DNA of 43,908 nucleotides, from the NCBI GenBank assembly GCA_903911205.1, contig CAIWCL010000178.1:1-43908 (forward strand). The letters run 5' to 3'. The notes below the pieces were generated by a model. That model ran no database searches. It was not told the DNA's origin and saw nothing but the letters and a program-made list of their open reading frames with translations. The DNA is from an uncultured bacterium. Its GTDB lineage: Bacteria > Planctomycetota > Phycisphaerae > Phycisphaerales > SM1A02. Shown here piece after piece: positions 1 to 43,908 of the stretch (positions are counted from its first letter, which is position 1; each line of letters begins with the position of its first letter). A program made the position numbers and the translations under genes.

Positions 1-142
1 CGTGGTTGGTTGGTTGGTTGCTCGGTTGCGTGGTTACTCGGTCGAGAGGTCGCTGGGGAGCCTCATCCGACGATCTGCCGCGTTGATCTCTTCCCGAAAA
101 TCCGCAGCATCAACTCAAAAACTCACTATGTTCACCGCGCGC

Positions 143-1159
143 TCACGATCCGCGCACGCCTCCTGATGACCCATCCTGCAAGCTCGGCGGCGCACCTTCC
201 TTCGTGCGCGCGGGTGGCTTCTGGTAGTTGTGGCCTGAATTCGGATTGTTGCGGTCGTACGCAAACGCCTCGCGATTGCGGATGAAGTCCTTCACGTAGC
301 GCGCAGGAATCGCAAATCCAAGTGCTTCGCCGCCGAGAATTCCCATGTTGGTGATGCCGATGACCTCGCCCTTTGTATTGAAGAGCGGACCACCGGAATT
401 GCCGGGATTGATCGGCGTATCCGTTTGAATGTACGTGAGACCGTCGAAGTTTCGCTGCGTCGTCGATACGACGCCCTGCGTCAGCGTGCGCTCGAGGCCG
501 AGCGGATTGCCGATCGCGAAGACATTCTGGCCGATCTCGAGTTTCTCCGCGTCTTGCACCGGGGCGTACAGGAAGTCTTTGCCTTCAGGATGCTTTAACT
601 TCACCAACGCGAGATCAACTTGATTGTTGATCGCGACCAATTCAACGTTGTCGATGTCCGTGCGCTTGAGCGTTCCGTCGGGCTGCGCAAACCACACCGT
701 CGCGCGAAGATTGGTCTCGCCTTGCACGACGTGTGCGTTGGTGATGGCGTAACCGTCGCGCGAGAGGATCACACCCGAGCCAAGACCACCAGGAGTTGAA
801 ACCTTGATGACCGCTGGCCCGATGACCTTCGCTTGTTCACGCGGCGGCAGTTCCGCGAGGCCGACTGCGGTTGAGAAAAGCGAATCCTGCTTCAAGGCAA
901 CGCTCGATGCGCCGCCGGCAGAGGTCACGCTCGCGACGTCGTCCATGGCGAAACTCAGAACATCCGCTCCGACATCGATCCAAACCCGACGGTCGGTCTG
1001 CTTGAGGAGCTTTCCTTCGACCGACGCTCCCGACTTCAGTTTCACCGTCGTCGACGGCGTCGCGCCGTCATCGGCCGCGCAAACTGCCCGCGGCATCGCG
1101 AGACCGAGCGAGATTGAGGCGATCGAACAAAGGACGAGTGGGTGACGCGTCAGAATCAT
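143..1159 (-). CDS. Trypsin-like (HtrA/Deg family) serine protease, signal peptide, no PDZ domain visible
   Basis: Within ORF 143..1537; Met at 1159 gives MILTRHPLVLCSIASISLGLAMPRAVCA signal peptide; triad motifs TNAHVV, VDLALVKL, GNSGGPL; N-terminal VKLKSGASVEGKLLKQ... segment. Confidence 0.88.
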   Translation of the reverse strand: MILTRHPLVLCSIASISLGLAMPRAVCAADDGATPSTTVKLKSGASVEGKLLKQTDRRVWIDVGADVLSFAMDDVASVTSAGGASSVALKQDSLFSTAVGLAELPPREQAKVIGPAVIKVSTPGGLGSGVILSRDGYAITNAHVVQGETNLRATVWFAQPDGTLKRTDIDNVELVAINNQVDLALVKLKHPEGKDFLYAPVQDAEKLEIGQNVFAIGNPLGLERTLTQGVVSTTQRNFDGLTYIQTDTPINPGNSGGPLFNTKGEVIGITNMGILGGEALGFAIPARYVKDFIRNREAFAYDRNNPNSGHNYQKPPARTKEGAPPSLQDGSSGGVRGS

Positions 1160-1280
1160 GGCGAGGTTCGTACTATACCCACCCGAAACGCGACGACCGC
1201 TAATCCTCCGTGGACTGCGCACCCAATTCGCGTCTCCCCTCGCGCCGACACCTGGCACGCACTTCTGCCGCCGCAACGCC

Positions 1281-3668
1281 ATGCTGAATACACGCCGCCC
1301 CGCACACCGCGCCACCCCGCTCTCCTCCTTCCGCTTCGCCTCGATCATCTCGCTCGTCGCGACGACTGTGCTGAGTCTTTCGGCTCCCACCGAGGCCGCG
1401 CAGGAAGCCGATGACGCTGGCCACTTCGGGTTCGAAGGGCTTGAGGTCGTCAAAATCGACCCGAAGGCAGGCCCCATCGCCGCCGGCGACTTCGATGGTG
1501 ACGGCCGCGCCGATCTTGCGGCTGCGAACAACTTCAAGAGCCGGATCGAGCTTCACATCCAGAAGCCGGGCGCAACGCCTGACGATCCAATCGACGCGAC
1601 AACCTCGGTGAACGAGGTGCCTCCACACTGGCGATTCCGTCGCGTGGAGATTCCGGTCTCGCATCAAATCAACGCGATCGCGCCATTCGACTTCGATGGC
1701 GACGGCCTGCTCGACATCGTGTACGCGGGCCAACCAGGCACCGTCGTCTTCTTGCGCCAATCGAAGCCTGGCGTCTTTGAAGTGGAGCGCCGCATTCCGC
1801 TGAAAGGTCTGACGCAAAGTCGCGATGGCTTCGTCATTGCCGACCTCATCGGTGACGCGCGACCTGATCTCGCCGCAATCGTGTCCGGCCAACCCGTGGT
1901 GTGGCCGCTCGACGGCTCGAAACTCGGCGATCCGGTTGAACTCGGCTCGGGCGACCCCCTGGTCGCGCTTGTCGTCGGCGATTTCGACGGCGATAGCCAC
2001 AATGATCTCGTGGGTGTTACACCCGACAACGCAGCGCCCATCCGACTTTGGCTCGCAAGCAGCGAAACAGGTGCCGACGGCGCGGTGACGAAACGCCTTG
2101 GATCGCAACGTCGTTTCGAAATGCCACCGCTTCGCGAAGTGAGCGCGCTGCGACTTCCGGGCATGAAGAAGGATCTGCTCGCGCGAATCGAGCGGCAATC
2201 AAAGCGCCTCGTCGTCGAAGAACTCGTGGAAGACGCGTCCGGTGCGCGTGATGCGTCGCTGGAGGTTTTCTCCGCCGCGGGCGGCAAGAAGCGCTCGTAC
2301 GCCGTTGGTGATGTCGACGGCGATGGCCTTGCCGATATCATCGCGAGCGACCCAACGGCGAGCGCCGTGACCGTCTTCCGCCAACAAAAGGATCGCGGGC
2401 TTCAACCCGGCATTTCACAGCCGAGCTTTGCAGAAATCGATGCCGTCGCCGCGGGCAACGTCGATGGCAAGCCCGGCGACGAAGTCTTCGTTCTCTCGGA
2501 AAAAGAAGGCGTTGTCGGCAAGAGCGCTTGGACCAATGGCGCTCTTTCGTTCCCGACCGCCATGCCACTTTCTCCAGGCGTCACGCCCGCGGTGCTCTCG
2601 CTTGTGCAACTTGAGTCCGGACCACGCGCCGCCGTCATCACCAAAGACGGCCGCAACTACCAACTCGAACTTCTGCCCGTGAACGACGACACACAAGTCG
2701 CGGCAGAAGTCATCAAACTTGGCGCGCTTGTGAAAGGCCCTGATGCAATCCTCGCACTCGATGCCGATCAAGATGGGCGCACCGATCTCTTGCTTCTGAC
2801 GGCCGACAAGCCGATGTCCATGCTTCAAGCGGTTGAGAAAGACGGCAAAACCATGTTTGAACTGCGCGAGTCAAAGGACATGGCGCAGTTTGGTCTCGCG
2901 CAGGCAGCCAACGCTGGGAATTCCGTTGCGTTTGATGTCGACGGCGATGGCAAGAAGGAACTCGTCGTCGCCGATCGCAATTTCATTCGCGCGCTGCGCT
3001 ATGCGCCGGGCGCGAACCCTCCGGGTTGGCAAGTCGTTGCGCAGATGAACGCATCGCGCGCCGACGCGAAACTCGTTGCACTCACCGTGCGCGGCGACAC
3101 GCTCGTCGCTGCCGATCGTGAAAATGCGACGCTTGCGGTCTTCGCCAAGGATGCCGGCGGGAAGTGGACACAGTCTGACGAACACCCGGTGACAGGATTC
3201 AAGTTTGGCCCGGTGCGCGCGGGGAACTTCAGCGGTGGAACCTCGGAAGACGTGCTTCTCGTGGGTGACGACGGCTTCGCTGTTGCGCGTCTTGATGGCG
3301 GTCGCCTTGCGCTCGAAGAGGTGGCAAATTACCGCGCTGACCGCATCCAACAAGTCGATCACGAAGTGACTGCGGGCGACGTGAATGGCGACGGTTTCCT
3401 CGACGTGGTGACGCTCGACGCGGGCGAGCAGACGCTCGGGATTCTGAGTTTCAGCGCGTCGGGAAAGCTCGTTCCGATGACCCGATTCAAGGTCTTCGAA
3501 ACGCGACTCTTCCAAGCGGGTGAGCCTCGCGAGTTTGAGCCGAGTATGGCCCTGATCGATGACTTCACCGGCGATGGCGCGAAGGACGTTGTGCTCCTTT
3601 GCCACGATCGGATGCTGCTGTATCCGCAGTCGCCCAAGCCAACGAAGCCCACGCTGCCAACGAACTGA
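1281..3668 (+). CDS. Secreted VCBS/FG-GAP repeat beta-propeller-like protein
   Basis: Repeated D-x-D-G-D-G-xx-D motifs (DFDGDGRADL, DFDGDGLLDI, DVDGDGLADI, DVNGDGFLDV); signal peptide from Met at 1281. Confidence 0.85.
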   Translation: MLNTRRPAHRATPLSSFRFASIISLVATTVLSLSAPTEAAQEADDAGHFGFEGLEVVKIDPKAGPIAAGDFDGDGRADLAAANNFKSRIELHIQKPGATPDDPIDATTSVNEVPPHWRFRRVEIPVSHQINAIAPFDFDGDGLLDIVYAGQPGTVVFLRQSKPGVFEVERRIPLKGLTQSRDGFVIADLIGDARPDLAAIVSGQPVVWPLDGSKLGDPVELGSGDPLVALVVGDFDGDSHNDLVGVTPDNAAPIRLWLASSETGADGAVTKRLGSQRRFEMPPLREVSALRLPGMKKDLLARIERQSKRLVVEELVEDASGARDASLEVFSAAGGKKRSYAVGDVDGDGLADIIASDPTASAVTVFRQQKDRGLQPGISQPSFAEIDAVAAGNVDGKPGDEVFVLSEKEGVVGKSAWTNGALSFPTAMPLSPGVTPAVLSLVQLESGPRAAVITKDGRNYQLELLPVNDDTQVAAEVIKLGALVKGPDAILALDADQDGRTDLLLLTADKPMSMLQAVEKDGKTMFELRESKDMAQFGLAQAANAGNSVAFDVDGDGKKELVVADRNFIRALRYAPGANPPGWQVVAQMNASRADAKLVALTVRGDTLVAADRENATLAVFAKDAGGKWTQSDEHPVTGFKFGPVRAGNFSGGTSEDVLLVGDDGFAVARLDGGRLALEEVANYRADRIQQVDHEVTAGDVNGDGFLDVVTLDAGEQTLGILSFSASGKLVPMTRFKVFETRLFQAGEPREFEPSMALIDDFTGDGAKDVVLLCHDRMLLYPQSPKPTKPTLPTN

Positions 3669-3710
3669 CGATCGGTCGAATGGACGAAGCGACGCGCGCT
3701 CATCGCTGCG

Positions 3711-3772
3711 CACACGATGCACGATGCACACGAGTCGCACGAGTCGCACAATTCGCACGAGTCGCACAGCGT
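3711..3772. repeat. 9-bp degenerate tandem repeat (CACGAGTCG-like)
   Basis: cacgatgca cacgagtcg cacgagtcg cacaattcg cacgagtcg in the convergent spacer. Confidence 0.85.
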
Positions 3773-3822
3773 GGCACTCGATCTGGCCGCTTGTTGATTC
3801 GATCGGATGACGCAAAACGCAG

Positions 3823-3850
3823 AAGGCCCCGGAACACGCCGGGGCCTTTT
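3823..3850. terminator. Intrinsic terminator between convergent genes, probably bidirectional
   Basis: aaggccccgg aacacg ccggggcctttt. Confidence 0.85.
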
Positions 3851-3880
3851 GCATGAGGTGTTCTTGCAACCACCGCGCGT

Positions 3881-5101
3881 TTATCGCTGCGCGATCGGGG
3901 TGTAGGTCGCTGCGTGCGGGCCGTTGTACTTCGCCTGCGGACGGATGAGGCGGTTGTCCATCAACTGTTCGATGCAGTGTCCGCACCAACCCGACATGCG
4001 GCTCAACGCGAACATGCAGGTGAAGAGGTCGGTCTTGATTCCGAGGCAGTGATAGGTCGTCGCGGAGTAGAAGTCGACGTTCGGAAAGATTCCCTTGTCG
4101 GCCTTCGCCGCAAGCACGATGCCCTCGATCCGCTGGCTCATCTCGAACAGACGCAAGTTTCCGGTATCGGTTGCGATCTGCTTCGCAAAGGTCTTCAGAT
4201 ACGTCGCGCGCGGGTCGTACGCCTTGTAGACGCGGTGACCGAAGCCCATGATGAGCTCCTTGCGCTCAAGTTTGCCCTTCACGAAATCGTCGACCTTCTC
4301 GATCGAACCAATCTCATCAAGCATGATCATGACTTCTTCGTTCGCGCCACCGTGGAGCGGTCCCTTGAGGGTGCCGACCGCGGTTGTCATCGCGCTGTAC
4401 ATGTCGGAAAGGGTCGCGATCGTGACGCGCGCGGCGAAGGTCGAGGCATTCAAGCCGTGATCGGCGTGCAGAATGAGGCACACATCAAGGCCCTTCGACA
4501 TTGCCTCCGTCGGCTTCTCGCCATTCAGCATCCACAGGAAGTTCGTTGCAATGTCGAACGACTTGTTCGGACGGACGAACGCCTTACCCGCGCGATGGCG
4601 ATCAAAGTTTGCGATGAGCGTCGGCGTCTTTGCGACAAGCCGCAGCGACTGACGCTTCGCGCGGTCGATGCCCGCCGCGTTGGTCTCGCTTGATTCGGCA
4701 TCCTTGTCATGCAGCGCAAGCGCCGACACGAGCGTTCGAAGGGCGTGCATCGGCACGGCGTCCTTCGGGAACGACTTGATCATGTCGTAGATCGCGTCGG
4801 GAATCTCGTACTCCGCCTGCAGCGCGCTTTTGAGCGCGTCGAGTTCCGCGTGGGTCGGCAATTTGCGATTCCAAAGGAGATAGACCGTCTCCTCGTAGGT
4901 CGAGTTGCGCGCGAGAGTGTCGATGTCGATACCGACATACTCAAGGACGCCCTTCCCGCCATCGATGAACGACATCTGCGTGTCGGCGGCGACGGTATTG
5001 GCGAGACCCTTGTCGTAGAACGGAGCGGCTGGTGCGGCGGGCGTGGAACTCATGGTCGTGATCGTGACGGGCTGCTGGGTCGGAACGACGGTCATCTTCA
5101 A
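3881..5101 (-). CDS. gltA: Citrate synthase
   Basis: HADHGLNASTFAARV, GPLHGGANEEV, MGFGHRVYKAYDPRA, FPNVDFYSATTYHCLGI. Confidence 0.95.
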   Translation of the reverse strand: MKMTVVPTQQPVTITTMSSTPAAPAAPFYDKGLANTVAADTQMSFIDGGKGVLEYVGIDIDTLARNSTYEETVYLLWNRKLPTHAELDALKSALQAEYEIPDAIYDMIKSFPKDAVPMHALRTLVSALALHDKDAESSETNAAGIDRAKRQSLRLVAKTPTLIANFDRHRAGKAFVRPNKSFDIATNFLWMLNGEKPTEAMSKGLDVCLILHADHGLNASTFAARVTIATLSDMYSAMTTAVGTLKGPLHGGANEEVMIMLDEIGSIEKVDDFVKGKLERKELIMGFGHRVYKAYDPRATYLKTFAKQIATDTGNLRLFEMSQRIEGIVLAAKADKGIFPNVDFYSATTYHCLGIKTDLFTCMFALSRMSGWCGHCIEQLMDNRLIRPQAKYNGPHAATYTPIAQR

Positions 5102-5423
5102 TCTCTCTTTGCTGCTTGATCCTCAGCCGCAGTTCGGTCGGGAGAGGAAATGCTGCCCGGCTGCGAACGGAAACTGATACTTCAGACGGCGACCTGAAAC
5201 TGCTGCATGGCGGCCGCTCAGGACTCGTGTTGAGAGAGGAACTTCTTCACCGCCCTTCGCTTGCACGGGTCGGTCGGTTGCGAAGAATGTCGATGCTAGC
5301 GAATCGGCGTGGCAAGGGGAACAAGCGAGCGCGAGCCTTCCATGAATTCCAACGGTTCTCGGCGCCTCCCCGAGGTGTCGGCAAGGATCCTCACTGAGGA
5401 AGCCGCCCGTATCATCCCTCCCC

Positions 5424-6629
5424 ATGTTCCTGATCCCGACGGGTACCGATCGCGACGACGGAAGACGGCCCCTCCTCGTCCCGTTGCTTGTCGTCACTAC
5501 TGTCCTGTGCTTCGTCCTCACCGATAGCCGTCCGAGATCTCCCGAGGAGGTCGTTGAACGCGTCCGGATTTTGAGCCAGTACGCCATTTCCTACGAGTAC
5601 TTCAAGTGGTGGCAACCCATCACCTACCAGTTCCTCCATGGTGGCTGGTTCCACCTTCTTTCCAACATGTTCTTCCTCGCCGCCTTCGGCGTTGTCCTCG
5701 AAAGCCGGCTCGGTCGATTTGGATTTCTCGCGATCTACCTTGCCGGCGGCGCGGCGGCTGGCCTTGCACAGGCATGGATTGGACACTGGCTCGACCCCTC
5801 GCAGGGTTTCGCCCCCGCAATCGGCGCGAGTGGCGCGACAAGCGCGCTCCTCGGGGCGGTTTTCGCGCTGTACCCCCGCGCCAATGTCCGTGGTATCGCG
5901 ATACCTCAGTTTCTTCCCGCGCAAGTTTCGATCCAGTGGATGATGGCATTCGCAGTCGCCATCGATGTGGTGCGCACACTTGTTGATTGGTCGGGAGCGG
6001 GGAATTCGGGCATCGCGACACTCGCACACCTTGGCGGCATCGTCTTCGGACTCCTCATTGGCTTGGCGCTTCTCGGCTCGGGTTTGCTTCCGCGGGATGA
6101 CGCGGACATGCTCTTCCTCATCCGACAGTGGCGTCGTCGCCGAGAGATGCGACAAGCGATGGAATCTGCGGGACTCGGCGGGGCAAGCGGCGCCATCGCA
6201 GGTCGCGTTCGTTCCGGCACCGATTCGAAAGAGACCGAAGCACAGCAAGTGCTTCGCCGAACCATCGCTGCCGCACATCGCGAGCGCGACTACACGCTGG
6301 CTGCGCAACTCTACGTCAAGTTGTTGAAGGAACTCCCCACGGCGGCACTTCCATCGGAGATGCAACTCGACGTTGCGAATGAGCTCGCGCGAAGTGGCCA
6401 GCACGCATTGGCCGCGCAGGGATACCGGATTTTCATCGAACGATTCCGTACCCATCCCATGCTCGACGATGCTCGCTTGATGCTTGCGACGATTGAGTTG
6501 CGGCGCCTCGGCGACGCAAAATCCGCCGCGAAAACGCTGGAATCACTGGTCGGACGTCCACTCGATGCGGATCGTGCGGCGATCGCCGACGCGCTGCGCG
6601 CCGATTGCCGCGCAGGAGGCGCGGCGTGA
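5424..6629 (+). CDS. Rhomboid-family intramembrane serine protease with C-terminal TPR-like region
   Basis: HGGWFHLLSNMFFL, catalytic GASGATSALLGA, AHLGGIVFGLL; C-terminal helical repeats RERDYTLAAQLYVKLL... Confidence 0.9.
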   Translation: MFLIPTGTDRDDGRRPLLVPLLVVTTVLCFVLTDSRPRSPEEVVERVRILSQYAISYEYFKWWQPITYQFLHGGWFHLLSNMFFLAAFGVVLESRLGRFGFLAIYLAGGAAAGLAQAWIGHWLDPSQGFAPAIGASGATSALLGAVFALYPRANVRGIAIPQFLPAQVSIQWMMAFAVAIDVVRTLVDWSGAGNSGIATLAHLGGIVFGLLIGLALLGSGLLPRDDADMLFLIRQWRRRREMRQAMESAGLGGASGAIAGRVRSGTDSKETEAQQVLRRTIAAAHRERDYTLAAQLYVKLLKELPTAALPSEMQLDVANELARSGQHALAAQGYRIFIERFRTHPMLDDARLMLATIELRRLGDAKSAAKTLESLVGRPLDADRAAIADALRADCRAGGAA

Positions 6630-7243
6630 ACCGCACGCTCGTGAAAATCTGCGGTGTGCGCGATCTGGAAACGGTCGAAGTCTGCGTTGATGCAGGGGCG
6701 CAGTTTGTGGGCGTCGTGGTGGTTCCGTCGAGCCCGCGCTTCGTGACCCCCTCAGAGGCTCGTACGCTCGCCCTCGAGATCGCCGATCTCGGAGCGATGC
6801 CCGTCGCGGTCGTGAGGCTTCCGATAGACGGCGAAGCAGCTGCGGCGCTCGAGGCCTTTCCGATTCTGCAGTTCCACGGCGATGAAACACCGGAGGCCCT
6901 CGCGCCGTACCGTGCATGGGAATGCTGGCGGGGACTCCACTTCGCTCCGACCGCCACGATGGAATGGCTTGCGAGCGGTCGTGTCACGCGATTGGTGGTC
7001 GATGGCCCAGTTGCCGGCAGCGGTGTTTCGTTTGATCACGCGGCATTTGGCGCGCTTCCAGTCGAAGCACGACGCCGATGCCTCCTCGCCGGAGGTCTCA
7101 ACGAAGAGAACGTCGGCGCTGCGATTCGCGTCGCAAAGCCGGCGGGTGTCGACGTCTCCAGCGGCGTTGAGCGAACGCGCGGCGTCAAGGACCATGACAA
7201 GATTCGGCGATTCATCGCCGCAGTGCATGAAGCCGATGCATGA
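6626..7243 (+). CDS. trpF: Phosphoribosylanthranilate isomerase
   Basis: VKICGVRDLETVEVCVDAGAQFVGVV..., LAGGLNEENVGAAIRVAKPAGVDVSSGVE; GTG start overlaps rhomboid TGA; AGGAGG upstream. Confidence 0.92.
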   Translation: MNRTLVKICGVRDLETVEVCVDAGAQFVGVVVVPSSPRFVTPSEARTLALEIADLGAMPVAVVRLPIDGEAAAALEAFPILQFHGDETPEALAPYRAWECWRGLHFAPTATMEWLASGRVTRLVVDGPVAGSGVSFDHAAFGALPVEARRRCLLAGGLNEENVGAAIRVAKPAGVDVSSGVERTRGVKDHDKIRRFIAAVHEADA

Positions 7244-7272
7244 ACCCGATGCATGAACCCGACGCGTGAAGC
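7221..7272. repeat. 13-bp tandem repeat (GATGCATGAACCC) across the trpF stop codon
   Basis: Two perfect units 7235-7247 and 7248-7260, degenerate flanking units. Confidence 0.85.
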
Positions 7273-7292
7273 GGTGCGCGGAGAGGGTTGCG

Positions 7293-8531
7293 TTACACGC
7301 CGACCGAGACTTGCTTTCGCGTCGCACCGAGTTCACTGATCCACGCACGCATTTCCGCTCGACGTGTTGGCCATGAACGCGAGGTGCGTTCTTCGACAAA
7401 CGCTTGATAAAGCGACATGAGCGCGGCATCGAATGTTGCGAAGCTGTCGAGGCGCTCCTCGATCGCCGCACGAAGCGACTGCGGCTTGTCTTCTGGCTTC
7501 GGGAGTTTCAGGCCCGAGACTTCGAAACGATCGCCCTGGAGCGAGCACTCCCACACGCGACCGAAACTGGAAAGCGTGAGCCCGAGTTTGCGTGGCCACT
7601 TTCCAAGTTGCACCGCCCGCGCGGTTTCGGCGCGTCGAGTCGGCGCATCACCTCGCAAACTCGTACGACCGGAAAGCCCCCATGCACACTCGAGGTCAAG
7701 CGCTTTGTCAATCACAATCGCGATCTCGCCATCGGCTGTTGTCACAAGACCTTCGTTGACATCACATTGCCACCAAAGCCAGAAGAGGAACAGATTTCCG
7801 AGGAAGTCCTGCGGTTCATTCGCAGTCCAAGGAAGTTCGGGCCGATCAGCCGACGCACGAGAACCATCTTCGCGCGCGAGTTCGATTTCTGGCGGCGCGC
7901 TCGAGAGCGGCTCTGCGCGGAGGTCGTCGTAATCCGCGGTGCGACCCTTTGCGGCAAGGATGTCGAGGGCGACTGTACCCGCTGTACGCGGCGCGACCGC
8001 ATGCTCAAACGTGTCGACGACGAGGCGCCGAAGCGCTTGCACCTCGGTATCCGCCGAGACTGGAGCGTAAAGCGTCGACTTGGAGAAATCCCAGAAGACC
8101 GGCGTGTGCTTCGGACGTCGATAGCGACCTTCGGAGATTTCCTCCTCGATGCGCCGCATGGCATCGTCGCGCGCTTCTTTCTTCGCGCTGCGTGGGAGGT
8201 ACGCGCCGCCTCCATCTTTCGATGGTTGCAGACGCGCGTCTTCCGCCATCGCGACATACGCCTTCTTGATCTCCGGCGGGACGCGTACGGTGTCAACGCG
8301 ATAGCCAAGCAGCGCGCCACTGCCAAATCCGACGCGCTCGTAATCGAAGGAGCGATCGAACAGGTGACGTCCCGCGGTCCAACCGACATGGGTTTCGCCG
8401 GGCTTGATTGGCTCGAGTTCCCCGAGCGCATTCTCGCGAAGCGCGTCGTAAAACTTCGAGTCGAGCAGATTCGGGGCGTCGCCTGTGATGGCGAAGCGTC
8501 GATAAGAGATGGCACCAGCGCGGAATGGCAT
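7293..8531 (-). CDS. RdgC-like (recombination-associated) protein
   Basis: ISYRRFAITGDAP, RVDTVRVPPEIKKAYVAMAEDA, RRPKHTPVFWDFSKSTLYAPV, FLGNLFLFWLWWQCD layout resembles the RdgC-like family; from memory, not searched. Confidence 0.65.
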   Translation of the reverse strand: MPFRAGAISYRRFAITGDAPNLLDSKFYDALRENALGELEPIKPGETHVGWTAGRHLFDRSFDYERVGFGSGALLGYRVDTVRVPPEIKKAYVAMAEDARLQPSKDGGGAYLPRSAKKEARDDAMRRIEEEISEGRYRRPKHTPVFWDFSKSTLYAPVSADTEVQALRRLVVDTFEHAVAPRTAGTVALDILAAKGRTADYDDLRAEPLSSAPPEIELAREDGSRASADRPELPWTANEPQDFLGNLFLFWLWWQCDVNEGLVTTADGEIAIVIDKALDLECAWGLSGRTSLRGDAPTRRAETARAVQLGKWPRKLGLTLSSFGRVWECSLQGDRFEVSGLKLPKPEDKPQSLRAAIEERLDSFATFDAALMSLYQAFVEERTSRSWPTRRAEMRAWISELGATRKQVSVGV

Positions 8532-8658
8532 AACTTGTGAGTGTCGCGTACCGAGGGGAGGTCAAGCGATGTCGGACAGGATGTACACATCCGATCGGTG
8601 CCGAGCACCAACTCCCCCGACCGCTCCCTCGGACACCGGTGCGTGCGCGGCGCACCCG

Positions 8659-8718
8659 TGGCACAGACGTGGCAGACACGTGGCAGAAACGTGGCAGAAA
8701 CGTGGCAGAAACGTGGCA
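8659..8718. repeat. 11-bp tandem repeat TGGCAGAAACG
   Basis: TGGCA at 8659, 8670, 8681, 8692, 8703, 8714. Confidence 0.95.
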
Positions 8719-8830
8719 ACGCGTCACGCCCGTGGCAACGCTTCAAAACGGTCACAAACTTCGCCTTCGCCGCAGTTTCCGACGCGGTCCCGGCACCCCC
8801 GTCCGGGTTCCAACATCCACCTGGCGTCCA

Positions 8831-8890
8831 CGGCACCTATCTGGCACGTACCTGGCACGTACCTGGCACGTACCGGGCACGTACCTCGCA
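8831..8890. repeat. 11-bp tandem repeat TGGCACGTACC
   Basis: Units at 8831 (CGGCA), 8842, 8853, 8864 (TGGCA), 8875 (GGGCA), 8886 (TCGCA). Confidence 0.95.
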
Positions 8891-8897
8891 CGCAAAA

Positions 8898-10070
8898 TCA
8901 CGCGGACTGTTTCAGGCGCAACACCCGCGTGCCGCCCTCGCCTTCAACATCCTCCGCGAGCCCGAGTTGAACCAAATGCAAGGCAGGCCCGTGCGGCTTC
9001 TTCGCTTCCTCCGCGAGTCGTGCCTTCGCGCTCGGATTCGCATAGGTGTTGAACAACATCGCTTTCACGGTCGCAAACAAACCACCGAAACTTGCGAACG
9101 TGTGGTCGACCGCGCTGGCCTCATACCCGGAGTGCACCATGCAATTTGCGCACTTCGGATTCCCCGACGCGTGGCCATAGTTCTCCCACACGGTCTCATC
9201 CATCAACTCGGCAAAAGTCTCGGCATACCCCTCTTGGAGCAGGTAGCACGGCTTCTGCCAACCGAAGAGGTTGTAGCAAGGCATACCCCAAGGAGTGCAC
9301 TCGTACCCGCGCTTCCCCATGAGGAACTCGAGGAACAGCGGTGACTGATTGAAGATCCAACGGCGCTTCCCGTCCTTCCGGTTTGAAAGGATCATCTCGA
9401 AGAGTTGATTGGTCTCGCGGCGCTTCAGGAAGCCTGTCTGATCGGGCGCTTTGTCGTATGCGTATCCCGGCGAGAGCATCATGCCCTCGACGCCGAGTTC
9501 CATCATTTCATCGAAGAACGCGCGAACCGCATTCGGATCGGCACCTTCGAACAGGGTCGTGTTCGTCGTGACCCGGAAGCCCATCTTGACGGCGAGGCGA
9601 ATCCCCTCAACGGCCTTCTGGAACGTGCCCTCGCGACAGACCGCGAAATCATGATTCTCCTCGAGCCCGTCCATGTGGACGCTGAACGTGAGGTACTTCG
9701 AAGGCTTGAACAGCCCTGCCTCAAGTTTTTCCTTCAGCAGCAGCGCATTCGTGCAGAGATAAATGTATTTCCGCCGTGCGACGAGGCCTTCCACGATCTC
9801 CTTGATCTCTGGGTGAAGAAGCGGCTCGCCGCCCGGGATCGACACCATCGGCGCACCGCACTCCTCCGCCGCGTCGAAACACTGTTGGGCGCTGAGATGG
9901 CGCTTCAAGATGTGCGCGGGATACTGAATCTTGCCGCAGCCTGCACAGGCAAGATTGCAACGGAAGAGCGGCTCCAGCATGAGCACAAGCGGATAGCGCT
10001 TCCGCCCGCGGAGCTTCTGCCCAAGCACGTAACTTGCCACAGTCCACATCTGGCTGATCGGGACGCCCAT
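8898..10070 (-). CDS. hpnH: Hopanoid biosynthesis radical SAM protein HpnH
   Basis: LEPLFRCNLACAGCGKIQYP radical SAM Cx3Cx2C; SIPGGEPLLHPEI; C-terminal CANCMVHSGYEASAV. Confidence 0.92.
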   Translation of the reverse strand: MGVPISQMWTVASYVLGQKLRGRKRYPLVLMLEPLFRCNLACAGCGKIQYPAHILKRHLSAQQCFDAAEECGAPMVSIPGGEPLLHPEIKEIVEGLVARRKYIYLCTNALLLKEKLEAGLFKPSKYLTFSVHMDGLEENHDFAVCREGTFQKAVEGIRLAVKMGFRVTTNTTLFEGADPNAVRAFFDEMMELGVEGMMLSPGYAYDKAPDQTGFLKRRETNQLFEMILSNRKDGKRRWIFNQSPLFLEFLMGKRGYECTPWGMPCYNLFGWQKPCYLLQEGYAETFAELMDETVWENYGHASGNPKCANCMVHSGYEASAVDHTFASFGGLFATVKAMLFNTYANPSAKARLAEEAKKPHGPALHLVQLGLAEDVEGEGGTRVLRLKQSA

Positions 10071-10240
10071 CGCGAAACACCTCTTGAAGTACAGCGCCGG
10101 GGAACCGACGCCTGCATGCCGCCTGTGTGGCGTCGAACAGCCTTACCGCACTTCCGGGACGTTCCGGAGCGGGTCGAGGATTCTACGGAAAATCGCATCT
10201 TCGTTCGAACCACGCACCGCATTCCTGCCGTAGCGCGCCG

Positions 10241-11383
10241 ATGCCCCGCGTCGTCGCCATCCAATTCGAGCACCTCGAGCCCGCCGGACGGATCCGGCAG
10301 ATCGTGCAAAACGGCTCGATGGGGTCAATCGAAGAAATCGGTTTGGCCCTCAAGGTCGGTTTAGCCCTCAAGGGTGGCGCGGCCCTCAAGGGTGGCGCGG
10401 CCCTCACGGGTGGCGCGGCCCTCAAGGGTGGCGCGGCGGCGAACGAAATTGCCAACGGCCTGCTGACATCGACCGTTGCGGGCCTGACGAGCGCGTCGCG
10501 CGCTGCTGCACACGCCGCCCGGCGAGTCGCGCGAGCATTCGCAACCACGATCCGCAATCCCGCCGACCGCGACATGGAAGTTTCAGGCTTCGGCGAGCCC
10601 CCTCCGGCTGACTCTGATGATGCGATCTCGGATATCTTCCGCGGTGAGCGTGTTCCAACGAACGCTCACACAATCCGCGTGAGCCCTTCTTCCCATTCAT
10701 CTTCAAAGCTTGCCACAGCAGCCACGTCCACACCGGCAAATCGCGACCCGCGTTCCGACGAGCAGTTGGTTGTCGCGCATCGCGCCGGCGATGCTGGCGC
10801 ACTTCGCACTCTGATTGACCGTTACAAAGGCGAGTTGCACGGATTCCTCACGCGACTTGTCGGAAACCGAACGGGCGCCGATGACGTTTTTCAAGAAGCG
10901 TTCTTGCAAGTGCACCTCTCGGCGGACAACTTCGACGAAGAGCGCCGTTTCAAACCGTGGCTCTACACCATCGCCGCCAACAAAGGCCGCGACTATTTGC
11001 GCCGACAGAAGCGCCGCTCGGCGGTGAGTCTGGACGCACCGGTTGGAGCGCAATCTGAGTCCACGCTCGTCGATCTCTTGGGCGGAACGGATGCGGCTCC
11101 AGCGTCTTCGCTCGAAGCGAGCGATGAAGCAACGATCGTGAAGTTCGTCGTCGATGAACTACCGGGACACTTCCGCGAAATTCTCCTGCTCGCCTACTTC
11201 CAGCGGATGAGTTACGCGCAGATTTCAGACAGCCTTGCGATTCCACTCGGCACGGTGAAGAGTCGACTTCATGCCGCCGTGGCGTGCTTTGCGGAGAGTT
11301 GGCGCATCGCTTGCGCCCGACGCGGAATTCGCGCCGATGCGAAGCCGTTGCCTCTCCGTGCACGGAAGGAGGATGAGGAATGA
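10241..11383 (+). CDS. ECF-type RNA polymerase sigma factor (start uncertain: 10241, 10574 or other)
   Basis: Region 2 ALRTLIDRYKGELHGFLTRLVGNRTGADDVFQEAFLQVHLS...RFKPWLYTIAANKGRDYLRR; region 4 LPGHFREILLLAYFQRMSYAQISDSLAIPLGTVKSRLHAAV. Confidence 0.88.
   Translation: MPRVVAIQFEHLEPAGRIRQIVQNGSMGSIEEIGLALKVGLALKGGAALKGGAALTGGAALKGGAAANEIANGLLTSTVAGLTSASRAAAHAARRVARAFATTIRNPADRDMEVSGFGEPPPADSDDAISDIFRGERVPTNAHTIRVSPSSHSSSKLATAATSTPANRDPRSDEQLVVAHRAGDAGALRTLIDRYKGELHGFLTRLVGNRTGADDVFQEAFLQVHLSADNFDEERRFKPWLYTIAANKGRDYLRRQKRRSAVSLDAPVGAQSESTLVDLLGGTDAAPASSLEASDEATIVKFVVDELPGHFREILLLAYFQRMSYAQISDSLAIPLGTVKSRLHAAVACFAESWRIACARRGIRADAKPLPLRARKEDEE
10340..10441. repeat. 18-bp tandem repeat in the 5' part of the sigma ORF (hexapeptide GGAALK)
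   Basis: GLALKV GLALKG GAALKG GAALTG GAALKG GAA. Confidence 0.92.
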
Positions 11384-11451
11384 GCCTCTTCTCCGTGTCG
11401 TGTCCCGTCCCCCCGCCCTCGCACATGTTTTTGAGCAGCGTCGCCGCATGA
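11380..11451 (+). CDS. 23-aa mini-ORF MSLFSVSCPVPPPSHMFLSSVAA, putative translational coupler
   Basis: AAGGAGG at 11366-11372 (7-nt spacing); ATG overlaps sigma TGA; its TGA overlaps the next ATG at 11448. Confidence 0.5.
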   Translation: MSLFSVSCPVPPPSHMFLSSVAA

Positions 11452-12446
11452 CCGCAGAGAACGACACCAACGACGCGAATGAGCCCGAGCGCACGCACAA
11501 TGGCACTGCCCGCGCGACGTCGACGCTCTCCGAGCCCGATAGTGCCGCGATCGACATCTTGATCGAACACGGCTTTGACTTGGCTGCCGCAACCAACGCG
11601 CACCCCGCACTCGCTGCGCGTCTCGCCGCGGCGCATCAACTCTTCGGACGACTGGACTCGTACGAAACCGAACCCGTGGATGAGAGCCTTGTGGATCTCA
11701 CGCTTGCGCGAATCGCTCGTGAAGATGAGAACGCGGCATCTCGCATGCGACTCGAACCGAGCGCTCTCCCCAAGCTTGGATCGGGTCGATGGCACGATTT
11801 CATTGCGATCGCCTGCGCGGCCATCCTGCTTGTGTCGATCGGCGCGCCGATCTTCGCGTGGATGAGCGGTCGCAACGCGGATCTGCGGTGCAGCGAAAAT
11901 CTGCGCCAACTTGGAGCTGGCATTGCTGCCTACCACGGCGATCATCGAAGCATGCCCATGCAGGCGTCGCTCCTGCCCGATCTCACGTCACTCGGAGGTT
12001 GGCAGAACTACCGCAACGGCAAACACCTCAGTTCGCTTGTCGACGGCCAGTACTGCAGCGCGGGCTGTACAGCATGCGGCAACGACACGACGGGTGAGGG
12101 TTACGCGTATCAGGTGCCGAATTCGACCGCGAGTTTTGCGTGGGCCGGCGGATTCCGTGCCCCCGCCGTTGCCGATCGCAATCCGGTCATTGATCTCATG
12201 CGCCGTGGGCGCTCGGTTGGCACGTTCTCGATGAACAGCCCCGAACACGGCGGACGCGGGCAGAATTTGCTCTTCACGGACGGCTCCGTCGAATTTGTCG
12301 CGACCCCTGTCTTGGTCCTCCCCGCGTCAGCGCACCTCGCAAGCCACTCGGAAAACATCTGGATTCCGATGGATCGCTCGCGACTTGAAGATGGCGTCGA
12401 TGCTCCGGCCGAGTGGATCGGTTTCGACATCTTCCTCATGCAGTAA
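11448..12446 (+). CDS. Single-TM H-X10-DG (DUF1559-like) membrane protein, candidate sigma partner
   Basis: Acidic N-terminal domain, TM FIAIACAAILLVSIGAPIFAW, C-terminal EHGGRGQNLLFTDGSVEF. Confidence 0.7.
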   Translation: MTAENDTNDANEPERTHNGTARATSTLSEPDSAAIDILIEHGFDLAAATNAHPALAARLAAAHQLFGRLDSYETEPVDESLVDLTLARIAREDENAASRMRLEPSALPKLGSGRWHDFIAIACAAILLVSIGAPIFAWMSGRNADLRCSENLRQLGAGIAAYHGDHRSMPMQASLLPDLTSLGGWQNYRNGKHLSSLVDGQYCSAGCTACGNDTTGEGYAYQVPNSTASFAWAGGFRAPAVADRNPVIDLMRRGRSVGTFSMNSPEHGGRGQNLLFTDGSVEFVATPVLVLPASAHLASHSENIWIPMDRSRLEDGVDAPAEWIGFDIFLMQ

Positions 12447-12612
12447 GCGTCGACCGCGACCGCGCGAATGGCGCCCGAGTTCGACATCCTCCGTTCCACG
12501 TTTCCTCGTCGCGAGCGGTGCTCCTCCGATAACACCCGACATCCATCAGCGATGGCCTTGCGTCTCTTCGAGGTTCTGCTATCCTCATCGACCCTCCAGA
12601 ACGGAAGTACCT

Positions 12613-12870
12613 ATGCCGAAGAACAAGAGCCACAAGGGCCTCGCCAAGCGCATCAAGATCTCAAAGAAGGGCAAGATTCGCTTCGGCCGTCCGCACAGTC
12701 GGCACCTGAAGTCGAACAAGGCTGGCACGCAGATCCAGAGCTACCGCAAGCGTCGTTACGCTCGCTCTGGTGATATCCGCGCGCTGAGCAAGCTCCTTTT
12801 CCGCCCGCTGCTCTCGCAAGAATTGCACGACCTTCGAGAAGCGACGCGCGAAATTGCAGTTGCAGTCTGA
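12613..12870 (+). CDS. rpmI: 50S ribosomal protein L35
   Basis: MPKNKSHKGLAKRIKISKKGKIRFGRPHSRHLKSNK...; followed by rplT. Confidence 0.9.
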   Translation: MPKNKSHKGLAKRIKISKKGKIRFGRPHSRHLKSNKAGTQIQSYRKRRYARSGDIRALSKLLFRPLLSQELHDLREATREIAVAV

Positions 12871-13068
12871 GTGCAGTCTGACCGAGAGGAGCGTGTGCGT
12901 TGATTCGCCAGCTCCTTTCGACAGTTGCTCGTCTTGATTGCTGTTTCGATTGTTTCAAAGCCGTCGGTTGCGTTCATCGCGCCGACATCCGAATTCAAGT
13001 CAGAGCGTCGGGTCCGAAGCGTCCGGAATGTCCGGGCCCCCGCCGTTCGCAAGTACGAGGTTTGAACC

Positions 13069-13443
13069 ATGTCACGCGCACGTAAGGGTGCAGCACGCAC
13101 GCAGGCACGCCGCAAGCTTCTCCGCGAGGCTCGCGGCTACTACGGCACGAAGTCCCGTCATAAGCAACAGGCGAAGGTCGCCATCATGCGCGCGAAGCGC
13201 TACGCATGGCGCGATCGCCGCGCCCGCAAGCGCGACTTCCGTGCGCTCTGGATTACCCGTATCACGGCTGCATGCCGTATGCGTGGCACGCGCTATTCGC
13301 TCTTCATCAACGGCCTGCAGCGCGCTGGCGTCCTCCTGAACCGGAAGATGCTTTCGCAGATCGCCATCGAAGATCCGAAGACGTTCGACGCGCTCGTCGA
13401 TGTCGCGAAGAAGAACACGACCGCGATTCCTGCGGCCGCCTAA
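13069..13443 (+). CDS. rplT: 50S ribosomal protein L20
   Basis: RKLLREARGYYGTKSRHKQQAKVAIMRAKRYAWRDRRARKRDFRALWITRI. Confidence 0.97.
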   Translation: MSRARKGAARTQARRKLLREARGYYGTKSRHKQQAKVAIMRAKRYAWRDRRARKRDFRALWITRITAACRMRGTRYSLFINGLQRAGVLLNRKMLSQIAIEDPKTFDALVDVAKKNTTAIPAAA

Positions 13444-13472
13444 AGCGCGAGTTGACCTTTCAAAACGATGAC

Positions 13473-13507
13473 CACATCGCCCGCTTCGTGCGGGCGATGT
13501 GCTTTTT
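13473..13507 (+). terminator. Intrinsic terminator after rplT
   Basis: CACATCGCCCGC ttcgt GCGGGCGATGTG then cTTTTT. Confidence 0.9.
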
Positions 13508-13594
13508 GGCCCGAGCGCGGTCTGCTGGGGTCGCACAATCATTCGCCGGCACATCCATCGACTCGCACGCCTCACGACGCGCGTCGGCTCACAC

Positions 13595-15409
13595 TCAATG
13601 TGGTGTGACCGCCGGCCCAAGTTGCGCACGCGATTTCCAAAACTGCATCGTCTCCGCGAGCGCTTTCCCACGCAGCCCGTGCGCACGACAGGAAATCTCT
13701 GCGAATTGCACCAGGAGCACAGCGCGCTTGTCCTCGTCGACCACGCGCGATGCTTGTCGAAAGAGTCGCGCGCTCTCGCCCCATGCCGCGCGATCAGACG
13801 GAACCGGCATCTCAAGAAGTTGCTTCGCAGACAATTTGATCGCACCAGCACTGAGTGCGCTTCCGGCATAGAGCGCGACAGCCCGCGACGCCACCACGGG
13901 CGAGGCAACCGCCGCTGCAACTTTCCAAAGTTCCGAGGCGCGATGCGGCGTGACCGTGAGAAGCGGAACAAGTGGCACCGACGTCCCCACGTCGTCGACC
14001 CACGCCTCCATGACTTTCGTCTGCGTCGCAACGAGCACTTTCGGGATGCGCCGCTGTACGAGCCACGCGAGCATCTTCGGCGAATCCGCAAGCGCGCGGC
14101 GATCGATCGCGGGGTGACGCATGGTCGTACCCAAGATGCGCACGTCACATGCGCCCCAACGACAACGCGCAAGATCGACGTGTTTCGTTGTAATCAGCGG
14201 AATCTCCACATCCCCATCGTCCGTTGCTCGACCGAACGAACGATCACGCAATCCCACACAGGAACTTTCACGAAGCGCGCCGCGCAAACCGTAGTATTGA
14301 TCGCGGAAATCTGCGGTTGCATGCGCGTACTGCGCAATCGTTTCGCCACCGCGCACGAGCGCGACTGAAGACGGCGCACCAAACGCCTCTGCAAGGAGCG
14401 GCGACCACGTCGGATCTTCAGGCACAGGCGGCCGTGGACCAAGAGGCAGCGGGGCGAAATTCGCGCCAAAGGCGCGGCGCACTTCACGTACAGCGCGGGT
14501 GCGTCTATGAGATACGCCAGACATCCGAACTTCTTCCCCGCAATCCCGTTCAAAGACGAGCCCGCAGACGCGCACATTCGCGTCCTCAAAGAGCCCTTCG
14601 CTTGCGGACCAAATGGCAATGAGATGTGCGGTTTCGAGTGCTTTCGCACGCGCCAGGTGCGAGTCGCTCGCCGAGAGAAATGAGATGGGCATCACGAACG
14701 CGAGTCGCCCATTCGGTTTGAGCAGTTCAAGCCCGACCAAGAGGAACGCTGCCGCTCCATCGGCGTAGCGCCGTACCGCGCCACCCGTTGCCCGCGAAAC
14801 GACACGCGCACGAGCGCGCGTGGCCGCCGTTCCTCGCTTCAATTGGCCGAGAAATGGCGGGTTTCCGAGCACAATGTCAAACGCTTTCACCCCGAGGCGC
14901 GTGCGATCTTGTGGGTCAAGCGCGTCACCGTGGATGACATGAGATGCGAGCGCTCGTGCGACCCGCGCGCGGGTGCTTGGCCTTGTTCGCGTCGGCAAGA
15001 GCGCGAGCAGCGCCTCGTGCGCGAGGCGCACCGCTTCTCGATCGATATCGATCCCAAAGACCCGAGTGGAAAGCACATCCTCCATCGACTCGCGCGAACG
15101 GTGCGCCCACGCGCGTGTCATGGCAACGAGAAAATTGCCAGATCCACAGGCGGGGTCGATGAACCTACCCGTATCGCGAGGGAGTTTCCTCCCTCCCACC
15201 TTCTCCTCATGCACCTTCTTCTTCTGCAACGCCTCTTGCACAAGGTGATCGACGAGCGCTGGCGGCGTGTAGTGCGCACCGAGCGCTTTGCGACGTGAGA
15301 CCCCGCCGCGCGCGCGCGTACTGTCGAGCGACGCGAGGTGTTGTTGCTCGGAGGAGGGAGTGATCGGACTGGCTCGGCGAAGCACGTGCGGAAGGTACGC
15401 GCGAAACAT
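13595..15409 (-). CDS. N6-adenine DNA methyltransferase, solitary
   Basis: ALGAHYTPPALVDHLV, motif I FIDPACGSGNFLVAM, motif IV DIVLGNPPFLGQL; C-terminal target-recognition-like region; Met at 15409. Confidence 0.88.
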   Translation of the reverse strand: MFRAYLPHVLRRASPITPSSEQQHLASLDSTRARGGVSRRKALGAHYTPPALVDHLVQEALQKKKVHEEKVGGRKLPRDTGRFIDPACGSGNFLVAMTRAWAHRSRESMEDVLSTRVFGIDIDREAVRLAHEALLALLPTRTRPSTRARVARALASHVIHGDALDPQDRTRLGVKAFDIVLGNPPFLGQLKRGTAATRARARVVSRATGGAVRRYADGAAAFLLVGLELLKPNGRLAFVMPISFLSASDSHLARAKALETAHLIAIWSASEGLFEDANVRVCGLVFERDCGEEVRMSGVSHRRTRAVREVRRAFGANFAPLPLGPRPPVPEDPTWSPLLAEAFGAPSSVALVRGGETIAQYAHATADFRDQYYGLRGALRESSCVGLRDRSFGRATDDGDVEIPLITTKHVDLARCRWGACDVRILGTTMRHPAIDRRALADSPKMLAWLVQRRIPKVLVATQTKVMEAWVDDVGTSVPLVPLLTVTPHRASELWKVAAAVASPVVASRAVALYAGSALSAGAIKLSAKQLLEMPVPSDRAAWGESARLFRQASRVVDEDKRAVLLVQFAEISCRAHGLRGKALAETMQFWKSRAQLGPAVTPH

Positions 15410-15469
15410 CGGGCTCGCGAGTCGTCCACCCCGCACGAAGTTCGCGATTCCACACGGTACGCTCTCCTC

Positions 15470-17479
15470 ATGCACCTCATCCCGCAGACCCTTCGGACCC
15501 GACTTGTCCTCTGGTTCCTGCTCCTGTCGCTCACTCCGCTTGTCGTCGTTGTGTTCGTTTCCATGTATTTCGCTCGGTCGGATGTCGAGCGAAACGCCGT
15601 CGCCATGCTCAAAGCCATCGCCACGGAAAAGGCGGCGAGGCTCGACGAGTATGTGCACGAACGGCTACGGCACGTCGAAGGAATCTCGACCGGTGTCGCG
15701 TTCATCACCGCCGCCGAAGAACTCGCACAAGCCTACGGGCCGAGCGGACAACTTGATGAACAGAAGTTTCGCACCGCAACCGCTCGGTTTCAGCCTCGCG
15801 CTGAGAGTTGGGCTCGCATCGTCGATGTGCCTCAATTTCAGTTGATCGACGCTTCGGGACGCGTTGTGTATGCGAACCAGGCGTCGCCATTACTCCATCG
15901 TGCGCTGAGCGATCCCGCGTTGTCGACCTCGGCCCTCGCGCGCGCGGTCGAGATGGTGCGTCGGACGAAGGCGCCGGTCATCGCCCCTACCGAGGTCGCC
16001 ATCGATGGCGTCCGCCCGCCAGTCTCAGTCGTCGGCCCAATCCTTCAACGGGGCGAGATCGTCGGTTTCGCTGCAGTGCAACTCGCACCGAAGATGATCG
16101 ACGGCATCACAAGCGACCGCACAGGGCTTGGAGAGACCGGCGAAACGGTCGGTGTCACGAAGATCGGAAACGAAGTTGTTGTGACGACGCCAACGCGCGA
16201 AATGCCGACGGCAGCATTCACGCTCAAGGGTGCCCTCGGCGGCAGCTTTCCCAAGCGCTTGCAGGAACTCGCGCTCGGGCGCTCTGGTTCCGGATTCGGT
16301 ACGGACACCGATGGCGCTGAGGTCCTCGGCGCCTGGGTCACAGTCCCGACGCTCGGCTGGGGACTTGCGGTCACCCAACACGTCGAAGAAGCCGATGCCC
16401 TCGCGCGAACACAGCAACAGGCCATGATCGCCATCGCCTGCGTCACCGCCCTCGCTGCGGTTTTCATTGGTTGGCTTGTTGCCCGCTCGATCACGAAGCC
16501 GATCGAGATGGCCGCAAGCGTCGCGACAAAGATCGCGCGCGGGGACCTCTCCGAAGAGGTACGAGTCATCGGTCGTGGCGAACCGCGTGCACTGCTGGCC
16601 GCGATGCGCGAGGCGGAGCAAAGTCTCGTCGCGCTTCTTCGCCGCGTCCAACTCGCTGGTGGGGCACTCGGAGAAACCGGTGGGGAGATCCGTCTCGGAG
16701 CGCGCGAACAGGGTGAACTCGCCCAACAATTTGGCACTTCGAGTACAGAAATCGCCGCCGCAGTCCACGAAATCACATCGACGCAGCAAGAACTCAATGT
16801 GTCGGTCCAGGCGGTCGCAAGCGAGGTGCGTCAGACGACCGACGCGGCATCGAGCGGCCGCACTGCTCTTGGACGGCTCACCGGCGAAATGGACGGCCTC
16901 GCGCTCGGAGCATCGAGCGTTGCCGTGCGGCTTCAGGACATCAGGGAGCGCGCGGATCGCATCAATCTCGTCATCGCGAGCATGTCGAAGATTGCGAATC
17001 AAACGAACTTGCTCGCGGTCAATGCGGCGATGGAAGCAGAGCGCGCCGGCGAGGCTGGCGCAGGTTTTCGGGCGGTCGCGAGAGAGATTCGACGGCTCTC
17101 CGCGCAGACCGCCGAAGCGACGCTCTCGATTGAATCCATCGTGACCGAGATGCAGTCCGCGGTCGCGTCAGGGGTCGACGATATGGAGTCCTACGGCGAA
17201 AGTGTGCGTTCCGGAGTCTCCAACGCAACTGCCATCGGGAAAGAGCTGGGCCAGGTCATCAGCGGTATCGAGCGTGTGGGCGGCGAACTCGACCTCGTCG
17301 CACGGGGCATGGAGGCGCAGGCGTTGGGTGTGACACAGGTCGCGGAAGCGATCGCGACTCTCACCGACGGAGCAACGCGAACCGCCGCAACATCGCAGCG
17401 TTTTGCGTTGGCAAGCGTTGATCTCGAGACCAGGGCCACCGAATTCGACCGCGAGGTCAAGGCGTTCCGGCTTCCCTAA
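15470..17479 (+). CDS. Methyl-accepting chemotaxis protein (periplasmic sensor, HAMP, signalling domain)
   Basis: Two TM segments; HAMP ARSITKPIEMAASVATKIARGDLSEEV; hairpin tip ISKIANQTNLLAVNAAMEAERAGEAGAGFRAVAREIRRLSAQTAEAT (ASMSKIANQTNLLA in sequence). Confidence 0.93.
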   Translation: MHLIPQTLRTRLVLWFLLLSLTPLVVVVFVSMYFARSDVERNAVAMLKAIATEKAARLDEYVHERLRHVEGISTGVAFITAAEELAQAYGPSGQLDEQKFRTATARFQPRAESWARIVDVPQFQLIDASGRVVYANQASPLLHRALSDPALSTSALARAVEMVRRTKAPVIAPTEVAIDGVRPPVSVVGPILQRGEIVGFAAVQLAPKMIDGITSDRTGLGETGETVGVTKIGNEVVVTTPTREMPTAAFTLKGALGGSFPKRLQELALGRSGSGFGTDTDGAEVLGAWVTVPTLGWGLAVTQHVEEADALARTQQQAMIAIACVTALAAVFIGWLVARSITKPIEMAASVATKIARGDLSEEVRVIGRGEPRALLAAMREAEQSLVALLRRVQLAGGALGETGGEIRLGAREQGELAQQFGTSSTEIAAAVHEITSTQQELNVSVQAVASEVRQTTDAASSGRTALGRLTGEMDGLALGASSVAVRLQDIRERADRINLVIASMSKIANQTNLLAVNAAMEAERAGEAGAGFRAVAREIRRLSAQTAEATLSIESIVTEMQSAVASGVDDMESYGESVRSGVSNATAIGKELGQVISGIERVGGELDLVARGMEAQALGVTQVAEAIATLTDGATRTAATSQRFALASVDLETRATEFDREVKAFRLP

Positions 17480-17630
17480 AAACACGTCCAAATCGCGTTC
17501 CAACACTGCTCAAGCAAACTCCGACACCGGAGCCCGAATCGGTCCGGGCGAGACGAACGTCCGTTGATCCTGCGTGCGTCGGGGCTTGCTTCGGGGCTTG
17601 CTTGCAAGCGCTCACTGCGCCAAAAGAGCA

Positions 17631-17652
17631 CGAACCCGCTTGCGCGGGTTCG
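17631..17652 (+). terminator. Hairpin downstream of the MCP gene; possible terminator without a T-tract
   Basis: CGAACCCGC ttgc GCGGGTTCG. Confidence 0.4.
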
Positions 17653-18023
17653 TCACGGATTCGGTCTTGAGGGCGCGGCGGTGTCCAATCGCCACGCGTC
17701 GTGTTCCACTCAGTGCACGTTGGCCCGATGCAGTTCACTGCAGTTTGCAGCGGTTTGGCACAACTCAATTCGACGGTGTTCCCTCCATCGCGGCCTCACG
17801 AATCGACCGAGGTCTTCAACCTGATGGTCGCTCGTAGCCTCCAAACCTCTCACAAACTTTCGACGCCTCCAAACACCTCGCACAAACATCCGACAACCCC
17901 ATCAACCCACTCCGACACACGGCACTCGTACGTGCGTTGCTGCCCGGTCCAGGGGCGCATGCACTTTGGCGGTGGCGGCTCCTGTCAAGCCATTCTTGTC
18001 GACACAGTCGAACAAGACCACCG

Positions 18024-18491
18024 TCATTCACGAGGCAGGCCGATCGCGATTTCCATCGCGGCGCCTTGGACGATCGGTTCGATGCGAGAACGAGAACGCT
18101 TCTGAAGAGGCCGTGCAGATGGCACAGCATTCCGATTGTCCAGATCGGACTCCTTCATCACATCCTCGGCCTCGGTCGCTCCGACCGCTGCCATGCCACT
18201 CTGATCCATCGATGCACGAATCGAATTGCCCTTCGATTGATTCGAAGCGACTTCGTTCGAAGTTGCCTGGTTCAAACTCGTCCCAAACGAGTTCATCCCG
18301 AGCGAACCCCTGCCCGGCGTGTCCGCAAGCGAACCCGCCGCCGACCCGATCATGATGGTTGGGAGAACTCCAACCAGCACAAACAGTGCTGCTGCTCTCG
18401 CAAGGCGGTGGGAAAAACCGCCCTTCAAGCGCTTGCCAAGTGAAAAACCCGTAAAAACGGGCCCACTGGGCCATCCACGTTTCACAGACAT
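18024..18491 (-). CDS. Hypothetical small protein with N-terminal signal/TM segment, downstream of flagellin
   Basis: LARAAALFVLVGVLPTIMIGSAAGSLA hydrophobic segment; AAGGGAG upstream of the start; no recognised family. Confidence 0.5.
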   Translation of the reverse strand: MSVKRGWPSGPVFTGFSLGKRLKGGFSHRLARAAALFVLVGVLPTIMIGSAAGSLADTPGRGSLGMNSFGTSLNQATSNEVASNQSKGNSIRASMDQSGMAAVGATEAEDVMKESDLDNRNAVPSARPLQKRSRSRIEPIVQGAAMEIAIGLPRE

Positions 18492-18620
18492 GAGGGACTC
18501 TCTCTCCCTTTTGAGGGTCCCTCCCTCCGGAGCGCAAGTTAGCTCGACTTCGAGGGCTGTCCAATGGAAACTGGAAAAAAAGCGCAGCTGCTTCCGGAGT
18601 GATTCAAGCGATCGGAGTGC

Positions 18621-18657
18621 AAAAAGAGAATGGGGGCGGCCCCTCCGGGCCGCCCCC
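18621..18657 (-). terminator. Intrinsic terminator after flagellin A
   Basis: GGGGGCGGCCC ctcc GGGCCGCCCCC, 11-bp stem, T-rich on minus strand. Confidence 0.85.
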
Positions 18658-18714
18658 TCTTTCTCACGTTTCCCTTGCGGGTACCTCCGCCCCGCTCTTC
18701 GCAGGCCTTACGGC

Positions 18715-20184
18715 TTAGCCGATGAGCGAGAGCACTTGCTGAGGCGCGCTGTTCGACAGCGCGAGCGACTGGGTCGCTGCCTGCGAGAGGATCTGCGCAC
18801 GAGTCATCGCAGCGGTTTCCGCAGCGAAGTCGGTGTCGCGGATCGCGCTTTCAGCAGCGGTCGTGTTCTCAAGAGCGACGCCGAGGCTCGAGATCGTGGC
18901 GCCGACGACGTTCTTCTGGAACGCGCCGAGACGTCCGCGGAGGCTCGAGACCTGCTTGATCGCAGAGTCGATGACTTCCTGGGCCTTCGAGAGGTCGCCG
19001 TTCTGAACGTTCGCGGTACCACCCGACTTGAGGTCGGAGAGGAAGCCAGCGCCGTTGCCACCAAGGTTACCCGTGGTGACGGTTTCGATACCGAGCGACA
19101 CCTTGCCTGCGAGATTGACCGACGGAGCGAGGTTGAAGTTCGCGCCGCCACCAGTGATGTTGAAGGTCGAGGACTGACCAGCGGCGTTGAGCGCGCTCGT
19201 ACCGTCGAGGGTCACCGACACATCGAAACCATCGCTCGAGACGCGGGCAGTCAGGCCGTCCGTAGTGGCCTGGGTGCCGTTGATCAGGACGGTCGCGTTG
19301 CGGCCAGCGTCCTTGAGGTCATCGACGCCGGTTGCCGAGGCAGCCGAAGCGAAGATGAAGTTGGTTGAATTCTCGTTCGAGAGTTCCTTGACGCGGACGA
19401 AGCTTTCAGCGCCGTAACCGGTCGAGTTGATCTGAACGCGCGCCGTGTCGGTGCCGTTCTGGATCGCGGAGACGCCGAGCGCATCCTTGAAGCTGTTGAC
19501 TGCGGCGAGGATGTTTGCCTGCGAGGTGCCCGAGGCAAACGTGAACTGCTGGACGCCCTTCGTGCCGGTGATTTCGAACGAAACTTCGCCCGAGCCGCCG
19601 TTACCGAAGGTCGCACCCGTCGAGAGGAACACCGCGCCGGTCTGAGCCGACTGAAGGACGGTGACGGTCACGGCGCGAGCCGCACCCGAATCCGACAACT
19701 TCGCAGCGTTGATCGTCACGTCGGTGAGCGACGTCGACTGACCGCTGACGGTGTAGTCGAAGTTACCGTTCAGGAGCTTGGTGCCCTGGAAGCTCGTCGC
19801 GTTCGCGATACGGTCGATCGTCTGAAGGATCGAGTCGATCTGGAGCTGATTCGCGTCGCGCTCTTCTTGCGAGACGCCTGCTTCGTTTGCGGTCGCGCCC
19901 ACGAGGCCCTGAAGTTCGACAAGCATGTTCGAAACTTCCTGGAGGCCACCTTCGGCGACGTTGACGACCTGTTCAGCGCGCTGCGAGTTCGAGATCGCGC
20001 TGTTGATCGCGGTCTTCTCGGCGCGGAGGTTTTCCGACGCGATCAGGCCTGCCGGATCATCGGCACCGCGGTTGATGCGGAGACCGGTGGAGAGGCGCTG
20101 AAGGCTGGTGGCCAGACCCTTGTTCTGGCCGCCCAACACGCGCTGAGCGATAAGCGATGGGATGTTCTGATTGATACGACTCAT
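18715..20184 (-). CDS. fliC: Flagellin A (489 aa)
   Basis: MSRINQNIPSLIAQRVL...LQRLSTGLRINRGADDPAGLIASENLRAE; C-terminal IRDTDFAAETAAMTRAQILSQAATQSLALSNSAPQQVLSLIG. Confidence 0.96.
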   Translation of the reverse strand: MSRINQNIPSLIAQRVLGGQNKGLATSLQRLSTGLRINRGADDPAGLIASENLRAEKTAINSAISNSQRAEQVVNVAEGGLQEVSNMLVELQGLVGATANEAGVSQEERDANQLQIDSILQTIDRIANATSFQGTKLLNGNFDYTVSGQSTSLTDVTINAAKLSDSGAARAVTVTVLQSAQTGAVFLSTGATFGNGGSGEVSFEITGTKGVQQFTFASGTSQANILAAVNSFKDALGVSAIQNGTDTARVQINSTGYGAESFVRVKELSNENSTNFIFASAASATGVDDLKDAGRNATVLINGTQATTDGLTARVSSDGFDVSVTLDGTSALNAAGQSSTFNITGGGANFNLAPSVNLAGKVSLGIETVTTGNLGGNGAGFLSDLKSGGTANVQNGDLSKAQEVIDSAIKQVSSLRGRLGAFQKNVVGATISSLGVALENTTAAESAIRDTDFAAETAAMTRAQILSQAATQSLALSNSAPQQVLSLIG

Positions 20185-20206
20185 GACTGCTGTCCTCCGT
20201 GAATGT

Positions 20207-20221
20207 GCCGGGTTGTCCGGC
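20207..20221 (-). promoter_or_regulatory. Small hairpin in the flagellin A leader
   Basis: Minus strand GCCGG ACAAC CCGGC upstream of CACGGAGGACAGCAGTCATG. Confidence 0.4.
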
Positions 20222-20545
20222 GTTTCTCTCGACCGCCCCCGCCTTGGGGCGCTCGCGCCCGCCGCGTTCGCGGTTGGCCTGCTCGGTACTCGCTGGTTCC
20301 TCCGACGAGTCCGACTGAAGTTGGAAGGCGCGTCCTGCACCCGGAAACGGGTCGGGACTGAGGTTCCCGACGGCTTGGAGATCGGAAGTCAGGGAAGGCG
20401 ACTTCATTCGTGCAGTGCATTTCTCGCACGATTCGTGCAAACAACGCTCGGATCAGGCGAAAGCCGCATGCCTCAACGCCCCTCAAGACCGTGATAACGG
20501 GCATGGACCTGCGAGGACACCTCGGTGAGGTTTATCCAAACTTCG

Positions 20546-20577
20546 AAAAAGAAAACCGCCCGGCGTGTGCCGGGCGG
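20546..20577 (-). terminator. Intrinsic terminator after flagellin B
   Basis: Minus strand CCGCCCGGC acac GCCGGGCGG TTTTCTTTTT. Confidence 0.92.
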
Positions 20578-20649
20578 TCTGGGAGAGCTGTGAGGGTTGT
20601 GCGGGGGCCGTTCGCCGCCGCCGCGAGCCTCGTCGAGTTTGTCCTCGAC

Positions 20650-22119
20650 TTACTGCAGGAGCCGCAAGACGTTCTGCGCACTCGAGTTCGCCGTCGCGAG
20701 AACCGAGGTGCCAGCTTGTTGCAGGATCTGCGCGCGCGTCATCGCCGCCGTTTCCGCCGCGAAGTCGGTGTCGCGAATCTTGGACTCACTCGAAGTGATG
20801 TTCTCAAGACCAATCTGGAGACTGCGCGAGTTTGTTTGCAGCGTGTTCCGCTCGAACGCACCGAGCCGCCCGCGGAGAACCGACACTTCCGTGATGGCCT
20901 GATCGAGCACTTCGCTCGCTTCGGCGGTCCGACCCAAGAGCAGCGAGTTGGCTTGGCCGCTCTTAAGACTGTCGAGGAAGTACCGCGCACCTTCGATCGA
21001 CGAACCACCGATGCGGCTTGCCGCGACCGATTGGATACCGATGCCGACCTGTTGCGTCGTCGTGATCGACGGCCCGAGTTGGAAGGTCGCGCCGCCGCCA
21101 GTGATGCGGAAGCTCGACGGAGTGCCGTTGACCGTCGTCGCGAAGTTCTGCGAAAGATCCATGTCGACCGCAAGCGCGGGCGTATTCAGCGAGACGCTCG
21201 TGCCGTTTCCAGTGGCAAGCGCACCGTTGATGATCGCACTGACATCGCGGCCTGAGTCGCGCTGCGTCGCGGTCCCGCCTGGCGCGGAGTAGGTCTGGAA
21301 GAAGTTGCCTCCAGAACCAATCTTGCGCACGGAGACGAAGGCATCGCTTCCGAAGCCGGTCGAATTGAAATAGAGGCCGGAGAGCTGGCTCGCGCCGTTG
21401 CGAAGGCTCGCACTGATGCCTGTCGTATCGCGGACGGTGTTGACCGCAGCAATGACTGCGGAAAGCGCCGTGCCAGAGACGAAGGTCAGTGTCTGCACGC
21501 CGAGTTTTCCTGCGACTTCAAGCGTGACGCTCGATGCAAGTGCGCCGGTCGGTGCGGAGAGGAAGAGCGCGCCCGTCTGTGCCGACTGCGTCACCTCGAC
21601 AGACACCGAGATCGACGAATTTGTGCCGAACTGCACGCCATGCACGTCGACGCCAGCGATGTTCGCCGCGTTGATACCGCTCGTGACGTACTCAAGCGAG
21701 CCGTTGAGCAATTGCAGGCCCGCGAAACTTGCCGTGTTCGAGATGCGCGTGATCGACTCAATCGCGCTATCGATCTCGAGCTGATTCGCCGCGACCTCTT
21801 CAGTCGAGATGCCGCCGGTGTTCGCGCTGTTGACGACAAGACTCTTAATGGAGTTCAAGAGGTCGGCAACTTCGGCGAGATAGCCTTCGGTGGTCGCGAT
21901 CACAGAGCTCGCGCGTTCCGAGTTGTCGATCGCCTGACCCATGCCTTTGATCTCAGAGCGCAGGCGTTCGCTGACGATGAGGCCAGCGGGATCATCCGCG
22001 CCGCGATTGATCCGAAGACCAGTCGAAAGGCGTTGAAGGCGGGTAGAGAGGTCGTTGTTCGAGCGATTGAGGTTGTTCTGCGCAATGAGCGACGGAACGT
22101 TCGTATTGATGCGAGCCAT
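20650..22119 (-). CDS. fliC: Flagellin B (489 aa)
   Basis: MARINTNVPSLIAQNNLNRSNNDLSTRLQRLSTGLRINRGADDPAGLIVSERLRSE; C-terminal IRDTDFAAETAAMTRAQILQQAGTSVLATANSSAQNVLRLLQ. Confidence 0.96.
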   Translation of the reverse strand: MARINTNVPSLIAQNNLNRSNNDLSTRLQRLSTGLRINRGADDPAGLIVSERLRSEIKGMGQAIDNSERASSVIATTEGYLAEVADLLNSIKSLVVNSANTGGISTEEVAANQLEIDSAIESITRISNTASFAGLQLLNGSLEYVTSGINAANIAGVDVHGVQFGTNSSISVSVEVTQSAQTGALFLSAPTGALASSVTLEVAGKLGVQTLTFVSGTALSAVIAAVNTVRDTTGISASLRNGASQLSGLYFNSTGFGSDAFVSVRKIGSGGNFFQTYSAPGGTATQRDSGRDVSAIINGALATGNGTSVSLNTPALAVDMDLSQNFATTVNGTPSSFRITGGGATFQLGPSITTTQQVGIGIQSVAASRIGGSSIEGARYFLDSLKSGQANSLLLGRTAEASEVLDQAITEVSVLRGRLGAFERNTLQTNSRSLQIGLENITSSESKIRDTDFAAETAAMTRAQILQQAGTSVLATANSSAQNVLRLLQ

Positions 22120-22142
22120 GGCAATCCTCCTTGACTGAGAGG

Positions 22143-22176
22143 CCCGTGAACCGGGGCTTCTGTCTCCCCGGACGGG
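22143..22176 (-). promoter_or_regulatory. Bulged hairpin between csrA stop and flagellin B start
   Basis: Minus strand CCCGTCCGGGG AGACAGAAG CCCCGG(TTC)ACGGG; starts directly after the csrA stop; AAGGAGGA follows before ATG. Confidence 0.65.
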
Positions 22177-22488
22177 TCAGGCGGTTTCGCGCCTGCCGGT
22201 GTGGGTTGCCGCGAGCTTCGCGGCTGCAGGCAGGACCGTCCCGCCTGTCGTACTTGCGCCGCCGCGCGCACTCCCGCGCGGACGGAACGTTCCCAATTCG
22301 CCGCGGAACGCCGCGGCTTGCTGGTTTTCATTTCGAATGGCGTCGTACACCTCTTTGCGGTGCACCGCCACAGTTGCGGGGGCTTTGATACCGATCCGCA
22401 CCTTGTCGCCTCGGATGTCAACGATCGTCAGTTCGACGTCGTCTCCGATCATGATCGTTTCATCTCGCTGTCGTGAGAGCACCAACAT
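22177..22488 (-). CDS. csrA: Carbon storage regulator CsrA with long C-terminal extension
   Basis: [51 protein letters not shown]. Confidence 0.96.
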
Positions 22489-22587
22489 CCGCGGGCTCCT
22501 TGGGCATCCGTGCCCGGTGAAAGTCCATCCGTGTCCGTTTCGCCGACGAAGTACGCCAGCGCCATCCACCCGCCGCCGAAGCGACAG

Positions 22588-23040
22588 TTATGCAATCTTC
22601 GCAGCGGCCGCTTCCGCGAGCTTCACGAGCTCGTGGCGCGTCGACCACTTCTTCTCCGCGAGCACCAACTGCATCGCACGTCGGCTCGCAGGATTCACAA
22701 CAAGCGGCCCCTGCAGATTTGCCGTGAGCGACTGATCACGCTTGTTGACGATGACAAGCACCTGTGCATCCGACGTTTCCGTCATGCCAAGTTCTTCCAT
22801 CTGCTCTTTGCGGATGTTGGCCTGGAAATCGGCAATCCACAGCGCCGGATCGGTCACCACGAACGCAAGGTCCGGGCTCTCGGTCGACTGAAGCCAGAAG
22901 AAGACACCGTTGTCATCGGGCTGCAGCAGCGCGAAGGTGCGGTAGCTCGAGAAGCCCAGCAGTCCAACCGGGAACTCAAGGATGCGGGAGTCGTCGATCT
23001 CGACGGCGCCGAAGCGCGTGGTCTGAATCAGCATTGCCAT
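22588..23040 (-). CDS. fliW: Flagellar assembly factor FliW
   Basis: FGAVEIDDSRILEFPVGLLGFSSYRTFALLQPDDNGVFFWLQSTESPDLAFVVTDP; directly upstream of csrA. Confidence 0.94.
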   Translation of the reverse strand: MAMLIQTTRFGAVEIDDSRILEFPVGLLGFSSYRTFALLQPDDNGVFFWLQSTESPDLAFVVTDPALWIADFQANIRKEQMEELGMTETSDAQVLVIVNKRDQSLTANLQGPLVVNPASRRAMQLVLAEKKWSTRHELVKLAEAAAAKIA

Positions 23041-23160
23041 TACTCCGTCGGCCTGACACTCCTTGCTTCCGACATCCATGTCGGTCGGGCTCCAGCCCTT
23101 CCTACCGGAGGGGCCGCGCCCCCGGGAGGTTTGCCGCGTCACACGCGGCCCTATCCATCG

Positions 23161-25140
23161 CTAGCGCAAGAAATCCAACAGACTGAGATTGACCGCACGC
23201 GATGCACCCGCAAGTCCGGCCTCAAGCTGTTGCTGGAGGCTCGCGAAGCGGGTTGCTGCCGCGGTGAAGTCAAGGTCTTGAATACTCGAGCGAAGCGCCA
23301 TGTCCTGAATTCCAAGTTCTTCCTCGCGCGCGGTTGCCTCAGCGAGGCGCCGCGAGCGAACTCCGACATCAGCGCGCGCTTCTGTCGCGCGGCCGAGATC
23401 GGCTTCGAGTTTCTCTGTCGCAAACTCAATGCCACGCTCGTCATTGGCCAGAAGCGCCTCTCGGAGCGACATCAAGTGCGCAAACACGCTGTCAACGGCA
23501 ACAGTTGCGCGATCCGTTCCGCTCAAAGTTGCCGTATTCGTGGTGCCCGCGATGCCAAGGTCAGTCGCGGTATTCGAGTTGTTGATGTCCTCGATGCGGG
23601 TCGTCGTACCGACGGTCGCATCGGTGATCTCAATACCGTTTCCGGTGGAAGCAAGACTCGCGGTGAACTCCGCCGGAGCAATGCCCGCAGCGACCGCTGC
23701 ACCATTGATCGAGTCGAGCACATCCTGCACGGTCAGATCGCCGTCCATTTCGACTTCGAACGTGCGACCGTCCTTGAGCGTGACGCGGAGGTCGCGGTCG
23801 GCGGCCGGATCGGGCAATCCAGTCGTCGCGTCGATCGCACCGTCGGCTTGGCGCACGCCACGACCATCGTTGAAGTCAGAAAGCAGCGTCGATCCGGCAA
23901 ACGAGCGAATGCCAAGTTCTGTCGCCGTCGTGCCACTGAGTTCTTCGACCGACATCGAAGCACCCGAAAGTTCGTTGCGCACGTTGAGACGCGTGGCGTC
24001 GTCAGAGATCTCGACGCGCACGCCGATTCCTGATGCAGCCACAGCGTTCTGAAAGTCCTGCACCGTGTCGAAGCTCGAGAGATCAAAGCGTCGAGCTTGT
24101 CCACCATTCCGAATGATGATCTCGCCGAGTGGCAGCGTCATTCCAGAGAGGCTGTCGAGACGCGTGAGTTCGGTGAGCTTCGGGTTGAGATCAAGTCCAG
24201 TGGTGGTCGCGCCGCCGGCATAGGTGCCCGCGAGCCCGAGGTCACCCGCGGTGGTCATCGAGTTCGAGTCACGGATGACGATGGTGTTTCCCGCAGAGGG
24301 CGTGATCGCGAGACGGTCGCCACTTGTGGCATCGATCGCGACGGTCGCGCCAGGATCGGTCGCTTGAATCGCGGTGGAGATTCGATTGATCACGTCGCCG
24401 ATGCTGTCCGCATCGGAGAGGTCGACCGAGGTCACCGTGCCGTTCACTTCGACTTCGATCGTTCCCGCGCGTACGCCGTTGCCGTTCGCGCCGCGCAGAT
24501 CAGAGAGGCGCGTGGCGGCCGTCATGGATGGGTCGAGGTCGCGATCGCCTTTCACGCGGCCGGAGAGCGCACCGAAGGCTTGCTCACCGCCCATCGTGAC
24601 GCGGATATCACTCGCGAGACCAAGATCGGCACGCATACCCGCGCCGGTCCCGGTGTATCGAAGGCCAGAGAGCAGACTGGTGAACGGTGCGTTCGCATGG
24701 GCGTCGCCACCGAAGATATGAATGCCGCGAATGTCGCGGTTTGCGATCGATGTCAGCGAGCCGAGCATCGAATCGATCACCGCGGCCTGATTGCGCCGAG
24801 TCGCTTCATCAGAGCCGACGCCGATTTGAGAGAGGCCGATGCCCTTCGCCTCTTGCAGGATGTCCGAGACGTCGGCGAGTGCCGCGTCGAGTGAGTTCAG
24901 CGTGGCGTCCGCCTGGGACAGGTTCCGAATGCGCTGGTCGCGGCGCTCGATGACGTCATCAAGGACCGTGACCGTCGAGGCGCCAATGGCGTTCTCTGAG
25001 GGACGGGTGAACTCCTTGCCGCTGGCGAGCCGAACTTGCAGGAGCAGAAGCTCGCGATTGGTCCCTTGAATGCCGCCAAGCGCAATTCTCGACGCCAAAA
25101 GGTTCGGAACGCGGGCGAGATTGGCAGGAATTGCGCTCAT
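23161..25140 (-). CDS. flgL: Flagellar hook-associated protein FlgL, long form (659 aa)
   Basis: Flagellin-like N-terminus RLASGKEFTRPSENAIGASTVTVLDDVI; C-terminal AREEELGIQDMALRSSIQDLDFTAAATRFASLQQQLEAGLAGASRAVNLSLLDFLR. Confidence 0.88.
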   Translation of the reverse strand: MSAIPANLARVPNLLASRIALGGIQGTNRELLLLQVRLASGKEFTRPSENAIGASTVTVLDDVIERRDQRIRNLSQADATLNSLDAALADVSDILQEAKGIGLSQIGVGSDEATRRNQAAVIDSMLGSLTSIANRDIRGIHIFGGDAHANAPFTSLLSGLRYTGTGAGMRADLGLASDIRVTMGGEQAFGALSGRVKGDRDLDPSMTAATRLSDLRGANGNGVRAGTIEVEVNGTVTSVDLSDADSIGDVINRISTAIQATDPGATVAIDATSGDRLAITPSAGNTIVIRDSNSMTTAGDLGLAGTYAGGATTTGLDLNPKLTELTRLDSLSGMTLPLGEIIIRNGGQARRFDLSSFDTVQDFQNAVAASGIGVRVEISDDATRLNVRNELSGASMSVEELSGTTATELGIRSFAGSTLLSDFNDGRGVRQADGAIDATTGLPDPAADRDLRVTLKDGRTFEVEMDGDLTVQDVLDSINGAAVAAGIAPAEFTASLASTGNGIEITDATVGTTTRIEDINNSNTATDLGIAGTTNTATLSGTDRATVAVDSVFAHLMSLREALLANDERGIEFATEKLEADLGRATEARADVGVRSRRLAEATAREEELGIQDMALRSSIQDLDFTAAATRFASLQQQLEAGLAGASRAVNLSLLDFLR

Positions 25141-25251
25141 GTCGAGGACTCCACACGGCTGAGGCAACGGGCGTGCCACCGGTCGAGAGTGCCGACGACC
25201 GAACCGCGGGGAGAGGCCCCGGATGGGGCCTCGGGTGGGGCCAACGGACGG

Positions 25252-25388
25252 GATCGAGGACTTGGATCGAGGACTTGGATCGAGGACTTGGATCGAGGAC
25301 TTGGATCGAGGACTTGGATCGAGGACTTGGATCGAGGACTTGGATCGAGGACTTGGATCGAGGACTTGGATCGAGGACTTGGATCGAG
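25252..25388. repeat. 13-bp perfect tandem repeat GATCGAGGACTTG, 10 full copies
   Basis: GATCGAGG at 25252, then every 13 bp to 25382. Confidence 0.98.
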
Positions 25389-25657
25389 GCCCGGGATTGA
25401 GACCCCGGATTGAGGCCCGGGGACGGACAATGCAGATCAAGCACTGAACTGGGGGCGGGCTCGCGTGCGGCGCCGAGGTTCGGGTTCAGGTTCAGGTTCA
25501 GGCTCAGGTCTCGAACTCGGACCCTCCACTCGTCCAAGCTCACGCTTCACCCTTCTGCGCCCGCCGCCCCCACGATTCTCAGCGTGAAATCACCTCGAAC
25601 TTCAACATGGATTCGACTTTGGCTTGCCCCAGGCAAACGCCGGGTGATAATCGGCCG

Positions 25658-26716
25658 ATGCCCCGCGCCCTCCCACTTCGGTTGCTCAGCCCCGCCATCC
25701 TCTCGATCTTTGGCCTTGCGACATGCGCAAGCGCCGCGGGCGACATCCTGCTGATCCCCGACTCGGGCGCGGACAAAGTCTGGGCGTTCAACGCTTCGGA
25801 CGGCACCTACATCACGAACAACTACTTCCCGGCGGACGGGATCATGAAGCAGGTCATCCAGATCGTGCAGAGTGGCAATGGCACGCTCCTGATGACCGAT
25901 GAGCAGGAGAAGAAGGTCTTTGAGTACTCGGAGAGCGGCACGTACCTTCGAACACTCGCGTCGGTCAGCGACGGCGTCACCACCGGCGCGTATGGCATTT
26001 GTGTGAAGGACGGTTTCGCGTACTTCACCAGCGGCTTCAATTCTGGCGCTGGCAAGATTTTTCGAGTCGCCCTTGATGGCAGCGGCGCCCCGCCGACGGT
26101 CTTCTGCGACTTCGCAGCAGAGGGCGATCCGCGCGGCATCATTCCATTCGGGTCGGGCTTCCTCGTCGGTAACTCAACGACCGACGACATCGAATTCGTG
26201 AGCGCTACTGGCGTCGTTTCGCCCGTGCCTTTTGCCGATTCTGACGGCATCATCAGTTTCAACTTTCCGCAGCAGATTCAGCCACTTTCGGATGGCGGCA
26301 TCATGCTCACGGGGTTCAGCGCACCGTGGGGCATCTACTTCTTCGATGCCACAGGGCAAGGTGCCGGTGGCTTTACGTCGCCGCAAGTCTTCCTCTCGCC
26401 CCGCGGCTGCTACCTCCTCGACAACGGCGACTACCTCTACACCGGCGGAACGCGCGTTGATGTGATCGATGGCAAGACTTTCATCAATGCCAATGTCGCG
26501 AATCAACTCGGCGCGAGTTTCCGTTGGATTACGCGCTTCACTCCGACGCCGACGTGTACGGGCGATGTCGACGGAAACGGACAGGTCGATGCGGCTGATC
26601 TCGCGGCCCTCCTTGGCGACTGGGGTGCCACGAAGAGCGCTGCCAACCTCGACGGCGCAGGCACGGTCGACGCTTCGGATCTCGCGATCCTGCTCGGCGC
26701 GTGGGGTGATTGCTGA
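25658..26716 (+). CDS. Secreted NHL/SMP-30-like beta-propeller protein with C-terminal dockerin-like tail
   Basis: Signal peptide MPRALPLRLLSPAILSIFGLATCASA; GDVDGNGQVDAADLAALLGDWG and LDGAGTVDASDLAILLGAWGDC. Confidence 0.75.
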   Translation: MPRALPLRLLSPAILSIFGLATCASAAGDILLIPDSGADKVWAFNASDGTYITNNYFPADGIMKQVIQIVQSGNGTLLMTDEQEKKVFEYSESGTYLRTLASVSDGVTTGAYGICVKDGFAYFTSGFNSGAGKIFRVALDGSGAPPTVFCDFAAEGDPRGIIPFGSGFLVGNSTTDDIEFVSATGVVSPVPFADSDGIISFNFPQQIQPLSDGGIMLTGFSAPWGIYFFDATGQGAGGFTSPQVFLSPRGCYLLDNGDYLYTGGTRVDVIDGKTFINANVANQLGASFRWITRFTPTPTCTGDVDGNGQVDAADLAALLGDWGATKSAANLDGAGTVDASDLAILLGAWGDC

Positions 26717-26787
26717 GCGGATTGCGCGCGGCGTGTCTCGCCGTGCCTCGCCATACCTCGCCGCACTACGCAGGCAACAGGATCATG

Positions 26788-26826
26788 AAAAACACCGCAG
26801 GCCAGCCTTTCGGCTGGCCCGCGGTT
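26788..26826 (-). terminator. Intrinsic terminator after the PEP-CTERM-like gene
   Basis: Minus strand ACCGCGGGCCAGCC gaaa GGCTGGCCTGCGGT gTTTTT. Confidence 0.9.
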
Positions 26827-26891
26827 GCGTTTCTTGTTGGGCTACGCTTTCCACCCGCCGCCCACGACGCACACCTACTGCACCTTTCGGC

Positions 26892-27578
26892 TCAGCGGCG
26901 ACGACGACCAACAAGACCTGCGAGACCGAGGAGGGCAACCGCACCCGGGGCCGGGACCAAGTTGCCATTGATGAAGACGTTGTCGATGCGGCTCGAACCG
27001 GTCGCAGCGGCGGTCGCGAGCGAACGGAAGCGGACGATGACGCTCGACGCGTTCTCAGCGCCTGCGAGCGACGTGGTCGAGGTGTACAACGCGTTGTACG
27101 TCGTCGACGACCAGGTTCCAGGCGCGCCGCCACCACCGGACTGCAGAACCGTGTAGGACGCGAGGATGGTCGTCCAGTTCGTGCCACCGTCGAGGCTCAT
27201 GACAAGCTCAAAGCTCGCGGGGCCGGTCGAGGAGCGGGCTTGATCCCACGAGAGCGAGATCGTGTCGTAGCCGGTGGTCGCGAAGCTGGCTTGGTAGTAG
27301 TCACCGGTCGACCAGTTGTTGCTCGAGAACGCGTACTGCGAGCCGTTGCCTGCGGGCGAGGTGTAGGTCGCCGCGGCGAGCGCGTGGACGCTGGTCAGGC
27401 TCGAGCCCGCGGTGAGCGCGCCCTGATCGCCAGCGCCAACGCCGTAGGTCACACCCGTTGGGACGTTGCCCGCGCCAGTCGGGAAGGCCGTGGTGATGGT
27501 CCAACCGCAGACGAGGTCTGCGGAGGCCGAAGTTGCGACTGCTGCGACAGCAACGATGGAGGCAAAAGTGGTCTTCAT
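26892..27578 (-). CDS. Exported PEP-CTERM-like surface protein
   Basis: Signal peptide MKTTFASIVAVAAVATSASA; C-terminal VPAPGAVALLGLAGLVGRRRR sorting tail. Confidence 0.82.
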   Translation of the reverse strand: MKTTFASIVAVAAVATSASADLVCGWTITTAFPTGAGNVPTGVTYGVGAGDQGALTAGSSLTSVHALAAATYTSPAGNGSQYAFSSNNWSTGDYYQASFATTGYDTISLSWDQARSSTGPASFELVMSLDGGTNWTTILASYTVLQSGGGGAPGTWSSTTYNALYTSTTSLAGAENASSVIVRFRSLATAAATGSSRIDNVFINGNLVPAPGAVALLGLAGLVGRRRR

Positions 27579-27933
27579 AGCGAGGGACTCAAGAACAAAA
27601 TCGAGAGGGAACGGGCAGGAACAGGAGCCCAACAGGCAATTGACAGAGGCCGAAAGGAATCGGCACCTAGCAAAAGCACAGGAAGGCATGATGGCGGTAT
27701 GGGATGGACGAAAGGTGAGACAGGGAGAAACGGACACAGAGACACAGCCCGCGCATTTGCACCAAGGCAAAACGCACGGACAGCCCCTGAACCACTCCCA
27801 TGTGGACAGACGCAATCTAGCGCGAGATCCTGTCAAGGAAACTGGAATTTCCGCAGAACGCCAAAATTGCGGCCGCACTGCCCACAGACTCGAAGGTCGG
27901 AGTCGAACTTGAAGTCGAAGTCGAGGTTCGGGG

Positions 27934-28130
27934 TTCGAAGTCGGGGTTCGAAGTCGGGGTTCGAAGTCGAGGTTCGAAGTCGGGGTTCGAAGTCGGGGTT
28001 CGAAGTCGGGGTTCGAAGTCGGGGTTCGAAGTCGAGGTTCGAAGTCGAGGTTCGAAGTCGAGGTTCGAAGTCGAGGTTCGAAGTCGAGGTTCGAAGTCGA
28101 GGTTCGAAGGTCGAGGTTCGAAGGTCGAGG
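27934..28130. repeat. 13-bp tandem repeat TTCGAAGTCG(G/A)GG, 13 units plus two 14-bp units
   Basis: TTCG at 27934 then every 13 bp to 28103, then 28117. Confidence 0.97.
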
Positions 28131-28206
28131 CACGCCGCGCGCTTGGAGACGACGCCGCCGAAGGCCGAAGACTGGTCAGCATGTCCATCGCACGACGTCC
28201 AACGCT

Positions 28207-29904
28207 TCAGACGATGGTCAAGAGGGTCTGCAGCGTTTCGTCGATCGTCGCGATGTACCGGGCGGCCGCCTGGAACTGCCGTTGGTACGACAGCATGTTG
28301 ATCGACTCTTCATCGATCGAGACACCGCTCGTCGCTTGCGACTGCGCATCGAGGCTTTCTCGGACGAGCCGCGTGCTTTCAGCCTTGGTGTTGGCCGATT
28401 GCGTCCGGACGGCGAGATCCGTCGTGCTCGACTGCCAGAATCCACGAAGACTTCGGCCGCCAAGCGCGTCGACGGTCGCATCCTCGAGCCCCGCGATGTC
28501 AAGCGCGACAGCGTTCGAACCCGCAATGTGATTGCGACCGGTCGCGAGGAGACGCGGGTCGTTCGCGATCTGCGTGTTGATCTCGAGATTGCTCGCGTCG
28601 GAACCCGCAAAGAGCGCGTTCACGCCGAGTGCCGCAAGCGTGCCGGACGAGTCGTTCGAGAAACTGAATTCGTAGCCGCCCGCTGCATCGAGTCGGAGCG
28701 CGCCATCCGGTGTGACCGATGCGCCGCCGGTGCCCGCAGGGAGCGCCGACGAGATCTGCGCCGAGAGCTGATTCAGCGACATCGTTTGCGGATCGACTGC
28801 GACGACAACCGTCGTGCGGAGCCCCGTCGCGACGTTCGTGACATGCATTTCGAACGAGCCGTTGCGAATGTCAAACGGGACGCCCGCCGCATCGGATGCG
28901 AGATTCGCACTCGCGCTCAGGACGCGATTGATACCTGTGAGCGTCGAGTAGCCACGCGTTCCCTGCCCTTGCGAGTGGATTCGGTTCACCTGAAACGCAA
29001 GTTCTCGCGCGAGCGTGTCGAGATCATTGATCGCGGGGTCCACCGTTTCCGTGCGTTGACGGAAGAGCGCTCCGATTTGCCCAGCATCTGGCTGCAGTGT
29101 CGTTCCATCTACTTTTACACGCAGTGAAACCGTTGTTCCGTTGGCCGAAGCGTCGGTACGGAGTGTGATGCCGCGTGATTCGCCAGCGAGTACCACCGGA
29201 GTTGAGCCGACGAGGATGTCCAGCGCACCATTCGGCTGTTCGACGGTCGAGATTGGAATGAATTGCGCGACCTCGTTCACGAGTTCATCGCGGCGATCGC
29301 GCAACGCATTCGCATCGCTACCACCACCCTGCTCTGCGTCGACGATCTGACGATTGACTTCCGCGACTTGATCGAGCAATCCGTCGACCGTACGAACGGT
29401 CGCGCCGAGCGCGCGATCAATTTCAAGCCGAACATTCGCGTGTTCGTTGCGCAGTTCCTTCATGGAATTCGCAAGACCACTCGCTTGCTGGATGACGACC
29501 GTGCGCACCGCTTCATCGTTCGGGCTGTTCGCGAGTTCGCTGAAACTGTTGAAGAACGCGCTCAGTCGGCTCGAAAGATCTTGATCACTCAGTTCGTTCC
29601 GAATCGATTCGATCGCGTTCAAAAAGCGTTGGTCGATTTCAGCGGCGTTTTGATCGCTGATCGCTGCGCGGGTACGACCTTGCAGCGCCGTATCGACGGT
29701 CCGCACGATCCGCTGGAGTTGCACGCCAGTACCGACAAATCCAGCGCGGCCGATGTACTCGGGGCGCGCCGGCGAAAGTCTGGCAACCTGCCGGTGGTAA
29801 CCGGGCGTCGAAGCGTTCGCGAGGTTGTTTCCTGCGACCTGAATCGCCGTCTGGCTCGCGAGGATCGCGCTCTGTCCGATCTGAAGTGCGCCGTTGATCG
29901 ACAT
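28207..29904 (-). CDS. flgK: Flagellar hook-associated protein FlgK
   Basis: LASQTAIQVAGNNLANASTPGYHRQVARLSPARP; C-terminal GVSIDEESINMLSYQRQFQAAARYIATIDETLQTLLTIV. Confidence 0.95.
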   Translation of the reverse strand: MSINGALQIGQSAILASQTAIQVAGNNLANASTPGYHRQVARLSPARPEYIGRAGFVGTGVQLQRIVRTVDTALQGRTRAAISDQNAAEIDQRFLNAIESIRNELSDQDLSSRLSAFFNSFSELANSPNDEAVRTVVIQQASGLANSMKELRNEHANVRLEIDRALGATVRTVDGLLDQVAEVNRQIVDAEQGGGSDANALRDRRDELVNEVAQFIPISTVEQPNGALDILVGSTPVVLAGESRGITLRTDASANGTTVSLRVKVDGTTLQPDAGQIGALFRQRTETVDPAINDLDTLARELAFQVNRIHSQGQGTRGYSTLTGINRVLSASANLASDAAGVPFDIRNGSFEMHVTNVATGLRTTVVVAVDPQTMSLNQLSAQISSALPAGTGGASVTPDGALRLDAAGGYEFSFSNDSSGTLAALGVNALFAGSDASNLEINTQIANDPRLLATGRNHIAGSNAVALDIAGLEDATVDALGGRSLRGFWQSSTTDLAVRTQSANTKAESTRLVRESLDAQSQATSGVSIDEESINMLSYQRQFQAAARYIATIDETLQTLLTIV

Positions 29905-29917
29905 AGGTGACTCGCTT

Positions 29918-30460
29918 TCAGCTGCGGATATCGAGGCTCGACATCACGTTGGCGCCGACGGCGATGCGGCCGCCGCGGGAGTAAACGTTGGCGTGGGTGA
30001 GCGCCGAATGGACGCTCTGCAAAATGCCGGCCATATGAGCCGAGAGTCGCTCGGCGGCTTGACGAAGGACGGATGATTCGCGACGGACCGTTTCGAGTGC
30101 ATCTTTGAGTTCGCTGCGCGCAAGATCGACTTGCGCACGCGTTGGCTCGGGAAGGCGCACGGCGATTTCTACGAGCGTCGCATCAGGCGAGAGCGCCATA
30201 CGCGTCGCCAGCGCGCGCGCTTCCGCAACGCGTACACGATCAAGTTCGCACAAGCGAGCGAGAATGCGCGACTCCCCATCTGCCAGTTTGGTGAAGCGCG
30301 CAAGATCCGCAACGCGCACGGCTTCACGACGAGCGCGCACGAGCGTAAGGAGTTCCACGTACAGCGCGCGCGCATCGTGAAGGGCCGCAAGGAGTGCCGA
30401 CGCATCCACTCGGGTTGTATTCGGCTTTGGCGCGGTTGTTGGCTTCATGGCGGGCTGCAT
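29918..30460 (-). CDS. flgN: FlgN-like flagellar export chaperone
   Basis: Helical protein directly upstream of flgK; C-terminal VYSRGGRIAVGANVMSSLDIRS. Confidence 0.7.
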   Translation of the reverse strand: MQPAMKPTTAPKPNTTRVDASALLAALHDARALYVELLTLVRARREAVRVADLARFTKLADGESRILARLCELDRVRVAEARALATRMALSPDATLVEIAVRLPEPTRAQVDLARSELKDALETVRRESSVLRQAAERLSAHMAGILQSVHSALTHANVYSRGGRIAVGANVMSSLDIRS

Positions 30461-30537
30461 GGGAGTTCTTCAGGGCTCAGTTCAAGCGAATGTTGGGTTC
30501 AAACGTGTGAACGTTTCGAGTGGGAATGCCGCGCGAA

Positions 30538-30981
30538 TCAATGCACGAGCGTTGTGTCCTCTGAGAGAACGCGCGGCGAGAGACGACTGCTCGCGACGTC
30601 GCGAGCGGCTGCATTTGGATCCATCGCACGTTCGAAGCGGTCGGCGAGTCGATCGACGAGTTCAAAGTTCGACCCTTCGACGACCTTTCCTGAGAGTGCT
30701 GCGTCGAGAAGCGGGCGGAAACGTCGTTCACCGACACCTGGTTTGAACGGCCCTGCTGCGAGGGACCCTTCTTGCATCGCTGCGAAGACAGGCTTCACAA
30801 ACGCTTCCGTCACAAGGGTGCGCGCTGCCTCGAGGGCGAGACCACGCGGCGAACCTTCACGTGCTGCGTTGGCGAGCGCGAGATCAGGCGCGAGCGCTGT
30901 CGCAGATGCGGATCGAGATGATCCAGAGTTCGCCATCGCGCGATACGAAGCGTTCGAAAGATTGAGGGCTGCCACACTCAT
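30538..30981 (-). CDS. Rod-binding protein (FlgJ N-terminal domain)
   Basis: ALEAARTLVTEAFVKPVFAAMQEGSLA...FELVDRLADRFERAM; ATG overlaps flgI stop. Confidence 0.7.
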   Translation of the reverse strand: MSVAALNLSNASYRAMANSGSSRSASATALAPDLALANAAREGSPRGLALEAARTLVTEAFVKPVFAAMQEGSLAAGPFKPGVGERRFRPLLDAALSGKVVEGSNFELVDRLADRFERAMDPNAAARDVASSRLSPRVLSEDTTLVH

Positions 30982-32201
30982 TGGATTTCCCCCTTCAACG
31001 CGTTTTGCCGCTTGAGGGCGTAGATGATTGCGACCTGGGTTTCAAACGGAACATCGAGTTCGTTGAGCGCATCGATGAGCGTGCGCAACTTCATGCTCTG
31101 TCGTTGCGATTCGCCGGTCGCAACACCTGCCCAGGCAACGGTATCGGCGAGCGGTTGGTCGGCTGTTGGCTCGATCGGTGGCGTGATCGTCGTGATGCGG
31201 AGATTCGCTGCAGTGACCGCCGCTGGACGGAATTCCACGCGTTCATCCACGGTAATAACCTTGTTCGCGCGATCGATGATGACACGCGCTGGCGTGCGAA
31301 TCAGGTCACCCGGAACCTTGAACGTCATCATGCGCGCAACGAATCCGTACGGATCCTCACGCTCTTCGGGTGGAATGCGCACGCGAATCGTGCCCTGATC
31401 CTCGACCCGCGCAACGTCGCTGTAACTGGAGAGTGAGAACTCCTCATTCACAAGCTCCGCGATCGCGGCCGCGGTTGGCAAGCCCGCATACTGTGGCTGA
31501 AGCAACAGGGCGACCGTATCACCTTCGAACGGGGAAAGCGCGATGTCGCGCACCATGCGCGCACCGCCGCGGATCGTCGCCTTGGTCGGCATTTCCGGAT
31601 CGACTTCGACCACGCCATCCGCGGTCGCATACGGGATCCACTCCGCACGATTCGCCGGAACAACCGAACTCTTCAGGAAGCTTGTGAGAAGTTGTCCGCC
31701 TTCGAGGCTCGTCGCGGTACCGAGCGTGCCGATGGTGACATCGAATCGGTCGTCTGATCGCGCGCCTGTGGTTGGGATGTCAACGGAGATGAAGACGAGC
31801 GCGATGGACTTCGTCTTCGCGAGATTCCGCGCATCAGTCCGGATGTTTCCGACGTTCGCGAGCAATTGCGCGTACGGCTGGGCCGTAATCGTCGAGTCCT
31901 TCATGCTGTCGCCCGTCTTATTGAGGCCGTACACGAGCCCAACTCCGACGAGACGGTTTCCTTCGTACCCCTTCAATCGGACGTATTCCTGAAGGTCGCC
32001 CGCGCTTGCCGCGCGCGGAGAGGCGAGCACGGCGACGAGGATCGTGAAGCACACCGCCATCGCGCAGAGCGAACTCCGAACGCACGCAAAAAGTGCGCGG
32101 ATGAAATCGGCGGGATTCGCGCATCGGGCCGCGGATCCGACCGCGGGTACGGCAACGATTGCGTCTCGATGAGCGGAAGGCGTGGTTTGAGCGCGTTCCA
32201 T
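30978..32201 (-). CDS. flgI: Flagellar basal body P-ring protein FlgI
   Basis: LVGVGLVYGLNKTGDS, VDIPTTGARSDDRFDVTI, AAVTAANLRITTITPPIEP, DTVAWAGV, LRTLIDALNELDVP; AGGAGG upstream. Confidence 0.94.
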   Translation of the reverse strand: MERAQTTPSAHRDAIVAVPAVGSAARCANPADFIRALFACVRSSLCAMAVCFTILVAVLASPRAASAGDLQEYVRLKGYEGNRLVGVGLVYGLNKTGDSMKDSTITAQPYAQLLANVGNIRTDARNLAKTKSIALVFISVDIPTTGARSDDRFDVTIGTLGTATSLEGGQLLTSFLKSSVVPANRAEWIPYATADGVVEVDPEMPTKATIRGGARMVRDIALSPFEGDTVALLLQPQYAGLPTAAAIAELVNEEFSLSSYSDVARVEDQGTIRVRIPPEEREDPYGFVARMMTFKVPGDLIRTPARVIIDRANKVITVDERVEFRPAAVTAANLRITTITPPIEPTADQPLADTVAWAGVATGESQRQSMKLRTLIDALNELDVPFETQVAIIYALKRQNALKGEIQ

Positions 32202-32318
32202 AAGGTTGGACCTCCTGTCCGGGTCTCACAAGGCAAGCCCTGTTCCAGCGCTGTCGGGCAACGCGCTGCGCCACGCGGCCCGTCGGGCGTCGGCCCTGGG
32301 AGTACCCGGAACGCAACA

Positions 32319-32375
32319 GGCTCCAACCTCGCCTCGACCCGGCTCCAACCGCGGCCCGACCCGGCTCCAACCTGG
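32319..32375. repeat. 22-bp tandem repeat GGCTCCAACCKCGSCYCGACCC, about 2.6 copies
   Basis: Units 32319-32340, 32341-32362 and partial 32363-32375. Confidence 0.85.
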
Positions 32376-32463
32376 TACACCCTCCCGGGGCGCGTCTTCA
32401 GCGAAACCCCTGCGCATGACGCTTCGCTCGCCCGGTGATGTGAGGCGCGCCGATACTGGAGAG

Positions 32464-34740
32464 ATGCCGATCGCTACCCGGCCACTCTCCGCGTCCCCCC
32501 TCCCACTCTTTCTCGTTGGTCTCTTGGCGTTCACCGCGACGTTGGTCTGGCTGACCGGACTGACCGGCGCGTCAGGGGCCAACCTCTTGCTGCCCTTCCT
32601 CTCGGAGGCTTGGGCCAACGGATCGGTCGCTGCCCTTTGGTGGGCTGGTGCGATCGGTTTCGGTCTCCTGATCTCTCGGTGGGCTTGTAACGGCGCATCT
32701 GCGACTGTGAACGAGCCTTCAGCGCACAGTCGTGCCGCGCGAAACTGCACTTCGCTCGACACACTCGCGCTTGCGATACCCCTCGGACTCGCCGCGATGC
32801 TCGCGCTCGAGTCGCTCATCGCAACGCTCGGTGGGTTGACGGCGTGGCGTGGCGTGCTCGCGTGGCTTCTGCCACTCGCGGGCATGCTGATTGGTGTTCG
32901 AATGCTGCGCGATGCTCCACCCACGTCCGACAGCCCGTCTCCATCTGCCACCGCGAATCCCGTGCGCGTCGCGTTCATCGCGATCCACGCAGCGCTCGCG
33001 GCGCTCATCCTTGTCGCTGCAACCGCCGCACCCGGTTGGCTCTGGTCGAGTGAATTTGGCGGATACGACGCGCAGAGCTATCACCTGCCGCTCGCGATGG
33101 CGTGGACGCAGCTCGGCAGCGCCGTTGGCCCCGTCGAGGGCAACGTGTACTCCGCACTCCCGTCGTTTGTCGAAACGGTCTTCGCGCATCTCATGATCCT
33201 TCGTGGTGATCGGATCGCAGCGGCGATCGCATGCCAGTGGTGGGCAGCAATCGGAACGCTCTTCGGCGCGTACGTGGTTGCGAGACTCGCGCGCACCGTT
33301 TTCTGCGGGGTCTCTTGCGATTCGTCCGCGAAGGGCTCATCAAACCCAGCGATCGCATGGCTTGCATCTGCCACGTTCCTCGCGACTCCGTGGATCGTTG
33401 TGGTCGGAACGCTCGCCTACAACGACATCGTTCCAGTGATCGCACTCGCGGGAGGTTGGCTCCTGATTCGGGTCAATGCACGTGGAGAAAGTTCCGCGCG
33501 CGCGCTCGATTGGCGCAGTGCAGCCTGCCTTGCGCTCATTGCCGCGAGTGCGACGGGCGCCAAACCGACCGCATTCTTTTTCACCGTGATTCCCCTCGCC
33601 GCGATCGCGATCATCGAAACTTCTCCGCGCGTCTTCCGCTCTCTCCCACTCGCCACAGTCATCGGGCTTGCCATCCTCGCACCGTGGCTTGCACGAAACT
33701 GGCAGCACTATGAAAATCCAGTGTTTCCCTTTGCGACAGGGCTCTTCGGCCTCGGACCGTGGAGTGCTGAGCAGCACACAATCTTCGCTGCAGCGCATAG
33801 CCCAGATCGTTCGATCCTCGCGCGGGTTCCCCTTCTGTGGACCGAGTGGATTGGTTATGGCTTCTCAGAGTTGGGCGACGGCGGCGAGGAGTTGTTTCCA
33901 CAATGGAGCGCGGTACCACTGCTCGGCGTTCTCGGCCTTGCTTCGCTTCTCTTCAGAAGCACAACTGCGCGGACTGCGTGTGCTGGATTGGCGGCGATTG
34001 TCGTCACACTACTTGCCTGGTTCTTCTTGACCCACCTGAAGAGTCGCTTCCTTGTCACCACGGCTGTTCCGCTTTCACTCGGGGTGGCAGCGTTCGTCAC
34101 ACTCGTCGCCGGGCTCTTTGTGCGCCGCTCCGATCGTGAGAGCACACACGCGGTTCCCACGGCACTTGCCTTCATCAGCGCAGCACTTCTCGCCATTCCA
34201 CCCTTTGCGAACTACCTTCGCGAGCCGGCAAAGAACACCGGACAAGAAGGCGAGCGACTTCGTGCCCCGTCGCTCTCGATCGGTTCCATTCCCGTTCAAA
34301 CCGGTGAAGCCGTCGCGCGTCTCCTCGCGGATGCGGACGCCAAGGGTGACACAGCGATGCGCGCCGCGATCTTGCAGCAAGTCTCGTCACCCTTTGCCGT
34401 CAACTCTCTGCTTCCAGCGGATGCGCGCGTCGTTGGGGTTGGCTTCGCCACGCCGTTGTACATGCGTCGTCCGATCACGACGACCACGGTCTGGGATCGC
34501 GGGCCGATCGACATCGTCGCCGAACGAGCGCCTGACGCACCGGCCACGTGGGGTTCACTTTTGCGCCAACGCGGTTTCACGCATGCACTCGTCGATCCGA
34601 CGATGCTTGAGATTTGGGCGAAGCGCGGCTGGCTCAATCCACAACTCGCGCGGGCCGATTGGGTGGAGCCCTTCGGTCGCGCGAACCGCGTCATCTCACG
34701 AACCGTGGACGGCAAGGTGCTCTTCGAACTCGCGCCGTAA
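32464..34740 (+). CDS. Multi-pass membrane protein, probably glycosyltransferase family 39-like
   Basis: Many TM segments; WSSEFGGYDAQSYHLPLAMAW; class assigned from topology only. Confidence 0.55.
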   Translation: MPIATRPLSASPLPLFLVGLLAFTATLVWLTGLTGASGANLLLPFLSEAWANGSVAALWWAGAIGFGLLISRWACNGASATVNEPSAHSRAARNCTSLDTLALAIPLGLAAMLALESLIATLGGLTAWRGVLAWLLPLAGMLIGVRMLRDAPPTSDSPSPSATANPVRVAFIAIHAALAALILVAATAAPGWLWSSEFGGYDAQSYHLPLAMAWTQLGSAVGPVEGNVYSALPSFVETVFAHLMILRGDRIAAAIACQWWAAIGTLFGAYVVARLARTVFCGVSCDSSAKGSSNPAIAWLASATFLATPWIVVVGTLAYNDIVPVIALAGGWLLIRVNARGESSARALDWRSAACLALIAASATGAKPTAFFFTVIPLAAIAIIETSPRVFRSLPLATVIGLAILAPWLARNWQHYENPVFPFATGLFGLGPWSAEQHTIFAAAHSPDRSILARVPLLWTEWIGYGFSELGDGGEELFPQWSAVPLLGVLGLASLLFRSTTARTACAGLAAIVVTLLAWFFLTHLKSRFLVTTAVPLSLGVAAFVTLVAGLFVRRSDRESTHAVPTALAFISAALLAIPPFANYLREPAKNTGQEGERLRAPSLSIGSIPVQTGEAVARLLADADAKGDTAMRAAILQQVSSPFAVNSLLPADARVVGVGFATPLYMRRPITTTTVWDRGPIDIVAERAPDAPATWGSLLRQRGFTHALVDPTMLEIWAKRGWLNPQLARADWVEPFGRANRVISRTVDGKVLFELAP

Positions 34741-34821
34741 AGAAGCGTTGGGCGCAGGCAAGCGAGCGAACACAAGCGCGCGGTTTTGTGCAATTTCCGC
34801 GGGCGTGTGCGCCCACAGGCC

Positions 34822-36042
34822 TCACACGCCACGACGCGGCAAAGGTTGTGACCCAAACGCGGGTGCTGGCGGAATAGTTGGAACCGCTGGCGGATTTCCC
34901 GAACCCTGCGGCCCACCCTGAGCAGGTGCACCGTTTCTCGTCGCGGGCGCCCCTGGCTTCGGTGAAGTCTGGTCCTTCGAGGAACTCGGCGGCGGGGCTG
35001 TGCCCGTTTGTTTCGTCGCTCCCGTCCCTGGATCGACGGGCATCGAGGGAAGTTCTGCCGGAGGCGGTACCACAACAGGTGTAGAGCGCTTGAATTCAGC
35101 ACGGACACCCTCCGCGCCCTCGCGGCGCGCGGCATCCACCGCCTTCGCACGATCATCCTTCTCAATGAAGTATGCAAAGCCGAAAAGGAGCGCAAAGGCG
35201 AGGCTCGCTGCGCTTGTTCCCAAAAGCAAGGTGTTCCGTGACTCGAGTCGGCGCGCACGTTCGATCAATCCGCGATCAATCGGCGAAAGCGCACTCCGTG
35301 CGCCACCCTCCCGAACGCTGGATGAACTCGCCGTCGGCTGCGCAGTCACAGGCACTGCCACTGCGGACTTCGCCGATTCATCCGCAGCGCCGCGAACAAA
35401 GTCGGGCACAAACTCCGTCGATGTTGTTGCGGATGTCGTTGCGGATGTCGTTGCCGTTGCGGTGCCCACCTGCGCAGCAAAAATCGGCTGCGCGGTGATC
35501 ACGGGCGGCGCAACGCGCACCACGGTCCGCGCGGGCGAACGAACAGGGACGGAGCGCACGACAAGCAAGCCAGCATCGAGAACAAAGGCTCCAAGGTCGG
35601 GCTTCGCGTTGGCTGGCGGCGAAATTGGTTCGACCGCTGGAAGCCCGAAAAAATTCCGATCGGTGTCGATGGACACCGCCGCGCCGCACGAACGGCAGGT
35701 GGGCTCATCGGGCGCCATGGGCACTTGACATGCGTAACAACGACCGAAGAGATGAGCGAGCCCCGGCACACGACGCGCGAGCGTCCAAAGCTGACGCGTC
35801 GACGGTCCACGCACGATCGCGTCGCGACCGACCTCTCCATTCCGAATCGCGGCGCAAAGCGCCTCATAGCCGAAGCCCACAAAATGGGGCCGACGGGGAT
35901 CACGGACAAACCATGCACCCATCTCGTTCTGGGTTGCATGCAAACTCCAGATATCGAAAAGGCCTCCGCACGCGCGGCATTGCGAAGACGGCACTTGTCG
36001 GTCGCCGCAGTATGGACAGAGGATCGCTCGAGTGTCAGACAT
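34822..36042 (-). CDS. Zinc-ribbon, single-TM protein with Pro-rich C-terminus
   Basis: CPYCGDRQVPSSQCRACG and CYACQVPMAPDEPTCRSCG; TM TLLLGTSAASLAFALLFGFAYFI. Confidence 0.7.
   Translation of the reverse strand: MSDTRAILCPYCGDRQVPSSQCRACGGLFDIWSLHATQNEMGAWFVRDPRRPHFVGFGYEALCAAIRNGEVGRDAIVRGPSTRQLWTLARRVPGLAHLFGRCYACQVPMAPDEPTCRSCGAAVSIDTDRNFFGLPAVEPISPPANAKPDLGAFVLDAGLLVVRSVPVRSPARTVVRVAPPVITAQPIFAAQVGTATATTSATTSATTSTEFVPDFVRGAADESAKSAVAVPVTAQPTASSSSVREGGARSALSPIDRGLIERARRLESRNTLLLGTSAASLAFALLFGFAYFIEKDDRAKAVDAARREGAEGVRAEFKRSTPVVVPPPAELPSMPVDPGTGATKQTGTAPPPSSSKDQTSPKPGAPATRNGAPAQGGPQGSGNPPAVPTIPPAPAFGSQPLPRRGV
35420..35462. repeat. 12-bp tandem repeat GTTGCGGATGTC inside the zinc-ribbon gene (peptide TTSA)
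   Basis: Peptide ATATTSATTSATTST. Confidence 0.85.
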
Positions 36043-36145
36043 GTCGTCCAGGGTGTGAGGTGAAGGTTGCGCGGCCGACGCAGCTCCTTCGGTCCCGCGG
36101 TACAGTCGCGGCGTTCCAAGATACGCACGCCCGCGCCTTTCGTAG

Positions 36146-37237
36146 GTGACGTCTATGCCGACTTCACGAGAATTCCTCGCTTCCCCCGCGTGCTCCGCTG
36201 CATCGCGCTCCTCCGCGACGGACACCCTCGCGACCTCCACCCCCGCGACCTACACCCTCGCGACCTCCACCCTCGCGACCTACGCACTCGTGAGCCTGCT
36301 CGCCGCGAGCGTCGGCTGTGCCGGATCGGGAAGTGGCTCGATGGGCGCGATGGCGCCGACCATCGCCTCCACGGCAGTTCCCGCACAGTCGGAGACCGCG
36401 ACCAACCGCAGCAACACCGAGCAATCCTCGCTCGTCGCAATGCTCGATGGGCAAGCCATCGAGTGGTCCGAACTGCGAACTCCGATCGCCGAACTTGCGG
36501 GACAGCAAGTGCTGCGCGACGCGGTGCTGGACATCCGGCTCATGCGACAACTTCGCGAACGAAGTCTCGTGATCGACGCCGATGCGATCACGCGCGAGGA
36601 GTCGCTCCTCCTCGAGACACTCTCTCCAAACCGTGAGCGCGCCGTTGAACTGCTCGGCGCGATTCGGCTGCGGCAAGGCCTCGGGCCCACACGCTTCGCC
36701 GCGCTCCTGCGACGAAATGCGGGGTTGCGCGCGCTCATCGCACGCGATGTGCGCGTCGATGAGACTGGCATCGCCAATGCATTTGACATGCTGCACGGCA
36801 CAAAGCGTGTCGCACGACTCGCGGTGCTGACGTCGCTCCCAGACGCAGAACGATTCATCAACGATGTGAAGGCAGGACGGCCATTTGTCGACCTCGCCGT
36901 CGAACGATCCCTCGACGAGGGTGCCGCACGCGGCGGACTCCTTGCCCCCATCGCGCGACGCGATCCGAGTTACCCCGAGGGCCTCCGCGCCGCGCTCTAT
37001 GCAACCGCGATCGGCGGAATATCCGCACCAGTCCTCGACAACGGCCGGTTCTTTGTGGTCACCGTACTTGAGGAGCGCCCGGGCGATGGAACCACGCTCG
37101 AGGCATCTCGTTCTCGCTGTGAAGAGGTCGTTCGACGGAGCCAAGAGAGGCTGCTGATGGATGCACTCGCGCGCGAACTCTCCGCACTCGAGGGCGTCAC
37201 GATCTTTGATCGCGGTTTTGACCCGCCAATCAAGTGA
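36146..37237 (+). CDS. Parvulin/SurA-like peptidylprolyl isomerase, predicted lipoprotein
   Basis: Lipobox LLAASVGC; VDLAVERSLDEGAARGGLLAPIARRD...GGISAPVLDNGRFFVVTVLEERPG. Confidence 0.7.
   Translation: MTSMPTSREFLASPACSAASRSSATDTLATSTPATYTLATSTLATYALVSLLAASVGCAGSGSGSMGAMAPTIASTAVPAQSETATNRSNTEQSSLVAMLDGQAIEWSELRTPIAELAGQQVLRDAVLDIRLMRQLRERSLVIDADAITREESLLLETLSPNRERAVELLGAIRLRQGLGPTRFAALLRRNAGLRALIARDVRVDETGIANAFDMLHGTKRVARLAVLTSLPDAERFINDVKAGRPFVDLAVERSLDEGAARGGLLAPIARRDPSYPEGLRAALYATAIGGISAPVLDNGRFFVVTVLEERPGDGTTLEASRSRCEEVVRRSQERLLMDALARELSALEGVTIFDRGFDPPIK
36221..36295. repeat. 15-bp tandem repeat in the signal-peptide region (pentapeptide [SY]TLAT)
   Basis: DTLAT STPAT YTLAT STLAT YALVS. 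Confidence 0.93.
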
Positions 37238-37274
37238 ACGCTCGAACGCACTCCTCCCACGCAGTACACCAACC

Positions 37275-38402
37275 TCACGTCTTGAGTGCACCTACCCGCC
37301 AAGCCGCGATTGGCAGGAGAGCCGCCACCGGCAGAAAAACGCCGACGGCGGGTGGAATTCCCGGAAGCGCCACGGCCATCACAAGCAAACTTCCAAGGAG
37401 CCCCGGTACCGCGGTCGCTGCACAGAAGACGCTTGGCTTCAACATCTTCTGCGGCTCACGAACCAGGAAGAACGGGAGTGCGATGATGAGCATCATCAGA
37501 TTGACGAGCGCACCGGCGAAACGTTGACCGACGAGTCGCGTTGCGGCTTCCGGTTCGATGCCGCCTTCGCGAGCAAGCGCCCTGATTTGTGGTGTCGACA
37601 AGAGCTGCGCAAAGCCGCGGAATCGCCTTGCAAGGATGGCTTTCGGACTGACATCGGTCTCCACGAAATCGATGGCATCGCGGCGATCGATACGTACCTC
37701 TCGGCCGTCGCCAGAACCAGGCGCACTCCGACCAGCCGCCACGCCATCGACGAGATCCCATCCACCTCGCTCCGAGTTCCATGTCGCCTCGCGCGCTTCG
37801 ACACGCCGCGTCGCCGCACCTTTCTCGTCGCGTTCAAGCACGAGCAAGCCATACGCGCGCTCATCACGCGGATCGAACGCCTGCGCGAGTACGAGTTTCC
37901 CAGTGCCATCCTGGACAACGTTCACTGCGAATCGATCAGCCGAGGGCCGCAGGATTGCCGACTTCTCGCGCACGAGAAGTGGCGCAAGACGCGGCAGCAG
38001 GACTTCACCGTTGATGAGCTGCACCAGATTCAAGACAACAGCGACAACGAGCATCGCAAGTCCAACGCGCCAAAGGCTGATACCAGCTGCGAGCATCGCA
38101 ACGAGTTCGCGCGCCCGTACCATTTGCGCGAGCGTAAACCCTGCAGCAGCGACACAGGAAAGCCCGAGCAGGAACGCGTAGAACTGGAACACGCGTGGCA
38201 GATTGAAGTCGAGGATTGCAACGGGCATCGCGGTCCACATCGACGCGTAGTCCCCTGCGTCAACCGCGCGCTGGCACGCTTTGACGTACGCGTCGAGTTC
38301 GATGATGGTGTCGATCGAGATCGCGAAAAGCGTCATCACCACGAAGATCAGAACGAAGTTCGTGAAGAAGCGGAAGGCAATCCAACGGTCGAGGAGTGGC
38401 AT
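37275..38402 (-). CDS. lptG: LptF/LptG-family permease, probable LptG
   Basis: MPLLDRWIAFRFFTNFVLIFVVMTLFAISIDTI; ARELVAMLAAGISLWRVGLAML; ALVNLMMLIIALPFFLV. Confidence 0.8.
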   Translation of the reverse strand: MPLLDRWIAFRFFTNFVLIFVVMTLFAISIDTIIELDAYVKACQRAVDAGDYASMWTAMPVAILDFNLPRVFQFYAFLLGLSCVAAAGFTLAQMVRARELVAMLAAGISLWRVGLAMLVVAVVLNLVQLINGEVLLPRLAPLLVREKSAILRPSADRFAVNVVQDGTGKLVLAQAFDPRDERAYGLLVLERDEKGAATRRVEAREATWNSERGGWDLVDGVAAGRSAPGSGDGREVRIDRRDAIDFVETDVSPKAILARRFRGFAQLLSTPQIRALAREGGIEPEAATRLVGQRFAGALVNLMMLIIALPFFLVREPQKMLKPSVFCAATAVPGLLGSLLVMAVALPGIPPAVGVFLPVAALLPIAAWRVGALKT

Positions 38403-40072
38403 CAGTTCTTCGCAACCCTTCGAAGGCTGTCGGCGATCACGGCGAGAATCACGAGATTTCCGCTCGATGCAACAAACACGCCTGTGATGCTCGTGCCGTC
38501 CTTGAGCATCTGCTCACCACCGGAGATCAGCAAGATGTCGGCAATCGAGGGGATGAATGCGATCAAGTAAATCTGGAGCGGATTGCCGCCACGGAGGCGG
38601 ATCGCGAGTACCGCGCCCAAAAGGAGCATCAACGGCGCAGAAAGTGATTGATTGATGCGCTGCACGATGCGCGCAACGATGTCCGCGCGGACGCGATCGA
38701 TTTCGTGCTCGATACGTGCACCAGCGGCCCGCGCAGCGATCGCCGCCTGCGCCGCTGGTCCCTCTTGCAATTCTGGAGCTGCCTTCGCTTCCGTGACCAA
38801 CGCCTCAAGCGAAACGTCGGCCCGATCGGGCGCAGCGCAATTTTCAGCCGCAAGCCCGACAATGCGCGGTGGCCAACGACCGCTTCCAAGTCCGCGGAGA
38901 TCGGCGACGGTATCCGCACGTGCGAGAAGTTCAAAGCGCATCCCCGCGCCCTTGGGACGGGGCTCGGCGTTCAATGTCGCTTGCGTCACCGCGGCACGCT
39001 TCGTGACCACACCACGCTCGATCTCAACGAGTTCAATGTCGCCTTTGGTCCGCGGCACAAGCGTCGAACCCATCAACTGCGCGTTCTTCACCTCGTAGAT
39101 ACGGACACCGCCCGCGTCTGCGAACCGCGCGGTGCCCGTGTCTGACAACGCCTTCGTCACGCATGACCATGCGTCGACGGCGGTCAGCGAACCGACCGCA
39201 TCACGCCGCGCTTCTGCAACGCGGTGATACGCGCCCACATCGTTCCACACACCAAGCAGCCCCGCTGTATCGAGATCCTTTGGCTCAAGTTGAATGCCCT
39301 TGCCAAGATCGATCGCTTCGGGCTCCGCTTGCGGCACATAGACGAGCGCATCTTCACCGTCGCGGAACGCTGTCGCGTTTCGGAAGAGCAGTTTGAGAAA
39401 GGCGCTCTCATCAGTGCGATACACGTCGACCGTCGCAAATTCCGCAGTGAATTCTGTCTGGGTTCGCCCGTCTGGTCCGGTTTCAATCGCCGCAACGCCC
39501 GCGAGCGCAAGTCGCGTTGTCGGGCGCGTCGCTGCACTCGCGCCATTTTCCTCAATCTTCTCGCCAAGTTCCGTCCCAGGAATCACGAGCACTTCGTCCG
39601 CGTACAACTGCGTGTTCCCGACGCGAAATGCCTCGCCGCGCTCAACCGAACTCACAAAGAGTCGCGTGACATCGCGGGTGATCAGGCGGCGCATCGAAGT
39701 CCAAAAACGTGGAACTCCCGCGTCGACCAAGAGCGCCATGCCGAGAAAGAGCACGAGACCGAGCGCCGCCGCGGGCATCAGAATCCGTCGATACGAAAGA
39801 CCCGCCGCGGACATCGCGACGATTTCGTTGTCGGCCGCAAGTCGTGCGTACACGATCGTGCCTGCAAAGGCGCCGGCGAAAGGCAACGCGTACTGCAGCA
39901 TGGGTACCGACGCGAGCGTGACAAACTGCAGCACTTCCTCGGCGCCGAGGAGGTTCTGCATGATCGGTCGGATCGCCGCCCCGAATGCGATCACTGCGAC
40001 GAGAACACTCGCCGTCAGGATCTGGACACGGAGGAGTTCCGCGATGATGTGTCGGAGAAGGATGCGCGGCAT
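38402..40072 (-). CDS. lptF: LptF/LptG-family permease, probable LptF
   Basis: MPRILLRHIIAELLRVQIL; NEIVAMSAAGLSYRRILMPA; LMLLLGAVLAIRLRGGN. Confidence 0.78.
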   Translation of the reverse strand: MPRILLRHIIAELLRVQILTASVLVAVIAFGAAIRPIMQNLLGAEEVLQFVTLASVPMLQYALPFAGAFAGTIVYARLAADNEIVAMSAAGLSYRRILMPAAALGLVLFLGMALLVDAGVPRFWTSMRRLITRDVTRLFVSSVERGEAFRVGNTQLYADEVLVIPGTELGEKIEENGASAATRPTTRLALAGVAAIETGPDGRTQTEFTAEFATVDVYRTDESAFLKLLFRNATAFRDGEDALVYVPQAEPEAIDLGKGIQLEPKDLDTAGLLGVWNDVGAYHRVAEARRDAVGSLTAVDAWSCVTKALSDTGTARFADAGGVRIYEVKNAQLMGSTLVPRTKGDIELVEIERGVVTKRAAVTQATLNAEPRPKGAGMRFELLARADTVADLRGLGSGRWPPRIVGLAAENCAAPDRADVSLEALVTEAKAAPELQEGPAAQAAIAARAAGARIEHEIDRVRADIVARIVQRINQSLSAPLMLLLGAVLAIRLRGGNPLQIYLIAFIPSIADILLISGGEQMLKDGTSITGVFVASSGNLVILAVIADSLRRVAKN

Positions 40073-40210
40073 TCCGGGCTCGACATCCTCCCCCTTCTGG
40101 GCAGTTCTCGCAACCACCATGTTGGCTGCGGCAAACGCACAGGCCGCACAGGTGGAACGGCGCTTACCCCGAATTTCGACGGGCAATGCGGAAGACGCAC
40201 CTGACCTCAA

Positions 40211-40266
40211 CGAATTGCCGACGACGAATTGCCGACGACGAATTGCCGACGACGAATTTGCCGAAG
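40211..40266. repeat. 14-bp tandem repeat CGAATTGCCGACGA, four copies
   Basis: Starts at 40211, 40225, 40239, 40253; spacer between divergent lptF and pseudopilin operon. Confidence 0.95.
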
Positions 40267-40307
40267 CGAGGACCCCGCGCAGTTTCGTGGGAATCGTGCC
40301 ATCCGCC

Positions 40308-40937
40308 ATGACGAATCTGAGCACCGATGCACCGGAGAAGCCCTGCGACGCTGCGCGCTGCGCGACCTGCGGCGATGTCCGTGACTTCGTCGAAACCAGT
40401 TGTGGTCAACGTCCTCGTCCGCGCCTTCGTGCGCGCATTCGTGCCCGCCTTCGTGCCCGCCTTTGTGGTCGCATTTGTGGTCGCATTCGTGGTCGCATTC
40501 ATGGTCGCATTCGTACGCCCCGCGGCATCACGCTCGTCGAGGTGCTCGTCGCCGCCGCGATCTTGTCGGTCGCCGCACTGGCTGCCCTCGAACTCCTTGC
40601 GACGAGCGACGCCGCTGCCCTTGCCGCACGCCGCGAGGCGATGGCTTCGGTCGAGGCAGAGCGCGCGCTTGCCGAGGCCGCCGAAGCCGTTCGTGACGGT
40701 CGCGAACCGTCCACACGGCGCGTCATCGATCATGATGCAGGGGGCGAAACACTCGCAGGCTGTGCGGTTGAGGTCCGGTCGATTCGCGAGCACCGCGCGA
40801 TCCACTCGTTTGGCGCGAATCCCACGCAAGTCCCGATTACTCGACTCACCGCGGAAGTGACCTCACCCGACGGTGAAACTCTCGCGATGCTCGAGCGCGT
40901 GGCCCCACGCGACATCCGAACGGGAGACTCCCCGTGA
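40308..40937 (+). CDS. Type II secretion/type IV pilus-like pseudopilin (GspI-like) with very long leader
   Basis: Prepilin motif TPRG|ITLVEVLVAAAILSVAALAALELL; start from nearest in-frame ATG. Confidence 0.72.
   Translation: MTNLSTDAPEKPCDAARCATCGDVRDFVETSCGQRPRPRLRARIRARLRARLCGRICGRIRGRIHGRIRTPRGITLVEVLVAAAILSVAALAALELLATSDAAALAARREAMASVEAERALAEAAEAVRDGREPSTRRVIDHDAGGETLAGCAVEVRSIREHRAIHSFGANPTQVPITRLTAEVTSPDGETLAMLERVAPRDIRTGDSP
40413..40519. repeat. 12-bp tandem repeat, about 9 units, in the prepilin leader
   Basis: RLRARIRARLRARLCGRICGRIRGRIHGRIRT. Confidence 0.93.
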
Positions 40938-41575
40938 CTCGTCGCCGTGGCTTCACACCCTTCCGTGGCTTCACACCCTTCCGTGGCTTCACACTCATCG
41001 AAGTCACCATCGCCGCTGGCCTTCTCGCCATCGTCGGACTCGCGGTTGTTGCCTTTTTGTCCGCATTTGCTCGAGGAGCGCAGACACGAGCGCGCGTTTC
41101 CGATCCAGCCATCGAAGGCGCACTGCTCGTCGAGCGTCTCCGCGCGCTTCATCCTTCGATGCGCGCCACGCTTGGAAGCGACGAACATCTGGCCGCACTT
41201 TGGCTTTCCGATCGCGTGCCGAGCCGCACCGTACATCTCAGCGAACTTGGCTGGCTGCGATTCGATGCAACGTCGGGCGATGTCTTGCTTGATCGCATCG
41301 AAACAGAACGCTTCCTCGATGATCGCACGCTGGAGAGTGAATTGTCGTCGAGTGACGACTTTCTCGCGCTCCATGACGAGGTCGTCCGTGAAGGCCTTCT
41401 CGCCACCACGATTCTCGCGGAAGGCCTCGATGATGTGCGCTTCGTACCACCGCCGCGCGAGTCACGTGGTGAAACAAGCCACTCGCTCAGAAATCTCACG
41501 ATCGAACTCGAGGCCGAGCGCGCCGTTGCGCGACTCGTCGTTTCTCCGACGAATCCCGAGGAGCCCATGCGATGA
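40934..41575 (+). CDS. Prepilin-type N-terminal cleavage protein (GspJ-like)
   Basis: RGFTPFRGFTPFRG|FTLIEVTIAAGLLAIVGLAVVAFL; GTG overlaps previous TGA. Confidence 0.78.
   Translation: MTRRRGFTPFRGFTPFRGFTLIEVTIAAGLLAIVGLAVVAFLSAFARGAQTRARVSDPAIEGALLVERLRALHPSMRATLGSDEHLAALWLSDRVPSRTVHLSELGWLRFDATSGDVLLDRIETERFLDDRTLESELSSSDDFLALHDEVVREGLLATTILAEGLDDVRFVPPPRESRGETSHSLRNLTIELEAERAVARLVVSPTNPEEPMR
40946..40999. repeat. 18-bp tandem repeat CGTGGCTTCACACCCTTC across the prepilin cleavage motif
   Basis: Units at 40946, 40964, 40982; peptide RGFTPF RGFTPF RGFTLI. Confidence 0.97.
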
Positions 41576-43335
41576 GTGCGTCGAACACCGTCAAACCGAC
41601 GCACGTGCGATCGTGCTACTTGCGCACAGACCCGCGAGCAGCGCGTGGTTCGGCGGTGCTCATGGCGCTCGTCGCCGTGGGCGTTGCAACGTTGCTTGGG
41701 CTCTCGCTCGCTGCAACACGCGATGCGAATGTCGCCGCGAGCCACAATCTCGCGCATGCGGCGTCCGCCCGAGCCGCAGCCGCGGGCGCGATGGACGTCG
41801 CGATGTCACTCCTCGCTGATGCGGAAAGCAGCGATCCAATCGCACTCGCCGAAGCAGACGGCGTTCTCTTTGAGCAGCTCGCGATTGGCGCGGCAACCGC
41901 CAAGGCCCGCGTCGTTGACCTCTCCACTGGCCTCGCCGCGGGGCCTGATTCCGACGCGGTCGAACTCGTCGTCGAGGGTGTCTCCGGCGGCATTTCGCAG
42001 ATCGCTCGTGCCGTTGGGCGCATGCCGCGACCAAACGCCGCGCCCGAAGCGGATCTCGATTGCTCTGAGTTTGCGTTGCTCGCCATCGGTCGCCTGTCCA
42101 TCGAGGGTGATGCGCTGCTCGCACTTTGGCCGAATGCGCCGCTCTCGGTGCTCGCCGAGCCTGTCGCCTATGGCGTCGCCGATGGATCACGCGGACGAAT
42201 CGCTTGTTCGCCCAATGCGAGCCTGCACGGCACGGTCGCGCTCCGCGTCGGCAGTTTCGCCGCGGACGACGAAACACGCGATGAACACCTCGCGGAGAAG
42301 ACACTCTTCATCCCCGAGGCAATTCACGTACCGATGACTGCCCTGCCGCGAGAGCGCACATTCGAAACAGATGCAGAGGGCGACGCGCGCGCAGGCGCCA
42401 CACTTGATGGCTACGTTGCGTTTGACATGTCGCCCCAAGGAGACATGCGAGTTCCGGCACGCGCAGCGGCAACGTTGCGTGGCGTGCGCGAGTTCGATGT
42501 GGGCGGAGATCTTCGCATCGAGCGTGGTGCAAGCGTTCGCGTTGAAGGCGAGACTGCGTTCGTCGTGCGCGGTGATCTGATCATCGAACCTTCGAATGTC
42601 GAGGTTGCGGCCGGCGCAACGCTCTCGATTCTCGTCCTTGGCAATGTCACGATTGAGAGCGCATACCTCGGCGGCGAGCGCTCAAACCCTGAAGAATTGC
42701 GCGACGGAACTGGGCGCGCGGCGTATGACGGAGGCGCGTCCCGCGTCTCGATCCTCGTCGAAGGCAATGGAGACGTTGCCATCAGTGAAGGCAGTGTCGT
42801 CAAGGGAGAGATCTACGCACCGCGCGCGGATGTCGCGCTCGCGTCGCGCAGCGCGATCTACGGCCGCGTGCTCGGTGCGGATGTCGAACTGCGGACAGGA
42901 ACCGCCATCTTCTACGACCCAGCGCTCGATAGTCGTCGGGGCTGGAGTGCTCGTTCGAGTGGAATCTGGACGGATGCTGGAACGGCGCAACCCGCGATAC
43001 GCGAAGTCGAACGGCTCTCACTCGACGATCTCACCCGTTTCGCCGCGGCGACGGGCGTGTCCCCTGCTGTTTCACCGACGTTCGTCCCGGTATCGATGGA
43101 CTCACACGTCGTGGACGCGGAGGCGGTCGAGGCGCGAAACGGGTCGGGAACGAATGCACGAGAGGGCCGCGTGCGCTCCTTCGCCCGCGGAATTGTGCGT
43201 GCGATTCAGACGCAAATTCAGAACAGCCGCGGGGTGTGGTCACGCGACTCTGAATCGCGCGAGATGCAGCGCGAAGAATTTGAAAACGCATTCACATCAC
43301 TCGGTTTCGACGTTCCGCGAGGGATCGACGAATGA
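41572..43335 (+). CDS. PilX/GspK-like pilus assembly protein with beta-helical (polymer-forming-like) C-terminal region
   Basis: N-terminal RGSAVLMALVAVGVATLLGLSLAATRDANVAASHN; repetitive GDLRIERGASVRVEGETAFVVRGDLIIEPSNVEV; ATGA overlap upstream. Confidence 0.6.
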   Translation: MSASNTVKPTHVRSCYLRTDPRAARGSAVLMALVAVGVATLLGLSLAATRDANVAASHNLAHAASARAAAAGAMDVAMSLLADAESSDPIALAEADGVLFEQLAIGAATAKARVVDLSTGLAAGPDSDAVELVVEGVSGGISQIARAVGRMPRPNAAPEADLDCSEFALLAIGRLSIEGDALLALWPNAPLSVLAEPVAYGVADGSRGRIACSPNASLHGTVALRVGSFAADDETRDEHLAEKTLFIPEAIHVPMTALPRERTFETDAEGDARAGATLDGYVAFDMSPQGDMRVPARAAATLRGVREFDVGGDLRIERGASVRVEGETAFVVRGDLIIEPSNVEVAAGATLSILVLGNVTIESAYLGGERSNPEELRDGTGRAAYDGGASRVSILVEGNGDVAISEGSVVKGEIYAPRADVALASRSAIYGRVLGADVELRTGTAIFYDPALDSRRGWSARSSGIWTDAGTAQPAIREVERLSLDDLTRFAAATGVSPAVSPTFVPVSMDSHVVDAEAVEARNGSGTNAREGRVRSFARGIVRAIQTQIQNSRGVWSRDSESREMQREEFENAFTSLGFDVPRGIDE

Positions 43336-43400
43336 GAAAGCACGCGAGATGCGTTCTTCTTGAGAATGCGGTAGCAGACCTTGAGCATGGAGGAGGACGG

Positions 43401-43908
43401 ATGAAGTTTGGAACCCAGTCCCAACCACACACGCGCGGCTTTACCTTTGTGGAAGTGCTCGTCGTCGTGGGCATCCTCGGACTTTTCGCATCACTCGTGA
43501 TTCCACGACTCGCGAGCGCGAAACTTCCCGTTGCCACGCCCGTCGAAAACACGCTCGAAGCGGATTTGCGCCTCGCCCGTACTGAGGCGATTGCGCGCGC
43601 TCGGACGATTGCGTTTGTCATCGCGGAAGACGGCGCAGCTTGGTGGATTGCCGAAGCGACCAATCCAACGGAACCGATCGAGCGGACGCGACGCGAATTC
43701 GGCCGTGGTGCGCTGACTGAACTGGACGGCGTGACGATCGCTGTCGAGAGCAGCGACCATGGAAGTGTCTCCAAGCTTCAAAGCGTGCATGTCATCGCAA
43801 CGTTTGATGCGCTCGGCACGCGCGACACGGGCGTGGTGGAACTTCTCGCACGCGACGCGCGCGGCTCACACATCGCGCGATGGACGCTGCCCGCGGGCCG
43901 AACCCGCC
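43401..43908 (+). CDS. GspH/FimT-like pseudopilin, truncated by window end (in-frame ATG also at 43332)
   Basis: My translation: MKFGTQSQPHTRG|FTFVEVLVVVGILGLFASLVIPRLASAKLP...; GGAGGAGG upstream; open to the end. Confidence 0.8.
   Translation, partial: MKFGTQSQPHTRGFTFVEVLVVVGILGLFASLVIPRLASAKLPVATPVENTLEADLRLARTEAIARARTIAFVIAEDGAAWWIAEATNPTEPIERTRREFGRGALTELDGVTIAVESSDHGSVSKLQSVHVIATFDALGTRDTGVVELLARDARGSHIARWTLPAGRTR

What the first reader, a model, noticed from the sequence alone, without database searches (positions are those of the whole stretch)
40308..40999. Tandem repeats expanding the leaders of two adjacent pseudopilins, one copying the cleavage motif
The GspI-like leader is about 73 residues from the nearest in-frame ATG, against the usual 5-30. 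Nine 12-bp units encode basic [L/I]-x-[A/G]-R tetrapeptides running up to the G|ITLVEV site. Its upstream part also has four cysteines (CDAARCATCGDVRDFVETSC). In the next gene three 18-bp units give RGFTPF-RGFTPF-RG|FTLIEV, so two decoy G-F-T sites precede the real one. Both arrays stay in frame and sit N-terminal to the cleavage Gly. Copy number could tune secretion, cleavage or phase variation.
Basis: partly seen in the sequence, partly recalled or inferred. Interest (0 to 1): 0.72.

Follow-up and report, generated by a model that had tools for sequence, protein, structure and literature searches.

The report
Tandem-repeat leaders of two adjacent pseudopilins
Two neighbouring pilin-like genes carry short in-frame DNA repeats in the disposable front end of their proteins; sister species lack them and the genome is full of such repeats, so here they are most likely harmless young duplications, but following them up exposed an apparently undescribed, conserved family of leader repeats in an unrelated group, the sphingomonads.

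Summary
A 12-bp array (about 8 units) lies inside the 73-residue leader of one N_methyl protein, and three 18-bp RGFT copies precede the next one's cleavage site. Both are in frame. A third, 14-bp array lies 44 bp upstream of the first ATG.

The proposed function is not supported. Where alignable, sister species lack all three arrays but keep the same start codon (39-residue leader) and the ancestral MTRRRG|FTLLEV form of gene 2. Leader codons there evolve without codon-position bias (substitutions 10/14/11) while the mature part is constrained (17/3/74). The genome holds about 31 tandem arrays per 100 kb against about 2.5 simulated; those inside genes are frame-preserving (32/34) and those between genes are not (20/46). 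Units of 12 and 18 bp cannot switch genes on and off. Best reading: recent slippage duplications tolerated in a permissive, cleaved-off segment.

A cross-genome scan showed that repeats copying the cleavage motif recur, most strikingly in Sphingomonadaceae: a 33-bp unit (RSAEHGFTxxx) sits 1-7 times before the cleavage site of several type II pseudopilins of one operon, with skewed codons, a conserved hairpin core with a compensatory E-H to Q-Q change, and (seven genomes) no copies outside the locus. I found no description of it.

The parts
38402..40072 (-). Divergent LptF/LptG permease gene (likely start at 40072); context only
   Evidence: PF03739 2.7e-20; start region conserved in G002/G011
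40210..40264 (.). 14-bp array ACGAATTGCCGACG x3.9, non-coding, 44 bp upstream of the ORF1 ATG; absent in sister species
40308..40937 (+). ORF1, N_methyl (minor pseudopilin-like) protein with 73-aa leader
   Evidence: PF07963 27.3 bits; ATG conserved in G002 and G011
40308..40526 (+). ORF1 leader up to and including the cleavage Gly codon (40524-40526)
40422..40514 (+). 12-bp array CGCATTCGTGGT x7.8 in the leader, encoding [R/C/H]-[A/G]-R-[L/I]
   Evidence: absent from the orthologous leaders; flank gaps
40934..41575 (+). ORF2, N_methyl (minor pseudopilin-like) protein, GTG start
   Evidence: PF07963 22.4 bits; sister species start with ATG
40945..40994 (+). 18-bp array CCGTGGCTTCACACCCTT x2.8: two RGFTPF copies, then the real RG|FTLIEV (Gly codon 40985-40987)
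   Evidence: sister species have a single site
41572..43335 (+). Downstream PilX/GspK-like protein with DUF7305; context
   Evidence: PF23981 9.8e-12; PilX-like character is inference
43332..43908 (+). Fourth operon gene, N_methyl + GspH pseudopilin, no array in its leader; runs off the window
   Evidence: PF12019 1.8e-5

Best explanation
The two leader arrays are young, species-private minisatellites made by local slippage or tandem duplication in a genome that makes them everywhere. They survive because (1) their units are multiples of 3, (2) they lie in a cytoplasmic leader that is cut off and whose sequence is barely constrained, and (3) in gene 2 the duplicated unit begins with the same word (CGTGGCTTCACAC) as the true cleavage junction, so gaining or losing a copy always regenerates an intact RG|FTLIEV site. 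Shown here: presence, frame, absence in relatives, genome-wide excess, lack of leader constraint. Inferred: slippage as the mechanism, normal cleavage at the last Gly only, and near-neutral effect.
For: Sister species G002 and G011 lack all three arrays; flank-to-flank gaps are 17/-9/14 bp (G002) and 17/-9/32 bp (G011; ORF2 flanks there only 72-74% identical) against arrays of 55/93/50 bp. They share the same ORF1 ATG with a 39-aa leader and MNRRRG/MTRRRG|FTLLEV in gene 2. Genome density of arrays (score >=50) is 36 per 100 kb in the window and 30 elsewhere, against 0 and 7 arrays in total in simulated sequence; congeners 10-26 per 100 kb; E. coli 1 in 50 kb. Coding arrays are frame-preserving in 32/34, non-coding in 20/46 (Fisher 1.3e-6); density 13.9 vs 118 per 100 kb. 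Leader substitutions between G002 and G011 by codon position: 10/14/11; mature part: 17/3/74. Leader arrays (TRF score >=40) occur in 2/31, 2/27 and 1/25 leaders, while arrays (score >=50) sit in the first 150 nt of 7 of 204 and 4 of 103 predicted genes.
Against: Two arrays in two adjacent genes plus one just upstream is a local cluster. N-termini generally hold about twice the arrays expected from coding sequence (7 vs 4.2 here; 20 vs about 10 over the six genomes), so some positional bias exists. Similar cleavage-motif copies recur in other lineages, including another pilin of sister species G002. No within-species data exist to show neutrality. The absence of codon bias in the leader would also fit an untranslated leader with a non-canonical start.
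Confidence: 0.78

Rival explanations
1. The arrays tune pseudopilin dosage or processing: longer basic leaders or decoy G-F-T sites change targeting, peptidase access or filament assembly, with copy number as a rheostat.
For: Both arrays keep a basic leader, end at the true site, and occur in two genes of one operon. Cleavage-motif leader repeats recur in other genomes.
Against: Absent from congeners; leader sequence unconstrained in sisters; decoys lack Glu5 and a hydrophobic segment and would lie away from the membrane-embedded active site (PMC10191384).
Confidence: 0.1
2. The 12-bp array is not translated: ORF1 starts at a non-canonical codon (e.g. ATT) near the Gly, and the arrays are non-coding 5'-leader DNA, like the 14-bp array.
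For: No codon-position bias in the sister leaders; most congeners have starts 5-45 codons from the Gly.
Against: The ATG and about 16 following codons are conserved in position in G002 and G011; no ATG/GTG/TTG occurs closer to the Gly in the window species or G002, and in G011 only the codon right after the ATG; the frame is open in all three.
Confidence: 0.1
3. Assembly artefact of a metagenome-assembled contig.
For: The genome is a 393-contig assembly.
Against: The arrays (55, 93, 50 bp) are shorter than an ordinary short read; similar arrays are seen in independent congener assemblies; the 12-bp units differ from one another and the frame is kept.
Confidence: 0.02

Closest known systems
Class III signal peptide / type IV (pseudo)pilin N-terminus (PF07963 N_methyl)
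   Same: Basic hydrophilic leader ending in Gly, then F/I-T-L-x-E and a hydrophobic helix
   Different: Leader of 73 aa with a 12-bp array, or with two extra copies of the RGFT junction; published leaders are 6-26 aa (PMC4471445), although 'very long' ones are known (PMC10191384)
Bacterial minisatellites / VNTRs ('Satellites in the prokaryote world', PMC6749651)
   Same: Short head-to-tail units, near-identical copies, presence/absence between species, multiples of 3 in genes
   Different: This genome is far richer than most surveyed there (most species under 4 satellites per Mb, though detection criteria differ); here the array sits on a processing site
Sphingomonadaceae gsp leader repeats (found here; no description found in the library)
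   Same: In-frame tandem copies of a unit carrying G-F-T directly before the true G|FTLIE site
   Different: 33-bp unit shared among several genes of one operon and across species, conserved as nucleic acid (hairpin core). The window's units are private, differ between its two genes and show no such conservation
Contingency (phase-variable) repeat loci, e.g. Haemophilus tetranucleotide repeats (PMC2651432)
   Same: Repeats near the start of surface-related genes
   Different: Units there shift the frame; 12- and 18-bp units cannot

Membership tests
Class III signal peptide (type IV pilin-like) | Small residue (Gly/Ala) at -1, aromatic/aliphatic +1, Glu +5, hydrophobic stretch of about 20 residues | tested here: met
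   G|ITLVEVLVAAAIL and G|FTLIEVTIAAGLL; PF07963 above cut-off for both
Class III signal peptide (type IV pilin-like) | A prepilin peptidase in the same genome | tested here: met
   PF01478 at G000:C174:2168-2386, 28 bits, over cut-off; T2SSF and secretin also present
GspI minor pseudopilin | Match to a GspI/T2SSI family model | tested here: not met
   Pfam scan gives N_methyl only above cut-off for ORF1; NCBIfam was not run successfully (one search failed on coordinates)
Phase-variable contingency locus | Repeat unit not a multiple of 3 within or at the start of the reading frame, so that copy changes switch the frame | tested here: not met
   12- and 18-bp units; only the 14-bp array is out of frame and it is upstream of the ATG
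Minisatellite / VNTR | Tandem near-identical units above chance | tested here: met
   TRF scores 100-102; 0 arrays in simulated window sequence
Minisatellite / VNTR | Copy-number polymorphism within a species | not testable with these tools
   One genome per species held; between species there is presence/absence
Decoy cleavage sites | Copied motif is a substrate: Gly followed by a hydrophobic segment with Glu5 | tested here: not met
   After Gly6 and Gly12: FTPFR, with Arg at +5 and no hydrophobic stretch

The most novel reading that the evidence does not exclude
Leader repeats that re-copy the prepilin-peptidase junction are a recurrent class of elements. Because one end of the unit is the conserved junction word, they can expand and spread between pseudopilin genes without damage, and in sphingomonads they have become a conserved nucleic-acid hairpin element (GCCG-AACA-CGGC) that may regulate type II pseudopilin expression. 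The window's gene 2 would be a newborn example.
Probability: 0.2. Interest if true: 0.7.

Novelty: new variant of a known kind. Interest (0 to 1): 0.42.

Why it matters
For the window itself, it is a clean example of how processing sites tolerate tandem duplication, in a genome unusually rich in minisatellites. More widely, the follow-up shows that cleavage-motif-copying leader repeats exist as a conserved, operon-confined family in Sphingomonadaceae. That makes a testable question: do pseudopilin leaders carry RNA or DNA elements, or can repeats spread simply because they regenerate the cleavage site?

Tried and rejected
Pfam and NCBIfam failed through an off-by-one frame; only Pfam was repeated. 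The gene caller is home-made; it extended LptF over the 14-bp array, so that array was counted as one of the two out-of-frame coding cases. The alternative +1 frame (40327-40860; hydrophobic V-x-A-F repeats) was considered as a hidden ORF and rejected as the shadow of the array. The cross-genome scan was biased to one codon choice (GGCTTCAC). Outside the 42 period-33 hits, in-frame spacing was 13 of 30, not clearly above the third expected by chance, so single cases there are leads, not statistics. Outer-stem covariation of the sphingomonad hairpin was largely not above shuffles; only the inner 4-bp core is claimed. Literature searches found no description of leader repeats in pseudopilins.

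Full report
What is there. The window is contig C178 of a 3.87-Mb, 393-contig assembly. At 40308-43908 lies an operon of pilin-like genes: ORF1 (40308-40937) and ORF2 (40934-41575), both N_methyl only by Pfam; ORF3 (41572-43335) with DUF7305; ORF4 (43332-) with N_methyl and GspH. It is divergent from two LptF/LptG permeases. The genome has a prepilin peptidase, several T2SSF proteins and secretins, so a type II / type IV filament machinery is present. The ORF1 leader is 73 residues and holds a 12-bp array (40422-40514, 7.8 copies). The ORF2 leader is 18 residues with an 18-bp array (40945-40994, 2.8 copies, 100% identical) that repeats RGFT twice before the true RG|FTLIEV. A third array, 14 bp x3.9 at 40210-40264, lies in non-coding DNA just upstream.

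Relatives. Fifteen congeners hold an ORF1 orthologue. No array was found in the ORF1 or ORF2 leader of any of them (for G010 no ORF2 leader was seen). The closest two, G002 and G011 (79% and 77% identical proteins), keep the same ATG in conserved DNA, with a 39-residue leader, and a single MNRRRG|FTLLEV or MTRRRG|FTLLEV in gene 2. Flank-to-flank measurement at the three array positions gives gaps of 17, -9 and 14 bp in G002 and 17, -9 and 32 bp in G011, where the window has 55, 93 and 50 bp; the G011 flanks at ORF2 are only 72-74% identical. The arrays are thus most simply private to the window's species. A long leader (39 aa) is older; the array adds about 34 aa to it. Between G002 and G011 the leader shows substitutions at codon positions 10/14/11, the mature part 17/3/74. 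The leader is close to unconstrained while the exported protein is under strong purifying selection.

Genome background. In 284 kb of this genome there are 89 arrays of TRF score >=50 (16 in the window, 73 elsewhere) against 7 in simulated sequence. Congeners have 10-26 per 100 kb, a member of another family of the same order 15, and E. coli K-12 one in 50 kb. Arrays are 8.5 times denser between genes than in genes. In genes 32 of 34 have a period divisible by three, between genes 20 of 46 (Fisher 1.3e-6; pooled over five genomes of the genus 67/69 vs 33/78, 5e-14). This is what one expects if arrays arise everywhere and frame-breaking ones are removed from genes. N-termini carry about twice the share expected from coding length (7 vs 4.2 here). 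Arrays (score >=40) overlap 2 of 31 pilin-type leaders in this genome, 2 of 27 in G002 and 1 of 25 in others. With 7 of 204 and 4 of 103 predicted genes carrying an array (score >=50) in their first 150 nt, leaders are not clearly special. The satellite survey in PMC6749651 reports fewer than 4 satellites per Mb for most prokaryotes, so this genus is satellite-rich, with the reservation that criteria differ.

How it works. The leader of a class III signal peptide stays in the cytoplasm and is removed by a peptidase whose active site lies at the membrane (PMC10191384); leaders may be shortened in some systems and the last Gly is critical (PMC4471445). The two upstream RGFTPF copies lack Glu5 and any hydrophobic segment, so I infer that they are not cleaved. 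In ORF2 the repeat unit starts with the same DNA word as the true junction, so slippage changes copy number in whole codons and always leaves one intact junction. In ORF1 the array keeps the leader basic. Differences among its 12-bp units are mostly amino-acid changing (L/I, R/C/H, A/G), with only the CGC Arg codon constant, which does not point to selection on the peptide. Near-neutral slippage duplicates in a permissive segment is the best-supported account (0.78). On/off phase variation is excluded for the 12- and 18-bp arrays by their unit length. The 14-bp array could affect initiation, but nothing here tests that.

Recurrence elsewhere. A scan of 84,980 species genomes for a GGCTTCAC word 18-48 bp upstream of GGCTTCAC-x-L-I-E gave 72 loci; 42 matches share a period of exactly 33 bp, in frame, nearly all in records named Sphingobium, Sphingomonas or relatives. 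There the unit [R-S-A-E-H-G-F-T-x-x-x] stands 1-7 times before the true site of several pseudopilins (GspG-, H-, I-, J-like) of the same operon. In seven genomes the 22-bp core occurs nowhere outside that locus and only on one strand. In a sample of 201 family genomes about 17 have at least two clustered copies (counted by me). Over 281 units in 119 arrays the codons are far from background (CGT in 217 of 281 units, about 82% of Arg codons there, vs 13% in the background; TCC about 94% of Ser vs 19%; GCC about 98% of Ala vs 34%). The core is 0.89 identical between genomes while the 15-bp spacer is 0.47 (124 units). The core folds as GCCG-AACA-CGGC, and the variant RSAQQG changes both partners of one pair (G-C to C-G; Fisher 3e-10 using one unit per array; 91.6% of cells paired and covariation score 0.130 against 0.091 shuffled). 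Caveats: arrays are related by copying, so counts overstate independence, and the QQ variant may descend from few events. Single examples of copied junctions also appear in Armatimonadetes (L142, L151: three genes), Myxococcales (L127), Planctomycetota (L164), Phycisphaerae (L159), and in a different pilin of sister species G002 (RSFTSRGFTSRGFTIRG|FTIIEL, L199; the window genome's counterpart lacks it). The library searches found no account of this.

Verdict. Interest is moderate, mostly because of that lineage.

Noticed in passing
L119-L188 (Sphingomonadales loci) and L219-L238, e.g. L228 (leader site at 2702), L233 reverse strand (site at 3601), L165:4163-5793: 33-bp in-frame leader repeats (RSAEHGFTxxx) before the cleavage site of gspG/H/I/J-like genes, conserved as DNA with a compensatory hairpin core; not found in the literature library.
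   Followed up: partly
L219 (G248:C53:1-4000) and L220 (G248:C84:27000-31889): Two contig ends of one Sphingomonas assembly hold the same operon region with 7 or more (contig starts inside the array) versus 4 copies of the first array: copy-number heterogeneity or an assembly effect.
   Followed up: no
L199 (G002:C61:7200-12100), reverse strand, cleavage site at locus position 2360: A different pilin of sister species G002 has a 15-bp leader array RSFTSRGFTSRGFTIRG|FTIIEL; the window genome's counterpart (L044) has none.
   Followed up: partly
window 25251-25418 and 27911-28130: Two long 13-bp arrays (10.7 copies at 100% and 16.8 copies at 94%) between predicted genes; among the largest in the window.
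   Followed up: no
window 36213-36290: 15/30-bp array at the N-terminus of a weakly PPIC-type rotamase-like protein (TLATSTPATYTLATST...), absent from the orthologous place in G002 (gap 8 bp against 78 bp).
   Followed up: partly
L142 (1843-1878 and 194-229) and L151 (5023-5058), Armatimonadetes fen_943: Three pilin-like genes of one assembly carry an 18-bp-spaced copied junction (e.g. RRGFTVKQG|FTLIELLVVIAIIA).
   Followed up: no
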